The notes beneath the pieces are model-generated. The model did not search any database. It saw nothing but the letters and a program-made list of their open reading frames with translations, and had not been told where the DNA came from. A DNA stretch of 64,000 bases from Candidatus Aminicenantota bacterium (lineage in GTDB: Bacteria; Acidobacteriota; Aminicenantia; Aminicenantales; Aminicenantaceae), in NCBI GenBank assembly GCA_020348385.1, contig CP070750.1, positions 3,982,239 through 4,046,238 of the forward strand, read 5' to 3'. A program made the translations under genes and the position numbers. Position 1 is the stretch's first letter. Each line of letters opens with the position of its first letter. Shown here piece by piece: positions 1 to 64,000 of this stretch.

Positions 1-528
1 CGTCGCATAGTCCCCTCCCGGATCATAATCATAGGCAGGCACATTCCAGTGGTCGCTCATCCCGCCGAACATGATCTCGGCCCCATCCGTAAAACAGCGG
101 GCAAAAGCTTCTCTGCCGTTATGCCACTTTCCGATCCCGAATGTCTCGTATCCATGTTTCCTGAAAAGTTCAGGCATCATCATGTGCTCCTCGGGAATCG
201 ATCTTCCCGTTCCTTCGATATGAAAGAGCCCACGTCCGGTCAATAACATGGCACGGCTGGGCATGCATACCGCCCCGCTGGTCCCTCCCATGATGAAGGC
301 ATTCGTGAAACTCGTCCCCGAGTGCACTAGGGTGTCCAAATGAGGAGTGTGAATTTTATGATTACCCAAAGCCCGAATGGTATCGAACCTCTGGTCGTCG
401 GTGAACAAAACGAGAACATGGGGAGGTTTTTTTTGTTTGCATGAGGATAGGCCAATCGGATGCGCCATCGCCACAGCCCCTAAACCCAAAAATTTTAGAA
501 AATTACGGCGTGTCGTTCGACAAAACAT
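1..528 (-). CDS. Tat-exported sulfatase, N-terminal part (runs off the window)
   Basis: This is the first 176 codons of a type I sulfatase, which hydrolyses sulfate esters, probably on polysaccharides. The frame is open through base 1, so the C-terminus lies outside. The N-terminus has a twin-arginine motif (RRNFLKF, R7-R8), a hydrophobic stretch, and LSSC at 27-30, which could be a lipobox giving a surface-anchored lipoprotein. Asp44-Asp45 (FTDDQRFD) fit the first metal ligands. CMPSR at 88-92 is the sulfatase signature, with Cys88 the residue converted to formylglycine. No sulfatase-maturing enzyme is visible in the window. The start ATG at 528 is preceded by AAGG about 13 bases upstream. 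Family assignment is firm; the substrate is unknown. Confidence 0.93.
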
Positions 529-613
529 GATGCAAGAGCCTTATGCTATTGGCTTTTATATCAAAGCCACAAGCGGCCGTCAACGAAAATGGAAATAGTC
601 CTTTCTCCAGTTA

Positions 614-641
614 TTGACTTATCGGTATAATGCTATATTAT
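614..641 (+). promoter_or_regulatory. Sigma-70-like promoter, copy 1 of a duplicated promoter
   Basis: TTGACT (614-619), a 16-bp spacer and TATTAT (636-641) lie 23 bp before the start of the gene at 664. The surrounding bases (TCTCC..TATTGACTTATC) recur in front of the paralogous gene at 1539, which supports a real regulatory element. Confidence 0.6.
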
Positions 642-663
642 ATTAGATGAAAATATAATAACC

Positions 664-1452
664 ATGAAGAAATGGGCGCTCGTGATCATTGCTATTTTCT
701 TCGGATGTTCCCTACTGCTTTCCCAGGATCTTGTGGAAGCCGCCAAAAAGGAAAAAGAAAGACGGACGAAATTAAAAAAGAAAAGCACGATTGTCGTGAC
801 AAATGCTGATCTACACACCAAAGAAAGGCCAAAAACTCCAAGAATAGCTCCGCCTGAGAAACGATCCACAACTGTCCAGAGATCCGTCCCCCAGAAAACC
901 CAGAGAACGGTCCCGACAACCCCCCCACGTCCCATTAAAAGAATATCAACCCAACAGATAGAAAATCTGGACCAAATAGACCTGAGCGTGGACAACTTGG
1001 ATCAACTGGAGACACATAGTATTAGCCGGGAATTTGCTACCCAAGTTTTGGGCACAACCCAATATGTGGAAAATTCTCAGATGGCGTTGGATAAACCGGA
1101 TGGAAAGCATGCCAAAATAAACGAATTCGGATCACTCGATCTTGAAATCGATATCAAAAACAAAACGGGAGACGATATCGCCATCTATGCGAAAAGACAA
1201 AAAGAGGGCCATCAAAACGAGAATAGAAATTATGGCGTTTTTGTCGAATATCGGGGAGAATGGGAGTTCATCGGATTCGGTGGAGGGATCACCAGCCCGG
1301 AGACATTCGACCTTGGTGAAATCCCATCGACAAAAAAAATACGGCTCCTTTTCAAAGACTTCACACAAAGTATGTGGACGGCCAAGCCCTACCAACAACA
1401 AAACGTTTCTTCTTCGATGGGCATCGATGCCGTACAATGTCTCCATAAATAA
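664..1452 (+). CDS. Secreted protein of unknown function, paralogue 1
   Basis: A 262-residue protein with a signal peptide (about residues 1-21). A charged segment rich in Lys, Glu and Arg follows, ending in VVTNADL, then a low-complexity Pro/Thr/Arg linker (about 55-100) and a C-terminal domain (about 120-262) rich in predicted beta strands with DDIAIYA, FIGFGGG and GIDAVQCL. I know the KEKERR...TNADL opening only as a recurrent feature of secreted proteins in Acidobacteriota-like genomes; it gives no function. The gene downstream encodes a paralogue with the same domain order. Residue identity is highest at the N-terminal motif and the extreme C-terminus. The role is unknown. Confidence 0.8.
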   Translation: MKKWALVIIAIFFGCSLLLSQDLVEAAKKEKERRTKLKKKSTIVVTNADLHTKERPKTPRIAPPEKRSTTVQRSVPQKTQRTVPTTPPRPIKRISTQQIENLDQIDLSVDNLDQLETHSISREFATQVLGTTQYVENSQMALDKPDGKHAKINEFGSLDLEIDIKNKTGDDIAIYAKRQKEGHQNENRNYGVFVEYRGEWEFIGFGGGITSPETFDLGEIPSTKKIRLLFKDFTQSMWTAKPYQQQNVSSSMGIDAVQCLHK

Positions 1453-1489
1453 GCACATCCAAAATCAATAAAAGCCATTTTTCTCCCTA

Positions 1490-1517
1490 TTGACTTATCC
1501 TGCTAATGTCTTATCAT
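1490..1517 (+). promoter_or_regulatory. Sigma-70-like promoter, copy 2 of a duplicated promoter
   Basis: TTGACT (1490-1495), a 16-bp spacer and TATCAT (1512-1517) have the same geometry and flanks as the promoter at 614-641. They precede the ATG at 1539, so each paralogue appears to carry its own copy of one promoter. Confidence 0.6.
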
Positions 1518-1538
1518 GTAAATGGGAATAAGCTTATT

Positions 1539-2372
1539 ATGAAAAAATTCGTCGGCATGATGATCGTTCTTTTTCTTGGCAGCACTTTTACGCTCTCCCA
1601 GGATTTGGTAAAAGTCGGTCAAAAGGAAAAGGAACGGCGAATGCGATTAAAAAAGAAAAGCGCAATTATCGTGACAAACGCTGATTTGGAAAAAACAAAC
1701 AGGGAGGCAGCTCTAAGAATAGCTCCCTCTGAGGATCAGCCTCAGAATGTCCAGAGGACGATCCCATCCAAACCCTCCAGCTCCTCAAAAAGACAGCCAT
1801 CCCGACAAATTGATATTATTGACCAAATGGATATTAGTATGGACAAGGTGGATCAACTGGATCAGACGGAAGCGAGAGGATTCAGGAGTGACTATGCTAT
1901 TCAAGTTTCGAGCTCCAATGAGCTTGTCAGGAATCCCGAATTAGCTCTAAAAAAGCCCGATGGTCGGTTTGCCGAACTATCCATATTGGGGACCCTTGAC
2001 CTTGAAATTAGTGCAATTAACGGGCCGGGAGATGATATCGCCATCCATGCAAGACAGACGGGTGCAAAAGAAATACTTCCCGGGGGCGAGGAAGAAGGGG
2101 GAATACCTGAACTCTCAGTAGATTTTCAGTATTGGGAAGGCTTATGGTACGGTGTTCTTACAATGGACGAACAAGGAGAATGGATTGCCTTAGGTAAAGG
2201 CACAGGGACAAAAGGTCCGGAAAATTTCGGTCTCGGAGATTTATCCTCTATAAAAAAGTTAAGGATAATGTTTAGGCCTCACAGCAATGCGGATCGGCCC
2301 GTAAAATTCATTAGAAGACAGCCCATCGAGTCCACTTTCGGCATCGATGCCATAGAATCTCTCCACCGGTAA
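1539..2372 (+). CDS. Secreted protein of unknown function, paralogue 2
   Basis: A 277-residue paralogue of the preceding gene. I chose the ATG at 1539 rather than 1506 because the protein then starts with a normal signal peptide (MKKFVGMM...) and the 1506 codon lies within the -35/-10 region. It shows the same layout: signal peptide, a KEKERRMRLKKKS...VTNADL segment, a Ser/Pro-rich linker and a beta-rich domain ending GIDAIESLHR. Relative to paralogue 1 it has an insertion of acidic, Gly-rich residues near 170-185 (GGEEEGG). The pair arose by tandem duplication together with its promoter. No function can be assigned. Confidence 0.8.
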   Translation: MKKFVGMMIVLFLGSTFTLSQDLVKVGQKEKERRMRLKKKSAIIVTNADLEKTNREAALRIAPSEDQPQNVQRTIPSKPSSSSKRQPSRQIDIIDQMDISMDKVDQLDQTEARGFRSDYAIQVSSSNELVRNPELALKKPDGRFAELSILGTLDLEISAINGPGDDIAIHARQTGAKEILPGGEEEGGIPELSVDFQYWEGLWYGVLTMDEQGEWIALGKGTGTKGPENFGLGDLSSIKKLRIMFRPHSNADRPVKFIRRQPIESTFGIDAIESLHR

Positions 2373-2421
2373 TGGATTCTTTTTATTTTTACCCAAAAAT
2401 TCAAAAATAGGGAGTTACACC

Positions 2422-3264
2422 ATGAAAAAATCCCCTTATCGTTTGATCCCAGTCTTTTGTGCCATTATGATCCTTTTCGCTTTTTCCTCTTTGGGCGCCC
2501 AATCTATCTGGCAGGATCCCACCTCATGGGAAGGCATTTTCATAGAATTTTTAAAACCCCATTATGCCGACGAAATAGATCTTTCATTCCTAACATCGGT
2601 GACTTTCCTCTCCGCACGATTTCCAATGACCCGCAATATCAACTTTTCAGGAGAACTCCCCTTTTCCTACATAAAATGGGATATTCCTCAAGGCCCGGAC
2701 CTCGGGGCACAACAGACATTCGGCAATCCCTACTTTGGACTGGAGTATCATCCGCGTCGGACAGCGCTGTTTTTTGAGCTGGGAGTGCGCGCGCCGCTGG
2801 CAACCGGCATAGAAGGGGAAAACGGGGAGGCGACTATCAACGGCGGTTTGACCGATTTTGTGGATCGCGCCGAAGCTTTTGCTACAAATGCGATTCCTGT
2901 CACAGGATTTGTCAATTACATCTTTTCGAGCAGGACAGGATTTTCCCTTCGCCTCCGAGGAGGCCCTTCCTTTTGGTTTGCATCAGGCGATCGTGAGGAA
3001 TCGGAAACATTTATCATGTACAGCGCTCAAGTGTTTTATGAAACAGATATATTCCGGTTCGGCGGAGGATTTTCCGGTCGATACTCGGCATCTATGGAAG
3101 ATGGTGATTTTGGTGAACGCAGCATGCATCAACTGACCTTTGGTCTGGATATTATCCTCGGCATGTTCAGGCCGGGCGCCTACATCCGCATTCCTTTGGA
3201 TGAAGAATACAAAGAAATAATAGACACCGTCATCGGAATCAGCCTGGGTATCGACTTCGACTAA
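2422..3264 (+). CDS. Outer-membrane beta-barrel protein, uncharacterised
   Basis: A 280-residue protein with a signal peptide ending near the LGAQ at 23-26. The rest alternates hydrophobic and polar residues and is rich in aromatics and glycine (FPMTRNINFSGELPFSY, RTGFSLRLRGGPSFW), as in small transmembrane barrels. It ends in LGIDFD rather than a canonical terminal Phe. It resembles the outer-membrane beta-barrel / MetA-pathway-like class in general character only. The Shine-Dalgarno AGGGAG lies 8 bases before the ATG. It may be co-transcribed with the upstream paralogue pair (49-bp gap). Specific function unknown. Confidence 0.7.
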   Translation: MKKSPYRLIPVFCAIMILFAFSSLGAQSIWQDPTSWEGIFIEFLKPHYADEIDLSFLTSVTFLSARFPMTRNINFSGELPFSYIKWDIPQGPDLGAQQTFGNPYFGLEYHPRRTALFFELGVRAPLATGIEGENGEATINGGLTDFVDRAEAFATNAIPVTGFVNYIFSSRTGFSLRLRGGPSFWFASGDREESETFIMYSAQVFYETDIFRFGGGFSGRYSASMEDGDFGERSMHQLTFGLDIILGMFRPGAYIRIPLDEEYKEIIDTVIGISLGIDFD

Positions 3265-3306
3265 TCCCCTCAAAATTCCACGTTGTGTTAGCATTATCAG
3301 TTAGTA

Positions 3307-3336
3307 TTGACCTCTGACCCAGTTGCAAGGTAATAT
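3307..3336 (+). promoter_or_regulatory. Candidate promoter for the small gene at 3381
   Basis: TTGACC (3307-3312), an 18-bp spacer and TAATAT (3331-3336) lie 44 bp upstream of the ATG, which has a good Shine-Dalgarno site (AAGGAG, 3369-3374). Confidence 0.45.
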
Positions 3337-3380
3337 TTAAGTATAGAGAAAGATAACTTATCTGGGATAAGGAGATCGCG

Positions 3381-3659
3381 ATGGAAGAAAAATCCAAACT
3401 CACCGAGGAAGAATTTGTTCGAAAGGCAGTCAAAAAACTCAGGGGAAAATACAAGGGAATTCACACCGTCTACAGCGGATTCAATACGGCCTTCAAGGAG
3501 TATTTTGGAACAAATCCTGTGGAAGCGACCCAGAGACTGGCCAGCGAGGGCAAAATCAACATACGCCCTGTCAAAGGCGGCGTGATGATCTACCTCCCCG
3601 AGGATGCCCCGAACACCGCAGAAAATGTCTTGAAAAAGATCCTCGAGGAAGAAGAGTAG
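3381..3659 (+). CDS. Small conserved hypothetical protein
   Basis: A 92-residue soluble protein with no signal peptide. It is basic and helical at the N-terminus (EEFVRKAVKKLRGKYKGIHTVYSGF) and ends in a short beta hairpin-like part (GKINIRPVKGGVMIYLPED) and an acidic tail. The helix-turn-helix-then-hairpin order is compatible with a winged-helix fold, but I do not recognise a named family. The ribosome-binding site AAGGAG is well placed. It ends one base before the stop codon of the convergent heparinase-like gene. Confidence 0.7.
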   Translation: MEEKSKLTEEEFVRKAVKKLRGKYKGIHTVYSGFNTAFKEYFGTNPVEATQRLASEGKINIRPVKGGVMIYLPEDAPNTAENVLKKILEEEE

Positions 3660-5657
3660 TCATCGTTCGATCTTTATCGCAAATTCATCGCCGAGAAGTT
3701 TTCGCTTCGCCGTCAACACGATCCGGAAGAGTTGTTCACCCCACGACGATCGAAGCCTTGCATCTTGCAAAGGAATGGTCTCCACGTTCGCTTCGAATTT
3801 TCGTTTGTCATATCTGACAACAATGGGTTTGAGATTATGAATCTCTTCGGGATTCTCCAGTCTTATTACGCCCTCTTGATCCAGCACAGGCTTCCTCCAG
3901 CACATCAGGTTCATCTGTAAGTTTTCTGTGGCCTCGCCAAGTCGATACTTATCCCGAACGATGATATTTTTTCCTCTGTTCAAAGTGATGGTGCGCATCC
4001 AAAATCGAACTTTTGCTTCCTCCGGATAAGCTGAGGAGATATCGAGGCTGAAAATGGCTGATTTTTCCGTGGTTCCATACTTGAGGTCGGTGGCTTTGAA
4101 TTCTCTTCCGTTCTTCTGCATGACGCCGTTGATAGTGGGCAGATTATGGAAAGCCGATTGCATGGTCCAAATGTCATACCGCCGGTCGCTGAAGGTTTTG
4201 GCTGTGTAGGTCTCGACACCCACATCGATAATTACCGGATGACCATCAGCGTACACGATGAAGTTCCCCACATCGTTGTGGTTGTGGCTCTCCGCGTTGT
4301 GCCCCCCTTTGGCTGCCACATAAAATCCTCTGTTCGAACCATCTGATGATCTGGCTGCCATTACCTGCAGCTCCGGGAGCCAGAAATCTTTAACTAACGG
4401 TTCTCTGGATTCTGCTTCGATAAGTTCCTCGAGCTGAAATAGCATCGGTAAAACCCTCCCTAAGGCGCCGAAACTTCCTCGGATGTAACTTTCGCCCAAC
4501 TGTTGCTTTTTGGCTAAAAATGCCCCAAATCCCATCATATCTATATCCCCGATGCTTTTTCCGTACCGGAAGATGAGGCTCGCGCTGGCATTGATCCGGG
4601 CTGCGGCATCGGCAAAATTGATGAAATAGGGATGGCTGATGTAAGCCCGGCCGATGTATCTTCCTATCTCTTTGATCAAAGGTCTATCGAATATTTCGAT
4701 CTGCCCTTTTGATGCGCTCTGGAGCAATTCGAGGCAATCGTAGAGTGAACCACCGGCACGATCCCAGTACCCCGGGCCCTCGTCGCATCCCCCATCTCGC
4801 GGGTAGGTATTCAGGAAATTGTCCAGACATCGCAAGATCTTGTGGATGGATTGTGACCTGCGCATCCCATCTTTTTCCAGGATGAGCACAGCGGTCAGCC
4901 AATTGGAACAAATCCAAGGGTTCCAGTTGTTCACCACCCGTCCTCCGAAACCCATCCACCAAAAATCATCTCTCTCCAAATTAACGGACAGGATCCGGCG
5001 CTGGACTTCATGATGGATGCGTTCCCGGATGAGAGGGGAGATGGGATCGAGCTGTTCCCCCAACAGATAGTCTGTCCATGCCAAAAGCATGGCTGTTTCA
5101 GCGGCAAAAAGATCCACAGTGGGTTCTGTGACATCCGGGAGGCCGGAACCCCGCTTCTGGGCACCGACATGAGCCGGCACTCCCCAGTATGTTTCCTCGC
5201 AGATTGTCCACACCCCGTTCATGATATCATCCAGAAACCGGCCTTTTCCTTCTACGCATTCCCCTAGCACGAGCTCAGCCAGCTTCGCGCGCCGGCCAAA
5301 GGAGATGCTCTGGTAATGGCTTCTGTTTCCGGTCCGGACATACTCCATAAAAACGGACGCTTTTGGCGTTGTCCACTCACAGTCCAGATGTTTTTCCGCC
5401 TGTTGGATATGGGCCAGCCGCACCCCCTCAGGAAGTTTTTCCCATACATCATGCTCGGATGCTTTGGGAAAGGGATGCCACTCTTCAGCGGTGAGGATGA
5501 TATTCTTCAATTTCTCGACTGAATAAGCCCCTCTCAGGAGATTCCTATCCTCCTGCTGATTGGGTGACGGGGATACAAAAGAAACATTCCCCAGAACGGC
5601 CAGTAAGCCAATCAGCAAAAAGGAACCACTTTTTGCTCGACTTCTAATCCATTTCAT
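3660..5657 (-). CDS. Heparinase II/III-like polysaccharide lyase, exported
   Basis: A 665-residue protein with a signal peptide (about 1-29). Residues of about 60-400 form the helical toroid region typical of heparinase II/III and alginate lyases (DGGCDEGPGYWDRAGG). The C-terminal part has the PF07940 heparinase II/III beta-sheet domain, including the conserved ESHNHNDVGNF near 455-465, where His/Asn residues contribute to the active site and metal binding. It should cleave uronic-acid polysaccharides by beta-elimination in the periplasm or outside the cell. Together with the sulfatase at the window edge it points to use of sulfated or uronate-rich glycans. It is convergent with the small gene at 3381 and appears to be a single-gene unit. 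Exact substrate unknown. Confidence 0.85.
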   Translation of the reverse strand: MKWIRSRAKSGSFLLIGLLAVLGNVSFVSPSPNQQEDRNLLRGAYSVEKLKNIILTAEEWHPFPKASEHDVWEKLPEGVRLAHIQQAEKHLDCEWTTPKASVFMEYVRTGNRSHYQSISFGRRAKLAELVLGECVEGKGRFLDDIMNGVWTICEETYWGVPAHVGAQKRGSGLPDVTEPTVDLFAAETAMLLAWTDYLLGEQLDPISPLIRERIHHEVQRRILSVNLERDDFWWMGFGGRVVNNWNPWICSNWLTAVLILEKDGMRRSQSIHKILRCLDNFLNTYPRDGGCDEGPGYWDRAGGSLYDCLELLQSASKGQIEIFDRPLIKEIGRYIGRAYISHPYFINFADAAARINASASLIFRYGKSIGDIDMMGFGAFLAKKQQLGESYIRGSFGALGRVLPMLFQLEELIEAESREPLVKDFWLPELQVMAARSSDGSNRGFYVAAKGGHNAESHNHNDVGNFIVYADGHPVIIDVGVETYTAKTFSDRRYDIWTMQSAFHNLPTINGVMQKNGREFKATDLKYGTTEKSAIFSLDISSAYPEEAKVRFWMRTITLNRGKNIIVRDKYRLGEATENLQMNLMCWRKPVLDQEGVIRLENPEEIHNLKPIVVRYDKRKFEANVETIPLQDARLRSSWGEQLFRIVLTAKRKLLGDEFAIKIER

Positions 5658-5728
5658 GAAAATTCTCCCTTAACCCTTTCATTTTTGTTCAATCTTATCA
5701 AAACGCCCAAACAGTGTAAATTGGTGGG

Positions 5729-6051
5729 ACCATCATTATTTCTGCGATACTAAAAGGCTCTATATCGGCTTTTAGGAATGGTTTTGCTCCCGTGAAGATT
5801 TTTCACGCCATTCCTCACCGCTCTCCTCAGCGGCGCTGAACTGCGCCCGTCAGCTCCATTCTCTTCTACTTTTACCTCTATTCCCGTTCTTGCCCTTATC
5901 GATGGTCCTTTAGCAAAGTCGTGCTCAATACAGCATCGCCGTCTGACTTCTTCAGATTCCCTCGAAGAACAGTAGGAATGGCTGAATCTTCAATGGTCGC
6001 ATCAACCATCCCCAAAAGCCGCATTTATCACGGAAATAAAGATGTTTAATT
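5729..6051 (-). repeat. Dispersed inverted-end element, copy B, with 10-bp target duplication
   Basis: A 323-bp non-coding element that fills most of the gap 5658-6101. It is flanked on both sides by the same 10-mer, AATTGGTGGG (5719-5728 and 6052-6061), read as a target-site duplication. The ends are long imperfect inverted repeats of about 70-80 bp, for example ATTATTTCTGCGAT near 5735 against ATCACGGAAATAAA near 6028. Blocks shared with the copies at 12.2, 15.5 and 33.5 kb include AAAGTCGTGCTCAATACA (5915-5932), GCTGAACTGCGC (5835-5846) and ATCTTCAATGGTC (5986-5998). No open frame of useful length is present, so it is MITE-like. Confidence 0.75.
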
Positions 6052-6101
6052 AATTGGTGGGTTTCTTGACTGGGGGAGTTAATTGAGATAGGCTCAAGGA
6101 G

Positions 6102-7793
6102 ATGAGGAATAAGAACATTTATTTTGTCCTATCGGCCTTTCTGGCTGCAGCGGCATTCATGACATCATGTGATGCCCAAGGAGAAGGACAATCCGAAGTG
6201 GTCCCAGCAAAAATAACTATCGGCATGGTTAGCTCGGCCCATCCTATCGCTACAGAGGCCGGCCTGCAGATTCTGACAGGAGAGGGGAATGCATTCGATG
6301 CGGCCGTGGCCGTAGCCTCGACTTTGAATGTGGTCGAGCCGATGAATTCCGGGATTGGGGGCTACGGAACCATCTTAGTCTACGATGCCAAAAAAGAGAA
6401 AATCCGTTTTCTCGACTCTTCGGGCAAGATCCCTGCGGCCGTGGATTCGGATGTTTTCCGTAAACCCAATCCAGACTACAAAAAAAACCGGTATGGCCCC
6501 AAAGCCATTTCCACTCCGGGAAACGTGAACGCGTGGGAAGCGATGTCCAAATCATATGGAAAACTGAGGTGGAAAGAGCTTTTCCAACCTGCAATCGACG
6601 CAGCAGAGCAGGGATATACCCTAGATGCACGCGTGGCACGAAGTATCAGGTATTCTTACGAAAATTTTCCTGAGCATGCCAAAGGCATCTATGGAATAAA
6701 CGGCCTGGCACTCGGTGCGGGCGAGAAGCTCATCCAGAAAGACCTTGCGGCCTCGCTGCGCCTGATTGCTGAGGAAGGCGCAAAGGCGGTCTACGGTGGA
6801 AAAATCGGCACAGCCATGGATAAGGCCGTCCAGAAGGCCGGAGGTTTTCTTTCTCTTGACGATCTGGTCAATGACAGGGCCGAATGGTGGGATCCCATCC
6901 ACATCCCGTACAGGGATTGTGAAGTTTATACCACATCCCCTCCCAGCACGGCTTTCCCCTCACTCATAAGATTGGGGATCATGAGTCGATCCGATGTAGG
7001 TACACTGGGTCATAACAGCTTCGCGATGCTTCTCCGTTTTATCGAGACGACCAAACACGCTTTCTGGTGCAGGTTGAGCTATGCCGGGGACCCGGAAATA
7101 AATCCCCCGCCCCTAGATAAACTCCTTGATGAGGATTACTGGAAAGAACAAGCTGGATCGGTCCTGATGGATGAGGTTAGACCTTTCCTGTATCCTGGAT
7201 GGGATAAAGAAAAGGAGCAACACACCACCCACTTTGTGGTGGCCGATGCAGAAGGAAACATCGTCAGTGCAACCCAGACATTGGGAGGAGGCTTCGGAAG
7301 CCGAATCATGCCAGAAGGAACCGGTATTTGGCTGAATAATTCCCTATCCTTCTGCACTTTTGAACCTAAGGGGGGACCGATGGACGCTCATCCAGGACGC
7401 CGCAAACTCTCCGGCGACTGCCCCACCATCATCGTCAAGAACGGAAAGCCCTGGGCCGCCCTGGGAACTCCTGGGGGCCATACCATCGGACAAACCGTTC
7501 CCCAGATGGTGATGAACCTGATCGACTTCCGAATGGACATCCGAGAAGCCATTTCTGCTCCCAGAGTTAGCTTTGCTGAGCCGGATAGGATCTTTCTGGA
7601 GGAAGGAATCAGTCCAGAAGTGATCGAAAAATTGCGGGCTGTCGGGCACAACATTAAGGTCCTGGCTAAACCGGGTGGCCTGGGAAACGCGCACGGCCTG
7701 ACCATCGTTTACGGCAAGGACGGTAAACCCATTAAATTTCACGGAGCTGCCGACCCGCGCGGAGCAGGCTTGGCCAAAGGCCTCATCAAGTAA
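6102..7793 (+). CDS. ggt: Gamma-glutamyltransferase, probable lipoprotein
   Basis: A 563-residue member of the gamma-glutamyltranspeptidase family, which cleaves or transfers the gamma-glutamyl group of glutathione and related compounds. The N-terminus has a signal peptide with FMTSC at 19-23, a likely lipobox. The precursor is expected to cleave itself before Thr375 (HTTHFVV), the nucleophile that begins the small subunit; GTPGG at 455-459 matches the oxyanion-hole GSPGG motif. The length is usual for the family. The start ATG sits almost directly on AAGGAG (6096-6101), which is unusually close. An Nramp-like transporter follows after 105 bp. The family call is firm; the physiological substrate is uncertain. 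Confidence 0.92.
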   Translation: MRNKNIYFVLSAFLAAAAFMTSCDAQGEGQSEVVPAKITIGMVSSAHPIATEAGLQILTGEGNAFDAAVAVASTLNVVEPMNSGIGGYGTILVYDAKKEKIRFLDSSGKIPAAVDSDVFRKPNPDYKKNRYGPKAISTPGNVNAWEAMSKSYGKLRWKELFQPAIDAAEQGYTLDARVARSIRYSYENFPEHAKGIYGINGLALGAGEKLIQKDLAASLRLIAEEGAKAVYGGKIGTAMDKAVQKAGGFLSLDDLVNDRAEWWDPIHIPYRDCEVYTTSPPSTAFPSLIRLGIMSRSDVGTLGHNSFAMLLRFIETTKHAFWCRLSYAGDPEINPPPLDKLLDEDYWKEQAGSVLMDEVRPFLYPGWDKEKEQHTTHFVVADAEGNIVSATQTLGGGFGSRIMPEGTGIWLNNSLSFCTFEPKGGPMDAHPGRRKLSGDCPTIIVKNGKPWAALGTPGGHTIGQTVPQMVMNLIDFRMDIREAISAPRVSFAEPDRIFLEEGISPEVIEKLRAVGHNIKVLAKPGGLGNAHGLTIVYGKDGKPIKFHGAADPRGAGLAKGLIK

Positions 7794-7898
7794 CCATGCC
7801 CGCTCGCCATAAGTGACGTCTTCTTCTCATTCTCCCGCTTCTATTTTTTGGTTGACCTTCTGCAAGCTCTTTTGTAAAAGAGGAGATGAAATCACACA

Positions 7899-9281
7899 AT
7901 GGCAGGCATGAATCCCGATCAAGCGGATGAATTGCGTCGCGGTCTGCCGATGGTGGAAGCACGCGATCCGGAAGCATTGTCACAGGAAAAACAGCTTCTG
8001 GCAAGGATCGAAACTAGGCCGCATTTCTGGCAGCGCTGGCAAGGCTACTGGGGACTGTCCGGTCCTGGTTGGGTACAAAGTGCGCTGACACTGGGCGCGG
8101 GATCCGCAAGCTCGGCTATTTTTGCCGGGGCGGTGTACGGTTATAAACTGCTGTGGGTTCAACCGATAGCCATGTTCCTGGGTGTGATGATGTTCGCTGC
8201 CATCGGGCATCAACTTCTGACCACTCGGGCCCGCCCGTATGATGTTTTCTGGAAAAAGCTGCATCCATCTCTGGCCCTTCTCTGGGGATTCAATGTTTTT
8301 CTGGCTTCTGTCATCTGGCAATTTCCACAGTACTCCCTCGGCACAGCGGTATTCCAAGACATTTTCGCTGTATTCGATGTGAATATGCCCAAGGGGATCA
8401 TCGCCCTGATCCTGCTCGTCGTCGGAACAACCATCTGTTGGAGCTACGAACGAGGTAACAGGAGATCTATCCGTGTGTTCGAACGAACATTGAAATACAT
8501 GCTGATGTTCATGGTTGTAGCCCTTTTCCTTGTGGTGGTCAAAACCGGCATAAACTGGGGTCAACTCCTCCGGGGATTTTTTTCTTTTCACATCCCAACA
8601 GATAAACAAGGCATCACCATCGTGCTGGGACAGTTGGGAGCGGCCATCGGTGTCAACATGACTTTTCTGTATCCCTACACGCTTTTGGCACGCGGATGGG
8701 GAAAAGAACATCGCGGCCTGAAAAATTTCGACCTGGGCACATCCATGTTTTTCCCGTTTGTCCTGGCCACCAGTTTTGTCATCATCGCCTGCGCCAACAC
8801 CCTGAACATGCAGGGCATCCAAGTGAAGGATGCCGTCGATGCGGCCCATGCCCTTCAGCCCCTTGCAGGACTGACTTTCGGCCGACTGGTTTTCTCCCTG
8901 GGAGTTTTGAGTATGTGCCTCACCACCCTTGTTATAGAAATGTTGATCTGTGGATTCGTTCTTAGCGAAATGCTGAACTTCGAGTTCCACGGCTGGGCCT
9001 ATCGGATAAGCACGATGATCGCCAATATCGGGATCATCGGAGCCTTCTATAAATTGCCCCTCTGGCTCCCAGTGATCGTCTCCTCTTTCAATCTCATTAT
9101 GATGCCAGTGGCTTACATCGGATTTTTTATTCTCCAGAACAAAAAAAGTTATCTTGGTAAAGATGTCAACCGGGGCACACGAGGCACGATCTGGAACATT
9201 ATCCTGATCGTAGCCATTTTGGTCGTGGCAGCCGGAGCAACGATAAAAATCCTTTCTGTTTTGGGATTCTGGCAGAGTTAG
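7899..9281 (+). CDS. Nramp-family-like membrane transporter lacking the metal motifs
   Basis: A 460-residue polytopic membrane protein with about 11 hydrophobic segments. The opening GPGWVQSALTLGAGSASS (55-72) and GYKLLWVQPIAM place it in the Nramp (SLC11) superfamily. Canonical Nramp proteins use DPGN in helix 1 and MPH in helix 6 to bind Mn2+ or Fe2+. Here the helix-1 position reads TLGAGS and helix 6 reads GVNMTFLYPY (251-260), so both signatures are missing. The substrate may therefore not be a classic transition metal; Mg2+ or an organic solute are possibilities. The gene follows ggt and is 20 bp upstream of a secreted NTF2-fold protein, probably in one operon. Confidence 0.8.
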   Translation: MAGMNPDQADELRRGLPMVEARDPEALSQEKQLLARIETRPHFWQRWQGYWGLSGPGWVQSALTLGAGSASSAIFAGAVYGYKLLWVQPIAMFLGVMMFAAIGHQLLTTRARPYDVFWKKLHPSLALLWGFNVFLASVIWQFPQYSLGTAVFQDIFAVFDVNMPKGIIALILLVVGTTICWSYERGNRRSIRVFERTLKYMLMFMVVALFLVVVKTGINWGQLLRGFFSFHIPTDKQGITIVLGQLGAAIGVNMTFLYPYTLLARGWGKEHRGLKNFDLGTSMFFPFVLATSFVIIACANTLNMQGIQVKDAVDAAHALQPLAGLTFGRLVFSLGVLSMCLTTLVIEMLICGFVLSEMLNFEFHGWAYRISTMIANIGIIGAFYKLPLWLPVIVSSFNLIMMPVAYIGFFILQNKKSYLGKDVNRGTRGTIWNIILIVAILVVAAGATIKILSVLGFWQS

Positions 9282-9301
9282 CTAATAAGGAGAGCAAAAA
9301 G

Positions 9302-9790
9302 ATGTCCAAAAATCACATTTTATTGTGTTTTTTTCTTTTTTTATTTATGGCGACGGTCCCTTCTGCTTCGACAATGTTAACCGCAAGGGGAAACTCCTCT
9401 GAGAATGATATCCAGGCTTTGATCGACTCTTGGGTTGGGATGTGGAATTCCTACGACCTGGCGATGGTGAACTATTTGTTCCTCCAGGGCTCTCGCGTCA
9501 GCTATTTCTCATCAGAGAAGGAAGGATTGATTCAGGGCATCGAAGCCGTCCGTGAGCACCATGTGGGATTCGGCTTTGTGGACGGGGGAAAGAGCCAAGA
9601 AAACAAACTCTGGATTGACGATGTACATGTCAGCGAATTCGGAACGGCCGCTGTTGTGGCCGGCATATGGTACTTTCAAAGGCAATCGGATGATGCAGAA
9701 TCAGTCCAAAAAGGCCCCTTCACTTTTGTCTGTGTTCGACAAGGAGAGAGATGGCGCCTCGCCCACCTCAATTTTTCCGAGTACAAATAA
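9302..9790 (+). CDS. Secreted NTF2-fold (SnoaL/DUF4440-like) protein
   Basis: A 162-residue protein with a signal peptide (about 1-23). The remainder fits the NTF2-like cone fold: an N-terminal helix (NDIQALIDSWVGMWNSYD), a Phe/Tyr-rich region and a C-terminal strand RWRLAHLNFSEY, the typical end of DUF4440/SnoaL domains. Members range from isomerases to ligand-binding proteins, so the fold does not fix the function. The Shine-Dalgarno AAGGAG lies 9 bases upstream. It is the last gene of the ggt/transporter unit. Confidence 0.72.
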   Translation: MSKNHILLCFFLFLFMATVPSASTMLTARGNSSENDIQALIDSWVGMWNSYDLAMVNYLFLQGSRVSYFSSEKEGLIQGIEAVREHHVGFGFVDGGKSQENKLWIDDVHVSEFGTAAVVAGIWYFQRQSDDAESVQKGPFTFVCVRQGERWRLAHLNFSEYK

Positions 9791-9844
9791 GTTTGCTCGG
9801 GGACGCTCAAGGGCTGATATGCAAAAAGGGATTTCCCATGCATA

Positions 9845-9873
9845 TTGACTATAGGTCGTTAAGAGTATATTAA
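9845..9873 (+). promoter_or_regulatory. Candidate promoter for the oxidoreductase/DUF1080 pair
   Basis: TTGACT (9845-9850), a 17-bp spacer and TATTAA (9868-9873) lie 56 bp before the ATG at 9930, separating this pair from the upstream ggt unit. Confidence 0.5.
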
Positions 9874-9929
9874 TAGGGAATAAACACCAAAAAACATGGA
9901 AAAAATGACTTTAAGAGAGGATTGATATC

Positions 9930-11321
9930 ATGAAAAAAAACAAAAAAGATCCTTCGAAAAAAGGCTCTCCGATCACAAGACGTGAATTTCTCGGGGCCTC
10001 GGCAACAGCTGCCGCAGGAATGATGATCATTCCCCGCCATGTGCTGGGAGGTCAGGGAATCACGGCACCCAGCGACAAGCTAAATATCGGCTGCGTCGGA
10101 GTGGGAGGAAAGGGGACATCGGACATCTGGAGCGTTTCATCCGAAAACATCGTTGCTCTGTGTGATGTCGATGACACCCACATGGCCAGGTTCCTGAAAC
10201 ATGACCGCAACGACCCCCAAAACCAACCCATGTATGACAAAGCTAATAAGTATCGCGATTTTCGAATCATGCTGGAAAAAGAAAAAAACCTGGACGCCAT
10301 TACCGTCAGTACACCCGACCACACCCATGCCGTTATCGCGATGGCGGCCATCAACCTGGGAAAACACACCTTTGTCCAGAAGCCCCTGACCCACACCATC
10401 AAAGAAGCGCGTTTGCTGAAAAAGGCCGCCCAGGAAGCCAAAGTTATAACCCAGATGGGCAACCAAGGGCATGCCGGCGAAGGCGCCCGTCTGATCAACG
10501 AGTGGATCTGGGACGGGGCCATCGGCGATGTTCGAGAAGCCCATGTCTGGACCAACCGCCCGATCTGGCCCCAGGGAATCGATGCGCCCAAAGAGATCCC
10601 CTCGGTACCCTCCACTCTGGACTGGAACCTTTGGCTCGGCCCCGCCCCCTTCCGGCCATACCATCCTGCCCTTTGCCATTTTGTCTGGCGGGGATGGTGG
10701 GACTATGGAACCGGCGCTCTCGGAGATATGGGCGCCCACCTGATGGACCAGCCCTTCTGGGCTCTAAAATTGGGCTACCCCATCTCTGTTCAAGCCAGCT
10801 CCACCAAGTACACCAAGGACTCCTACCCCCTTGCCGAAGTTGTCTCCTACGAGTTTCCCCAGCGCGGCGATATGCCTCCCGTTAAGCTGACCTGGTATGA
10901 CGGAGGACTGATGCCTTCCCGGCCTCATGATATCGAGCCAGGCCGGATGATGGGCGACGATGGCGGCGGCGTCTTGTTTGTGGGCGATAAGGGCAATTTG
11001 GTATGCAGCACCTACGGGAGAAACCCACGCATCGTCCCCGAAACCAAAATGCAGGAGTACAAAAGGCCGGAAGAATCCATCCCACGCTCCCCTGGCATCC
11101 ACGAAGAATGGGTAGAGGCCATCAAAGCGGGTAAAAAATCCACGACCGATTTCACCTACTCGGCAGCCCTGACAGAAGCCATGCTACTCGCCAACATCGC
11201 TGTCCTGATGCAGGATAAGTACACCAAACTGGAATGGGACGGTGAAAAGATGGAATTCACCAACCTTCCCGCAGCCAACCAGTATCTCCACAAGGAATAC
11301 AGAACTGGTTGGTCCCTGTAA
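9930..11321 (+). CDS. Tat-exported Gfo/Idh/MocA oxidoreductase
   Basis: A 463-residue NAD(P)-dependent sugar dehydrogenase family protein. The Tat signal is TRREFLGAS (about 18-26), followed by a hydrophobic Ala-rich stretch, so the folded enzyme with bound cofactor should be exported as for glucose-fructose oxidoreductase. The Rossmann motif is GCVGVGGKG; FVQKPLTHT carries the conserved Lys of the EKP motif, with Gln in place of Glu. DMGAHLMDQPFW supplies the usual active-site Asp and His. A DUF1080 gene follows after 16 bp. The pair is the classic setting for oxidation of a glycoside at C3 followed by cleavage of the keto-glycoside. Substrate not determinable. Confidence 0.9.
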   Translation: MKKNKKDPSKKGSPITRREFLGASATAAAGMMIIPRHVLGGQGITAPSDKLNIGCVGVGGKGTSDIWSVSSENIVALCDVDDTHMARFLKHDRNDPQNQPMYDKANKYRDFRIMLEKEKNLDAITVSTPDHTHAVIAMAAINLGKHTFVQKPLTHTIKEARLLKKAAQEAKVITQMGNQGHAGEGARLINEWIWDGAIGDVREAHVWTNRPIWPQGIDAPKEIPSVPSTLDWNLWLGPAPFRPYHPALCHFVWRGWWDYGTGALGDMGAHLMDQPFWALKLGYPISVQASSTKYTKDSYPLAEVVSYEFPQRGDMPPVKLTWYDGGLMPSRPHDIEPGRMMGDDGGGVLFVGDKGNLVCSTYGRNPRIVPETKMQEYKRPEESIPRSPGIHEEWVEAIKAGKKSTTDFTYSAALTEAMLLANIAVLMQDKYTKLEWDGEKMEFTNLPAANQYLHKEYRTGWSL

Positions 11322-11337
11322 TACGTAGGAGGCCATG

Positions 11338-12114
11338 ATGAAAAAGTCCCATTGGCTTGTTTTGTTTTTTATCCTGATTTTTCTGGGTGGAGTTTATTCG
11401 AACGGCCAAACCGCCAAACAGGAAGTGGAAAAATGGAAGGTTCACGATACGGAAAGGCCGATGCCACCAGTCGTCGACCCTGGCCCGGCGGGAAAACCCG
11501 TGCCCGCGCCTTCGGATTCCATCGTCCTTTTCGACGGCAAGGACCTCTCCCAATGGACAGACGGGAAAGGACAACCTGCCCGCTGGAAGATCGAAAACGG
11601 ATACATGGAAGTTGTCGCCAAGACCGGCAGTATCAGGACCAAACAAAACTTCGGAGACTGCCAGCTACACGTCGAATGGGCAACGCCTGGCGTTGTCAAA
11701 GGCGAGAGTCAAGGCCGCGGGAACAGCGGTGTGTTTTTGATGAACATCTACGAGGTCCAGATTCTCGATTGCTACAACAACAAAACTTACGCCGACGGCA
11801 TGACCGCGGCTCTATATGCCCAATACCCCCCTATGGTTAATGCCTGCCGCCCGCCCGGCGAATGGCAGACCTACGACATTATCTTCCGGAGACCGCGATT
11901 CGACGACAGCGGCCAAGTGATAAGCCCAGCCAGGTTCACCGTGTTCCACAACAACATCCTGGTGCACAACGATGTTGAATTGATAGGCCCAACAACCCAT
12001 AAGGCACGCCCCCCGTACAAAGCTCACCCCGACAGGCTTCCCATCTCCCTTCAGGATCACGGCAATCCCACCCGCTTCCGTAACATCTGGATCCGCGACC
12101 TCGAAAAAAAATAA
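11338..12114 (+). CDS. DUF1080 (3-keto-disaccharide hydrolase family) protein, exported
   Basis: A 258-residue protein with a signal peptide (about 1-23), a Pro-rich linker (to about 58) and one PF06439 domain (about 60-257). It has the usual landmarks IVLFDGKDLSQW, GNSGVFLMNIYEVQILD and a terminal FRNIWIRDL strand. PF06439 proteins are jelly-roll enzymes, some shown to act on 3-keto-glycosides. I prefer the ATG at 11338 to 11335 because TAGGAGG ends at 11332, leaving only two bases before the first ATG. It is translated right behind the Tat-exported oxidoreductase. It should act in the periplasm. Confidence 0.9.
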   Translation: MKKSHWLVLFFILIFLGGVYSNGQTAKQEVEKWKVHDTERPMPPVVDPGPAGKPVPAPSDSIVLFDGKDLSQWTDGKGQPARWKIENGYMEVVAKTGSIRTKQNFGDCQLHVEWATPGVVKGESQGRGNSGVFLMNIYEVQILDCYNNKTYADGMTAALYAQYPPMVNACRPPGEWQTYDIIFRRPRFDDSGQVISPARFTVFHNNILVHNDVELIGPTTHKARPPYKAHPDRLPISLQDHGNPTRFRNIWIRDLEKK

Positions 12115-12165
12115 TTCAGCCCGGTTTATTGATTGAAGTAACTCGCCATATCGGTTCGTTTCCAT

Positions 12166-12389
12166 CGGGTATGTCCAGAACGCCATTGAGGATCTAGTCA
12201 GTACGTCCCGTTCTTTGAGGGTAACAATAAGGGACGGGATGTCCCCTAATTGTCGGCGATGTTGTATTGAGCACGACTTTGCTAAAAGGTTAGAAAACCG
12301 AGCAATCATTGGAACAAAGCTGAATAGCAGAGGTTAGGAATTAACGTGCGCAGTTCATCGCAGCCGAGAAGAATGGTGAGGGAATGGCG
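12166..12389 (+). repeat. Dispersed inverted-end element, copy C (degenerate)
   Basis: A weakened copy of the family in the gap 12115-12389. It has the shared blocks CGCCATTGAGGAT (12181-12193), TGTATTGAGCACGACTTT (12263-12280, exact match to copies A and B), GTGCGCAGTTCA (12346-12357) and GAGGGAATGGCG just before 12390. The outer inverted ends are not clear. The boundary touches the stop codon of the convergent glycosyltransferase gene. The left boundary is approximate. Confidence 0.6.
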
Positions 12390-13130
12390 TTAAAGATCCG
12401 ATCGATCTTTGTTTTTTTTGATGATGGAGCGAACCTGGAACATTTCCTTCAGGACCTTCGCCGCATCGCTTGCCGGCCTCAGCCTAGTGTCAAGGTCGCA
12501 CGTCCATTCCACCGCAAATTCTTCGATACGACACCCCCTCTTCAAGGCACAAAGCAAAATTTCCAGCTCGAACAGAAATCCGGTCGACTTACATTGGGCG
12601 AACAATTCCCTGGCCAATCCGCCACGATAAACCTTGAAACCGCACTGCGTGTCCGAAAAACGCTGCGGCACGCCCACGACGATCCTGGCCACCAGACGAA
12701 AAAGCGAAGACAATAAGCGTCGCTTAAAACTCCTGTTCCGGTGGATTTTCGTGTCCTCCAACCGACGGGATGCCATGGCGATATCCAGCTCCCCCAAGCG
12801 AATCCTCTCGATCCCGGGCAGAGCATTGGCGTAGGGCACGCAGGTTCCGCTGTCAGCGAACAAGACCACCTCTCCCCTGGATGCCAAAATTCCGGTCTTA
12901 ACCGCATGCCCTTTACCCCGATTTTTGTCCAGACGGATGACATTGCGATCGACGGCCGAGGGAACTATCGCCTTTTCAGCTTCTTCAGCCGTCTTGTCTG
13001 TACTCCCATCGTCTACGACGATGACCTCGCCGAGCAGGGCTTTTTTATCGATAAAAACAGCAGCAACTTCAACATCATGACCGATCTTTTTTTCTTCATT
13101 AAAAGCAGGGATCACAATCGATATATCCAC
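12390..13130 (-). CDS. GT2 family glycosyltransferase (dolichyl-phosphate glucosyltransferase-like)
   Basis: A 246-residue cytoplasmic glycosyltransferase with a GT-A fold. SIVIPAFNEEKKI and VVDDGSTDKT are the nucleotide-sugar binding motifs; LFADSGT takes the place of the metal-binding DxD; DTQCGFKVYRG and the following part match ALG5/DPG-synthase-like enzymes that load a sugar onto a polyprenyl phosphate. No C-terminal membrane segments are present. It begins 4 bases after the stop of the Agl23-like gene, so the two are likely co-translated: one loads the lipid carrier, the other transfers from it. Its end abuts a dispersed repeat. Confidence 0.87.
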   Translation of the reverse strand: MDISIVIPAFNEEKKIGHDVEVAAVFIDKKALLGEVIVVDDGSTDKTAEEAEKAIVPSAVDRNVIRLDKNRGKGHAVKTGILASRGEVVLFADSGTCVPYANALPGIERIRLGELDIAMASRRLEDTKIHRNRSFKRRLLSSLFRLVARIVVGVPQRFSDTQCGFKVYRGGLARELFAQCKSTGFLFELEILLCALKRGCRIEEFAVEWTCDLDTRLRPASDAAKVLKEMFQVRSIIKKNKDRSDL

Positions 13131-13134
13131 TTTG

Positions 13135-14676
13135 TTATCGCCTGTTTTCCAGGAATATCTCCCACAAGTCCTTCCGGATATGCACAGCCAGAAGGACCTC
13201 GGGCCTCAACCCGAAAAATTCACCTTGATGGGTTTCCATCAGTTTTGTCTGCATTTCTTCTGTTATATCGATAGAGGATATCACGACCGGGACATCCTCC
13301 ACCACCCCAGCCATTGCCGCTTCCTGCCAGTATCCTACCCGGGTAAAACCTCTCAGATACCAGGGCAAAGGCCAGGCCTCGTCAGGATGCGTAATGACTT
13401 TTATCAACATGTCTTTCTGATCGGGATGAAATCGAGAAACATCCTCCACCCGCCGGACAAGGTTTAAAAAATCAGAACTTGTATGGGCATAAACATAGGG
13501 ATTGCGGGAATCGGCCTGGAACTTAAAGTTCGCTGAATGTGACTGATATCCGAGATGGAATATTCCGGTACACAAGACCAACAGAATTAAAATCCAGGCT
13601 GCCAAATTTTTGCTGCGATCCAGAAGGAAGGCCGCCCCGTTTCCTGCCAGAAGGATGATCCCGATAAAAAATGGGAGCATATTCCATGGGGTTTTGTACG
13701 GAATCAAAGAGTAGACAGCCGTGGCAAGAAGAGCGAAAAAAAAGATGAACCGCATGAAAAGCGATGAGGAACCTTTCGGACGTCTTGGATGAAAAGCCGC
13801 CACGCAACCGACAATGGCCAGGACCGGTATAAACACTTCGCTCCAGATGGGCCCGGTCCCGTACCTGGAAAAGGTCAGCATCTTCAGATAATAAGGCCAG
13901 GGATAGGAATGGAACCCAGCCTCTCCGGCCTTGCCCAAATAATTCTGGAATGAAAGGATCGAATCCACGATCCCTCTGGGATTCTGGAAAAAGGAGGAAA
14001 ACAACAGGAATGCCACAACAAAAGCCGATCCAAAAAAAACTAGGGCATGGCCAATAGGAGGTTTTCCATTGATTGGCTCTCGTGTAAAAATCCTAGCCAG
14101 AAGCAATCCCATGAAAAGAGCTCCAAATGAGATGTTACAGGTTTCTTTGGTGGCATACATCAGCCCGATAAAAACTCCGGTCGCCGCCGCCCACCCCCAA
14201 GACCTGCTCACATGGTATCGCCAGCTCGCCGCAATAACGCCGAGAAGAAAAAACACGAGCAAGGTCTCCTGGATGTAAAACCGGCTGTAAAAAACCATCA
14301 GGGGAGAAACAGCGACAAAAATCCCGGAAACCACGATGGCCGATCGGGAAAATCCATCTTTGAAGAGAAGCAGAAGAAGAATGATTCCCACCCCGAAGAG
14401 TGCAGGCACAAAACGCAGCGTCCTTTCATCAAGAGCGGCAAAGGAGTTTCCTGTGCTTACCCAGGCAAACGGAAGCGAAGAATAATACAGGGTAGGGCCG
14501 TGATGTTCGACGGGATCGTATGTGTACTCCCCTCTCTCCAGCAGGCCCCCGAATTTAACCGCTTGATTGGCCTCGTCATGGTGCATCGGCCGAATATCAA
14601 GGCGGACCACACGAAACACAAAGGCTGCACAAACGGCAAGCAGAAATAGCCCAGAAAAGGCCGTTTTTTTACTCAT
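13135..14676 (-). CDS. Agl23-like (TIGR03663) membrane glycosyltransferase
   Basis: A 513-residue polytopic protein of the GT-C/PMT-related class. The first loop MHHDEANQAVKFGGLLE followed by HHGPTLYY is the hallmark of the TIGR03663 family, named for flippase activity-associated Agl23. About ten hydrophobic segments span residues 5-410, then a non-membrane C-terminal domain (about 415-513). HDE in loop 1 sits where GT-C enzymes have their catalytic acidic residue. It overlaps the discoidin-like gene by 8 bases and is followed by a GT2 gene, forming a small glycosylation operon. The family call is strong; acceptor and sugar are unknown. Confidence 0.87.
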   Translation of the reverse strand: MSKKTAFSGLFLLAVCAAFVFRVVRLDIRPMHHDEANQAVKFGGLLERGEYTYDPVEHHGPTLYYSSLPFAWVSTGNSFAALDERTLRFVPALFGVGIILLLLLFKDGFSRSAIVVSGIFVAVSPLMVFYSRFYIQETLLVFFLLGVIAASWRYHVSRSWGWAAATGVFIGLMYATKETCNISFGALFMGLLLARIFTREPINGKPPIGHALVFFGSAFVVAFLLFSSFFQNPRGIVDSILSFQNYLGKAGEAGFHSYPWPYYLKMLTFSRYGTGPIWSEVFIPVLAIVGCVAAFHPRRPKGSSSLFMRFIFFFALLATAVYSLIPYKTPWNMLPFFIGIILLAGNGAAFLLDRSKNLAAWILILLVLCTGIFHLGYQSHSANFKFQADSRNPYVYAHTSSDFLNLVRRVEDVSRFHPDQKDMLIKVITHPDEAWPLPWYLRGFTRVGYWQEAAMAGVVEDVPVVISSIDITEEMQTKLMETHQGEFFGLRPEVLLAVHIRKDLWEIFLENRR

Positions 14677-15361
14677 TTACCGGCTTGCCGTAGACCTCCA
14701 CCTCCACATAATGGTTCATTTCGTTCGAGGTATTCCCCCGACTGAAAAGCCGCAAATACCGGGCTTTGACTCCCCTGGGATCGATCAGGCGCCCCTCATT
14801 GACCTCGATGTATTCCTTATCTTTTCCTATCCCCAGGCCGGCAGAATTGTCGTGGTCGTTGTTGAATATCGTCTTGACACCGGTAATAAAATCCGGGTCT
14901 TCGGACACCTGAACGATCACATCCCGGTAGACACGGGCCTGGCTGTGGTAGTGCCAGATAAGAATCGCGTGTAAACTATAGGCGTCCTCAAGGTCGACCT
15001 GGACCCACTGTACCATAGGACCGAGCTCCACGAAGTACCCCTCTTCTCCGGATTTTTCCCCGTCGGTCACAAACTCCAGCTCGCCGATGACCGGTGCTGT
15101 ATCGCTTCCGGTCACAGGCTTATTCAGCGAAAGCAGCTCTGTTCCGGGAGGGACATAAAAAGGACCTCGTTTTTTTCCGGTTATCCTTTCCAGGTTGGCA
15201 CTGCGGATGTTGCGCGGAGTCCCAACAAACATGGGCTTGGGCAATTTCAGCTCCAACACAACCTTTTCCTGGTTATCATTTTGAAGGGCCATTCCTGTAT
15301 CCAAAACGAGCAGGAAAAGTAGCGGCAGAACCATCAATATCTTAAACATCCTCTTAAGCAT
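14669..15361 (-). CDS. Exported discoidin-like (F5/8 type C) domain protein
   Basis: A 230-residue protein with a signal peptide (about 1-25) followed by ELKLPKPMFVGTP and a galactose-binding-like beta-sandwich (about 75-228). The features WVQVDLEDAYSLHAILIWHYH, RVYRDVIVQVSEDPDF and a final YLRLFSRGN...HYVEVEVYG are typical of F5/8 type C domains that bind sugars. The same protein type occurs in Verrucomicrobia- and Planctomycetes-like carbohydrate loci. AGGAG lies 7 bases before the ATG. It heads the operon with Agl23 and GT2 and may be a sugar-binding partner or a glycosylation substrate. Confidence 0.82.
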   Translation of the reverse strand: MLKRMFKILMVLPLLFLLVLDTGMALQNDNQEKVVLELKLPKPMFVGTPRNIRSANLERITGKKRGPFYVPPGTELLSLNKPVTGSDTAPVIGELEFVTDGEKSGEEGYFVELGPMVQWVQVDLEDAYSLHAILIWHYHSQARVYRDVIVQVSEDPDFITGVKTIFNNDHDNSAGLGIGKDKEYIEVNEGRLIDPRGVKARYLRLFSRGNTSNEMNHYVEVEVYGKPVNE

Positions 15362-15463
15362 CGTTTGCTCCTATATCCGATTTCCTCCTCATAGTATAAC
15401 ATTTTTTATTACAAATCACTCACAGACATTTACCCAATAATCCATCTCCCATCTTGACACATG

Positions 15464-15716
15464 AATGCATGGGAGGATGTTTTTGCGACATTGAAGATTT
15501 AGCCTTTCCGAGATGTCTTTTGAGGGAATCCGACAAAGTCGGACGCCGAGGATGTATTGAGCGATGTTTTATGTTAGCGGTGATGTCATGTGAACAACAC
15601 TAGACTCCCTGATTTGTGTATAGGCTATGACGCAAGTTCCGCAGGTGCCGAGAAGGGCATTGAGGAAATGGCGTAAAAAATCTGAACTAAGCAAAAACAT
15701 TCTCCGATGTTTTCCC
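15464..15716 (+). repeat. Dispersed inverted-end element, copy D
   Basis: Fills most of the gene-free stretch 15362-15721. CGACATTGAAGAT (15486-15498) matches copy A exactly; TGTATTGAGC (15553-15562) and a GAGGAAATGGCG block near the right end follow the family order. The two ends form an imperfect inverted repeat: GGGAGGATGTTTTTGC near 15470 against GCAAAAACATTCTCCGATG near 15691. Its right end lies a few bases from the stop codon of ApbE, as copy C lies against the stop of GT2. Confidence 0.65.
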
Positions 15717-15721
15717 CCCGA

Positions 15722-16654
15722 TTACTTGGAAGCGATGTCAGGATTGAAGACTTCGCAGGTTTTGTGATCGACGACCACCAGTGCCCAAACATCAGAGCGC
15801 TCTTTACAGTAGACGCGTACCTCCTCGGTATTCATGACCATGAATGCTGTGGAAAGAGCATCGGCAACAGCCGCTGACGGATGGGAAACCCATGCACTCA
15901 AATGTCCCTCTGCCGGTTTGTTCTTTCTCGGGTCGAAAATGTGGTCCCCCTTGACTTCGGTTCCGGAGCCACTCAAAGCTCGATCTTTCAAGAAGAATTT
16001 TTTCGGTGTGTTTGGGCACTCCCAGTCTCCCCCGATCCTAACCGGCCAACCCTTTTTTTGCCCGGGGCCTTCGGGAGGAGACCCCAAAGCTAGAGCTGTG
16101 CTGGTGCCACCATGCACCAGGACTCTCTCCACTCCCCAATCGGAAAGAATCTCAAGAGTGCAGTCCAGGGCATACCCTTTCCCTATAGCCCCAAGGTCGA
16201 GGTTCATTTCCGTGGGTCCTTCCATTTCCTTTGTCGGAAGGTATTTGACCATATATCCATGGGATTTTTGGGATAGTACCAATTGTTTCTGGATATCTGT
16301 CCGAGGAGGACGGGATTCGGAAATTTCCATCTCCCTGTATTTCATCAAGGAACCGACGTTGACATCAAACGCCCCTCGAGTTTGAGATTGCACCATCAAA
16401 GCTGTTGTCAGGCATTCATACGTTTCTACTCCGATACGCAACGAGTGGCCAGCTCGCAAGCGATTGATCTGCCCGATTTCACTGGTGGGATCAAACCGGC
16501 TGATGATATCTTTGATCCTGTCGATTTCAGTAAAAACGGCCTGGGAAATCTGGCGTGCGTAATCTTCATCCTTTTCAGCCAGTATGATTTCAAAGGTGGT
16601 TCCCATCGAAAAATGAGAAAACCTTAAGACGGATTTTCTGTGTTTGTCCCTCAT
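15722..16654 (-). CDS. apbE: FAD:protein FMN transferase
   Basis: A 310-residue ApbE family protein, which attaches FMN covalently to a Thr or Ser of target proteins outside the cytoplasm. Visible landmarks are FSMGTTFEI near the N-terminus, NLDLGAIGKGYALD in the middle (FAD and Mg2+ binding) and AVADALSTAFMVM near the end. No clear signal peptide is present at the chosen start, although ApbE usually works in the periplasm; a longer N-terminus is not available because the ATG overlaps the preceding stop (ATGA at 16651-16654). It is the fourth gene of the oxidoreductase/cytochrome operon. No obvious FMN-acceptor protein with an S/T-G-A-T/S motif is visible in the operon. Confidence 0.9.
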   Translation of the reverse strand: MRDKHRKSVLRFSHFSMGTTFEIILAEKDEDYARQISQAVFTEIDRIKDIISRFDPTSEIGQINRLRAGHSLRIGVETYECLTTALMVQSQTRGAFDVNVGSLMKYREMEISESRPPRTDIQKQLVLSQKSHGYMVKYLPTKEMEGPTEMNLDLGAIGKGYALDCTLEILSDWGVERVLVHGGTSTALALGSPPEGPGQKKGWPVRIGGDWECPNTPKKFFLKDRALSGSGTEVKGDHIFDPRKNKPAEGHLSAWVSHPSAAVADALSTAFMVMNTEEVRVYCKERSDVWALVVVDHKTCEVFNPDIASK

Positions 16655-17289
16655 GGGCTATCATCAACCAAAGAAAAGTACAAAAAGGCGATCCCCGCAA
16701 GAAGAATTTCAAGAGCGGCATACCGATGGACATCCAAAATGATCAGCTGCGCCCGCAAGGAAAACGAGGGAAGCATTTGGAAAAGCGCCGTTACCACAAG
16801 CACAAGTCCAGACGCCACAAAAATCCAATAAAGGACAATCTGCCACATTTTTCGCCTTCCGGCATTTGTTTTGAGATTCGCCGGGGCTAAATCTTCCTCA
16901 TGCCAAGCATAAAATCTGGCCCGCAAAACGACTGCTAGGCATAAGCACACAGCAAAAAGAGCTCCCAGGACAACATGAAGGAGTAGAGACAAGCCGAACA
17001 ACCGAACCCTCAGGAAAACAAAAAGAAAGCCGCTCAAGACCAAATAACAATAGCTGAACAGCAGACCCAAGTATATCCATCGCTGGTTGGCCGGATATCT
17101 CTGGATGAACCAGGAACGATATATCTCCTGTGAACGTTCGATCCAGGGAGTTTTAACAAAGATAAGGATACCGCTTTGCAGCCAGGGGAAATAGCGATTT
17201 TCAGGACAGCGGCGAAAGCGATGATAGGACAGCAGGAAAAACAGGGCGAGCAAACAGAATATTGAAACGATCACGAACGTCAAGGTCAT
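16651..17289 (-). CDS. Cytochrome b-like integral membrane protein
   Basis: A 212-residue membrane protein with about five hydrophobic segments. The start at 17289 was chosen because ATG overlaps the upstream TGA (ATGA, 17286-17289) and the protein then opens with a membrane segment (MTLTFVIVSIFCLLALF). Histidines in or near helices (LSLLLHVVLG, DVHRYAALE, AWHEED) could ligate haem as in b561-type cytochromes; the assignment to that class is an inference from layout and neighbours. Co-translation with the seven-haem cytochrome suggests it passes electrons between the membrane quinone pool and that protein. Confidence 0.68.
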   Translation of the reverse strand: MTLTFVIVSIFCLLALFFLLSYHRFRRCPENRYFPWLQSGILIFVKTPWIERSQEIYRSWFIQRYPANQRWIYLGLLFSYCYLVLSGFLFVFLRVRLFGLSLLLHVVLGALFAVCLCLAVVLRARFYAWHEEDLAPANLKTNAGRRKMWQIVLYWIFVASGLVLVVTALFQMLPSFSLRAQLIILDVHRYAALEILLAGIAFLYFSLVDDSP

Positions 17290-19619
17290 CTCCTTTTTTC
17301 GAAAAGCCCGGTGTGGCGTCCCAGAATCACCATCAACATGATGAATAGCACAGAGCCCACGAAAGCTGCCGCCACGAATAGAACTCCTTTCAAAAGCGGT
17401 CGCACTCGGAATGAAAGCCCGAAAAGTTTTTGGTAGGGTTTGTCCAAATTCATGAGGGAAAAAGCAGAACGTTCGTCGAAGCCATCCGTTTTCAGAGGCC
17501 CACTCCCTGTTATTTTTCCAAAAAAGAATGCCGAGTTCTCCGAATGACAATCCATGCACCCGTTAATTCCCAGGGATTGCTGGGCGGGCCGCACCCGATG
17601 GCCCAAAGGCCACACAACAGGTTCTGCGGCGGGATGTTTACTGTTTGTAAGTTCTCCCTCTTCATCAAGCTCGAATACTTTTCCTCCAGACACATAGACA
17701 TAAGAAAATTCCCCCGTATCATTTTGGGCAAAAGATTGGAGGACCAGGGCTACCTGTTCTTCTGTCAGGGTTTGTTCGGACCCGACTGTTGCCACGACAG
17801 ACCGTACCTGAAAATCGGAAACAACGGGGGTGCTTTCATCATCTTTCAGCCATACGATTTTCGCTGTCGCTAGCCCCTCTTCTGACCCCTCTTCTTTTTC
17901 CAAGTACCCTTCGGGCAAGTGATACAACGCCCTTTTATAAATTATGCCAGGCTGCCCTGGGATTTTCTCCATAGTACTCAATGCGATGAGGACATTCTGG
18001 ATACGGGTTTCCGCATCGACATCGGGCTCTTCGGCATCGGGATCGAACTCCGGTATGAGAGGTAAAATGCCTCCATCGGTTTTGATCGCCCAAGATATCT
18101 CCGCATTGACCTCTTCCCCTGAATAGGGAGATACATCCAGAAGACCGTCCACGTTGGGCTCATAAACACTTCCCGAAAGAACAAGGACGGGCACACCTTC
18201 GATCTCCCCATATAAAGAAATAGCCTTGAGAACCTCGACGATATTCTCCTGGACCATCAGGATCTCTCCCGCAACTTTCTGCACATCTGATGGCCTGAGC
18301 GGTTTGATGTTTTCTCCCTCCTGCTTTCCCCAAAAAGCAGGCCACATCAACCGGTTCGGGGTTATCTTGTCGGACCGATCCCTCACGAATACTGGTTCGA
18401 CGATATGCGGCCACTGAGTGGACCACTGGGCAACGCCGTAAATGCCAAGACGGTTGCCCCGGGATGTTTTTATGCGGGTCGACTCTTTAGACGGAAGAGG
18501 ACCGGAATGGCAAACCGTGCAGGATAGTCTCTCGAAATGGACTGCCGGGATGCCGGAATGCTCGGGATAAGGAGCTCCCAGCCGTCCGGCCGTTTGACTG
18601 CCCCGCTTGGACAGGTCTTTATCCATATGACAGCCCCAACAGGAAAATTCTCCTCTTCTTTCATCCTGATACTCTTCGCTTTCTTTCTCATAACCTCTGG
18701 TCATGTTGTGCCCGATATCATTCCGGTGGCAGTCCACACATCCTATCCCAGCCGCCGAATGGATATCCTGGTGGGCTGTGAGCCTGGTCTCTCCGACCCG
18801 CGTCACAGAATGACAGGCCAAACAGCGCTGGTCATCTATCGCGGACGGGATGTCAAAAAACACCCGCTGTTTGCTGTCGAATTGTGAAGGCCTGTACCGG
18901 ACCGTAGGAACCACAGCCCATTCGGTATCATCCGGGTTAGGACCGTCAAAAAGATCCCATGTTCCGGGAAGCCGCGACGCCATGCCTCCCACTTCTCCCA
19001 ATCCCGACGACGCTGTCGCTGCCCAGCGGAAATTGTGGCGCAAAACCTGCTTGGCCCACTCGCTGTGGCTCTGCAACCTCGAGGCATTGTGGCATCCCAT
19101 GCAGTTAATCTCCAGTTTCCCGGAGACTTCCCAACGGGACTCGGGACTTAATTCGCCATCCTTCGGTTCAGCGATCCCTCCTCCTGTCATGTGCCGGCCG
19201 AAAAGCAGGGTGAAATCCCATGGTGTCAGATCCAGATCTTCGGGATTCCAAACTCCCGTCCAGTCACGATAGGATAGAGGCAATACGATTCCTGTTTTGG
19301 GATCCGCCCAAATCCAGGGCTCACCCGGCCTGCCATGTTGGGTGGAAGAAAGAGCGTTGAAATGAAGGCCTTCCTTTATGACAGTGTAGTCATGACAGGG
19401 GGCACAGGTGAATTTTGTCGAATAGGGCAGCGCGTAGGAATCGGAAGGCACGATGATTTGGTCGAACTCGTCTTTCAGCTGGAGCCAGTGCACAGCCGTG
19501 GTGCGGCTTCCGTCCCATGTCGTTTTCTCCTGAGTCGTTTGGGCAGGCAAAAACAAGGACCATCCCAGGCCAAAAAGGACCGCTGTCCATACCCAAAAGG
19601 ACGCCCGTGTGTGCTTCAT
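17286..19619 (-). CDS. Membrane-anchored multihaem (seven CXXCH) cytochrome c
   Basis: A 777-residue exported cytochrome. After a signal peptide (about 1-26) there are seven CXXCH haem sites: CAPCH at 72, CMGCH at 173, CLACH at 266, CVDCH at 294, CWGCH at 327, CTVCH at 367 and CMDCH at 688. The gap of about 320 residues between sites six and seven holds an extra acidic region that I cannot assign. A C-terminal membrane helix (about 741-767) followed by a basic tail anchors it. It overlaps both neighbours by 4 bases. The haem sites make it an electron-transfer protein facing the periplasm; the partner is probably the Tat-exported oxidoreductase encoded just before it. Confidence 0.92.
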   Translation of the reverse strand: MKHTRASFWVWTAVLFGLGWSLFLPAQTTQEKTTWDGSRTTAVHWLQLKDEFDQIIVPSDSYALPYSTKFTCAPCHDYTVIKEGLHFNALSSTQHGRPGEPWIWADPKTGIVLPLSYRDWTGVWNPEDLDLTPWDFTLLFGRHMTGGGIAEPKDGELSPESRWEVSGKLEINCMGCHNASRLQSHSEWAKQVLRHNFRWAATASSGLGEVGGMASRLPGTWDLFDGPNPDDTEWAVVPTVRYRPSQFDSKQRVFFDIPSAIDDQRCLACHSVTRVGETRLTAHQDIHSAAGIGCVDCHRNDIGHNMTRGYEKESEEYQDERRGEFSCWGCHMDKDLSKRGSQTAGRLGAPYPEHSGIPAVHFERLSCTVCHSGPLPSKESTRIKTSRGNRLGIYGVAQWSTQWPHIVEPVFVRDRSDKITPNRLMWPAFWGKQEGENIKPLRPSDVQKVAGEILMVQENIVEVLKAISLYGEIEGVPVLVLSGSVYEPNVDGLLDVSPYSGEEVNAEISWAIKTDGGILPLIPEFDPDAEEPDVDAETRIQNVLIALSTMEKIPGQPGIIYKRALYHLPEGYLEKEEGSEEGLATAKIVWLKDDESTPVVSDFQVRSVVATVGSEQTLTEEQVALVLQSFAQNDTGEFSYVYVSGGKVFELDEEGELTNSKHPAAEPVVWPLGHRVRPAQQSLGINGCMDCHSENSAFFFGKITGSGPLKTDGFDERSAFSLMNLDKPYQKLFGLSFRVRPLLKGVLFVAAAFVGSVLFIMLMVILGRHTGLFEKRR

Positions 19620-20989
19620 GCCTTAAAGTCTTGGGGTCGTAGTGCCATCATCCGGCGGCTAGCCACGGCTTCATTGGCCTTTAAAACCGCGACAGCCGAC
19701 TCATAACCGATTTCAGCCGGGCAGCTCAACGGCGTGCCGTGCAGAATGGCACTGAAAAAATTCTCCAGATGGGGTTGATGCGCAGGCTTGGCCAATTCCA
19801 CAGGAAGCGGCCACCGGCCAGCTTCGGCCGTGACCCTTACATCCAGAAAAATATTTTTGGTGTCGATCTTTTGAAGAGGAGGTTTTTCCGTTTTGAGATA
19901 CCCATCCCTGACAAGAGAATCCCATTCCGGGGCATGAGCTTCCCGCATGGCCCAATCTCCTCTCTGTGGGACCTCCGATATGACGATCGAGCCGTTCTCA
20001 CCCATGAAAACCTCATAAAATCCCCCATGTTTGGTCGTTGTCTGGACCTGGTACAGGGCCCGGGCAGGTCCGGATGCTGTATCGAATTCATAGATGGTCA
20101 TTGCGTTATCATACAGTTCCCGATCTTTGTAAAAATCCGTACCCCCGCTGGCCACGACAGATTTGGGTTTTGCCCCCAAAACCCAGCTAAAGAGATCGAT
20201 CTGGTGGGAGCCCAAGTCGACGAGAGGGCCTCCTCCGTATTTTTTGAACCACCGCCAGTTTCGGAACTCGGACATGGACCGGTATCCGTATTTGGATAGG
20301 GTTGCCTGGGGGATGGCGTATCTGTTGGGCCAACCCAACATTTCGCTCTTGGCGCTGTTCCACTGGGCATAAAGGACGTTCACCCGTCCCAAAATCTTTT
20401 TCTCATGGATCAGCTTATTGATGGCGTGGAGGTACCGAGGATTGCTCCGGCGCTGGTGCCCGATCTGGAGAAGTTTTCCTGTTCGGTGAGCTGTCTGCAC
20501 CATGGTTTTGGCGTTCGACAAGGAATTGGACATCTCCTTTTCGCAGTACACATGGAGGCCTGCTTCCATGCAGGCGTTGGCGTGGTCGGCATGCACCCAA
20601 TCCGGAGAAGCCACGACCGCAGCATCCAGATTCTTTTCTTTGGTCAAAAGATCCCTGTAGTCCTCGTATACCTCGACCTCTTGCCCGTACTTGGACAAGT
20701 AGCGGCTGGCATACTGCTGGCTGTACTCCCAGATGTCACAGATGGCCGTGATGCGGACTTCGGGGATGCGCAGCATGGACTCGATCAACACTCTCCCCTG
20801 AAGGCCTGTGCCGATCACGGCGACGTTCAGTTCTGCCGGCTTTTTCTCTTCCTGAATCCTTCGTGCCGATGATGACCTGGCTATAGCAGGGCCTGCCAAA
20901 GCCACGCCCAATCCGGCCGATGCCGAAGACTTGAGAAAATCCCGCCGGGAAAGCTTTTTTTCTTTTTCGCCATGGTTTGATTCAATCAT
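19616..20989 (-). CDS. Tat-exported Gfo/Idh/MocA oxidoreductase coupled to cytochromes
   Basis: A 457-residue Gfo/Idh/MocA protein. The Tat motif SRRDFLKSS (about 14-22) and an Ala-rich stretch precede the Rossmann motif AVIGTGLQG. The usual EKP reads EKEMS here, keeping Lys but losing Pro. VDLGSHQIDLFSW supplies the catalytic-site Asp and His. Its stop overlaps the start of the seven-haem cytochrome (ATGA at 19616-19619). The family normally uses tightly bound NAD(P) for sugar oxidation. Here translational coupling to cytochromes suggests the cofactor is reoxidised by the respiratory chain. It lies 58 bp downstream of a TIM-barrel isomerase gene. Confidence 0.9.
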   Translation of the reverse strand: MIESNHGEKEKKLSRRDFLKSSASAGLGVALAGPAIARSSSARRIQEEKKPAELNVAVIGTGLQGRVLIESMLRIPEVRITAICDIWEYSQQYASRYLSKYGQEVEVYEDYRDLLTKEKNLDAAVVASPDWVHADHANACMEAGLHVYCEKEMSNSLSNAKTMVQTAHRTGKLLQIGHQRRSNPRYLHAINKLIHEKKILGRVNVLYAQWNSAKSEMLGWPNRYAIPQATLSKYGYRSMSEFRNWRWFKKYGGGPLVDLGSHQIDLFSWVLGAKPKSVVASGGTDFYKDRELYDNAMTIYEFDTASGPARALYQVQTTTKHGGFYEVFMGENGSIVISEVPQRGDWAMREAHAPEWDSLVRDGYLKTEKPPLQKIDTKNIFLDVRVTAEAGRWPLPVELAKPAHQPHLENFFSAILHGTPLSCPAEIGYESAVAVLKANEAVASRRMMALRPQDFKA

Positions 20990-21047
20990 GCCAATCTCTC
21001 GCTTAGTTCATAAAATCTTGCCCTTGCAGGCTTTCTATATTGTCAAA

Positions 21048-22037
21048 TTATCCCTTAAATTCCTTGTCGAACGCCACATCCGATGGAGCGAAGTTCATGC
21101 TTTTTACAAACTCCACCGATTCCTGAGCGCCGAATTCTCTATCCATGCCGTTGTCTTCCCATTCGACCGAGAGAGGCCCGCTATAACCGACATCGTTCAA
21201 GGCACGGATGATCTCCTCAAAATTAACGTCCCCGTGTCCCAGAGACCGGAAGTTCCACCCTCGGCGAAGGTCACCAAAGGGCAAATGCGATCCAAGTATT
21301 CCGGTTTTGCCATCCAGAGTGACCGCCACATCCTTCATGTGAGTGTGGTATATCCTGTCCGGAAATTCGAGGATAAATAAATGTGGCTCCATTCCCTGCC
21401 AGACGAGATGGCTGGGATCGAAGTTCAACCCTAATGTGGGCCTGTTTTCGAACACGTCAAAAAGCTTTTTGGTGGAGTACAGATCGAAGGCGATCTCTGT
21501 GGGATGAACTTCGAGCGCAAACTTCACTCCCAGGCGGTCGAATTCGTCGAAAATCGGCGTCCACAGCTCGCGTATCTTCTGGAAGCCTGCTTCCACCATC
21601 TCATCGGTCGTGGGCGGAAAGGAATACCAGAATGCCCAAATCGGCGATCCCAAGAATCCGCTGACCACATAGCAGCCCATATTCTTGGCCGCCTGGGCCG
21701 AAAACTTCATCTCTTCGGCTGCCCACTGGCGGATCTTTTCGGGTTTCCCTTTGACGTCATCGGGGACAAAAATATCCAACCGTTCATCCGGCCTGTCGCC
21801 CACACACTGACCGGCCAGGTGGGTTCCCAAAGCCCAACATTTCAGGTTGTATTTTTCGAGAATCTTCTTTTTTTCTTCCACATATCCCGGGTCTTCGGCA
21901 GCTTTTTGTACCTCCATATGATCTCCCCAACAGGCAATCTCCAAACCGTCATAACCCCACCCGCTGGCTTTTTGGCAGATATCCTCAAAGGGCAAATCCG
22001 CCCATTGCCCGGTGAATAATGTCACTGGCCTTCCCAT
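21048..22037 (-). CDS. Sugar phosphate isomerase/epimerase-like TIM barrel (PF01261)
   Basis: A 329-residue cytoplasmic TIM-barrel protein of the xylose-isomerase-like/AP-endonuclease-2 family. Metal ligands are visible as Glu in LEVHPTE, Asp and His in NFDPSHLVW, His in HTHMKD and Glu in VEWEDN. Related proteins isomerise or epimerise sugars, and some act on 3-keto sugars. It has no signal peptide, unlike the Tat-exported relative at 32443. AGGAGG stands 5 bases before the ATG. It is likely in one operon with the cytosolic oxidoreductase at 22120 and the cytochrome unit downstream. Confidence 0.88.
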   Translation of the reverse strand: MGRPVTLFTGQWADLPFEDICQKASGWGYDGLEIACWGDHMEVQKAAEDPGYVEEKKKILEKYNLKCWALGTHLAGQCVGDRPDERLDIFVPDDVKGKPEKIRQWAAEEMKFSAQAAKNMGCYVVSGFLGSPIWAFWYSFPPTTDEMVEAGFQKIRELWTPIFDEFDRLGVKFALEVHPTEIAFDLYSTKKLFDVFENRPTLGLNFDPSHLVWQGMEPHLFILEFPDRIYHTHMKDVAVTLDGKTGILGSHLPFGDLRRGWNFRSLGHGDVNFEEIIRALNDVGYSGPLSVEWEDNGMDREFGAQESVEFVKSMNFAPSDVAFDKEFKG

Positions 22038-22119
22038 TCTTACCTCCTTCCAACTTACAAAAATCTTTCTTAGGAAATTATTTCCTTTTTAATCGACATT
22101 TATTACAAATGATCCAGTA

Positions 22120-23292
22120 TCAAAATTCGAGCCAAATGGCTCCTCTCTTGGAACTTTCCACACACTTTTCGATAAATCTCACGCCTTGGACTCCTTCGTC
22201 GACACCGGGAAAGTCCATTTCCTCGACCGTCAAGGACTCGCCGGCCAGCTTTTTGCCCAACGCATCACAGAAGGTGGAATAGATGTTGGCAAAAGCTTCG
22301 AAATAACCTTCCGGATGGCCGGATGGAATCCGTGAATAGCCCTGGGCATGGGGATAAAGGTCATCCCTACCCCGGGAGATAATGGAGGTCGGTTTATCCA
22401 GGTCACAAATTTTGGCGTAGTTGGGATCCTCCTGGGACCATTCGATCGATCCCTTCGTGCCGTAAATCCTCACTCTGAGGCCGTTATCATGACCCACCGC
22501 GATCTGAGAGCTCCAGTACAGGCCTTTGGCTCCGGTGTTGTATTCGACCATAATGGACGCGTTGTCATCGAGAGTCCTTCCTTTAACAAACGTATCCAAA
22601 CGGGCACACAACGATCGAATTTTCAATCCCGTCAGGTAGGATACCATGTTTTCGATGTGGCTGCCGATATCGCCCACACAGTTGGAGATACCCGTCAGTT
22701 CGGGATCCGTTCTCCAGGCGGCCTGTTTCTGTCCGCTCTCTTCCAAAGGGGTAGAAAGCCACTCCTGCGGATACTCGGCATTGACGAAACGGATGTCACC
22801 CAAATCCCCCTTTGCGATCATTTCCCGGAGGTGTTTGACCACCGGATATCCGGTGTAGGTGTATGTCACACAAAAAAATAGACCTTTTTCCTTTGCGAGC
22901 CTTGCCAGCTCTTCGGCATCGCCGCTGTCGGTTGTCAATGGTTTGTCGCAGACCACATGAATGCCGTTTTCCATGGCCGATTTTGCGATGGTAAAATGAG
23001 AATTGTTCGGTGTAACGATGACCACAAAATCTATCTTATCATCCCGCTTTCCCTCGGCTGTCATCATCTCTTCGAAGGACGCGTACAATCGGTCTTCATC
23101 CAATCCTAACATGCTTCCTGTCGCCAGGGTATTTTGATGGTCCTGGGAAAAACAACCGGCGACCAATTCGGCCTTGCCATCCAGAGCGATAGATTTCCGG
23201 TGCACTTCACCGATAAAGGCGCCCTGTCCTCCCCCGACCATCCCATAAGTCAGTTTTTTTGTTCTTTTATCACCAGCGCTACCTTCTATCAT
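22120..23292 (-). CDS. Cytoplasmic Gfo/Idh/MocA oxidoreductase
   Basis: A 390-residue NAD(P)-dependent oxidoreductase. It lacks the Tat signal carried by the five other family members here, so it should act in the cytoplasm, perhaps as the final reductase that regenerates an ordinary sugar. The Rossmann motif is GMVGGGQGAFIG; VCDKPLTTD carries the conserved Lys-Pro; GDIGSHIENMVSYL supplies the active-site Asp and His. The Shine-Dalgarno is strong (AGGAGGTGATC). It is followed by the PF01261 gene at 22037 after 82 bp and appears to lead the operon running down to apbE. Confidence 0.9.
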   Translation of the reverse strand: MIEGSAGDKRTKKLTYGMVGGGQGAFIGEVHRKSIALDGKAELVAGCFSQDHQNTLATGSMLGLDEDRLYASFEEMMTAEGKRDDKIDFVVIVTPNNSHFTIAKSAMENGIHVVCDKPLTTDSGDAEELARLAKEKGLFFCVTYTYTGYPVVKHLREMIAKGDLGDIRFVNAEYPQEWLSTPLEESGQKQAAWRTDPELTGISNCVGDIGSHIENMVSYLTGLKIRSLCARLDTFVKGRTLDDNASIMVEYNTGAKGLYWSSQIAVGHDNGLRVRIYGTKGSIEWSQEDPNYAKICDLDKPTSIISRGRDDLYPHAQGYSRIPSGHPEGYFEAFANIYSTFCDALGKKLAGESLTVEEMDFPGVDEGVQGVRFIEKCVESSKRGAIWLEF

Positions 23293-23431
23293 AAGATCAC
23301 CTCCTGATGAAAAAAGGAATAAATGCAGCTATATACTAATCCAAACAGATCAAATTTTCAAAGGCGAAAAAATGTCAAAAACCATATGCCTGGTAATATT
23401 GGGGGATTGCTTCACTACGTCCGCAACTTCA

Positions 23432-26074
23432 TTACAGGGTGAAGCGGTAGTTTACCTTGATGAGAAAAATGTTATCCCCGGGAGCCCGCAGCATGAGTGA
23501 GAGGTCCCGGTTGAAGTCGAAGTTGCCGGGATGGGAATAATCGGCGCGATTTTGTGTCCAGACAGCATAGATGGTGGAACCGGGACGGTATTCCCATCGC
23601 AGGACAACGGTCCCCCGAAGAGATTTGAGGTTGAAATCGGGATCGCGGAATGAAAACGGAGGGCTGGATCCCGGTCCGTCGGGATCTACCGTGTAAATTC
23701 CGCCATCGAGGCTTATCGTCGAGGTCCCCGAGCCAAAGGAGTCAAAATCGAAAGTGAGAGCCGCTCGAAGTTCCTTGTAGTTGAAAAAATTCCCTGTTCC
23801 TAAAAAAGGCTGCAAATAGGCCTGGAGGCTGAGTCTGGGGGTAAAAATCCAATTCAGCCTGATTTCCATGGAAGCGGTTTCCTGGATGACGTTCGAGAGA
23901 ATGTATCGCACCCCGTAGGTTTCGACTTTGAGGGGATCGGCTTCCTGGCTTATGTACTGACCGACAGAATGCCGCCAGGAATATTCGGGTTCGATCGAAA
24001 TGCTGAGGTTGGTGCTGGGCTTCCAGCGGATGGAAGCTCCGAAGGAATAATTGTAGGCTCCGAACGGATGATCCCGGTAGTGCCCGAATAGCCCTAAAAC
24101 CACGCGCCGGCGGTTGTCGCTGGTAATGCTTGGCCGGATGGTGGCCCCCCAAGGATAAGCTGCCAACGGACCGCCCCTTGTTAAGTAATGGCTGGTGCGG
24201 TTGGGATCGTAGCTCAAATACAGGTTCCCTCTCCAGTAATTTAAAAGCTGGGCTGTGCCGCTGAGGATGTAATTTTCATTCGTCCGGATTCCCCCAAAAT
24301 CATAGCTGCGAAGGGTGGCGGCGGTCACCTTCCAGTTGCGGAAGACTTTCCCCGGGTGGTAGGACTGGTACCCGACCTCCACATGGCCGTTGACGACATC
24401 ACCTCTCGTATGATAGCCCAAGTCCACAGCATGGAATCCCGGGGACACCGCTCCCAGAGCTGCGTTAAACACAAAGGATCCCTTTTGTTTGTTGACAAAA
24501 ATACGGCCGGCCCAGCCGTTGAGAGTGGTCGCCTCGGGATCGAAATCCACGTAATCCACATCCGGACGCTGATAATAGTGGAGGGAGGACAATTGCAGAC
24601 GGGAGATGGCTTCTGGGGAGCCTGAAACCGTGGTCCCCCCGGCCCAGCCCGTAATCACCCAAGTTCGATCCCGGTCGAGAAAGGTCCATCCATCCAGGCC
24701 AAAACTAAAGGCGCTCCTAGGCAATCGGCTTTGCAGTGCTTCCTGCTCAAGGTCACGCCAGGTACCAGTGGCGATAAATCCCAGGCCCTGGAACCCCCCT
24801 TTGATCTCCTTTAATGCTCTTACCACGCCGTAGGATGAGAATGGCTCAACCTCATAGGAGAGGCGATCCACGCCGTTATCGATCCAAGCGTATTCCCTTT
24901 GGGTAAGAGCGGTCATCACTCCCAAATTCCATCCATCACCCATTTTCCCTGTTATCTTGGCGGCACCCAGGATGGTGGCCCAATCCGGGTAGTCGACGTA
25001 TCCGGGGATAGGAATATACCCTTGAGGAGAGCGGCCGATACGCCGGCTGTAGAAAAAACTGGGATCACTCCATCCCAGATTTCGCCGCACATTGGCTCCG
25101 CCATTACCGAACCGGAAAATATCGGCCCCCTCGACAAAAAAGGGCCGCTTTTCCACATAGTAAGTTTCTTGGTCGCTAATATTGATCACAGCCGGATCCA
25201 CCTCCACTTGGCCAAAATCAGGATTCACGCTCACATTCAGTGTCAAGTGGGTCTGGAGGGCGGACTTTAAGTCAAGTCCAATGTTTCCAGCATATTCCGA
25301 TCCTGTCCGGAATGGATTTTCCGGAATAGCAGGGCTGTATTCAGCCCGGGCCACGGTGTAGGGTAAAACTTCCACCAGACGGCGCGGATGGATATCGCTT
25401 ATCCCGTTCAAATCGGCAAAACGGGAAACATACCCGCTTTCCTCTTTGGGAATCCAGGAATAAACACTGCGTTCGTTTTTGCGTTTGATGGTCCGGAAAA
25501 AATTAACGCCCCATGTGTAGCTGTCTTTTTTCCGGAAGCGCAATTGGTGGAAGGGGATACGCAATTCTACGGCCCATCCCTGATTATCGATGCGCGTGGC
25601 ATACTCCCAGATCCCATCCCAGGTCATGTCCACACCTTCATCGTTAAACAGGGTTCCATCCTGGATGGCTCCAGCAGGATTGATAGCAAATTGGAAACCG
25701 CTGCGCTTGTCATAGTAGGGATCGACGGCAAAGACAAACCAGTCCGATTCCACCTCCGCATCTCGGCGGCCCAGAAGACTGATGATCCCCGCCGGATTGC
25801 TGTCGTACAAGCGGGCAGCCACATACATATTCCCGTTGTCAAAAGCCACCCAGACTATGGTTTTCTCCGAGGCTGGGGCTCCGTCTTCGGGATCGGACTG
25901 ACGAAATCCGATAAATCCGTCGGATTTCCAGACATCCTCGCTCAAAACTCCATCGACCTGGATAGGCGTTTTTGTGCGCACAGCCTGGACAGGAGAAGGA
26001 ATGGGCACCAGATTATCGGTAAACGACAAAGCAGGAAATAATAGGAAAAGAACAAAAACCAATCGTTTCAACAT
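23432..26074 (-). CDS. DUF5916 outer-membrane protein with CBM9-like domain
   Basis: An 880-residue protein with a signal peptide (about 1-19), an N-terminal carbohydrate-binding family 9-like beta-sandwich (about 32-230, IQVDGVLSEDVWKSDGF and WAVELRIPFHQLRF) and a long C-terminal part (about 240-880) of the DUF5916 type. That part carries the hallmark YYVEKRPFFVEGADIF and many amphipathic strands of an outer-membrane barrel. The function of the family is unknown; sugar capture at the surface is plausible from the CBM9 domain. It is transcribed alone, between the oxidoreductase operon and the toxin-antitoxin pair. Confidence 0.88.
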   Translation of the reverse strand: MLKRLVFVLFLLFPALSFTDNLVPIPSPVQAVRTKTPIQVDGVLSEDVWKSDGFIGFRQSDPEDGAPASEKTIVWVAFDNGNMYVAARLYDSNPAGIISLLGRRDAEVESDWFVFAVDPYYDKRSGFQFAINPAGAIQDGTLFNDEGVDMTWDGIWEYATRIDNQGWAVELRIPFHQLRFRKKDSYTWGVNFFRTIKRKNERSVYSWIPKEESGYVSRFADLNGISDIHPRRLVEVLPYTVARAEYSPAIPENPFRTGSEYAGNIGLDLKSALQTHLTLNVSVNPDFGQVEVDPAVINISDQETYYVEKRPFFVEGADIFRFGNGGANVRRNLGWSDPSFFYSRRIGRSPQGYIPIPGYVDYPDWATILGAAKITGKMGDGWNLGVMTALTQREYAWIDNGVDRLSYEVEPFSSYGVVRALKEIKGGFQGLGFIATGTWRDLEQEALQSRLPRSAFSFGLDGWTFLDRDRTWVITGWAGGTTVSGSPEAISRLQLSSLHYYQRPDVDYVDFDPEATTLNGWAGRIFVNKQKGSFVFNAALGAVSPGFHAVDLGYHTRGDVVNGHVEVGYQSYHPGKVFRNWKVTAATLRSYDFGGIRTNENYILSGTAQLLNYWRGNLYLSYDPNRTSHYLTRGGPLAAYPWGATIRPSITSDNRRRVVLGLFGHYRDHPFGAYNYSFGASIRWKPSTNLSISIEPEYSWRHSVGQYISQEADPLKVETYGVRYILSNVIQETASMEIRLNWIFTPRLSLQAYLQPFLGTGNFFNYKELRAALTFDFDSFGSGTSTISLDGGIYTVDPDGPGSSPPFSFRDPDFNLKSLRGTVVLRWEYRPGSTIYAVWTQNRADYSHPGNFDFNRDLSLMLRAPGDNIFLIKVNYRFTL

Positions 26075-26285
26075 CAGAACGGAAGATTATAATAAAATAT
26101 TAGAGGGAAAAACTACCAGAAAACTCAAATTTTGTATCTTTTTTCCCTTTTGTAAGCATTTCTAAAACCATTTTGATTTTAAATCAGTCGCGTAATCTGA
26201 AGAGGAAGCCATCCGGAGAAGAGCGAGCATGGTTTCCCTGACTGATACTTGGCAGTTGGAAGAATTGCAATGGTAATTGAAATGC

Positions 26286-26537
26286 TTACTTCCTGTACAC
26301 ATCTTTTCTTTGACTGACTGTTTCGATCCAGACGTTTTGCTTCTCGTCGACAAAGTATATAATCCTGAATCTTCCGATCCTGTAGGAAAATTCTCCTTCC
26401 AACTCTACCATGAGTTTTTTCCCTGCATAAGGATTTTGTGCAATATCTTTAAGTGCCTCCTCGATTCCTGCTTGCACACCTCTTGGTAATGTTTGATATT
26501 TCTTTTGAAACGTTTTGGCAAGATTGAGTTTCGTCAT
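26286..26537 (-). CDS. RelE/ParE-family toxin
   Basis: An 83-residue basic protein of the RelE/ParE fold. Landmarks are FQKKYQTLPRGVQAGIEEAL, NPYAGKKLM and the terminal strands FSYRIGRFRIIYFVDE with TVSQRKDVY. RelE-type toxins cleave mRNA in the ribosome and ParE-type ones block gyrase; the sequence alone does not decide between them. The start overlaps the antitoxin stop by 4 bases, the standard coupling for such pairs. Confidence 0.87.
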   Translation of the reverse strand: MTKLNLAKTFQKKYQTLPRGVQAGIEEALKDIAQNPYAGKKLMVELEGEFSYRIGRFRIIYFVDEKQNVWIETVSQRKDVYRK

Positions 26538-26803
26538 TTGTAACTATCTGGAAATTGCTTCCGATAAAATTCCTCATAGATTTTAAACCAACCCTTTTGA
26601 ATATCCTGTTTCGCCTGTTTGATCTCGTTCAGTATTTCCTTATCTGCCATAATTTCTAGGGTCTCCACCTCTTCAGGGCTCATGAGAACAGCTTTGGGTT
26701 TGGAGCGCTGAATGATGATGTAACGTGACCGGTCTTCATGGATTTCCTTGACTCTCGATGCAATGTCCTTTCTCAATTCAGATATCCCGATTGTTTTGTC
26801 CAT
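26534..26803 (-). CDS. Phd/YefM-family antitoxin
   Basis: An 89-residue protein. The N-terminal half (TIGISELRKDIASRVKEI, YIIIQRSKPKAVLMSPEE) matches the Phd/YefM fold, which dimerises and binds the operon's own operator. The C-terminal half (about 50-89) is charged and should wrap the toxin. Two TGTACA palindromes stand about 20 bp upstream of the start, in line with YefM-type autoregulation. Confidence 0.88.
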   Translation of the reverse strand: MDKTIGISELRKDIASRVKEIHEDRSRYIIIQRSKPKAVLMSPEEVETLEIMADKEILNEIKQAKQDIQKGWFKIYEEFYRKQFPDSYK

Positions 26804-26820
26804 AGCGCCACCAGGGTGAA

Positions 26821-26840
26821 TTGTACAATAGATTGTACAA
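26821..26840 (-). promoter_or_regulatory. YefM-type operator: two TGTACA palindromes
   Basis: TTGTACAA occurs at 26821-26828 and again at 26833-26840. The two TGTACA cores (26822-26827, 26834-26839) have centres 12 bp apart. TGTACA half-operators at this spacing are the known binding sites of the E. coli YefM antitoxin, so this is probably the autoregulatory site of the downstream pair. Confidence 0.75.
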
Positions 26841-26845
26841 TTGTT

Positions 26846-29674
26846 CTAGTCTTTTTGGAGTTTTTCTTTTATCTTTTGAATGGCCAGCTGAGCTTCGGCT
26901 TCGACTTCTTTTTCCTGGAGAAGTGTCTGGGCAAGTTCCAGCGCGTCAGGGGAGGCAAATGTCGGCAAAGTTCCCAGGATGAGTTTTTTATCCTCTGACC
27001 TGGCTATATCCAAAACATCCTGGAATGATCTGACAGCACTTTCGGGAGACCGGTACGGCTCCATCCCGATCTTCCGGATATAAGCCTGAAGGGCGAGAAT
27101 TTTATGCACGGGCACTTCGGATGTTCGGGCGATGTGCAGCAAATCCTCCTTTACCGTTTCCGTCGGCCACTCCGCCAATGCCCTTACTGCGGCATCCTTC
27201 ACATCGGAATTTTCGTCGGTTAGAGCCGCTCTGATTACTGGCAAAGAGCTGTCATCTCCAATTTTTCCCAGCGTCCTGTAAAGAAGAATGAGCCCGTTGA
27301 CATCGGTCACCGATTCCAGTGTATCCATTATGGCTCTGGCTCTTCCGATGGGTAGAGGGATTAGGTATGCCACGGATGCGATGGTGCTGGCCATTTCCAT
27401 CTGGTCCGCATCCATCTTCATGCCCAACAAAAGGTTCGCCAATAAGGGAAGATCCGAAGGGGATGCGATGTTTTTCAGGCCGCGGATGGCCAGCAGGCGA
27501 TTCCGGTCGCTGGAATACTGGGCTCTGCTCAAGAGCAAATTCAATCCCTCTTTTATCCGGCGTTCGCCGACAGCCAAGATCAGTTCGTGCTGGACGGCTT
27601 CATCCAGATTTTTGACCAAGTTTGTCAGTATCGTTGAATTCGCTCGGCTGCACCTTAAGGCCCAAAGGCTGGCACGCGCTGCCAGCTGTTCTTTTCCCTT
27701 GGATTGAGCTGCATGCGACACCAGAAATTCCACGACCGTGTAGTTACCTACCGCTTCCAAGGCTTTTATTGCAGCCATCCTCACCAGAGGATCTGGATTC
27801 TTGACTGCCGACACAATAGAAACACGAACTCCCTCCACCCTGAAATGAGACAGGGCCTGGAGCAGCTGAATTTGGCTTTCTGCCGGAAGATTGGGCAAAA
27901 AAGGCACCACCTCCTGGATGGTGGAGGTATCATAAAAATTCTTAACCATGGCAATGGCAGGAGCATGCCAATCTTGATTTTTTCCTTTGAGCGCATCGAC
28001 GATTACTTTCCTCGCTAAATCCCCTGAAGAAGCGATCTGCCCCATTATGGCAGCCTGCCGGATCGGTAGAGGAAGCTCGGATTGGATCAGCAGTTCATAA
28101 ATTTTTATGGCCTCTTGACTATCACCACTGTCAAGGTATCTGCCGGCGCATTTTAACAAAGAAAAGGCTACCTGGTCTTTCAATTCGCCCGATGCCTGGC
28201 CCAAAGAATGGGATAGTAGCACACTAGCCTCTGGGGAAGCTATCTGACCAAGAGCCATTGCCGAGGCGATTGCCGCCGTTTCATCTGAACCGGATATCAC
28301 CTTTGCCAAATGGGATACAGAACTCCGCGCTTCACTGTTGCCCAACGAATCTATTATCCCGAGTCTGATTTTTCCATCGGTTCCGGCCAATTCTTTCACC
28401 AGAATTCTTTCTGCCTCAGCACCAGGTATTTTTTCCAACGCATAACGGGCCATATCCGATGTTTCAAGCCCCAGCAGCATTTTTCCGAGTACAGGCACAG
28501 AAGCAGCCGATCCGATCTCCCGCAAATGGCGGCAAGCCGCCTGTTTCGCGGCAAGAGTCACATCGGACTCCAGGAATCTAACGAGTATTTTCTCGCATGT
28601 CTTTTTGGACTCCGGAGAGTTCCGAAGAGCCCGCACATAGTCACGCAACTGAGCCAGGACTTCTTCATCCTTTCCATAATCATAGGTCGCAACCCTTTCC
28701 AATATCTTTTTCAGATCCGGAGGACGGTAATCCGGCCAAAAGCGGATGTCGTCGGGAGTTCCGCTATCGCGGTAAACGGCCGGAAAATCTCCAGGGATTT
28801 TTTGGGTGACTTTTCCTGTCGCGGCCCATTCCGCTCCCCGTAGGAAAGTCACGATAAAACCCACACTCTGCATGGCCGGAGGAGGCCCATCGCCCATAGC
28901 ATGGCCGATCACGGTATGGAAGATGCGTCCCTTTCCGTATGTGATCGTGAACAAAACCGGCTCGTCTCGTCCGGTCCCACGCGTGGCGGGATCGCTGTAG
29001 GCCGTTGCCAAAATATGCATGTTTTCGCCAGGACCGCGTAAAAGACTGTACAACTCGTCTCTAGCTTGCATCCATTTTTCCGGCAATCCTTGGGTGATCG
29101 GGTGGGAGGTGTCCCGATTAACGACCATAAAGGCATGCTGGTCCCCGTGATAGCCGCCGACTCCAGGACTTGAGTCACTCACGACCTTGTCCTTTTGCCA
29201 GAAGACATACGGGCCGGATTTTTCATCCCGGTTTCCCCAACCCCCCAAGCCGATGATCCGGTTAAATTCCTTCCACTTGGGAAAGGCGTTGTCCGCTGCA
29301 TGGTAGACCACAACGCCACCTCCGGATCGGACAAAATCAAGAAAGCCTTTTTTTACTGGATCGGGCCAATCATCCCCGTTATAATCCAGAACAACCAGTT
29401 GATAAGGCATAAAATCGATGGAAAATTCCGCCATGTTCCCGCCTTTTGGAGGGCTTGTGGCAATATCTGCCTCGAACAAGCCCGAATCATCCAGGATCTG
29501 CTCGAGAATCGGGCTCGATACCTTCCAATTGTGGTTATTTTGACCGGTGATGATCAATGTTTTGATGATTTCAGGTGCATGTGAACCTAGCATGTGAGGT
29601 GCATTCATCCCTAGCATGAATCCAAGGATAACCATCCCACCTAACAATCTGACCGTTTTTTTTGTTCTCATCAT
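26846..29674 (-). CDS. Exported ThuA-domain protein fused to HEAT repeats
   Basis: A 942-residue exported protein (signal peptide about 1-31). Residues of about 36-280 form a ThuA domain, a class I amidotransferase-like fold linked to trehalose and disaccharide use (LIITGQNNHNWK, VVLDYNGDDWP, GGGVVVYHAADNAF, YGKGRIFHTVIGH). Residues from about 330 to the end are HEAT-like helical repeats (ADQMEMASTIASVAYL, SDVKDAAVRALAEW), a protein-binding scaffold. In rhizobia ThuB is a Gfo/Idh protein that works with ThuA; here a Gfo/Idh gene lies 6 bp upstream in the same operon. Confidence 0.87.
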   Translation of the reverse strand: MMRTKKTVRLLGGMVILGFMLGMNAPHMLGSHAPEIIKTLIITGQNNHNWKVSSPILEQILDDSGLFEADIATSPPKGGNMAEFSIDFMPYQLVVLDYNGDDWPDPVKKGFLDFVRSGGGVVVYHAADNAFPKWKEFNRIIGLGGWGNRDEKSGPYVFWQKDKVVSDSSPGVGGYHGDQHAFMVVNRDTSHPITQGLPEKWMQARDELYSLLRGPGENMHILATAYSDPATRGTGRDEPVLFTITYGKGRIFHTVIGHAMGDGPPPAMQSVGFIVTFLRGAEWAATGKVTQKIPGDFPAVYRDSGTPDDIRFWPDYRPPDLKKILERVATYDYGKDEEVLAQLRDYVRALRNSPESKKTCEKILVRFLESDVTLAAKQAACRHLREIGSAASVPVLGKMLLGLETSDMARYALEKIPGAEAERILVKELAGTDGKIRLGIIDSLGNSEARSSVSHLAKVISGSDETAAIASAMALGQIASPEASVLLSHSLGQASGELKDQVAFSLLKCAGRYLDSGDSQEAIKIYELLIQSELPLPIRQAAIMGQIASSGDLARKVIVDALKGKNQDWHAPAIAMVKNFYDTSTIQEVVPFLPNLPAESQIQLLQALSHFRVEGVRVSIVSAVKNPDPLVRMAAIKALEAVGNYTVVEFLVSHAAQSKGKEQLAARASLWALRCSRANSTILTNLVKNLDEAVQHELILAVGERRIKEGLNLLLSRAQYSSDRNRLLAIRGLKNIASPSDLPLLANLLLGMKMDADQMEMASTIASVAYLIPLPIGRARAIMDTLESVTDVNGLILLYRTLGKIGDDSSLPVIRAALTDENSDVKDAAVRALAEWPTETVKEDLLHIARTSEVPVHKILALQAYIRKIGMEPYRSPESAVRSFQDVLDIARSEDKKLILGTLPTFASPDALELAQTLLQEKEVEAEAQLAIQKIKEKLQKD

Positions 29675-29680
29675 ATTCCC

Positions 29681-31015
29681 CTATAAACCGCTCTGCCAGG
29701 GACTGCGGTAGGCCCTTCCCAACAGGCGTGTGGCCTCCGGATCGTCCAGAATGGTTTCCATTTCCGGATCCCAGCGAATCTTCCGGCCCAACTCGATAGC
29801 AATAACCCCCAGATGACCGACACTTGCCGAACGGTGAGCCGTCTCGATCGGCGTAATCGTTTGTTTCCGGCTCCTCAGACAATCCAAAAAATTCTGGTAA
29901 TGGTCCCGGTTTTTGTAAAGGCGGTTTTCGCCGGGTCCGATAAAATCATTCCATAGTTCGGGTGGATCGGTTCGTTGAGCTCCCCGGTTAACCCAAACCC
30001 AACCGTGTTCTCCGATCCATTTGGTGCCGCCCCAGATCTCATCGAATCCTCCGGCAATCTCCATCGGGGTGCCGTCGGCATACTTGGCTTTGACGAAATA
30101 TCGCGTCGGGCTGTCCCAGATGCCTTTCCGTGGGAATTCGCCCCATCCCTCGACAGAGACCGGTCCACTGTGGTCAAAATCGAGGCCCCAGTGGGCGATA
30201 TCCACGTGGTGTCCCACCCAGTCCATTAACTGTCCTCCGCCATAATCCAAGACCCAGCGCCAGTTCATGTGGACCCGGGCTGTGCAGTAGTCGCTATAAG
30301 GGGCCGGACCCACCCAAAAATCATAGTCCAGTTCCTCAGGAGCAGGGCCGTATTTGTTCAGGTGGGCCGTCCCTGCAAAATCATAATGGCCTTCGGGAAG
30401 CCCAACTTCGACCTTCTGGATTTTTCCAATGCGTCCGTTGCGGACAAGTTCGCAAGCATGGTGGAAATTGGCCACAGACCGCTGCCAGCTCCCTGTCTGC
30501 CAGATGCGGCCATAACGTTTCACAGCATCACACATGGCCCGGCCTTCCAAAAGATCGTGGGAAAGCGGCTTTTCCGCGTAGATGTCAAAACCCTCACGGG
30601 CAGCGGCAATAGCCAGGATGGCATGCCAGTGGTCGGGAACAGCGATGGACACCGCATCGATATCCGGACGCTTGTAAAGTTCTCGGAAATCTTTGTACAC
30701 CGCACAATCCGTGTTGCCGTACTTCTGGTTCACGATGTCCTGAGCCTGTTCCAGGTGCTTCTCATCGATATCACACACCGCCACCCACTGCACCTCATCC
30801 TTCTCGAGGAAGGCCTTCATGTTGGGAATACCCATCATGCCAAATCCGATACCTGCCATGACGATGCGGTTGGAGGGGGCAATAGCCCCGGACTTGCCTA
30901 GAACAGACGAGGGAACAATGTGGGGAAAGCCCAATACGCCGACGGCAGCAGCGGACAGTTTGATAAATTGTCTCCGGGATAGGGTTTCGTTTTTCTTTTT
31001 GGTCTTTTTTTTCAT
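29681..31015 (-). CDS. Tat-exported Gfo/Idh/MocA oxidoreductase
   Basis: A 444-residue exported sugar oxidoreductase. The Tat motif SRRQFIKLS lies near residue 14, followed by an Ala/Val-rich stretch. The Rossmann motif is AGIGFGMMG, YAEKPLSHD is the canonical EKP motif, and MDWVGHHVDIAHWGL holds the active-site Asp and His. It is directly upstream of the ThuA-HEAT gene (6-bp gap) and 80 bp after another Tat-exported family member. Together they form an operon of exported sugar-oxidising enzymes. Confidence 0.9.
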   Translation of the reverse strand: MKKKTKKKNETLSRRQFIKLSAAAVGVLGFPHIVPSSVLGKSGAIAPSNRIVMAGIGFGMMGIPNMKAFLEKDEVQWVAVCDIDEKHLEQAQDIVNQKYGNTDCAVYKDFRELYKRPDIDAVSIAVPDHWHAILAIAAAREGFDIYAEKPLSHDLLEGRAMCDAVKRYGRIWQTGSWQRSVANFHHACELVRNGRIGKIQKVEVGLPEGHYDFAGTAHLNKYGPAPEELDYDFWVGPAPYSDYCTARVHMNWRWVLDYGGGQLMDWVGHHVDIAHWGLDFDHSGPVSVEGWGEFPRKGIWDSPTRYFVKAKYADGTPMEIAGGFDEIWGGTKWIGEHGWVWVNRGAQRTDPPELWNDFIGPGENRLYKNRDHYQNFLDCLRSRKQTITPIETAHRSASVGHLGVIAIELGRKIRWDPEMETILDDPEATRLLGRAYRSPWQSGL

Positions 31016-31095
31016 GAGAATCCTACCTAAAAAACTTTGATTTTAAACTTGATCAAAAATATCCATTAAACTGTCGGACTTAAACGCGTGTAAGC

Positions 31096-32412
31096 CTAGA
31101 TCAGTTCCGTTTTCCCTGGAATAGCCACAGGGTCTAAGGGAAGATCGCCGAACTCGTAACGGGATGGGGAAAGGTCCAGCTTGGAGGCGTTCATCGCCCA
31201 ATCCCAACTCAAAGCTCGGCCGGTATACGCGCTCATCCGTCCCATGATCGCCGTGAGCGTGCTCTCGGCAATACGTTTTCCTTCGTTAAGGGGTTTACCT
31301 TCCCTGATACTGGCGACAAGATCTGTGTGCTCCTGGACATAGGGATTGGGAGATTCTTCTTCAACCGTGTAGGCGTTCGCCCCTTTGATGTAACCATTGG
31401 CTCCGTCCGTGTAGGCCATACCGCTGGTGCCGAACACCCGTTCGGACACGTTATCCGCGCACCCGGGCGTCTGGCGGCACATGCTCATCACTCGCGCTCC
31501 GTTGGGATACTCATACTCGATGGCGAAATGATCGAAGATGTTGCCGAATTCGGGACCGGTGCGGACTTGCCGGCCACCCATGCCCATGCATTTTACCGGA
31601 TGGGACCCGATGAACCAATTGATCACATCCAGGTTGTGCACATGCTGTTCCACGATGTGGTCTCCGGAAAGCCATGTCATAAAGAGCCAATTGCGAATCT
31701 GCCACTCCATATCCGACCAGTCGCCCGTTTGATAATTGACCCAGTTTTCATAGGCTCTGCGGATCCAGAGCGCTCCCATGTTCCAGTAGCACTGTCCTGC
31801 CATGATCTCACCTATATCCCCGTTAAGAACCCGTTTGGTGATCTCCAGATAGTGGTTCTGATGGCGGCGTTGGGTCCCGGCTACAATGGCCAATCCTTTT
31901 TTTTCGGCTATTTCCGCGCTTTTCATCACCGAACGTACTCCTAGGGGATCGACAGCCACCGGTTTTTCCATAAAAATGTGCTTTCCAGCTTCCACGGCCG
32001 CCCTCAGGTGCATGGGCCGGAACTGAGGCGGACAGCCCAGGATGACCATATCGATGTCCGAAGCCAAAACCTTTTGGTAGTTGTCAAATCCGTCAAAACA
32101 GGAATCAGGGGTGACGCCCACATTCTCCTTAGGGAGTCTTTCCTGGAGCCGTTTCAGCGATCCTTCCCAGCGATCCTTGAAGATATCGCCAAGGGCAGTT
32201 ATCACGATGTTGGGCGAGGACTTGACGCAGTCCATGGCCGCACCTGTTCCTCTTCCACCAGCGCCGATAAGTCCCACGCGAAGTTTATCCGATCCGGCTG
32301 CAAAAACCGGTCCGACTCGCGTCACCGCGGCTGCCAGCGACACGGCAGATGTGGCTTTGATGAAATCCCGTCGGGACATTTTTCCCTTTGTTTTTTTATT
32401 TTTTCCTTCCAT
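31096..32412 (-). CDS. Tat-exported Gfo/Idh/MocA oxidoreductase
   Basis: A 438-residue exported oxidoreductase with Tat motif SRRDFIKAT, Rossmann motif GLIGAGGRG, canonical EKP in FMEKPVAVD and HVHNLDVINWFIG contributing the active-site His. The N-terminal lysine-rich stretch before the arginines resembles that of its neighbours. The strong Shine-Dalgarno AGGAGGG lies 5 bases upstream. It stands between a Tat-exported PF01261 protein (30 bp upstream) and another oxidoreductase. The differences in length and motif among the family members suggest different substrates rather than recent copies. Confidence 0.9.
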   Translation of the reverse strand: MEGKNKKTKGKMSRRDFIKATSAVSLAAAVTRVGPVFAAGSDKLRVGLIGAGGRGTGAAMDCVKSSPNIVITALGDIFKDRWEGSLKRLQERLPKENVGVTPDSCFDGFDNYQKVLASDIDMVILGCPPQFRPMHLRAAVEAGKHIFMEKPVAVDPLGVRSVMKSAEIAEKKGLAIVAGTQRRHQNHYLEITKRVLNGDIGEIMAGQCYWNMGALWIRRAYENWVNYQTGDWSDMEWQIRNWLFMTWLSGDHIVEQHVHNLDVINWFIGSHPVKCMGMGGRQVRTGPEFGNIFDHFAIEYEYPNGARVMSMCRQTPGCADNVSERVFGTSGMAYTDGANGYIKGANAYTVEEESPNPYVQEHTDLVASIREGKPLNEGKRIAESTLTAIMGRMSAYTGRALSWDWAMNASKLDLSPSRYEFGDLPLDPVAIPGKTELI

Positions 32413-32442
32413 AATCCCTCCTTGAAATCTAGGATATAAAGA

Positions 32443-33375
32443 TCAAAAATCGTCGCAAGCTAGGTACGCCTGGATAACGGCCTTTTCTCCCTCAATACCT
32501 TTTTTGCTTTTTCCATGCTCCATGCAGATCGCCCCGTCATATTCTTTGGAGTGGAGATGTTTGAAAATGTTCTTATAATTGATCTCCCCGGTTGTGGGTT
32601 CCTTGCGTCCGGGCGAGTCTCCCACATGGAAGCTGGCGATCTCATCCCAAGCACGATCGATATTCGGAATCAGGTTCCCCTCGGTGATCTGTTGGTGGTA
32701 GATGTCGTTGATGATCTTGCAGCTGGGGCTCCTGACAGCCTTGCATATCTGGTAGGCCTGAGGAATTTTCGTCAGGAACAAGCCCGGATGATTCCAGGGA
32801 TTCAGGGGTTCGATCACGATGATCAACCCCGCTGGTTCACACATTTCCGCACAGAATTTGAGATTCTCGACCACATTGGCTGTCTGGTAATCCCATTCCA
32901 GGCTCTCGTCATACCTGCCAGGCACCACAAGCGTGTATTTCGCGTTGGTCCGTTTGGACGTCTCCACCGCTTTTTTCATCGTGTCCGCCAACATGATTTT
33001 GATTTCCTTGTCTTGGGTGACGAAAGATTTCACCTTAAAATCCGCATAAGCCACAAACGGTCCCAGCTCCATGTTCTGGCGGCTCAATTCTTTGGCAATC
33101 GCTTCCTGAAGCGATGGGTCCTTACGCATCAATCCGTTGTCGAACATAGCACGGAAACCCTGGTCAGCCATGAATTTGATCTGGTCGATCGGATCCTTAC
33201 CGGCATGGGCCTCGAACATCCCGAAGTACGGGGCATATTTGAGTTTAAAACCGGATTTTGCCGATTGAGCATCAGGGTTTTTTCCCGCAGCTCCGATGGG
33301 GTTAATAGCCAGTGCGGCAGCAGCGGCTGTGGTTGTTCCGATGAATTGACGCCGGGAAAGTTTTTTTTCTTTCAT
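32443..33375 (-). CDS. Tat-exported TIM-barrel isomerase (hydroxypyruvate isomerase-like)
   Basis: A 310-residue PF01261 protein with Tat motif SRRQFIGTT at about 5-13. The barrel region has FDNGLMRKD, VIEPLNPWNHPG with the metal-binding Glu, IINDIYHQQ with Asp and His, ASFHVGDSPGR and a terminal ICMEHGKS with Glu, matching hydroxypyruvate-isomerase-like members. Export is unusual for classical sugar isomerases but common among proteins of keto-sugar pathways. It is the first gene of the operon running down to ThuA-HEAT. AGGAGGGG stands before the ATG. Confidence 0.88.
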   Translation of the reverse strand: MKEKKLSRRQFIGTTTAAAAALAINPIGAAGKNPDAQSAKSGFKLKYAPYFGMFEAHAGKDPIDQIKFMADQGFRAMFDNGLMRKDPSLQEAIAKELSRQNMELGPFVAYADFKVKSFVTQDKEIKIMLADTMKKAVETSKRTNAKYTLVVPGRYDESLEWDYQTANVVENLKFCAEMCEPAGLIIVIEPLNPWNHPGLFLTKIPQAYQICKAVRSPSCKIINDIYHQQITEGNLIPNIDRAWDEIASFHVGDSPGRKEPTTGEINYKNIFKHLHSKEYDGAICMEHGKSKKGIEGEKAVIQAYLACDDF

Positions 33376-33505
33376 TCTTCCCCTCCTTTCCTATCATTTA
33401 AAATTTTATTCTAGTAGAAAAATACCCGATGGGTAGGCATTGCACCAGCATTCTATAAAAAGAACTCCCCATTTTCAACAAATCACATAATTTTATGAAA
33501 AGTTA

Positions 33506-33817
33506 GCATCTCTGTTTTCGAAATAAATTGGGCTTTTGGGAATGACTATGCGACATTGAAGATATAGCCATGACACTCGTCTTTCGAAGGGATCTGACAA
33601 GGTCAGGCGGTGATGCTGTATTGAGCACGACTTTTCCAAAGGATTGGCGAACCGAACAATCATCGGAACATAGGATAATTGACAGAGCCTGAGAGTTTTC
33701 GTGCGCAGTTCAGCACTGCCGAGAAAGACGATGAGGGAATGGCGAAAAATCTTCACAGGAGCAAATCATTCCCAAAGGCAGATACAAAATCTTTAAACAT
33801 CACGGAAATAGAGATGC
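33506..33817 (+). repeat. Dispersed inverted-end element, copy A
   Basis: The best-preserved copy (312 bp), in the gene-free stretch 33376-33876. The outer ends pair as inverted repeats: GCATCTCT (33506-33513) with AGAGATGC ending at 33817, and TTGGGAATGA near 33536 with TCATTCCCAA near 33767. The inner ends also pair through CATTGAAGAT and ATCTTCAC. Family blocks present are CGACATTGAAGAT (33551-33563), TGTATTGAGCACGACTTT (33617-33634), GTGCGCAGTTCAGC (33701-33714) and GATGAGGGAATGGCG (33730-33744). The flanks TTTTATGAA (left) and TTTTATTGAA (right) could be a decayed target duplication. I see no coding capacity. Confidence 0.72.
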
Positions 33818-33876
33818 TTCTTTTATTGAACAAAAACTCGACAGCTCGTTTTTGATGTGTAAAAATAGCGAAAGTA

Positions 33877-34710
33877 ATGACTGCACGATACGGTTGTCCG
33901 GAAGAAGAAATCGGCCATTACACGTGTTATCGGGCAAATGACCCCATATACATCGACGGCCGTTTGGATGAACTTTCCTGGGAAAAGGCGCCGAAATCCC
34001 CAAGGTTCGTTGACCTTGTGACTGGGGAATCCGCTCCATTGAACACACGGATGGCTGCCCTATGGGATGACGTAAGTTTATATATCGGATTCTGGGTTGA
34101 AGAACCTCGTGTCCAGGCAAAATTAACCGAAAGGGATTCTCCCGTTTACATGGAAAATGACGTGGAAGTTTTTATCGCAGGAAAGGATTGTTATTACGAA
34201 TTTGAGATCAATGCTCTGGGCGCGATCTATGAAGTTTTTTTTATCTGGCAGGATGCGTTTAAAAAAGGGAGTGCTTTCGATATGCCGGAATTCGATTTTC
34301 AATCTCAGCGTGTGGATGTTTTGGGTGGATTCCAGGACAGCATGCGTTTCGGCAAGCATCCCCGAGGAAAACGCTGGGCTTTCCTGGACTGGGATTTCCC
34401 TGGAATGAGGAGTGCTGTCCATGTGGATGGGACCCTCAACGACAACTCAGATGTTGACAAGGGTTGGACTGTGGAGCTGGCCTTTCCTTGGAAGGGAATG
34501 GAGCTCATGTCCGATGGCCGATCACTCCCTCCGAAAGACGGCGACACCTGGCGGATGGATTTTTCCCGCTTTGAAGCCTTTGACCTCAACGGTAATCCAA
34601 TACAACCTTCAGCAGGCTGGGTCTTCAACAAACACGGTTTTTATGATTCCCACATCCCTGAATGTTTTACTTTTGTCCACTTCTCCACAAAAACAGTCAA
34701 CAACCTGTAA
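33877..34710 (+). CDS. CBM9-like carbohydrate-binding protein, no signal peptide
   Basis: A 277-residue protein matching the carbohydrate-binding family 9-like sandwich: IYIDGRLDELSWEKAP at the start, LYIGFWVEEP, and GWTVELAFPWKGMEL near 195-210. The same kind of domain begins the DUF5916 protein at 23432. No signal peptide is visible at the ATG chosen, so a cytoplasmic location is predicted, which is odd for a surface sugar binder. The Shine-Dalgarno is weak, so the true N-terminus could differ. It is transcribed alone, starting 60 bp after repeat copy A. Confidence 0.75.
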   Translation: MTARYGCPEEEIGHYTCYRANDPIYIDGRLDELSWEKAPKSPRFVDLVTGESAPLNTRMAALWDDVSLYIGFWVEEPRVQAKLTERDSPVYMENDVEVFIAGKDCYYEFEINALGAIYEVFFIWQDAFKKGSAFDMPEFDFQSQRVDVLGGFQDSMRFGKHPRGKRWAFLDWDFPGMRSAVHVDGTLNDNSDVDKGWTVELAFPWKGMELMSDGRSLPPKDGDTWRMDFSRFEAFDLNGNPIQPSAGWVFNKHGFYDSHIPECFTFVHFSTKTVNNL

Positions 34711-34815
34711 CGAACCCCCAAATCTTTGAATTTGCCGTCCGCTTTGTACTTTTTCGGCAAATGAATGCGTACTTTCGGAAGTGGCCTCCGGATTGATGGT
34801 TACAGACGAAAAAAT

Positions 34816-35619
34816 CTATGTTTTAGTGGGTTGGTTGAGTCGGTGGCGGAGTTTCCAAAAGATGAAAGCCACGACTATCCCGGCCACAGCCAATGCCGCC
34901 CCGAATTCTCCGATGATGTAGGGAGTTATTCCGGTATCACCCGTCAACGGATCGAAAAAACTTTGGACAAAATGATTGTGCATGGCATGCAGAAACATCC
35001 CCGTCCAGACGCTTCCTGAAATCAGCCTGAGCCAGGCATAAGCAAAGCTCGTCCCAGTAACCATGATCGTGAAACATACCAAGCTATACAGAACAGAGGT
35101 CCCCCCGTGATAACCGGAGAAGATAATAAGAGGGAGATGCCACACAGACCAGATCACCCCGCTGATAAGGCAGACGGATGTGAAGCTTGTCACTTTGGAT
35201 AACTGAGGGACCAAATACCCCCGCCATCCGATTTCTTCTCCCAGGGCAAACAAAAGGCTAAGCAAAATTCCGATTGTCAGGAATTCAACAGTGTCAACAG
35301 AAAATTCTTTGTTGATCCTTCCCCATCCCACAAGCCAGACAAAAGAGTAAAACACAAGGGCATAAACGATCGGGAGGAAAAAACTTACGAGCTGATACCG
35401 GGTTTTTCCCCACCTCCAACCAATGTGGCGGAGGCTCTTCTGAAAAATCAAGCTGGTGAAAATCGCCGCCACGCCTGGGCTCCACATCAGCCCGAAAACA
35501 TAAAACATCGCATTTTTTGACTGGAATCCAGAAACAATGATGAAAATCCAAAACACGGAGCTGAAAACCAAAGTCAATCCCAGGAACACGGCGATCTCTT
35601 TCCACTTTTTTTCGGCCAC
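34816..35619 (-). CDS. CPBP-family intramembrane metalloprotease
   Basis: A 267-residue membrane protein with about eight hydrophobic segments and the three CPBP (CAAX protease/bacteriocin-processing) motifs: EEIGWRGYL (Glu-Glu and Arg), SVWHLP (His) and FLHAMHN (His). The start is GTG at 35619 with AGGAGG 3-8 bases before it. It follows the HEAT-DUF1080 gene by 10 bp and should be translated from the same message. Its substrate is unknown. Association with a carbohydrate operon is unusual and may be chance. Confidence 0.88.
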   Translation of the reverse strand: MAEKKWKEIAVFLGLTLVFSSVFWIFIIVSGFQSKNAMFYVFGLMWSPGVAAIFTSLIFQKSLRHIGWRWGKTRYQLVSFFLPIVYALVFYSFVWLVGWGRINKEFSVDTVEFLTIGILLSLLFALGEEIGWRGYLVPQLSKVTSFTSVCLISGVIWSVWHLPLIIFSGYHGGTSVLYSLVCFTIMVTGTSFAYAWLRLISGSVWTGMFLHAMHNHFVQSFFDPLTGDTGITPYIIGEFGAALAVAGIVVAFIFWKLRHRLNQPTKT

Positions 35620-35629
35620 TTTGCCTCCT

Positions 35630-38600
35630 TTATTTTAGCTCTTTTACACGGATGTTGCGGAATTCGACACGCGAACCGTGCCCCAAAAAGCCGATGTGAC
35701 CTTTTTCCCTTTTCAGTCCCGGATGATCCCTGCCATCCATGGTTTCTGGCGTGCTGGCCTTTTCGATATCGACATCCACGATGACAACACCATTCAGTTT
35801 GACACTCACCCGCCTGTTGTCAGCCAAGACTTCTTGCTCGTTCCACTGTCCCACAGGTCTCAAATATCCCCGTTTGGCCGGAACCACACCATAGATCGAA
35901 CCATGGTACTGGTAAGGCTTCAGATCTTTGTATTTCTCGGCTGAGTTGTCCAAAATCTGAAGTTCCATCCCCGCATAAGCGGCATCCCCCTCCAGGGGAG
36001 CCCGGATCCCCAAACCGTTGTTCGCTCCGGGTGTTAGCCTGAACTCAAAGCGCAGGATGAAATCGCTGTATTCCTTTTGGGTGTAAAGATTCCCGCTTCC
36101 GCGGTTTGGGTAGACAACGATTTTGCCGTCCTCGATCCCATAACCCTTTTTGTCTCCGATCCAGCCAGTCAGATCCTGGCCGTTGAACAAGGATAGGAAG
36201 CCTCGTTCCTCCCGAGTTATCTCCCGGATGTACACATTCCGGAAATACAGGGGGGTGTTGTGGGCCTGGAGCTCGATCTGGCCTGAGGGATAAATGGGTT
36301 TGTCCCTCTCCCAGTAGTTCTCCATTACCACATCGTCCGCGACCAGCACCCCGTTCAGGTAAACGGTCACACGCTCCCCGATCATCTTGATATAAAAAGT
36401 GTTCCATTCTCCCACAGGATTGTCCGCTCGCACCAGCGGCTTGCTCGGACCGATCTTGTTGTTATAAAGACCTCCCGAACCGTCACGCGATTGGTCCGGG
36501 CCCCAGATCTGAACCTGGGGTGAACCACGTAGATAGATCCCGCTGTCTCCCCCTACTCCGATTTTCCAATCCACAAACATTTCAAAATCTTCGTAATCTT
36601 TATCCGTGCAGAGACTCTCTCCTTTGCCGTCAAAAACCAAAATTCCCCCGTCGACCTTCCAGTGGACGTGCATCGAATCATCGGCCAGAACTTGGGCTTT
36701 GACCATTTCTTCAGGCGTCATCTTGGCCCGCTTCACAGGGTCGCCGACCAACCCCTTCCATCCCGTTAGATCCATCCCATTGAATAAAGGAACGAATCCC
36801 TCCTTCTTCAACAGGGCTCCTATCCTGTTATCCACGTTCTGTCTCATACGATCGTTCTGGACATTCCTCGCCACTTTTTGGAAAAGGGAAAGGAGTTGGG
36901 GTTTGGAATATTCTTTGTCTATCTCTAAGCCTGAAAAACCTATCCTGGCCACAGCCGCTGCTGCCTGAGACCGCAACTCCGGATGTTCCAGAAAAGACAC
37001 GGCAATCTTGAACGCTTCCAGGTACCGAATCATTCCCAGCCTGCCGAGCACGATGGCTTTGGCGGCCGGATAGGAAACATGTTCCAGCACATCTTTGTAT
37101 CTTTCCAGCTTTGACTCAAGCACCATGTCTGATTCGTGGACAAGCCGGGCATATCCCCTAACAGCCACCAAAAGGAATTTTTGGCTGTCTGTGTTTCGCC
37201 AAATCCAGGATAGCTCTTCTGTCGCTTCGAAATCGGGCCAATCGGCCAAAACCGAAATGGCCACGGTCTGGACTTGGAGATTTTCGCTCCTTGTTTTGGC
37301 GACCACGGCCTGTAGAGCACGCTGACCGCCGATCCTGGACAGCGGTCTCAACAGATCAGGCTGTTTTTCTTCGGCTGAATTTTGCATCGCTTGGATCAAC
37401 AAATCGGCGCGTTTCTCTTTGTCTTCGACATGGCTGGCACTGGCAACTATGGCATTCTGGATGGAGCGAACATCCAAGCTCCTGCCGGTTTCAACAAGCA
37501 TTGTGATCAAACGGGGCAAATCCTGTGGACCGGTCAGGTTGGCAAGGCCAGCCAGAGCTGCCCGATGGACTTCTTGATTCTGGCTCTTTGATTTGTCGAA
37601 CAGGATGTCCACATGGTCCTTGGCATGTCTCTCTGATAGGATTTCAATCAGAGCCACCTGGGAAGAAGCCGGCACCAAGTCCAGGATTTTCACGGATTCG
37701 GGAATGAGCAATCGGCTGGGAAATCCCAACAGGGCCTGTTTGATAATCGCTATTTCATCCTTCTGATCAGTCCGCAGAAGGGACAGGATATCTGAAAAAA
37801 CCTCCTCGCCCCCAAGGCTAGTGGCCGCCGGAATGGAAGCCAGCTTGATGATTTTTCTGTGGCTCCTCAACTTTTCCCTAATAACAGGCAGAGCCGTGAC
37901 ATCGCCCCGCCGGCCGAGCATGCCGATGATCTCGGCCTGCACATAGGGGGAGGCTTCTGATATAAGCGCGATCCATCTGGCCGTGGCCTCCTCCCCAGGT
38001 ATTTTGTCAGCAAGCTCTAAGGCTCGAGCCCGCAATTCTTGATTGGGGCTGTCCATGGCCTGGACAAGGTCTTCGAAGGCACTCTCTCCCACAACATCGA
38101 CCAGAAGAGACAATGCCGTGCAGGGAATGTGGCTCTCTTGAGGAGCGGTGTAGCTGGCAATCAGGTTGCGGCAGATAATGGCGCTTTGCATCTTTTGTCC
38201 TGATTCGGACAAACGCTGGGCATACAAGAGATAAAGGGAAGGCGCCTTTGTTCTCTCATAGGAAGGAGCGTCGAGAGAGACGGTGCTCACGGCTTTTTCA
38301 GCCAAAGGATCTCCGATATTTGCCAGGGCAAAAAGGGCCACCTGGCGAAGCTTATCATTTTTATCGGCCGCAAAAGCGAGGATTTTTTTTGTCGCTTTTT
38401 GACTTTTCAACTCTCCCAGAGCTTTGATGAGCGTTACTCTGTTCTCTCCTGTTGCCCTCCCTAAAGCATTGAGTAAAACCCTTTCGGCCTCCGGTGTTCC
38501 GATGGTCAAAAGGGCTTGGGTCGCAGGCTCACACAATTTTATATCATCAAGATATCTTTTTAGGGCTTTGATCGACTCTTTTTTTCCGGTCCTCTGAAGT

Positions 38601-39001
38601 TGACGGATCAAAAAGGCCTGAACTTCCTTATTTTTTTGCCTGTCCAGGCTTCTGATCAGCGTCTTTGCATAAAGTTCGCGCGCTTTCTCTCCCCCTTCTT
38701 GGGACACGAAAGTTGCCATGGCACTGAGGGCATACCGAGCATTGGTGTCATCTCCCGTACCGGGAGGAACCAACAAGCGGCAGACTTCGAGGATTCCTTC
38801 CGAACCCATTCTCATGAGCTGTGATGCCAGGTCTTGTCTCACCTGGGTGTTTTGGGCCGGAAACCGATCCACCAAAGTCCGAACCTCTGATTTTGCTTCT
38901 TGAGCATTATCCCACGCCCCCCCAGGCGAAAAGGAAAAGCAGATCATAACAAAACAGGCGAAGAATATACGAACGTGAACAACCCATGTGCGTTTTTTCA
39001 T
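35630..39001 (-). CDS. Exported HEAT-repeat protein with two DUF1080 domains
   Basis: An 1123-residue protein. I chose the ATG at 39001, not an upstream one inside the preceding gene, because it gives a normal signal peptide (about 1-27) and has GGAG about 11 bases before it. Residues of about 40-710 are HEAT-like helical repeats. Two PF06439 domains follow: about 728-930 (VPLFNGMDLTGWKG, GDSGIYLRGSPQVQIW) and about 933-1123 (LSLFNGQDLTGWIG, NNGLGIRAPLEGD, GMELQILDN). The domains differ, so they may act on different keto-glycosides or serve binding and catalysis. Its gene lies 25 bp after a Tat-exported oxidoreductase gene. Confidence 0.88.
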   Translation of the reverse strand: MKKRTWVVHVRIFFACFVMICFSFSPGGAWDNAQEAKSEVRTLVDRFPAQNTQVRQDLASQLMRMGSEGILEVCRLLVPPGTGDDTNARYALSAMATFVSQEGGEKARELYAKTLIRSLDRQKNKEVQAFLIRQLQRTGKKESIKALKRYLDDIKLCEPATQALLTIGTPEAERVLLNALGRATGENRVTLIKALGELKSQKATKKILAFAADKNDKLRQVALFALANIGDPLAEKAVSTVSLDAPSYERTKAPSLYLLYAQRLSESGQKMQSAIICRNLIASYTAPQESHIPCTALSLLVDVVGESAFEDLVQAMDSPNQELRARALELADKIPGEEATARWIALISEASPYVQAEIIGMLGRRGDVTALPVIREKLRSHRKIIKLASIPAATSLGGEEVFSDILSLLRTDQKDEIAIIKQALLGFPSRLLIPESVKILDLVPASSQVALIEILSERHAKDHVDILFDKSKSQNQEVHRAALAGLANLTGPQDLPRLITMLVETGRSLDVRSIQNAIVASASHVEDKEKRADLLIQAMQNSAEEKQPDLLRPLSRIGGQRALQAVVAKTRSENLQVQTVAISVLADWPDFEATEELSWIWRNTDSQKFLLVAVRGYARLVHESDMVLESKLERYKDVLEHVSYPAAKAIVLGRLGMIRYLEAFKIAVSFLEHPELRSQAAAAVARIGFSGLEIDKEYSKPQLLSLFQKVARNVQNDRMRQNVDNRIGALLKKEGFVPLFNGMDLTGWKGLVGDPVKRAKMTPEEMVKAQVLADDSMHVHWKVDGGILVFDGKGESLCTDKDYEDFEMFVDWKIGVGGDSGIYLRGSPQVQIWGPDQSRDGSGGLYNNKIGPSKPLVRADNPVGEWNTFYIKMIGERVTVYLNGVLVADDVVMENYWERDKPIYPSGQIELQAHNTPLYFRNVYIREITREERGFLSLFNGQDLTGWIGDKKGYGIEDGKIVVYPNRGSGNLYTQKEYSDFILRFEFRLTPGANNGLGIRAPLEGDAAYAGMELQILDNSAEKYKDLKPYQYHGSIYGVVPAKRGYLRPVGQWNEQEVLADNRRVSVKLNGVVIVDVDIEKASTPETMDGRDHPGLKREKGHIGFLGHGSRVEFRNIRVKELK

Positions 39002-39026
39002 GTCATTTTCTCCAAATAAATCCGCC

Positions 39027-40298
39027 TCACAAGTGCCAAGGCGCTCTGGCAGGCTGGTTGATAAGCCGGTTGGCTTCCTCATCGGCTATGAAACGCTGCT
39101 CTTCCGGGTCGAACCGGAGAGGCCGGCCCAGACGGACAGCGATCTTGCTCAAGTTGACGATGGTGCAGGAACGGTGCGCGTTTTCTTCGTTCAGGGTGAA
39201 TTTTTGTCGCTTTCTGACCGCATCGTCAAAGTCTGTCACCTGGGGATTTGGTTCCGGAAGGGAGGTCAGTTTAGCCTTGAAGCCGGGGATGTTCGATTCC
39301 ATCCCTTTGAAAAGTTTGCCTTCAGGGCCTTCGATGAAGGGGACTTTTTCTTCCTTCGGCTCCCCATCCAGGATGATTTCGCAGCCGTCCGCATACTTCA
39401 TCCGAATTTTCCGCCAAGTGCCGCAGGCATCCGGGTGCTGCTGGGGACAGTCGGCCTCGATCTCCACAGGGCTTGTGTCATCCTTGTCCAGGATGTACTG
39501 GACCGGGTCCAGATAGTGCATGCCCATGTCACCCAAACCCCCGCCGTCATAATCCCAGTATCCGCGGAAGGTGTTGTGGACACGGTGGGGGTGGTAGGGC
39601 TTGTAGGGAGCGGGACCGAGCCACATGTCATAATCCAGCTCCTCTGGCACAGGCTGAGGAGACAGATTTGTCTCCCCCACCCAATAGAACTTCCAGTCGA
39701 ATCCGGTGGCTGCGCTCACCGTCACTTTGAGAGGCCAGCCCAAAAGGCCGCCCAATACGGCCTTTTTTATCGGCTTGACCGTGGTTCCAAACCCGTAAAA
39801 TCGCCCCTCGAACCGGAACCAGGTGTTGATCCGGAAAATTCTGCCGTTTTTCTGGACAGCCTCAACAACTCTTTGCCCCTCTCCGATGGTCCGGGTCATC
39901 GGTTTTTCACACCAGATATCCTTCCCGGCCTGGGCGGCTGCAATGGATATCAACGCATGCCAGTGAGGCGGTGTCGGGATGTGAACGATATCGATGTCGG
40001 TTCGTTCGAGGACATCACGGAAATCCTTATATCCCTTAACGCCCGGGCGTGCCATATCCATAGCTCTTTTCAGGTGGTTTTCATCCACATCGCACACGGC
40101 CAGCAGCCGGGCTCCTCCAAGATTGATGTGGCCTCGTCCCATAATGCCCACCCCGATCACAGCCTTGGTTAATTCGTCGCTGGGTGGGGTGTAACCCTGT
40201 CCGCCCAAGACAAACCGGGGAACTATGGTTATCGCTGCCGTTGTTGTAATAACACTTTTAAGAAAGTTTCTCCTCGTGATGGCTTTTTTCTTTTTCAT
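39027..40298 (-). CDS. Tat-exported Gfo/Idh/MocA oxidoreductase
   Basis: A 423-residue exported oxidoreductase: Tat motif TRRNFLKSV near residue 8, Rossmann motif AVIGVGIMG, canonical EKP in WCEKPMTRT and DMGMHYLDPVQYI with active-site Asp and His. The sequence PRFVLGGQGYTPPSD after the signal closely matches PRHVLGGQGITAPSD in the protein at 9930, showing that these two are nearer relatives. It heads the operon with the HEAT-DUF1080-DUF1080 protein and the CPBP protease, mirroring the oxidoreductase-DUF1080 pair at 9930-12114. Confidence 0.9.
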   Translation of the reverse strand: MKKKKAITRRNFLKSVITTTAAITIVPRFVLGGQGYTPPSDELTKAVIGVGIMGRGHINLGGARLLAVCDVDENHLKRAMDMARPGVKGYKDFRDVLERTDIDIVHIPTPPHWHALISIAAAQAGKDIWCEKPMTRTIGEGQRVVEAVQKNGRIFRINTWFRFEGRFYGFGTTVKPIKKAVLGGLLGWPLKVTVSAATGFDWKFYWVGETNLSPQPVPEELDYDMWLGPAPYKPYHPHRVHNTFRGYWDYDGGGLGDMGMHYLDPVQYILDKDDTSPVEIEADCPQQHPDACGTWRKIRMKYADGCEIILDGEPKEEKVPFIEGPEGKLFKGMESNIPGFKAKLTSLPEPNPQVTDFDDAVRKRQKFTLNEENAHRSCTIVNLSKIAVRLGRPLRFDPEEQRFIADEEANRLINQPARAPWHL

Positions 40299-40354
40299 GA
40301 TGGACTCCAGAAGGACCCTGAGGCCAGACTCAGTATATTACGATTAAAAAGGAA

Positions 40355-40431
40355 AAAAAAGGGGACGGTTCTATTTTTTTGTTGATAGAGAAGAAAATCA
40401 TCCGGCAAAAAATAGAACCGTCCCCTTTTTT
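40355..40431. repeat. Perfect 25-bp inverted repeat (REP-like hairpin)
   Basis: The arms 40355-40379 and 40407-40431 are perfect reverse complements (core GGGGACGGTTCTA / TAGAACCGTCCCC with A and T runs), separated by 27 bases. It lies between divergent genes, so it does not end either transcript. GGGGACGGTTC-type hairpins are a known class of repetitive extragenic element linked to REP-associated Y1 (IS200-like) transposases; no such transposase is in the window. Confidence 0.7.
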
Positions 40432-40520
40432 CTTTTTTGGCTTGAATTTTGTTGAAGGTTAAGAAAAAATATAGACCACATAATTTAATCTTATGTTTAA
40501 GTCAATAAAGGAGGGAAAAT

Positions 40521-42290
40521 ATGCTTAAACGACAACGACATCTTTGGCATTCTGTACTGTTTGTTTTTTCTGTTCTTATTTTCCTCATGAACTCCCAGAT
40601 GACCGCCGCACAAGCCCCAGAATTGAAATTCGACCACAACCACAATTTTCAAGAGGTTGTCGATTACTTGAACGCGATGGTCAAAGCCTATCCCAAACTC
40701 GCACGGTTGCACACCATCGGAAAAAGCTTCCTGGGAAAAGATCTCATGGTAATCGTCATTTCCAATCAGGATACGGGAAAATGCAAAGATAAACCGGGTT
40801 ACTGGTTTGACGGCAACCTTCACGCCAGCGAAGTGATGGGAGCTGAGGTTTGCCTCCACACCATCCATACCCTTCTCACCCAGTACGGAAAAGATCCCGC
40901 CATCACCAATCTTGTGGATACCCGAACCATCTACATCATGCCCAAGCTCAACCCGGATGGGTCAGACCATTATCTGACCAAACCGGATAGCATGCGCAGC
41001 AGTGTCCGGCCCTATGATTCAGATCGAGACGGGCTCCTTGATGAGGACCCTCCTGAAGACCTGAACGGCGACGGCAATCTCACACAGATGCGGGTCAAGG
41101 ACGAAACCGGGCCCTGGAAAACCTCGCCGGATGATCCAAGGCTTTTGGTCCGGAGGGAAGAAGGGGAAAAAGGGGAATGGCGAACCTATTCGGAAGGGAT
41201 CGACAACGACAACGATGGCCGATACAACGAAGACGGCGTCGGCGGCCTGGATATCAACCGGAACTGGCCATCCCGGTGGCAGCAGGAATACCTCCAGCGG
41301 GGAGCTGGCCGTTATCCCCTATCCGAACCGGAAACCCGAGCCGTGGCGGAATTTCTGCTTGCGCACAGAAATGTCACGGGTGTCGTCAACCACCACATGT
41401 CCGGTAACTTCCTGTACATTCCCCCGACCAACAAAAACTTCAACCCGATAACCGGGGAAGAAACGGAAATGGCCCAGGAAGATGCGGCCTATTTCGACAT
41501 CTTTGGACAGAAATACAGCGAAATCATCAATGAGCAGCCCGTCCGAAAGGTTTTGGGAAGAGGAGCCCCTCCCCGCCAGGGAGCCATCTGGGGCGTGATG
41601 ATCGGGTGGGCTTACGACCACTATGGTGTCTTCAGCTATGTGCCGGAAATGGGATCTCTTGCGCCCTTTTGCGATTACAACGACGATAAAAGGGTCAGCC
41701 AGGAGGAGAGGCTGCGCTGGAACGATGAGGAATTGGGCGGAAAAATCTTCTTGGACTGGAAAACCTACGACCACCCCCAATTGGGAAAAGTGGAGATCGG
41801 AGGATTCGTCCGGAAGTTGTATGACCCCAAACGCAAAAGCTACACAAGCCTGATGTGTTATCCCAGCCCGGAATTCGATGATTTTCTCGCTAAACACACC
41901 AAGTGGAATCTGTATTTGGCTGCTCAATCACCCCTTGTGAGGATAACCGAAGCGAAAATCCACAAAGGAGATGCCGGGTACGTCAAGATCGCAGCCAGTA
42001 TCCAAAATCAGGGTTTTCTGCCTACCAACGTGACCCAGCAGGCTATTAAGAATCTAACAGCAAAAACGGTGAAAGTCTTGATCACCCTGGAAGGAGCAGA
42101 GATGGTGATGGGAAAAGAAAAAGTCGATCTCGGGCATTTACCGGGCCACACTTCCTTGAATCCCTCAACCTTGCAAACGGTGGAGTGGATGGTGAAAACC
42201 ACAGGCAAAGGCACTCCCACAGCCACCATCAAAGTCGTATCCGAAAAAGGCGGAAGTCATTCCAAAAAACTCAAGCTGATGGGAAAGTAG
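40521..42290 (+). CDS. Exported M14-family zinc carboxypeptidase
   Basis: A 589-residue exported peptidase (signal peptide about 1-30). The first zinc motif is His101-Ala-Ser-Glu104 in DGNLHASEVMGAE; the second His is in VVNHHMSG; GLDINRNWP provides substrate-binding residues; SYVPEMGS holds the likely catalytic Glu. An acidic insert with DSDRDGLLDEDPPEDLNGDG and DNDNDGRYNEDG resembles calcium-binding loops and is common in this subgroup. The C-terminal part (about 470-589) looks like a beta-sandwich accessory domain. AGGAGG precedes the ATG. It is transcribed divergently from the oxidoreductase operon. Confidence 0.9.
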   Translation: MLKRQRHLWHSVLFVFSVLIFLMNSQMTAAQAPELKFDHNHNFQEVVDYLNAMVKAYPKLARLHTIGKSFLGKDLMVIVISNQDTGKCKDKPGYWFDGNLHASEVMGAEVCLHTIHTLLTQYGKDPAITNLVDTRTIYIMPKLNPDGSDHYLTKPDSMRSSVRPYDSDRDGLLDEDPPEDLNGDGNLTQMRVKDETGPWKTSPDDPRLLVRREEGEKGEWRTYSEGIDNDNDGRYNEDGVGGLDINRNWPSRWQQEYLQRGAGRYPLSEPETRAVAEFLLAHRNVTGVVNHHMSGNFLYIPPTNKNFNPITGEETEMAQEDAAYFDIFGQKYSEIINEQPVRKVLGRGAPPRQGAIWGVMIGWAYDHYGVFSYVPEMGSLAPFCDYNDDKRVSQEERLRWNDEELGGKIFLDWKTYDHPQLGKVEIGGFVRKLYDPKRKSYTSLMCYPSPEFDDFLAKHTKWNLYLAAQSPLVRITEAKIHKGDAGYVKIAASIQNQGFLPTNVTQQAIKNLTAKTVKVLITLEGAEMVMGKEKVDLGHLPGHTSLNPSTLQTVEWMVKTTGKGTPTATIKVVSEKGGSHSKKLKLMGK

Positions 42291-42316
42291 TTTTTCCTGT
42301 TAGCAAAGGATACCCA

Positions 42317-42955
42317 ATGAACAAAAGAATATTATCAATGGCTCTTGTCATCGTGACTACTTGCACGATAGGGATACCCGGGCTCCTGCAAGAAAGCGGC
42401 CAAATCCCCCAGCAAACGGTGGCGGTCGAGGATTTTGCAGCCGAAGGTTTTATCCTGGACATCGGTGGCGGCGGTGAGGGCGTCATCGGACAGCTCAAGG
42501 GACAGCAGGTGATCGCCATCGACATCAGCAAGAGGGAACTTATAGAGGCCCCCCCAGGTCCCCTGAAAATCGTGATGGATGCAAGGGATCTGAAGTTTCT
42601 GGATGAAACCTTCAACACAGCAACGGTGTTTTTTACCTTCATGTATATCGCCAGCGATGATCACCAAAAAGTCTTCGAGGAACTCCATAGAGTACTCAAA
42701 CCGGGAGGACGCCTGCTCGTCTGGGATGTCATTTTTCCTGAGTTGATAGACAAAAAAAAGAATCGGGCGCTTTTTTGGTTCAAGTTCATTCTCCCGGATA
42801 AAGAAATTAGAACAGGGTATGGGGTAAGACGGCCGGAGGGAGAACAGGGACTGGCACACTTTGTTGAGCTGGCAAAAAAAACAGGATTCGAGATCGTTTC
42901 GCATAAAGAAAAAGACAGATGGTTTTTCTTGGAGGTCTCGAAATCGCCCCTCTGA
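42317..42955 (+). CDS. Class I SAM-dependent methyltransferase with N-terminal membrane/signal segment
   Basis: A 212-residue protein from the ATG at 42317 (AAAGGA 6-11 bases upstream). Residues 4-20 are hydrophobic and resemble a signal peptide or membrane anchor. The rest is a class I methyltransferase: LDIGGGGEGVIG (SAM-binding motif I), AIDISKREL (motif II acidic residue), VMDARDLKF and LHRVLKPGGRLL. SAM is cytoplasmic, so an exported enzyme would lack its cofactor; an inward-facing anchored form is more likely. The substrate is unknown. An RDD-family gene follows at once. Confidence 0.8.
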   Translation: MNKRILSMALVIVTTCTIGIPGLLQESGQIPQQTVAVEDFAAEGFILDIGGGGEGVIGQLKGQQVIAIDISKRELIEAPPGPLKIVMDARDLKFLDETFNTATVFFTFMYIASDDHQKVFEELHRVLKPGGRLLVWDVIFPELIDKKKNRALFWFKFILPDKEIRTGYGVRRPEGEQGLAHFVELAKKTGFEIVSHKEKDRWFFLEVSKSPL

Positions 42956-42969
42956 CAAACCCGATCGCC

Positions 42970-43464
42970 ATGGTTTTAAGACGGACCGAGGCTTTTTTAC
43001 TGGACATCCTTATCATCTTTGGAATTTGTGCTCCCATCGGATATCTGATTCAGCGCCTGATCGGCACCAGCCCACAAACAGGCCCTGCCATATGGTCCAC
43101 TATCCTTTGGAATATCTCTCTCCCAGCTTGGCTTTACTTTTTATGGAGCGATCACTCAAAAAAAGGGAAGTCAGTCGGCAAATGGCTGCTAAACCTGAAG
43201 GTCAAAACCAGAACTTCAGAACGCCTCGGTTGGGGGCGCGCATTGGCTCGAACAGCCATCAAGCTCCTGCCTTGGGAGATCATTCATTTCTCATCCTTTG
43301 CATTATCTAAAGAGTTTGGCACATTCACCCTTCATCAGTACATTGGGTTGGTGGCCGGTAACCTTCTTGCCTTTGCCTATTTCATTGCCAGTATACTCAC
43401 ACAGGGCAAACGCAGCATTCACGATATACTGCTGGGCACAGAAATACAGTTTGAGAACTTTTAA
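42970..43464 (+). CDS. RDD-family membrane protein
   Basis: A 164-residue membrane protein with about four hydrophobic segments. The RDD family is named for Arg-Asp-Asp; here the first helix has RRTEAFLLDILI and a later part GKSVGKWLLNLKVKT, then QGKRSIHDILLGTEI, all typical. I take the ATG at 42970 because the domain starts there; an alternative in-frame ATG at 42919 would add 17 residues and overlap the methyltransferase gene by 37 bases. Neither has a clear ribosome-binding site. RDD proteins are of poorly known function, some linked to ion transport. Confidence 0.8.
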   Translation: MVLRRTEAFLLDILIIFGICAPIGYLIQRLIGTSPQTGPAIWSTILWNISLPAWLYFLWSDHSKKGKSVGKWLLNLKVKTRTSERLGWGRALARTAIKLLPWEIIHFSSFALSKEFGTFTLHQYIGLVAGNLLAFAYFIASILTQGKRSIHDILLGTEIQFENF

Positions 43465-43530
43465 ATATGCAAGACGGCTTCGGCAAGCGCTTCGGGCTGC
43501 CTAGAATAACTCCATATAAGGAGGACCAAA

Positions 43531-46146
43531 ATGAATAGGATAAAACTTTTTTTATTGCTTGGCATCTTTTTTGCCAGTGTCCTGAACAGCTTTGCAACGG
43601 CTCAAAACATAAACTGGCCTGTCTTGAAAATATATGACCAGGATCACTTGACTAAGATCGCTCTGCCCTTGGGAGGGATCGGAACAGGAACCGTCTCGCT
43701 TGGTGGTCGAGGAGACCTGCGGGATTGGGAGATTATGAACCGACCAGCAAAAGGCTTTGTGCCTTTTGTGGGACAACAAACAGGCCCATTTTTTGCGATT
43801 TACACAAAATCACTTTCAGGGGAACAGATAACTCGTGCTCTTGAAGGCCCCCTTCCCCTCTCATCCTACGAAAATAGCCATGGCAGCACAGCTATCAACC
43901 ACGGGCTTCCCAGATTCCGGTATTGTTCCTTCGAAACAGCCTATCCCTTGGGGCAAGTGGTGCTTTCTGATCCAAAAATCCCTGTGGATGTTCGAATCCA
44001 AGCATTCAATCCTCTTATCCCTGGTGACACCGAATCCAGCGGCATCCCAGTGGCCATTCTTCGTTATGTCGTTTTTAACAAAACTCAAGAGCCATTGGAG
44101 ATTTCCATCTGTGGAAACATACCCAACTTTATTGGCCGAGACGGTACTCAGATGATCAAAGATTGGAAAGGGGATTGGGTAGCAACGGGAGGAAAGTCCA
44201 ACTATAACAAATTCCGCCAATCAAAAAACATCCGAGGAATATTTATGCAATCAAAAGGAGTCAATCGGGAGGCAGAGCAATGGGGTACGATAGCCCTGAC
44301 AACGATAACGGAAGGGAAAATCAGCTGCAGGACGGCTTGGTTGGAAGAAGGATGGGGAACGTCCCTGCTCGATTTCTGGGATGATTTCAGACAAGACGGG
44401 ATACTCGAAGAGCGAAAGTCCGAAAATACAGATGTTCCTATGGGCTCTCTGGCAGTGAAAATCGATGTGCCACCCTCAGAGACTAAAAATGTGACTTTTC
44501 TTGTCACATGGCATTTTCCCAACCGATACACATGGACGCCAAAAAAGACCAAAGACGATCTCATCGGTAACTACTACACAACACGCCACGAGGATGCCTG
44601 GGATGTGGCTGAAAAGATAATCCCTAGACTTGTGGATCTGGAGGAATCAACCGTGGATTTCGTGAAGACTTTCTGCGAGAGCACCCTTCCTGAGGTGGTG
44701 AAAGAAGCGGCCCTTTTCAACATCAGCACATTACGCACCCAAACCTGTTTTCGCACCAAAGACGGGAGGTTTTTTGGATTCGAAGGATCGAGCAATAAGG
44801 GAGGCTGCTGCCATGGGTCATGCACGCATGTCTGGAACTACGAGCAAGCAACAGCGTTTCTATTTGGGGAATTAGCCCTCAATATGCGGGAAGTTGAGTT
44901 TGGGCATGCCTCAGCGGATAACGGACTTATGAGTTTTCGCGTGGCATTGCCTCTTGAAAGAGCACGGGAGTTCAACAAAGGAGCTGCCGATGGCCAGATG
45001 GGGTGCATCATGAAAGTCTACCGAGACTGGCAGCTCTCCGGAAACGATAATACGCTCAAGAATCTCTGGCCTTCCATAAAAAAAGCGCTCAAATTTTGCT
45101 GGATCCCAGGCGGGTGGGATGCAGATAGCGACGGCGTTATGGAAGGAGCCCAGCACAACACCATGGATGTGGAGTACTACGGTCCCAATCCCCAAATGGG
45201 CCTATGGTACCTAGGTGCACTCAGGGCCGCAGAAGAAATGGCCATCTACCTGGGCGACGACACTTTTGCCAGTACCTGCCGGGAACTTTTTGAGCGAGGC
45301 CGGGATTGGATCGATTCCCATCTTTTCAACGGGGAGTATTACGAACATCTAATCCAACCGCCTAAGGACAGATCGGAAATCGCGGCGAGCCTCCTTATCG
45401 GAATGGGAACAAAAGATACGACCAATCCAGATTACCAACTGGGGAATGGCTGCCTCGTAGACCAGATGGTCGGACAGTTCATGTCTCACGTTTGTGGGCT
45501 GGGGTACTTGGTCAATCCTGCTCATGTCAAAACAACCCTTAAAAGCATCATGAAATATAACTTGAAGAATAATCTGAACGAACATTTTAACTGCATGCGT
45601 TCATTCGCATTGGGAGAGGAATCCGCGCTCCTGATGGCAAGCTATCCCAAGGGGCGGCCGGATAACCCCTTTCCCTATTTCACAGAGGTCATGACAGGAT
45701 TCGAGTATACAGCCGCTGTGGGCATGCTTTACGAAGGGCTGGAAGATAATGGTCTTCGTTGCATCCAAAACATCCGTCAAAGGTATGACGGCCATAAGAG
45801 GAACCCATTCGATGAGGCAGAATGCGGCCATCACTATGCGCGGGCAATGGCCAGCTGGGCAGCTGTTCTGGCTCTGAGCGGATTCCGATATTCCGGAACG
45901 GATAAAACTATAACATTTGCCCCGAAGGAAGGCACTCATTTCTGGTCGAATGGAGCGGCTTGGGGGATGTGCCGGATACGAAAGCAAAATCAAGAATTCA
46001 ACGTCGAATTGACTGTCAAGCAAGGAAAATTGGAGCTAAAAACATTCAAACTGGGTGAAATTGGCCAAAAACACTTCGATGAACCACCGGAACGCATCGA
46101 AAAAGGAGAAAAAATTGAATTCCAAATTCCGCCTGAGAAATATTAA
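43531..46146 (+). CDS. Exported GH116 family glycosidase (GBA2-like)
   Basis: An 871-residue protein with a signal peptide (about 1-24). The N-terminal beta-sandwich begins KIALPLGGIGTGTVSLGG. The (alpha/alpha)6 catalytic domain has RFFGFEGSSN, CTHVWNYEQ, IPGGWDADSDGVMEG and HNTMDVEYYGPNPQMG, the landmarks of bacterial GH116 beta-glucosidases/xylosidases and human GBA2. The acidic residues of the FEG and HNTMD motifs are the catalytic candidates. It should release a beta-linked sugar outside the cytoplasm. AAGGAGG stands 6 bases before the ATG. It is not clearly in an operon with its neighbours. Confidence 0.92.
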   Translation: MNRIKLFLLLGIFFASVLNSFATAQNINWPVLKIYDQDHLTKIALPLGGIGTGTVSLGGRGDLRDWEIMNRPAKGFVPFVGQQTGPFFAIYTKSLSGEQITRALEGPLPLSSYENSHGSTAINHGLPRFRYCSFETAYPLGQVVLSDPKIPVDVRIQAFNPLIPGDTESSGIPVAILRYVVFNKTQEPLEISICGNIPNFIGRDGTQMIKDWKGDWVATGGKSNYNKFRQSKNIRGIFMQSKGVNREAEQWGTIALTTITEGKISCRTAWLEEGWGTSLLDFWDDFRQDGILEERKSENTDVPMGSLAVKIDVPPSETKNVTFLVTWHFPNRYTWTPKKTKDDLIGNYYTTRHEDAWDVAEKIIPRLVDLEESTVDFVKTFCESTLPEVVKEAALFNISTLRTQTCFRTKDGRFFGFEGSSNKGGCCHGSCTHVWNYEQATAFLFGELALNMREVEFGHASADNGLMSFRVALPLERAREFNKGAADGQMGCIMKVYRDWQLSGNDNTLKNLWPSIKKALKFCWIPGGWDADSDGVMEGAQHNTMDVEYYGPNPQMGLWYLGALRAAEEMAIYLGDDTFASTCRELFERGRDWIDSHLFNGEYYEHLIQPPKDRSEIAASLLIGMGTKDTTNPDYQLGNGCLVDQMVGQFMSHVCGLGYLVNPAHVKTTLKSIMKYNLKNNLNEHFNCMRSFALGEESALLMASYPKGRPDNPFPYFTEVMTGFEYTAAVGMLYEGLEDNGLRCIQNIRQRYDGHKRNPFDEAECGHHYARAMASWAAVLALSGFRYSGTDKTITFAPKEGTHFWSNGAAWGMCRIRKQNQEFNVELTVKQGKLELKTFKLGEIGQKHFDEPPERIEKGEKIEFQIPPEKY

Positions 46147-46183
46147 AGGTTGCGTACGTGATAAAATAATAGAGGAGAATTAA

Positions 46184-47380
46184 ATGCCGTCGTTCAGCCA
46201 CTCCAAAATCGGAACCTTCGAGGCCTGCAAACTGCAGTACAAATTCGCCTACATCGACAAGATCAAGGTGGAAGCCGAGGACACCATCGAGACCTACCTA
46301 GGGAGCAGGGCGCACGAAGCACTGGAGAAACTCTACAGGGATAAGCGTTTCGAAAAATTGATGACCCTGGATGAGCTCCTGGTCTACTACAACAAAATCT
46401 GGGAGGAAAACTGGAAGGATTCAATCATCATCGTCAAAAAAGACTACACAGCGGACAATTACCGAAAAATGGGAGAGCGCATGCTCACCGATTACTACGA
46501 CAGGCACAAACCTTTTGACAAGGGCAGGATCATCGGCCTGGAAACACAGGATTTCCTGCCCTTGGACGAGCAGGGCCGATATAAATTCCACATCCGGATC
46601 GACAGGCTGATGGACATGGGGGAGGGATTGTACGAAGTGCACGACTACAAAACAGGATCCTCCCTGTCCAACCAAAAGGAATTGGACAAGGACAGGCAGC
46701 TGGCCATGTATTCCCAGTGGGTCCGCCAGAATTTCAAGGATTTCAAGAAGGTGCGTCTGGTGTGGCATTTTTTGGCATTCGATAAAGAAATGGATTCTTA
46801 CCGAACCAAGGAAGAATTGGAAAACCTACGGGAAAAGACCCTGTCCCAGATTGCTGAAATCGAATCCACAGAAAATTTTCCCGCAAACGTTTCCTGGCTC
46901 TGCGACTGGTGTTTGTACAAGCCCATCTGCCCGAAGTGGAAACATGAGGTTGAATTGGAGGAAAAGCCGGAGAACGAATACCTGAATGATCCCGGTCTCA
47001 AACTAGTCGACGCCTATGTCAAACTCAAGGAAAAAATCGACGCCTACCGAAAAGAGGCTGAGGAGGAGCTGGACAAAATCAGGGAAGCTTTGATCGCCTT
47101 CTGTGAGAAGGAAGGGGTACAGGTTGTTGCTGGATCGGAAAACAAGATCTCGGTCAAAACTTACGAAACGATCAAACTCCCGGGTAAAAACACAAAAGAA
47201 CGAGCGGAACTGATCGAAACGCTAAAAAAGCTCGGACGCTTGGAGGATGTATCCAGTTTCAACACGTATGCATTGGCCAAAATTCTTGATAAAAAAGAGT
47301 GGGACAAGGGCGAACTGGAGCAGTTGGAAAGATTTTGGACGGCCGAGAAAAATTACAGGTTGACTGTCAGCAAAAAATAA
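46184..47380 (+). CDS. Stand-alone RecB/Cas4-like PD-(D/E)XK nuclease with Fe-S cysteines
   Basis: A 398-residue cytoplasmic protein of the PDDEXK_1 (RecB/AddB-like) family. Catalytic residues visible are His44 (SRAHEALE), Asp140 (IRID), Asp154-x-Lys156 (VHDYKTG) and Gln172 (RQLAMY). Cys15, Cys240, Cys243 and Cys249 (CDWCLYKPIC) form the four-cysteine iron-sulfur pattern known from AddB and Cas4. No helicase domain is attached and no helicase gene is adjacent. The C-terminal 130 residues are a charged helical extension. It lies 41 bp upstream of an ARPP-1 domain gene. Confidence 0.88.
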   Translation: MPSFSHSKIGTFEACKLQYKFAYIDKIKVEAEDTIETYLGSRAHEALEKLYRDKRFEKLMTLDELLVYYNKIWEENWKDSIIIVKKDYTADNYRKMGERMLTDYYDRHKPFDKGRIIGLETQDFLPLDEQGRYKFHIRIDRLMDMGEGLYEVHDYKTGSSLSNQKELDKDRQLAMYSQWVRQNFKDFKKVRLVWHFLAFDKEMDSYRTKEELENLREKTLSQIAEIESTENFPANVSWLCDWCLYKPICPKWKHEVELEEKPENEYLNDPGLKLVDAYVKLKEKIDAYRKEAEEELDKIREALIAFCEKEGVQVVAGSENKISVKTYETIKLPGKNTKERAELIETLKKLGRLEDVSSFNTYALAKILDKKEWDKGELEQLERFWTAEKNYRLTVSKK

Positions 47381-47421
47381 TGAGATATTATAGACTCAAA
47401 CGCCTATAGCTGTAGGGGAAA

Positions 47422-48405
47422 ATGGATAAAGACATAAAAAAGTATCTTACGAGCCTGGATTTTGGAGAGCTCCAGCATTTTAAAAATATGGCCGTGCTCC
47501 CGTTGATGACCGCACTGGACGACTCTCACAACTATTTGATCCTCAAGCAAGCTCTGGATCAGCATGTGCTGGTCATCGGTGAAGTCAGCAAGGAGGGACG
47601 GGTTCCCGAGCTCAAAGTCACCAATAAGTCCGACATGCTGGTACTGCTTCTGGATGGAGAGGAGCTGGCAGGGGCCAAACAGAACAGAGTACTCAACACC
47701 ACGATTCTCCTGAAAGAAAACTCTGAAACCATCATCCCCGTGAGCTGCACCGAACAGAGACGCTGGTCGTATAAGTCACATGAATTTGCTGATTCAGGAA
47801 CAGTGATGATCCCCAAAATCCGGAAGATGAAGTCCCAGACAGTCTCCGATTCCCTTCAGGAATCACGAGAATACCGTTCTGACCAGGGAACGGTTTGGAC
47901 ATCCATAGATGAAATGTCAGAACAGACGGGTATCCATTCCCGAACAGCTGCCATGAAGGATGTGCACGAGGCAAAAGAAAAGGAATTGGATGAGTACCTG
48001 AAAACTTTCACCTGCCTGCCTCAACAGAAGGGATTGCTCACATTTATTGACGATGAGATCGTGGGATTCGATTTTCTCTCCCTCGATACAGCCTATGCAC
48101 TGCTCCATCCCAAGCTGGTGAAAAGTTATGCTATGGAAGCGCTCATGCAAAAAGCACCAAAGAGCGAAAAGCCAAATGCGGATAAAGCCAAAGGTTTTCT
48201 CAAGGAAGTTGGCAAGTGTAAAGAAAAAAAATACAAATCCGTCGGGAAGGGAGACGATCACCGGTTCGAGGGAAAACAGTTGGTCGGATCGGCCCTGAAA
48301 TACCAGAAAAAAGTGATCCACATGGCTTTTTTCAGCATCACCGAGAGTGAAAAAGCGGGTAAAATCGCCGGATTCAAAAGACGCCGCGAATTCCGAACAG
48401 GCTAG
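47422..48405 (+). CDS. ARPP-1 domain (DUF6569-like) protein
   Basis: A 327-residue soluble protein. The part VLLLDGEELAGAKQNRVLNTTILL followed by IPVSCTEQRRWSY is, to my knowledge, the signature of the ARPP-1 domain, described in association with ADP-ribosyl-related and phosphatase-like proteins. A Cys in SCTEQ and several conserved Glu and Arg residues may be functional. The C-terminal third is Lys-rich. Co-direction with the RecB-like nuclease (41-bp gap) makes a shared job in nucleic-acid or NAD-linked stress response possible but unproved. Confidence 0.75.
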   Translation: MDKDIKKYLTSLDFGELQHFKNMAVLPLMTALDDSHNYLILKQALDQHVLVIGEVSKEGRVPELKVTNKSDMLVLLLDGEELAGAKQNRVLNTTILLKENSETIIPVSCTEQRRWSYKSHEFADSGTVMIPKIRKMKSQTVSDSLQESREYRSDQGTVWTSIDEMSEQTGIHSRTAAMKDVHEAKEKELDEYLKTFTCLPQQKGLLTFIDDEIVGFDFLSLDTAYALLHPKLVKSYAMEALMQKAPKSEKPNADKAKGFLKEVGKCKEKKYKSVGKGDDHRFEGKQLVGSALKYQKKVIHMAFFSITESEKAGKIAGFKRRREFRTG

Positions 48406-48463
48406 CCAACCCACCCCACCCATACTTTAAAGGTGTGATGAAGAAAAGGACTAGAAGCGGCGA

Positions 48464-49633
48464 TCAGCCATCCTTTAAAGGAGACATGAAGGATCCCGCG
48501 GTCCTTTTCGGAAGCGGGACCATGGAATCGCACACCTTGATTTGGACGGGCCTTTCCGCGATAAATTTTCCCACATCGGATACTTTGGAGCGTATCTTAG
48601 TGCGTGCGTCCTTCTCCACAGCTGTTAAATAAAATATCTTCACCAACGCCTCTTCCAAATCCCAGATCCCGACGACCCGTCCATTGATCAGGATGGTAGA
48701 AGTGGCATTCCCGGAGCGATCGAAAACCATCTTGTGGTGTTTGGGATGGAGGTATCTTTCCCGGTCTTTGTAACCCATCACGTAGGGATCGAGACCGGGC
48801 AGGACACTGACCACCGGATGTTCAGGAACTTCGAGGGATTGCAGCGCTTCTCTCTCGGCCGAATGGATTAGGTATTCCCTTTCCAATTCGGAAATCTCGA
48901 TAGATGACACTTCATCGCCTAAGCCTTCAAGGATCTCCTTCACTTGCAATTTGGGAAATCCTGTCCACCAAGCAATATCCTGTTCGCTCACAGGACCAAA
49001 TGACAGGATATACCGTTTGACAATTTCCCCCCTGGCTTCTTTTTCATCATAGAGTGTTAAATCCAGGTCGGGATAATAATCCTCAAAAAGAAAGTAGACA
49101 TGCTGCGTGCTTTTCCATCCTTCTCTGGGGAGACTCCTCACCAGAAGGCCTTTGTCGCACATCAGGTTCACGATCGATGTTATGTTGGTTGCCGTTCGCA
49201 ACTTTTTTTTGATCTCTCTTGTGGTCAATCCTCTGCCTTTCAGAATTTTCAGGATTTTGTTCGAGATCCTCCCGTACTGTGTAGGGGTAATACCCATATT
49301 TTTGCTGAACTGTGCGGCTGTCACCTCGGCCATCTTGGTTGTGCCAGCATAAGCCACGGGAATAAAGTTTTTGGGGAGTATGTGGATCGTATTCCGGACA
49401 TACCGAATTCGGGCCATATTCTTTTTCTTGGACATCTCGACAGCAAGATTTTCCCTTCTGAACGTATTCGAACGGGCAAAAAGAGACAGGTACGGCCCGG
49501 TGGCGCTTGTCCCATGGAGTCCACCGATATCTTTTGCGATTTGAATGACATCGTCGATTTTAGAATCATCAGTCAAATGCTGCTTTTTCAGGACAAAGTG
49601 ATTGACTGAACGGAGAACTATCGATGAAATCAT
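48464..49633 (-). CDS. Winged-helix (HTH_42, AlkZ/YcaQ-like) DNA-binding protein
   Basis: A 389-residue protein of the HTH_42 family, whose best-known members AlkZ/YcaQ are DNA glycosylases acting on interstrand cross-links. Landmarks are QHLTDDS at the N-terminus, TTREIKKKLRT...VNLMCDKGLLVR (winged helix near 140-170), PVSEQDIAWWTG, and VSVLPGLDPYVMGYKDRERYL followed by RSGNATSTILINGRVVGIW. I did not locate the QxD/QxQ catalytic motif with confidence, so glycosylase activity is only a possibility. It is transcribed divergently from the Nudix gene. Confidence 0.82.
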   Translation of the reverse strand: MISSIVLRSVNHFVLKKQHLTDDSKIDDVIQIAKDIGGLHGTSATGPYLSLFARSNTFRRENLAVEMSKKKNMARIRYVRNTIHILPKNFIPVAYAGTTKMAEVTAAQFSKNMGITPTQYGRISNKILKILKGRGLTTREIKKKLRTATNITSIVNLMCDKGLLVRSLPREGWKSTQHVYFLFEDYYPDLDLTLYDEKEARGEIVKRYILSFGPVSEQDIAWWTGFPKLQVKEILEGLGDEVSSIEISELEREYLIHSAEREALQSLEVPEHPVVSVLPGLDPYVMGYKDRERYLHPKHHKMVFDRSGNATSTILINGRVVGIWDLEEALVKIFYLTAVEKDARTKIRSKVSDVGKFIAERPVQIKVCDSMVPLPKRTAGSFMSPLKDG

Positions 49634-49728
49634 TCTTAAACAAGAATATCATTATTACAACTTTATTCCTATTTTCTCTTGTCATTCGCCACAAATTTGT
49701 TTATCAATAAAAGCAGAAAAAACATCCG

Positions 49729-50382
49729 ATGCCAAAATATATGCATCCGCTATTCCCAGAGCATCTGCATGCCTTTAAAAGGAAACTCTTGGGCCCTATG
49801 CCGGGAATAAAAGCTCAATTGGGCATGTGCCCGAATCCGCGGCCCGGCCATCAGGCCTATTTTGAGGTGGAGGACACGTGCCTCAAGGCAGGCGTCCTCG
49901 TGCTTTTATACCCCCGAGAAAACAGGCTTCATCTCGTGTTTACCAGGAGGACGGACAAGGTGGACTTCCACAAAGGACAGATTTCCTTTCCCGGAGGTAG
50001 ACAGGAAGCAGGAGAGGGATTGGAACAGGCTGCCTTACGAGAAGCCCAGGAAGAACTGAAAGTCGATCCCGAGTCTGTCCGGATTCTGGGGATGCTGACG
50101 CCCCTTTATATCCCACCCAGCAACTACTGCATATATCCGGTTGTGGCGTTAACCGAGAACCGGCCGGACTTTCAGCCCTCACAGATCGAGGTGGCCGAAG
50201 TCCTGGAGATCCCTCTGGACCACTTGCTCAGCCCACAAAATGTCCAGAGGGAAATGTGGACCATCAAGAAAACCGAAGTAGAGGTTCCGTTTTATAGGTT
50301 CGGTGAACACAAGATTTGGGGAGCCACGGCCATGGTCTTGGCTGAACTTCTGGAAGTAGTGAAAGAAATTAATTCCCGCTGA
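49729..50382 (+). CDS. Nudix hydrolase, CoA pyrophosphatase-like
   Basis: A 217-residue Nudix protein. The Nudix box runs from GGRQEAGEGLEQ through REAQEELKV near residues 88-109, with the catalytic REAQEEL helix. The RRTDKVDFHKGQISFPGG lead-in and the later LYIPPSNYCIYPVVAL resemble NudL/CoA-pyrophosphatase members, which trim CoA to phosphopantetheine and 3',5'-ADP. The Shine-Dalgarno is weak. Its last codons overlap the end of the convergent lipoprotein gene by 14 bases. Confidence 0.87.
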   Translation: MPKYMHPLFPEHLHAFKRKLLGPMPGIKAQLGMCPNPRPGHQAYFEVEDTCLKAGVLVLLYPRENRLHLVFTRRTDKVDFHKGQISFPGGRQEAGEGLEQAALREAQEELKVDPESVRILGMLTPLYIPPSNYCIYPVVALTENRPDFQPSQIEVAEVLEIPLDHLLSPQNVQREMWTIKKTEVEVPFYRFGEHKIWGATAMVLAELLEVVKEINSR

Positions 50383-50749
50383 GATTTTGGTTCAGGGCGA
50401 TCATAAATTCGCGCACAATCTTCTTTCCGATCCCGAAAATGTCGACAAACTGTTCCTTCTGAAGGACTTTGCAATCCACACTGACGCTGTCGTCGAACTC
50501 CCTGATCATGATGGACAACCGGGGTGGTGCATCTCCTCCCAGAATATACCTACCGCTTTCAGCTCCGATGAAACCGGTTTCCCGGTCGATGCTATCGATC
50601 GTGAATTCAATATCATTCACTGCATCTATCGATGCATCCCATACGTCGTCAAAAGTTCGATTTCGCCAATTATTCGTCTCCGTATTGACCGTTTGTATCG
50701 CACACGAAATACAGGCGACAAAGAGCAATGGCATCCATAGTTTTTTCAT
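50369..50749 (-). CDS. Small lipoprotein of unknown function
   Basis: A 126-residue lipoprotein. The start at 50749 was chosen over a longer reading because it gives a signal peptide with a lipobox (FVAC, Cys13) and has AGGAGA 9 bases upstream. The mature part (RTFDDVWDASIDAVNDIEFTI, GFIGAESGRYI, RLSIMIREFDDSVSVDCKVL) has the pattern of small two-layer domains with alternating strands and helices seen in cell-envelope lipoproteins. I do not recognise a named family. Confidence 0.72.
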   Translation of the reverse strand: MKKLWMPLLFVACISCAIQTVNTETNNWRNRTFDDVWDASIDAVNDIEFTIDSIDRETGFIGAESGRYILGGDAPPRLSIMIREFDDSVSVDCKVLQKEQFVDIFGIGKKIVREFMIALNQNLSGN

Positions 50750-50933
50750 CGGCTTCTCCTCACGACATCCATAGTTTTTCCCTCTCGTCCTGATATAGAG
50801 CAAAATATATGCCAATCTAACCCAAGGGGTAGTGGGAAGTTTTTGGCCGTGCTTTTGTCCTTTTTGGAGGACATTAGTCTCATCTTATGCTAAGATATTA
50901 CAGTAATCATCTAGGATTTATAGGATTTAAAGG

Positions 50934-53147
50934 ATGAAACAGCTGATATACAGTGCGGCCACAGTGGCTTTGGTATATTTCATGGTTGCATCGCAGCATC
51001 CTGTCCACCAACATGCCGAGGAGGTTATTTTGAGCCAAGAACACAAGCACACGAATAAACTCATAAATGAAACAAGCCCCTATCTTCTACAGCATGCCCA
51101 AAATCCTGTTGATTGGTATCCCTGGGGAGAGGAAGCCCTGGCTAAAGCGAAAAGGGAAAACAAACCAATTTTCCTGTCCATTGGCTATGCTGCCTGCCAC
51201 TGGTGTCACGTGATGGAAAGAGAATCTTTCGAAAACGAAGAGATCGCCGAAATCCTGAACAAACATTTCATTTCTATCAAAGTGGACCGGGAAGAACGTC
51301 CTGACCTGGACGACATATACATGACAGCTGTGGTGGCCATCTCAGGAAGTGGGGGGTGGCCGATGACAATTTTTCTCACGCCTGAGCTTAAACCCTTCTA
51401 TGGAGGCACTTATTTTCCCCCAGATGACAAATGGGGGCGTGTGGGGTTCAAAAACCTTATCCTGCGTCTTATCGATTTTTGGCAAAACGACCAAAGCAGA
51501 ACCAAGCTTCACCAGGATGCTGAAACCCTCAGTCGGATCGTCGAACAGAGGACTTCCATAAGCCTTCCGGTCGATGAAGATGCTCAACTCAGCACAGATC
51601 TTCTCGCCAACGCCTCTCATCAATTGGAAGCGGCTTTTGACGATAAATGGGGAGGATTCAGCAGTGCACCCAAATTTCCCCCCTCCAACGCCGTTATGTT
51701 CCTTCTGCGTGACTATTTTCACACCGGGAACAAACGTTCGCTCGAAATGGCCACATTCACCCTGGACAAGATGTACGAAGGAGGAATGTACGACCATCTA
51801 GCCGGAGGATTCCACCGCTATGCGGTCGATCAAGAGTGGCTGGTGCCTCACTTCGAGAAAATGCTGTATGACAATGCCCAGTTGGCCGTTGTTTATATCG
51901 AAGCTTATCAGGCAACCGGCAACAATAAATATGCCCGCATCGCCCAGGAAATCTTCGATTATGAGATGACTTACATGACCAACGACTCAGGAGGGATTTA
52001 CTCGACAGAAGATGCCGACAGCCAGGGAAAGGAAGGTATCTTTTATCTCTGGAAATGGGATGAACTCGACGGAATCTTGGGCAAAAAAGAAGCCGATATC
52101 ATTTCCCGCTATTACAGCACGAAAAAAATGGGAAATTTTCCCTCCCACGAGGACTACCACAAGGAATTCAACATCCTGCACATCCGCAGGGATGCTGCAT
52201 CTGTGGCTAAAGAACTGGGTATGACTGAGGAGCAATTGAAAAGCACCCTTTCCAGTATCAAAAAGAAACTTCTCGAAGTTCGGGACAAAAGAGCAAGGCC
52301 CGGGCTGGACGACAAAACCATCACCTCCTGGAATGGTCTGATGATTTCTGCCTTTGCTCGCGGATACCAAGTTTTCGCGGACAAAAGATATTTGAGCGCC
52401 GCCGAGAGGGCTGCCTCCTTTGTGATGGATAAGATGCGCACAGAGGATGGCAAGCTTCTTCGCACACACAGAGCAGGAGCGAGTAAATTTCATGCCTATC
52501 TAGAGGATTATTCCTACCTCATCCTGGCCTTGGTCGATCTGTATGAGGCAGGATTCGACAAAAAGTGGCTTTTCTCCGCCGAGGACCTTACCGAGGAAAT
52601 GATCGTCCAATTCTGGGATGAGAAGAGTGACGGTTTGTTTAACACATCCCTATATCACAAAAATCTGATCGTGCGCACCAAATCAGTAAACGACAGCGCT
52701 ATCCCATCTCCTGTCGGTGTGGCCATCGAATCATTTCTGCGATTGGGAAAACTATTGGACAAGGAAGATTATCTCAAAAAAGCAAGGCGTGTCCTCAAAG
52801 CCAACCATCCCTATATGGAAAAAGCCCCGCAGGGTTACCTCACCCTCCTGATGAACGTGGATTATTTGATTCACTCCCCCAAAGAAATCGCCATCGTCGG
52901 CCGGAAAGACTCTAAAGACACAAAAGAACTGCTCAAAGCGATTCACAGTCGGTTTATCCCCAATCGCGTCATCGCCTTCCTTGATCCAAGCAGCCCAGAT
53001 GCAAGAGAGCTTGCTAAGAAAATTCCCCTCCTTTCCGGCCGTGAAATCATCAATGGCAAAGCCACAGTCTATGTGTGTGAAAATTTCACATGCCAGCTTC
53101 CTGTCACTTCTCCTGAGGACCTAATCAATAAACTTTTGGCAAAGTAA
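50934..53147 (+). CDS. YyaL/SSP411-type protein: thioredoxin-like domain plus six-hairpin domain, exported
   Basis: A 737-residue protein. The thioredoxin-like domain (about 40-200) has [18 protein letters not shown] and the redox motif CHWC (Cys88, Cys91), the signature of the DUF255/SSP411 (spermatogenesis-associated 20) family. The rest (about 215-737) is an (alpha/alpha)6-type domain with [16 protein letters not shown] and [20 protein letters not shown]. Most homologues are cytoplasmic, but this one begins with a hydrophobic segment (about 3-20), so it may be exported or anchored. The molecular function of the family is not settled. Confidence 0.9.
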
Positions 53148-53165
53148 AAAACGCTAAAAAGAGAT

Positions 53166-53188
53166 AGCCCCCCTGTTCAAGGGGGGCT
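53166..53188 (+). terminator. Hairpin after the YyaL-type gene
   Basis: AGCCCCCCT (53166-53174) pairs perfectly with AGGGGGGCT (53180-53188) across a 5-base loop, 19 bp after the stop codon at 53147. No T-run follows, so this is a weak or Rho-assisted terminator at best. Confidence 0.45.
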
Positions 53189-53226
53189 GAGGATTGGATC
53201 TAGAGGCGCGAAGTTAGAATGGAGGC

Positions 53227-53421
53227 TTAGTGATTAAAAAGACTCCTAAAATGAGGATAAACGATGGCAAAGTTTGCGTTCTCCATATCGGAGAATTGGT
53301 CCTGAGGGATATCTGCTGCAGAATACAAAGACTGAAGCTCTTTGTTATTCCACAGAGATACCCACTCAGCGATGCTCCTGTCTCCTGCAGGACTGCTAAA
53401 ATAAATGAATGATATTTGCAT
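53227..53421 (-). CDS. Doubtful small open frame
   Basis: A 64-residue frame starting with ATG at 53421, one base after the stop codon of the small membrane protein gene (53423-53590). It is soluble, begins MQISFIYFSSPAGD and has no recognisable family. The close spacing would allow coupling, but there is no good ribosome-binding site and the composition is unremarkable. Apart from this, the next frame and the hairpin, the stretch 53148-53772 holds nothing I can identify. Confidence 0.25.
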   Translation of the reverse strand: MQISFIYFSSPAGDRSIAEWVSLWNNKELQSLYSAADIPQDQFSDMENANFAIVYPHFRSLFNH

Positions 53422-53422
53422 C

Positions 53423-53590
53423 TTAATTTTTTCCCAAAACGATAGCCGTCCCAAATAATCCTGCTGTTAAGGAATAACCGACATAAGAAGCCGTCATCAA
53501 ACCCATCCACAAAAAGGCTAAGGTCGTCCATGAGCAAAGAATGCCCAAAAAGCCGATGGTTTTAAAATGTTTTTTAAGTTTTTCTTTCAT
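53423..53590 (-). CDS. Small two-helix membrane protein
   Basis: A 55-residue frame starting with ATG at 53590, with GTGGAG immediately before it. A basic N-terminus (MKEKLKKHFKTI) is followed by two hydrophobic segments (about 12-29 and 33-53) rich in Gly, Leu and Ala, and a short tail. The positive-inside pattern predicts a helical hairpin with both ends in the cytoplasm. Small proteins like this can be toxins or regulators of membrane complexes, but nothing here decides that. Confidence 0.45.
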   Translation of the reverse strand: MKEKLKKHFKTIGFLGILCSWTTLAFLWMGLMTASYVGYSLTAGLFGTAIVLGKN

Positions 53591-53772
53591 CTCCACTCTC
53601 CCGCTTCCTTGTTTTGTTCATTGCCCATTTTATTCGCAAATATCATGCCAATGCATAACTTGTTTATTATGAATATGTTAGTGATAGTCAAAACGGATGG
53701 AAGGGTGACAAAATTGACAATTATTCGTACTTTGTAACAAATATTGCCATTTTTTTTGCCCCCCAATTTTCC

Positions 53773-54222
53773 CTAAACGATGCGAATATATAAGAAAAAA
53801 ACTTCGTAGATCACCAGAAAAAAGTATAGGGAAAAAATAAGGTAAAGAAAGATGTAGGCTTTGATTTTTCCGAACATGATAAAATTTTTGTGGACCAAAA
53901 GGATAATCAGGCTGATGACCGTCATCAGATACTTCACTATCAGAGACACCTCAGGAAACCTGTCAAGGAATTTTATCATCAGCGGATTCAGTTCTCTCCC
54001 GCCGTTATGGATTATTTTCAGGGTGAAATACGCATCGAAAACACACAGAACCAAGATCGAAAGGACCAATGCCAGATATTTGGCGTCGTACCGGTCGACA
54101 TAATAGTTCTGGTCCTCTTCCTTTCGACGAGCATGCCTTCTCTTTCCTTTGAAGATGTATTTGCTGAAGGGGCGGGTGGACAATTTTCGCCGGTCAGGTT
54201 TTATTCGTCTGTCTATCTGCAT
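53773..54222 (-). CDS. DUF5658-family membrane protein
   Basis: A 149-residue protein with an Arg-rich cytoplasmic N-terminus (RRIKPDRRK, KGKRRHARRKEED, about 5-38) and four hydrophobic segments in residues 47-149. The motif YYVDRYDAKYLALVLSIL then FDAYFTLKIIHNGGRELNPLM fits DUF5658, membrane proteins of unknown function found in several deep-branching phyla. It is transcribed away from the sigma factor gene; the 262-bp gap between them holds one hairpin (54284-54316). Confidence 0.75.
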   Translation of the reverse strand: MQIDRRIKPDRRKLSTRPFSKYIFKGKRRHARRKEEDQNYYVDRYDAKYLALVLSILVLCVFDAYFTLKIIHNGGRELNPLMIKFLDRFPEVSLIVKYLMTVISLIILLVHKNFIMFGKIKAYIFLYLIFSLYFFLVIYEVFFLYIRIV

Positions 54223-54283
54223 AGGTCCCTGTGCGTCTATAAATTGTGTTTTCTATGATTTTATTTAAATGAAAAAAAGAGTC

Positions 54284-54316
54284 AATCATCCCCCGAGGTG
54301 AAATTGGGGGGTGATT
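54284..54316. other. Hairpin between divergent genes
   Basis: AATCATCCCCC (54284-54294) pairs with GGGGGGTGATT (54306-54316), including one G-T pair, across an 11-base loop. It lies upstream of the ECF sigma gene and of the divergent DUF5658 gene, so it is more likely a regulatory or chance structure than a terminator. Confidence 0.35.
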
Positions 54317-54484
54317 TTGTAAAAAAAGTTGACGTTCCAAATGTCATTTTTCCCTGAAAACCTCAGATGCTTTCAGGTATGTTTATTGCATACCTTCTAG
54401 AAATAAAACCAAATTATCCAAAATGAGGTATATGAATAGTATGAGGAGGGTGGAATTTTGCCTTTCTCGCGTGTTTAAAGGAGT

Positions 54485-54976
54485 GTGAGAGGAGAAGCTC
54501 TGATCGATATCGAATCTTTTTACGTCCGCTACGGCCCGATGGTCCTGAGACGGTGCCGCAGGATGCTCAAAAACGAGCAATCTGCCCATGATGCGATGCA
54601 TGAGGTGTTCCTGAAGATTTTATCCAATCAAAATCGCCTGAGCGGCGAATATCCTTCGGCTCTGCTGTACAGGATTGCCACAAATGTCTGCTTGAACAGA
54701 ATAAGAAACGAACAGAAACACACCTTGAGCGAATACCTGGACATCTTATACAACACATCGTTTTTCGAAAACCATGAGGCGAATATCTCAGCCCAAAATC
54801 TAATGGCCTATATCCTCTCGAAAGAGAAGGATTCCACCCGGCAGATCGCGATTTTGTATTTTGTCAACGGGATGACCATAAAAGAGATCGCCGAAACGAT
54901 GAACCTCTCCATATCCGGTGTCCACAAACACTTGGACAAGCTCCGACGGAAAATGCGGGATAAGGGAGAAATCTAA
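54485..54976 (+). CDS. ECF-type RNA polymerase sigma factor
   Basis: A 163-residue sigma-70 family protein with only regions 2 and 4. Region 2 has YVRYGPMVLRRCRRMLKNE, EVFLKILSNQ and YRIATNVCLNRIRNEQ; region 4 has IAILYFVNGMTIKEIAETMN with the helix-turn-helix SISGVHKHLDKLRRKM. The start is uncertain: GTG at 54485 has AAGGAG only one base away, while GAGGAG at 54488-54493 is better placed for a CTG at 54500. It overlaps the anti-sigma-like gene by one base (TAATG) and so opens the caspase/TonB locus, which it probably regulates. Confidence 0.9.
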   Translation: MRGEALIDIESFYVRYGPMVLRRCRRMLKNEQSAHDAMHEVFLKILSNQNRLSGEYPSALLYRIATNVCLNRIRNEQKHTLSEYLDILYNTSFFENHEANISAQNLMAYILSKEKDSTRQIAILYFVNGMTIKEIAETMNLSISGVHKHLDKLRRKMRDKGEI

Positions 54977-55785
54977 TGCATAAAGAAACCATCAGCGAAT
55001 ACTATTTAGAGAGATATGCTCTAGGGGAACTGCCCGACGAGGAAGAAGAAAAGATCCGTCGGTTATCCTCGTCTACCCCAGAAATACATGCCGCGCTGGA
55101 AGAGATAAAATCTTCCGATCGCGACATCCTTGCGCTCTATCCTCCTCAAACTGTGAAGACAAGACTACTGACACTTCTCGATGATAAGCCCAGCAAGCCG
55201 TTCCCTTTAAGACGAGTTCTCACCATCTCATCTGCTGTGGTCACCTTTCTGATTCTCATCCTTGTTCTTCCTTTACTCAAACAAAAACCCAGAGTTGTTT
55301 ACCCCGATGCAGAACAAGATGTAACGCTGATCAAGGGAATTCCCACGGTGGACCTTTCCCAAACACAGCTTCTTGTTTATCGCAAAATACAAGACCGCGT
55401 GGAAACATTATCGGATGGGGAGCAAGCCTGGGCAGGGGATCTGCTGCAGCTTGCCTATGTCACAACCCAAGACTCTTACGGTATGATCCTGTCGATAGAC
55501 GGAAGGGGTACCGTCACTCTTCACCTTCCTGAAAACACAGGAGAATCCACAAAACTGGAATTGCGTAAACAATTCCTTCTTCCCAATGCCATCGAGCTGG
55601 ATGATGCCCCCAAATTCGAGCGTTTTTTCTTCCTCACATCAGAGTCTCCGATCGATGTGGATGGCGTTTTGCAAGAAGCGCAGGATATGGCAAAAAATCC
55701 TGAGCAGGTCAAACAGGAAAATATGGACTTGCCGGAGAGTTTCAAACAATATTCCGTTCTTATCCTCAAAGGAGAGGGCTCATGA
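54976..55785 (+). CDS. Membrane anti-sigma-like protein with DUF4384-like sensor domain
   Basis: A 269-residue single-pass protein. Residues 1-78 are cytoplasmic and acidic (YLERYALGELPDEEEEKIRR), the usual opening of anti-sigma domains, though the zinc-binding HxxxCxxC pattern is absent. One membrane helix lies at about 81-101. The outer part (about 110-265) resembles DUF4384: DGEQAWAGDLLQLAYVTTQDSYG, ILSIDGRGTVTLHLPE and an FFFLTSESPIDV strand. The position directly after the sigma gene and before the caspase gene suggests it holds the sigma factor until an envelope signal arrives. Confidence 0.72.
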   Translation: MHKETISEYYLERYALGELPDEEEEKIRRLSSSTPEIHAALEEIKSSDRDILALYPPQTVKTRLLTLLDDKPSKPFPLRRVLTISSAVVTFLILILVLPLLKQKPRVVYPDAEQDVTLIKGIPTVDLSQTQLLVYRKIQDRVETLSDGEQAWAGDLLQLAYVTTQDSYGMILSIDGRGTVTLHLPENTGESTKLELRKQFLLPNAIELDDAPKFERFFFLTSESPIDVDGVLQEAQDMAKNPEQVKQENMDLPESFKQYSVLILKGEGS

Positions 55786-57794
55786 AGAGATACAAACTAT
55801 TAATCGGATTTATTCTTTTAGGTCTTTTTTGTCTCCCCTATCTCAAGGCCGACCAGAAGACAGATGAACTGTACACCCGTAGGTTTGCTTTTTTGGTTGG
55901 CGCCAATCATGGAGGAGAGGATAGGGTAACTCTGCGTTATGCGATAGACGATGCCAAGGAGGTGCAGAAGGTCCTGGAAGAGATGGGCGGGATTCTCCCA
56001 GATGACAGCTGTTTTCTGGCCAATCCCAGCAGAGAGGTCTTTTTCAAGGAGATAAAAACTCTTGCCGAAGATGTAAAACAGGCCAAAAAAAACTTCAGAC
56101 GAGTCGAAGTGATCTTCTACTATTCCGGCCACTCGGACGAGGAAAATCTCTTTTTGGGCAGAGAAAGGGTATCATATCTGGAATTCAAGGACTTGATCAC
56201 ATCATTGGGAGCTGATGTACGGATTGGTATACTCGACTCCTGTGCATCGGGAGCCTTGACCCTCCCCAAAGGAGTCATCAAAAAACCTCCATTTTTGATG
56301 GACACCGCCTACGACATGAAGGGTTATGCTTTTATCACTTCCAGCTCAGCCACCGAAGCCGCCCAGGAGTCCAGCCGGCTGAAGAGGTCATTTTTCACCC
56401 ATAACCTAATCTCCGGTATGCGCGGAGCGGCAGACAGGAACCAGGATGGTCGTATCACACTCAACGAAGCCTATCAGTTCGCTTTCGATGGGACACTGAA
56501 CCAAACGGAAAAAACCATGGCTGGCCCCCAACATCCCAGTTACCACATCGAGATGTCCGGGACCGGTGATGTGGTGATCACGGAAATCTGGAAAAGCACA
56601 GCGGTCCTGGTTCTTAAAAAAGACGTCGCCGGAAAGATATACATTCACAACAAGGACAATGTTTTAGTCGTGGAATTGAATAAGATGGCAGGCCAGGAGA
56701 TCTCCATAGGGCTGGATTCAGGTCCTTACCGGATTATCAGCATAGATGACAGCGCCATATGGGAGGCCACGGTGTCATTGGAGAGTGGAAAGAGTTCGGA
56801 ATTGGTCCAGGCAAAATTCAGCCAAGCCGATAAGATTCCCACCCAGCTCCGTGGCAATCTTCCTGTTTCTATTCCGGAACCAAAAGCAAGAAGAGCCAGC
56901 CGGTGGCGAATCGAAATATCCGGAGGATTTTCGAGTATAAATCCGGGGGATCTCAATCTAAGAGCCACATTCGATGACTTGTACGACACTTTCTACGGAG
57001 AGGACTATTTTCAGTATCAGGTTCAACAGGGTGAGATCGACTCGTTCGTTAAAACAAACGACGGAGGGAAAGCGCATCTTCTCCGACATTCTATCCCGGT
57101 TGGAATCAGATTGCGATATGGCATCACGAACTGGTTCGACATCTCATTCGGATTCAATTATTTCACCAGTGCAAGGGAGTCGAATTATAAAAACACATTC
57201 GAAGTTTTCGAATTGGAGGGTTCCCCGGCTTTGTACTCAGATGAATTTCTGAGTTACACATTATCTGCCAAAGGCTACGTCCCCTCGGTGGGAATTCACC
57301 TGGGAAAAAGGATCACGCCCTCTCTCAGGCTAGAGGGTTTTTTGACTGGAGGCCCGCTTTTTGCCGAATGTTCTTACTATTTGGATTGGAGCTCGGGATG
57401 GCCGGTTGTCGACTCAAGCGGGGATTTCGGGAATCTGAAAGAGGGTTTTTTAGAAGAAAAAGGAAGGGGGAGCGGGCTGGCTCTTCAGGTTGGAGCCAAG
57501 TTGGATTATGATTTCGCCAAACACTACGGATTATTCGTCGAAGGAGGATACGCGTATCAGGCCGTTTCCGAAATATCCGGCCCAGGCATTCGGTCCATGA
57601 CCTCCCACAGGGAAACTTGGGAAGGGGACTGGGGAATCAAGCAGGACATCAGGGAAAGGCCCTGGGGAACAGCTAGTTTTCTCTGGCCGTCGAATGCATG
57701 GGTGGTTTCCCAAGGAACATGGTGGCGAGCCAGGGATTTCGAGCTGAATCTGTCCGGTTTTCAGGTCAGATTGGGCATATATTTTCGCTTTTAA
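55782..57794 (+). CDS. Exported caspase-fold (C14) protease fused to an outer-membrane barrel
   Basis: A 670-residue protein with a signal peptide (about 1-23). Residues 33-262 form a caspase-like p20 domain: FAFLVGANHGG, catalytic His117 in YYSGHSDEE and catalytic Cys154 in LDSCASGAL. Asp218-Glu229 (DRNQDGRITLNE) matches a 12-residue EF-hand calcium loop. A linker (about 265-370) with beta strands leads to a barrel-like region (about 375-670) ending in LGIYFRF with a terminal Phe, as needed for outer-membrane assembly. That barrel is paralogous to the whole protein at 61986. It overlaps the anti-sigma gene by ATGA. Confidence 0.88.
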   Translation: MKRYKLLIGFILLGLFCLPYLKADQKTDELYTRRFAFLVGANHGGEDRVTLRYAIDDAKEVQKVLEEMGGILPDDSCFLANPSREVFFKEIKTLAEDVKQAKKNFRRVEVIFYYSGHSDEENLFLGRERVSYLEFKDLITSLGADVRIGILDSCASGALTLPKGVIKKPPFLMDTAYDMKGYAFITSSSATEAAQESSRLKRSFFTHNLISGMRGAADRNQDGRITLNEAYQFAFDGTLNQTEKTMAGPQHPSYHIEMSGTGDVVITEIWKSTAVLVLKKDVAGKIYIHNKDNVLVVELNKMAGQEISIGLDSGPYRIISIDDSAIWEATVSLESGKSSELVQAKFSQADKIPTQLRGNLPVSIPEPKARRASRWRIEISGGFSSINPGDLNLRATFDDLYDTFYGEDYFQYQVQQGEIDSFVKTNDGGKAHLLRHSIPVGIRLRYGITNWFDISFGFNYFTSARESNYKNTFEVFELEGSPALYSDEFLSYTLSAKGYVPSVGIHLGKRITPSLRLEGFLTGGPLFAECSYYLDWSSGWPVVDSSGDFGNLKEGFLEEKGRGSGLALQVGAKLDYDFAKHYGLFVEGGYAYQAVSEISGPGIRSMTSHRETWEGDWGIKQDIRERPWGTASFLWPSNAWVVSQGTWWRARDFELNLSGFQVRLGIYFRF

Positions 57795-57887
57795 CCTGAA
57801 TTATCCAGGTTAATTTATAGCTTTTCTCGACAATAAAAAAATGGCAAAAAAAACGGTGGAGTTTTCTACCCAAAAAAAGGAGACCCA

Positions 57888-60185
57888 ATGGTAAAAAATG
57901 AAGGATGGGATCGGATAATCAGTGTTTTTTTGTTGATCATCGGATTTCTGTTGGCAGCTGTTATCCTATCATGGGGCCAAACAAATGACCAAGATAAAAT
58001 CCCTTTGGGGATAATCAAGGGCCGGATTATCAACTACGAAACCCAAATGCCTTTATCCGGTGTGTCTGTCAAAATCAAAGATTCCGACCACTTGGTGCAG
58101 AGCGATGCAACGGGAATCTATGAATTGACAGACATACCGGTGGGACATTATGTTGTGGCATTCGAACTGGAGGGATATTACACGGATACCCGGACCGATG
58201 TCATCGTCCGCCCGGCCCGTACTATATTCGTTAACATCGAAATGTTTGCGGTCCGCATGCTAACCGAAGAGGTCCGGGTTACGGCGGATTATTTCCCCTC
58301 CACACCGGATAAACCCGGCAGTCAAAGGCAGTTCAACACGGAGGAACTGCGGCGCAATGCCGGATCGGCGGGAGATGTGAGCCGGGCCCTGTACGACGTC
58401 CCCGGGATAGCCAAGGCCGACGAAGAAGCCAACGATCTGATCGTCCGGGGCGGCAGTCCGGTGGAGAACGGATTTTATGTGGACAATATCTTCGTCCCCA
58501 ACATCAATCACTTTCCCCAATGGGGCGCTTCCGGCGGAAACATCAACATGCTGAACATGCACTTTATCGAAAGGCTGGATATCTACACCGGCGGATTCGA
58601 CGCACCCTTTGGCAACCGGCTCTCCTCCGTGATTGATATCGGTTACCGCGAAGGCAACAGGGAGAGCTTCAACGGGCAGGTCAATTTGAGCATGATCGGG
58701 TTCGGCGCACAGGCCGAAGGACCTCTGCCCAACAAGAAGGGCTCCTTTATGATTTCCGGATACCGTAGCTACCTGGATATCGTGTCCCAATTTTTGGGTT
58801 CGGACAATCCCTCGGACTACTACGACATCCAGGGCAAGCTCGTGTACGATATCGACGAGGCCAACCGCCTCTCCCTCCTGACGATCAACGGATACAGCGA
58901 AACCAAGGAGGACCGCCAAAAGGAAATGGAATCAGGATCCGATAATTACAATTGGGAAAGATTCAATATCTCGACCGTCGGCCTCAACTGGCGCCATGTA
59001 TGGGACGGCAGGGGTTTTTCCGACACTTCCCTTTCCTATTCCTATATGAAAGGGAAGGAAGATGGTTGGAGCCTACCGGACGAAGAGTCTCTCTATTATT
59101 TCAGCTATCGCGACCAATGGGTAACGCTCCGCAACACAAACCAGATCCACTTGGGCGCTTTCCATCAACTGAAATTCGGAGTGGAAGCTCAACACAACCG
59201 TTTTTTCAGCCACAACTTCGACGACGACGGCCCGATAAACCTTAACGGAACATACGGCGCGGCGTTTGTCACTTATCTCGTCTACCCGTTCGAAAACTTT
59301 TCCTTTTCCACAGGCTTCAGACTCGATTATTTCCCTTTCTCCGAACGGTTGCATCTGTCCCCGCGTCTCTCGTTTAACTGGGCGTTGACCAAGCGATTTT
59401 CTATAAACGGCGCTTTCGGGATGTTCCACCAGCAGATGCCGCTTTTCCTCCTCAAACAACACCCGGAAAACGTCAGACTAAACGAAATGCTCGCCCGTCA
59501 TATCGTCTTGGGCTTCAAATATCTCCTGTTTCCCGATACGCAGGCGACCCTAGAGATCTACGACAAACAATACGACCATTTCCCGATGTCATCCCTTGCG
59601 CCCTATTTTTTCCTGATCGACGATATAAGCGGGGATGATGCCATGTTTTACAATTGGGGACAGCTAGTGGATGAGGGAAAAGCCTACGTCAGGGGAGTGG
59701 AATTCACCATCCAGAAAAAACTGGCAAAAAATCTGTACGGACTGATCAGCTTGACCTATTACAGGGCCCGATACCGAGATCTGATGGGCCAATGGCGGAA
59801 TCGAGTGTACGATAACCGTTTCATCGTTTGCCTTTCCGGAGGATACAAGCCCAGCAAGTACTGGGAATTCAGCGCGCGCTGGACTTGGATGGGCGGCAAG
59901 GCTTATACTCCGGTCGACGAAGAAAAATCCATCGAATACGGATGGCCTTGGGTTTGGGTCGATGATATCATGGTCGGGCATCTCGATGCCTACAAAAACC
60001 TTTCCGTTCGAGCCGAGAGGCGGTTTAATTTCAACAAAACAAACCTCGTCATTTATGCCGGAGCATGGAATATTTTCGACCACGATAACGAACTCTACAG
60101 ATTCTGGGATTCATACGGAAATCAGTACATTTCGGAGTACATGTGGGGTGTCATTCCTTATATCGGCATCGAGTTCCAATTTTAG
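57888..60185 (+). CDS. TonB-dependent receptor with CarboxypepD_reg domain
   Basis: A 765-residue outer-membrane receptor. After a signal segment (about 10-31) comes a carboxypeptidase regulatory-like beta-sandwich (about 43-118, GIIKGRIINYETQMPLSGV), a TonB-box-like TEEVRVTA (about 126-133), a plug domain (VSRALYDVPGIAKADEEAND, VRGGSPVENGFYVDN) and a barrel ending in FQF. It should import a ligand using energy from TonB/ExbBD, which are not encoded here. AAGGAGA is well placed. It shares the locus with a sigma/anti-sigma pair, as in SusC-like or FecA-like control. Confidence 0.93.
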   Translation: MVKNEGWDRIISVFLLIIGFLLAAVILSWGQTNDQDKIPLGIIKGRIINYETQMPLSGVSVKIKDSDHLVQSDATGIYELTDIPVGHYVVAFELEGYYTDTRTDVIVRPARTIFVNIEMFAVRMLTEEVRVTADYFPSTPDKPGSQRQFNTEELRRNAGSAGDVSRALYDVPGIAKADEEANDLIVRGGSPVENGFYVDNIFVPNINHFPQWGASGGNINMLNMHFIERLDIYTGGFDAPFGNRLSSVIDIGYREGNRESFNGQVNLSMIGFGAQAEGPLPNKKGSFMISGYRSYLDIVSQFLGSDNPSDYYDIQGKLVYDIDEANRLSLLTINGYSETKEDRQKEMESGSDNYNWERFNISTVGLNWRHVWDGRGFSDTSLSYSYMKGKEDGWSLPDEESLYYFSYRDQWVTLRNTNQIHLGAFHQLKFGVEAQHNRFFSHNFDDDGPINLNGTYGAAFVTYLVYPFENFSFSTGFRLDYFPFSERLHLSPRLSFNWALTKRFSINGAFGMFHQQMPLFLLKQHPENVRLNEMLARHIVLGFKYLLFPDTQATLEIYDKQYDHFPMSSLAPYFFLIDDISGDDAMFYNWGQLVDEGKAYVRGVEFTIQKKLAKNLYGLISLTYYRARYRDLMGQWRNRVYDNRFIVCLSGGYKPSKYWEFSARWTWMGGKAYTPVDEEKSIEYGWPWVWVDDIMVGHLDAYKNLSVRAERRFNFNKTNLVIYAGAWNIFDHDNELYRFWDSYGNQYISEYMWGVIPYIGIEFQF

Positions 60186-60210
60186 ATTATAAGGAGATCC
60201 TGGAGGAAAA

Positions 60211-61989
60211 ATGAAAAAAATAATCCGGACATTCATTTTAGGACTGTGTATCGCGTTTGGGGCGGGAGCCGGAAATTCCCTGATTGCCCAAATCCAGCCA
60301 GAAGCGGGCTTTTGTTTCCTGGAAGAGAATGATTTTTACTTCCACACCAACAGCTATTTCAACCGTCTTCCCCTTCGTTGTTCCCAAGCGCGAATATGGC
60401 GTGTGTATCAACCGGCCGACAAGGATCCTACATCCAAGCCGCTTTTCGTGTTTTATAACGGCGGGCCGGGAGGAGCGACAAGCGCAGGGCTTTTCAGCGC
60501 CAACACCGGCCGTAACGCTGTTTCTGTCGACCCACAGACATACAAAGGCTCCGTCATCAGCAATCCCCATAGCTGGACCCGGATCGGGAACCTTCTGCAT
60601 GTCGACTCCCGAACAGCAGGTTTCTCTTACAGCATGATGGAGAACCCCCAAGATGATGCCCTGCGCCATGCCGAATGGGATGCCCAGAATTACAACGCCT
60701 TCATCGATGGGGCTGATTTTGTCAGGGTTCTGCTTCGTTTTCTTGCTGACCACCCCTCGATACAAAACAATCCTGTGGTGCTCGTTGTAGAAAGCTACGG
60801 GGGGATCCGGTCCCTCGTTATGCTGCACCTATTGCTTTTCTACCAGGATTACGCCAACGGAAATGCGATCTACCAAGATCCGGCATTGGTCCAGGAAATC
60901 CAAAATCACTACAACACCGTATTCCCCGAATATGCCGGCCAAACAGTCCCTCCTTCTGTCATCGCGCAGCAGTTCAGTCATCAGGTTTTGATCCAACCAG
61001 CCATCACCCGATACTATCAGAGATTGGTGGCGGTGGAAATGCTGGAAGCCCCGGGATCAATCCTCGACGACTTGGCAGAGGAGACGGGCGTCCCGTACAT
61101 ACGCTACGAGGACCAGCCCTGGGCAATCGCAAATCCCTCCCCTTTCAACATCATGAACAACATTTACGACTACATCGATCAAATCGGCCGCGACCCCTAT
61201 ATCTACTCCAAGCCGGCGGGATTTTTCAACGGTTTTTTCGATGCGGCGGCGGAACTGTTAACGCATTATGACAAGTTGAGCCAGATGACGGGAGTAGACA
61301 CGACAGGGATTCCCGAGCTCTATGCCTCAGCCCGACAACAGGCATATAAAATCAAGTTTTTAGAGGACTATGCATCCCTGATGTCCTATTCTGCATTATT
61401 GGGGCCTGCACCCAAGGTGAGCGACATCCAATCCTTTCTTTTTCCGTGCGCGGAAGAAGACATGACAACCGTTTTCGGGGCTCTTCAACCCTGGGATCGC
61501 TATTTTCTCGATCTGAACTATGATGTTTCCACAGCTTTTGCCCTGAACAGGACGGTCATGGAAAGTTATGACATTCATTACAGGTATTCCGAACGTTTTG
61601 GCGAGATGTTTTTGGATAATGTGGCTTTTGTCGAAACCTTCATCACTAACGCCGCCTATGATATCGTCGTTTATTGCCCGAGCCTACCGGACGCTCTGAC
61701 CTACCACGCATCGAAACTCAGCAGTTCGACACACGATGCTGTTGGCCCACCCCAGGCAGAGCGTCCGGGTCAAATACTCCTGGAATACAATCCAGGAAGC
61801 GTTCCCGGTTCCAACGTCACGACCCGGACCATCCGGTTTCCCTATTACGCCAACAGCGGCCATGCCGTTCCCATGACCGAACCGGGTGAAATGCTGGACG
61901 ATGTGACCTCGTGGCTGGAAAAAACAGGGTTTTTTGCCGACATAATGATGCGTCATCCATGCAAGCAGCGTCAAGGAGTGAAAAAATGA
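60211..61989 (+). CDS. Exported S10-type serine carboxypeptidase-like protein
   Basis: A 592-residue exported alpha/beta hydrolase (signal peptide about 1-26) of the peptidase S10 type. YNGGPGGAT at 82-90 corresponds to the S10 oxyanion motif NGGPGCSS, VDSRTAGFSYS (131-141) to the D-PAGTGFS motif, VESYGG with Ser195 to the nucleophile elbow GESYAG, and His551 (NSGHAVPMTEP) to the catalytic His. A cap region with aromatic segments lies between about 200 and 480. It would trim C-terminal residues from peptides at acidic pH. It ends by ATGA overlap with the next barrel gene. Confidence 0.85.
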   Translation: MKKIIRTFILGLCIAFGAGAGNSLIAQIQPEAGFCFLEENDFYFHTNSYFNRLPLRCSQARIWRVYQPADKDPTSKPLFVFYNGGPGGATSAGLFSANTGRNAVSVDPQTYKGSVISNPHSWTRIGNLLHVDSRTAGFSYSMMENPQDDALRHAEWDAQNYNAFIDGADFVRVLLRFLADHPSIQNNPVVLVVESYGGIRSLVMLHLLLFYQDYANGNAIYQDPALVQEIQNHYNTVFPEYAGQTVPPSVIAQQFSHQVLIQPAITRYYQRLVAVEMLEAPGSILDDLAEETGVPYIRYEDQPWAIANPSPFNIMNNIYDYIDQIGRDPYIYSKPAGFFNGFFDAAAELLTHYDKLSQMTGVDTTGIPELYASARQQAYKIKFLEDYASLMSYSALLGPAPKVSDIQSFLFPCAEEDMTTVFGALQPWDRYFLDLNYDVSTAFALNRTVMESYDIHYRYSERFGEMFLDNVAFVETFITNAAYDIVVYCPSLPDALTYHASKLSSSTHDAVGPPQAERPGQILLEYNPGSVPGSNVTTRTIRFPYYANSGHAVPMTEPGEMLDDVTSWLEKTGFFADIMMRHPCKQRQGVKK

Positions 61990-62936
61990 TTAAAATCGGC
62001 TTTTTCAGGGTTATGGTTGCCACCTGGTTGGTTTGGGCATTATTTTTTCTCCCCACCATCTCAGCGGCTGAGGAACGGTTCCAGATCGAGCTCTACGGCG
62101 GCATCTCCTTTGTCAATCCCAAGGATTTCAATCTTCTCAGCAAGGCCGAACAGCAGTATAACGATATCTATTTCATCGAACGTCTGCGCAGCTACAACGG
62201 ATATTTCGTGAACGATTTCCCCGAGATCAGAGAGGCAATACCGGGCGGGATTCGCTTCAGATACCATGTGTCGGAAAAACTCTCATTTTCTCTTGCCGCA
62301 GAGGGATTTTTCCAGAAAAAGGAGCAGACCTTCGAAGGATCCTTTTACTACAGCTCGACCGCTTCGGAAAATCACACAAAAAGATACGATCCCTACAAAC
62401 TCCGTTTATCGGGATTCGCTGTTTTAGGGGGAATCCATTACCGTTTGCCCGTTGGGAGCAAGACAGACATCGAGGTCGGAGCAGCCGCGGGATGGGCAAA
62501 AGCCCAGTTCGATTTTAGCTCTAACTGGACTTACCGGGCTATCTACCAGGGTACTTCTGTCTCTTATGACTCGGTCGACGGCGGTATACTGGAAGAGGAT
62601 GGATCGGGCAACGGATTCATGGGCCAAGCCATGCTGCGCCTGAACCGGATGCTGGGAAGGCGTATAGGGTTTTTTGTGGAAACAGCCTTCAGTTACTGCC
62701 GGATGAAATCGGTCGAAGGAGGGGGGCGGGAAATCCGGATCAACATACCAGGAGAAACGACGTGGGAGGGCGCCTGGGGTATAAAAAAAGAAGAGATCCA
62801 CTTGCTCTGGGGAGATAAAGAGGTTCTCGTGCCCACTAATTATTGGGCTGGGTGGATCGATTCGCAAAGGGAGCGGGACTTTGTCCTCGATCTGTCCGGC
62901 TTCCGCCTGGTCCTCGGTATCGTTTTCAGACTTTAG
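61986..62936 (+). CDS. Outer-membrane barrel paralogous to the caspase C-terminus
   Basis: A 316-residue protein with a signal peptide (about 1-28). The ATG at 61986 overlaps the TGA of the carboxypeptidase and has AAGGAG upstream. Its body aligns with residues 375-670 of the caspase fusion: FQIELYGGISFVNPKDFNL, an ILEEDGSGNG loop, TTWEGAWGIKKE and the ending RDFVLDLSGF..LGIVFRL. Aligned motifs in the fusion are WRIEISGGFSSINPGDLNL, FLEEKGRGSG, ETWEGDWGIKQD and RDFELNLSGF..LGIYFRF. The same barrel without a protease may form a pore or partner for it. Confidence 0.83.
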   Translation: MIKIGFFRVMVATWLVWALFFLPTISAAEERFQIELYGGISFVNPKDFNLLSKAEQQYNDIYFIERLRSYNGYFVNDFPEIREAIPGGIRFRYHVSEKLSFSLAAEGFFQKKEQTFEGSFYYSSTASENHTKRYDPYKLRLSGFAVLGGIHYRLPVGSKTDIEVGAAAGWAKAQFDFSSNWTYRAIYQGTSVSYDSVDGGILEEDGSGNGFMGQAMLRLNRMLGRRIGFFVETAFSYCRMKSVEGGGREIRINIPGETTWEGAWGIKKEEIHLLWGDKEVLVPTNYWAGWIDSQRERDFVLDLSGFRLVLGIVFRL

Positions 62937-62992
62937 CTAAGGTTTATTCTGGACGATTCACAAGTTGAGATTGCTGCAGCGGCAAGGCAGTG

Positions 62993-63027
62993 GCCCATGA
63001 TGCTGTATTTGTATACTGCGAATGGGC
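62993..63027. other. Intergenic hairpin
   Basis: GCCCAT (62993-62998) pairs with ATGGGC (63022-63027), and the inner GCTGTAT / TATACTGC also pairs with one mismatch. It lies in the gap between the two convergent genes ending at 62936 and 63192. Confidence 0.35.
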
Positions 63028-63069
63028 TACAACGCAGTCGATGCGGTGAGATCAGCTTGCCCATAGGGT

Positions 63070-63173
63070 AAAAAATGCCGATAAATTTAAAAAGATTTTT
63101 CAATATAAGCAATTTCTGCAATGTCAGGATAACTTCCTGATGTTGCAGAAGTAAAAAGTTTCGGCATTTTTTT
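63070..63173. terminator. Nested hairpin, possible bidirectional terminator
   Basis: AAAAAATGCCGA (63070-63081) pairs perfectly with TCGGCATTTTTT starting at 63161. Inside, TTCTGCAATGTCAGGA (63114-63129) pairs with TCCTGATGTTGCAGAA (63135-63150) with two non-canonical positions. The T-runs at both outer ends suit termination from either side of this convergent gap. The long, nested form is more elaborate than a normal terminator. Confidence 0.5.
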
Positions 63174-63191
63174 ATGAATAGTTCAGGATGA

Positions 63192-64000
63192 TTAATCTTT
63201 GTCGAAATCCAGAGCATACGCCACAGCTTTATCAAAATCCATATGACGGCCCTGATTTTCGAATTCAGTGGCAGCTTTTTCCCCTAGCTCTTTTTTTGCT
63301 CGACCTATGTTCTTCTCCATCAGGATATCCCAGAACCTGACAGTTGGTACCGTTGCTCCTATGTCTTCCCATTTCTTGAGAGCAGAACCGTTCAGCCGGA
63401 GGGCCTTTTTGTACCTTCCCTGTCCGGCGATCCCCATGGCCATCCCCTGCATCTCGGCTGCTGCCTCCCACATGTCACCATAATCCAACGCCGCTTTCAG
63501 AGCATCTGAATAGCGCCTTTCTGCCTCTTTTGATTCATCCCTCTCCAATGCACAATCGCCATAATAATGCTTAGTGTCCATAATTTCCCGGGGCATTTTT
63601 AACTCCACTGCCTGTGCCATACATTTTTTTACCAGAGGTTCGGCCTTTTCATGCTGGAATTGCGTGATGAATCCAAAGCAAAGATGCGTCTTGCTCCGAC
63701 AGATCAGTTTGGGATCATCAAGTTTTTCTGCAATTCTCACGCTTTCTTCCGAAGCCTTCATTCCTTTTTCATGATCATTCAATGCATTTTTTAGCACTCC
63801 TACATCACTCAAAACATGCACGAGCTCCTGTTGTTCATCCAGTTCACGCCAGATTTGAATGCTTTTCTCTATAGCACCAAGGCCCTCAGAAAATTTTCTC
63901 TGCCAGGATTGGATAAGTCCCAAAGCAAATAAAGCCCGTGCAACACCAAAACTGTGTTTTTTCTGTTTGTTCAACGCAAGGCTCAAATACTCATTTCCCG
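63192..64000 (-). CDS. C-terminal TPR region of a large protein (continues beyond the window)
   Basis: About 269 codons, open to the window edge; no start codon needs to lie inside. The sequence is a series of tetratricopeptide-like helices (VARALFALGLIQSWQRKF, ALNDHEKGMKASEESVRIAE, DESKEAERRYSDALKAALDY) ending in RLNGSALKKWEDIGAT, AKKELGEKAATEFENQGRHM and FDKAVAYALDFD. This ending, an E-G-R-x-M then A-V-A-Y-A-L pattern, is typical of the C-termini of large regulators with an N-terminal kinase, cyclase or DNA-binding domain and an AAA-like ATPase. Which of these it is cannot be seen here. Confidence 0.82.
   Translation of the reverse strand, partial: GNEYLSLALNKQKKHSFGVARALFALGLIQSWQRKFSEGLGAIEKSIQIWRELDEQQELVHVLSDVGVLKNALNDHEKGMKASEESVRIAEKLDDPKLICRSKTHLCFGFITQFQHEKAEPLVKKCMAQAVELKMPREIMDTKHYYGDCALERDESKEAERRYSDALKAALDYGDMWEAAAEMQGMAMGIAGQGRYKKALRLNGSALKKWEDIGATVPTVRFWDILMEKNIGRAKKELGEKAATEFENQGRHMDFDKAVAYALDFDKD

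Follow-up and report, generated by a model that had tools for sequence, protein, structure and literature searches.

A possible caspase-operated sigma factor switch beside a hydrolase-barrel cassette in an Aminicenantes genome

Six adjacent genes in a window of 64,000 nucleotides (the whole stretch of DNA that was analysed) are two separable cassettes lying side by side, not one conserved system. Module 1 (54448–57794) encodes an ECF sigma factor, a membrane anti-sigma factor and an exported caspase fused to an outer-membrane barrel, module 2 (60211–62936) is a hydrolase-barrel cassette, and the gene of a TonB-dependent receptor lies between them. We put at about even the chance that the locus holds an envelope switch, in which the caspase performs the site-1 cleavage of the anti-sigma factor, beside the hydrolase-barrel module. 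The wider proposal is more tentative and falls a little short of even: the anti-sigma factor would have its own site-1 protease in a MALT1-like caspase anchored in the outer membrane, which would cleave T-R-x-K-G between Lys and Gly in its own chain as well as in the anti-sigma factor, and this arrangement would represent a so far unrecognised transmembrane signalling class in many bacterial phyla. The genome of the window (G000) is a single 4.35-Mb contig, and the features discussed below are as follows.

54448–54480, plus strand: candidate sigma promoter, GTGGAA (54450–54455), 15-bp spacer, GTGTTT (54471–54476)
54485–54976, plus strand: ECF sigma factor, 163 aa, Sigma70_r2 and r4 above Pfam cut-offs
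54976–55785, plus strand: transmembrane anti-sigma factor (AlphaFold2 model, 37-row alignment, sub-threshold DUF4384 match)
55324–55338, plus strand: T-L-I-K-G, anti-sigma residues 117–121, juxtamembrane linker motif, candidate for site-1 cleavage
55782–57794, plus strand: exported caspase, Ig-like domain and OmpA-like barrel (PF00656, AlphaFold2, PDB matches)
56259–56273, plus strand: T-L-P-K-G, caspase residues 160–164, candidate self-processing site in the loop directly after Cys154
57791–57813, plus strand: stem-loop or inverted repeat, possible attenuator (8-bp stem, region z only -1.5)
57888–60185, plus strand: TonB-dependent receptor, PF13620 and PF07715 above cut-off
60211–61989, plus strand: exported serine carboxypeptidase-like protein (Peptidase S10), 592 aa, PF00450
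61986–62936, plus strand: free outer-membrane barrel, paralogous to the barrel at the end of the caspase protein

The sigma and anti-sigma reading frames overlap by one base, and the junctions between anti-sigma factor and caspase-barrel and between S10 and second barrel are both ATGA overlaps. An earlier note on this DNA had given the six genes, their order, their overlaps and the caspase-barrel fusion correctly, and its view that a set of this composition is undescribed holds within the literature searched. The gap of 93 bp between the caspase and TonB receptor genes contains the hairpin at 57791–57813, detected by strand folding, so that the six genes need not all be transcribed together; an Rfam search of the window gave no matches. 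Further along, window positions 63192–63986 on the minus strand hold a start-less part of a large protein, whose full reading frame of 1013 aa (L041:2431–5472) carries a zinc-ribbon-like CxxC pattern at its start.

About 85,000 species genomes were scanned with alignment A1, and the 80 named loci are the best-scoring 80 of 393 relatives; an earlier contig scan with the single caspase-barrel protein as query had found no relatives, and alignment A1 recovered them. Sigma and anti-sigma genes lie directly upstream of the caspase in 71 of the 75 loci with more than 1.5 kb of upstream sequence, a fraction which is valid for this subfamily and not for all bacterial caspases, since the loci are the best-scoring 80 of 393; of the remaining four, one is a lone caspase and three are myxobacterial loci with the sigma factor unrecognised. 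The triplet spans about eight phyla, including Aminicenantes, other Acidobacteriota, Spirochaetes, Myxococcota, Fibrobacter and Bdellovibrio. Within the class and phylum, all complete close homologues examined combine sigma factor, anti-sigma factor and caspase, except one lone caspase in G013, and sigma orthologues adjoin the caspase in most loci. A C-terminal extension of 151–517 aa is present on 70 of 70 complete caspases in the best 80 of 393 loci, and 36 of these 70 (51%) end in Phe, as outer-membrane barrels do, versus 5.4% of the other reading frames in the loci. The caspase barrels differ in size, with about 150 aa in several Aminicenantes and about 300 aa in the window.

The other three genes follow a different distribution. 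Among the best 80 of 393 loci, TonB homologues occur in five, four of them distant (22–31%), and S10 with the free barrel stands beside the triplet in G013 only. The full six-gene set in the same order was found in the window and in G013, a different genus of the same family, and in no other of the genomes found; the six proteins of G013 are 59–74% identical to those of the window, the TonB receptor 67%. Across the 142 genomes of the class, the caspase family is present in 16, S10 in 8 and the barrel in 80. The DNA of G001, which belongs to the same genus as the window, is about 83–87% identical up to window 54456, and similarity resumes at window 60210, the start codon of S10, the two matching stretches overlapping by 3 bp (L160 6342–6344). 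Sigma factor, anti-sigma factor, caspase and TonB receptor are missing at a precise junction and S10 is kept behind the operon leader; neither the caspase nor the TonB gene was found elsewhere in G001, an 80%-complete MAG whose contig ends within S10. A deletion in G001 appears the simpler reading of these sequences, because G000 and G013 have similar ribosome sites before S10. The single conserved surface proteolysis system proposed in the earlier note, with its six co-occurring families, is not supported: the triplet stands without TonB receptor, S10 and free barrel in nearly all of the best 80 of 393 loci, S10 and barrel occur in several genomes without sigma factor, caspase or TonB receptor, and G001 keeps S10 without the other four, a pattern of the kind that the earlier note itself had named as refuting its idea.

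In the caspase-barrel protein, the caspase domain extends over residues of about 31–245, the Ig-like domain over about 271–350 and the barrel over 374–670. Peptidase_C14 (PF00656) scores 38.0 bits against a cut-off of 21.4, as the sole PF00656 match in G000, and the catalytic dyad H117 and C154 is intact and invariant in 8 homologues. The AlphaFold2 model, of moderate confidence in the caspase part (pTM 0.51) and of high confidence in the barrel, has fold matches in the PDB to the MALT1 caspase-Ig unit, metacaspases, OmpA, OmpW and OmpT; among solved structures, metacaspases are closest in sequence, and MALT1 together with metacaspases in fold. The barrel has about eight strands, counted from secondary structure, and its best PDB barrel match is OmpA (TMt 0.68); a classical autotransporter translocator has 12 strands. 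Since an even strand number places the N-terminal end in the periplasm, the modelled caspase domain should be periplasmic and face the anti-sigma factor, and the display of the caspase at the cell surface, as claimed earlier, is unlikely. The caspase barrel (374–669) is homologous to the free barrel, with 30% identity and an E-value of 1e-30, a relationship that the earlier note had missed. A role in anti-phage defence was rejected, as the caspase has no match in PADLOC or PHROGs. Directly downstream of the caspase gene of G014, two further genes (L061:6119–6985 and 7190–8248) encode the Ig-like domain of the caspase and a barrel-like end without a caspase, and are possibly dedicated sensors or inhibitors.

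The anti-sigma factor is predicted by AlphaFold2 (mean pLDDT 86.8) to consist of a cytoplasmic helical domain (8–69), a transmembrane helix (86–102), a flexible linker and a periplasmic beta-sandwich. It shows weak matches to anti-sigma models and a DUF4384-like match at residues 131–265, which at 19.6 bits lies under the Pfam cut-off of 27, and a PDB fold search gave no match at E <= 0.001. Only ten columns are conserved at 98% or more in 83 anti-sigma homologues, and between residues 13 and 172 K120 and G121 are the sole columns to reach this level. A second DUF4384 membrane protein with an anti-sigma-like layout, lacking the K-G motif, is encoded in G000 (L281, G000:C1:2380408–2380620) and in G001 (L282).

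This Lys-Gly pair, invariant in 83 of 83 homologues, belongs to a linker consensus T-R-[I/V]-K-G, with Arg at P3 in 66 of 83, and lies in or on the border of a linker predicted at low confidence by AlphaFold2, whose length varies from 8 to 39 residues between transmembrane helix and Lys and from 2 to 13 after the motif. A matching consensus, T-R-x-K-G-G, is found in the caspase loop after the catalytic Cys, where K-G is present in 85 of 86 homologues, Arg at P3 in 76 and Thr at P4 in 65; residues 156–176 of the caspase have pLDDT below 50, so this loop is predicted to be disordered. It is in the loop after the catalytic Cys that caspases get cut during activation. The motif is missing from DUF4384 proteins outside the triplet, both those of the class that are fused to caspases and those that are not, which ruled out K-G as a general DUF4384 feature. 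Against the switch, the lone caspase L062, with no neighbouring sigma pair, retains the loop motif. Covariation at P3 was dropped as independent evidence: Leu replaces Arg in both motifs in the window, G013 and G128, which form one related clade and thus represent one event at most, and eight anti-sigma factors have Gly at P3 although their caspases retain Arg, so that covariation is weak. The comparison of the two motifs, moreover, was made after the alignments had been seen, and is to be taken as a hypothesis and not as a test.

Metacaspases and orthocaspases cleave after Arg or Lys (PMC6426788), and by analogy with these relatives the caspase of the window would probably do likewise. The invariant K-G of the anti-sigma factor, the matching caspase loop, the Arg/Lys specificity and the lack of the motif outside the triplet together lead us to propose the caspase as the site-1 protease. 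The C-terminal barrel of about eight strands would anchor the protein in the outer membrane with its long loops outside, and the caspase and Ig-like domain would hang in the periplasm. A surface signal sensed by the barrel loops would activate the caspase, perhaps through clipping of its own T-R/L-x-K-G loop, and the active caspase would then cut the anti-sigma factor after the invariant Lys, between the transmembrane helix and the folded periplasmic domain. An M50 site-2 protease, for which G000 has PF02163 matches of up to 202 bits, would complete the cleavage and free the sigma factor to read its own promoter; in this lineage, the TonB receptor and module 2 were probably placed under the switch as a peptide degradation and uptake output. 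Cleavage of the anti-sigma factor, sensing by the barrel and regulation of TonB receptor, S10 and second barrel are what we infer from these observations, and K-G could instead be a structural or docking element.

The sigma factor has a Sigma70_r2 match at 2e-12, with PF04542, PF08281 and PF04545 above cut-off, and consists of regions 2 and 4 with no other regions in Pfam. Its true start may be a CTG near 54500: the GTG at 54485 falls within reach of the likely ribosome site and overlaps it, and in G013 the alignment starts with a TTG at this point. Across phyla, the sigma genes are preceded by a family promoter motif, GTGACA-N15-GGTGTT, derived mainly from sites other than that of the window; GTGAC-N18-TGTT is present in 31 of 79 sigma upstream regions versus 3–5 for the best shuffled pair. 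The site in the window is a weak match, its score of 6.8 being above the 95% null (4.1) and below the 99% null (10.7), and the block GAATTTTGCCTTTC..GCGTGTTT at this promoter is common to the window and G013. Of the promoter once expected before both 54485 and 57888, the first half stands as this weak candidate before the sigma gene, and the second does not, as the motif was sought in the window before TonB and before S10 and was not found. Together with the hairpin between the modules, this counts against control of module 2 by the sigma factor. The family motif itself is usable as a reporter or to locate further targets.

A different account would make the caspase the effector: the sigma pair would sense through the beta-sandwich of the anti-sigma factor and induce an envelope protease for other periplasmic proteins in stress, development or cell death, and the anti-sigma domain may also bind and restrain the caspase. 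The order of the genes, with sigma and anti-sigma factor preceding the caspase, is that of many autoregulated ECF operons, DUF4384 domains are fused to caspases in G012 and G006, as would fit a binding partner, and the sigma-70/metacaspase operons of Myxococcus are discussed in PMC3501461 in the context of cell death. We nevertheless regard this account as unlikely; it leaves the invariant K-G of the anti-sigma factor and the same motif in the caspase loop unexplained, and the want of a PADLOC match also speaks against it. It is quite possible, though we lean somewhat against it, that the triplet and the TonB-S10-barrel genes are mere neighbours, joined once in an ancestor of G000 and G013 and devoid of joint function, an explanation that leaves room for the cleavage switch in module 1. 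The restriction of the six-gene set to two genomes, the solitary S10-barrel pairs, the retention of S10 in G001, the hairpin and the unmarked TonB upstream region all agree with it. Against it, order and spacing have been kept between two genera with 59–74% identical proteins, so that some selection on linkage is likely, and the caspase and S10 modules have the same barrel family.

That a surface endopeptidase and carboxypeptidase degrade proteins for import of the peptides by the TonB receptor, under their own sigma factor, we consider improbable: all parts are exported or located in the outer membrane and TonB adjoins S10 in both genomes, but the caspase family is normally unlinked to TonB or S10, an OmpA-like barrel leaves its N-terminal domain in the periplasm with no passage for a passenger, and G001 retains S10 on its own. 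Hardly credible is cell-surface signalling of the FecIRA type with the TonB receptor as sensor, which the proximity of ECF sigma factor, anti-sigma factor and receptor would suggest. It was rejected on domain content, as a FecR domain is absent from the Pfam matches of the anti-sigma factor at E 0.1, and the receptor, with Plug at 31.6 bits, has an N-terminal CarboxypepD_reg domain (44.5 bits) in place of an STN signalling domain, for which there was no Pfam match; besides, almost all homologous triplets in the best 80 of 393 loci have no closely related receptor nearby.

In relation to known systems, the proposed cleavage switch resembles RseA/DegS/RseP and RsiV/lysozyme/signal peptidase in its membrane anti-sigma factor with a sigma-binding cytoplasmic end, a flexible juxtamembrane linker and a periplasmic domain, and in the availability of a site-2 protease; it differs in assigning site-1 cleavage to a caspase that is tethered to the outer membrane and encoded in the same operon. 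Known examples of regulated intramembrane proteolysis for ECF sigma factors use other proteases. The locus shares with FecI/FecR/FecA a sigma factor, an anti-sigma factor and a TonB receptor, whereas the constant third partner of the triplet is a caspase and not a receptor. Like metacaspases, orthocaspases and MALT1 (Peptidase C14), the window caspase has a His-Cys dyad in a caspase fold, followed as in MALT1 by an Ig-like domain; it differs from them in its export and in its fusion with a barrel of the outer membrane. Sigma-70 genes in metacaspase operons have been described in Myxococcus, Anaeromyxobacter, Haliangium, Sorangium, Ralstonia and Fibrobacter by Asplund-Samuelsson and co-workers in 2012 (PMC3501461), and the Myxococcus and Fibrobacter loci were recovered here too; as in the window, a caspase homologue there shares its operon with a sigma-70 gene, and the difference is that the text examined gives no anti-sigma factor, C-terminal barrel, linker motif or mechanism. 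It was the only find in the literature on combinations of ECF, anti-sigma, DUF4384 and caspase, in a search that covered few subscription papers, and neither the barrel nor the motif nor an anti-sigma factor as substrate was found to be mentioned in that text or the remaining literature searched. This ECF group with its caspase neighbour may already stand in the published ECF classification; we cannot be sure that the gene neighbourhood is new, and think it more likely that the proposed cleavage switch is.

One large family of exported bacterial caspases here gains a concrete partner. The predicted cleavage site, present in every anti-sigma factor examined, and a promoter reporter make the switch testable in cultured Myxococcus, Fibrobacter succinogenes and Breznakiella. 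If it is true, a caspase would be added to the few proteases known to open ECF sigma switches, which would suggest that the signalling function of caspases is not confined to death and immunity, and under the wider proposal a proteolytic caspase cascade would operate in the bacterial envelope, apart from cell death and phage defence.

The barrel family provides a second, independent lead through its pairing with at least four kinds of exported hydrolase. It resembles OmpA, OmpW and OmpT in its small size, of about 300 aa, and in its long strands, and differs from them in being genetically paired with several unrelated hydrolases; the free barrel has no significant match in Pfam and the barrel no significant sequence match in the PDB. 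Its S10 partner in the window scores 73.6 bits with Peptidase_S10 (PF00450), against a cut-off of 21.9, and the triad S195, D484 and H551 and the sequence N83-G-G-P-G are invariant in alignment A3. S10 followed by a barrel of the same family was found in every locus with a readable downstream end (window, L028, L029, L033, L167, L169 and L177). The family also lies downstream of an M1-like HExxH protein in 15 loci, of an S12 beta-lactamase-like protein in one and of a C45/AAT-type protein in two, the AAT match being above cut-off in one of them (L104); it is fused to this caspase in three loci and elsewhere to CarboxypepD_reg domains, and about 11 cases have no recognised partner. The pairing loci in the Aminicenantia are as follows.

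L029–L034, L037, L069, L071, L072, L104 and L166–L179: barrel-hydrolase pairing

ATGA-type 4-base overlaps account for 11 of the 15 measured junctions between barrel and partner. The barrel may hold or assist exported hydrolases at the outer membrane, and the family is possibly a general hydrolase-partner barrel. In four loci of family f10 genomes (L073:7911–10300, L178, L183 and L184), the barrel is adjoined by a MEMO-AMMECR1 fusion protein that is exported, which is unusual for domains of these two kinds.
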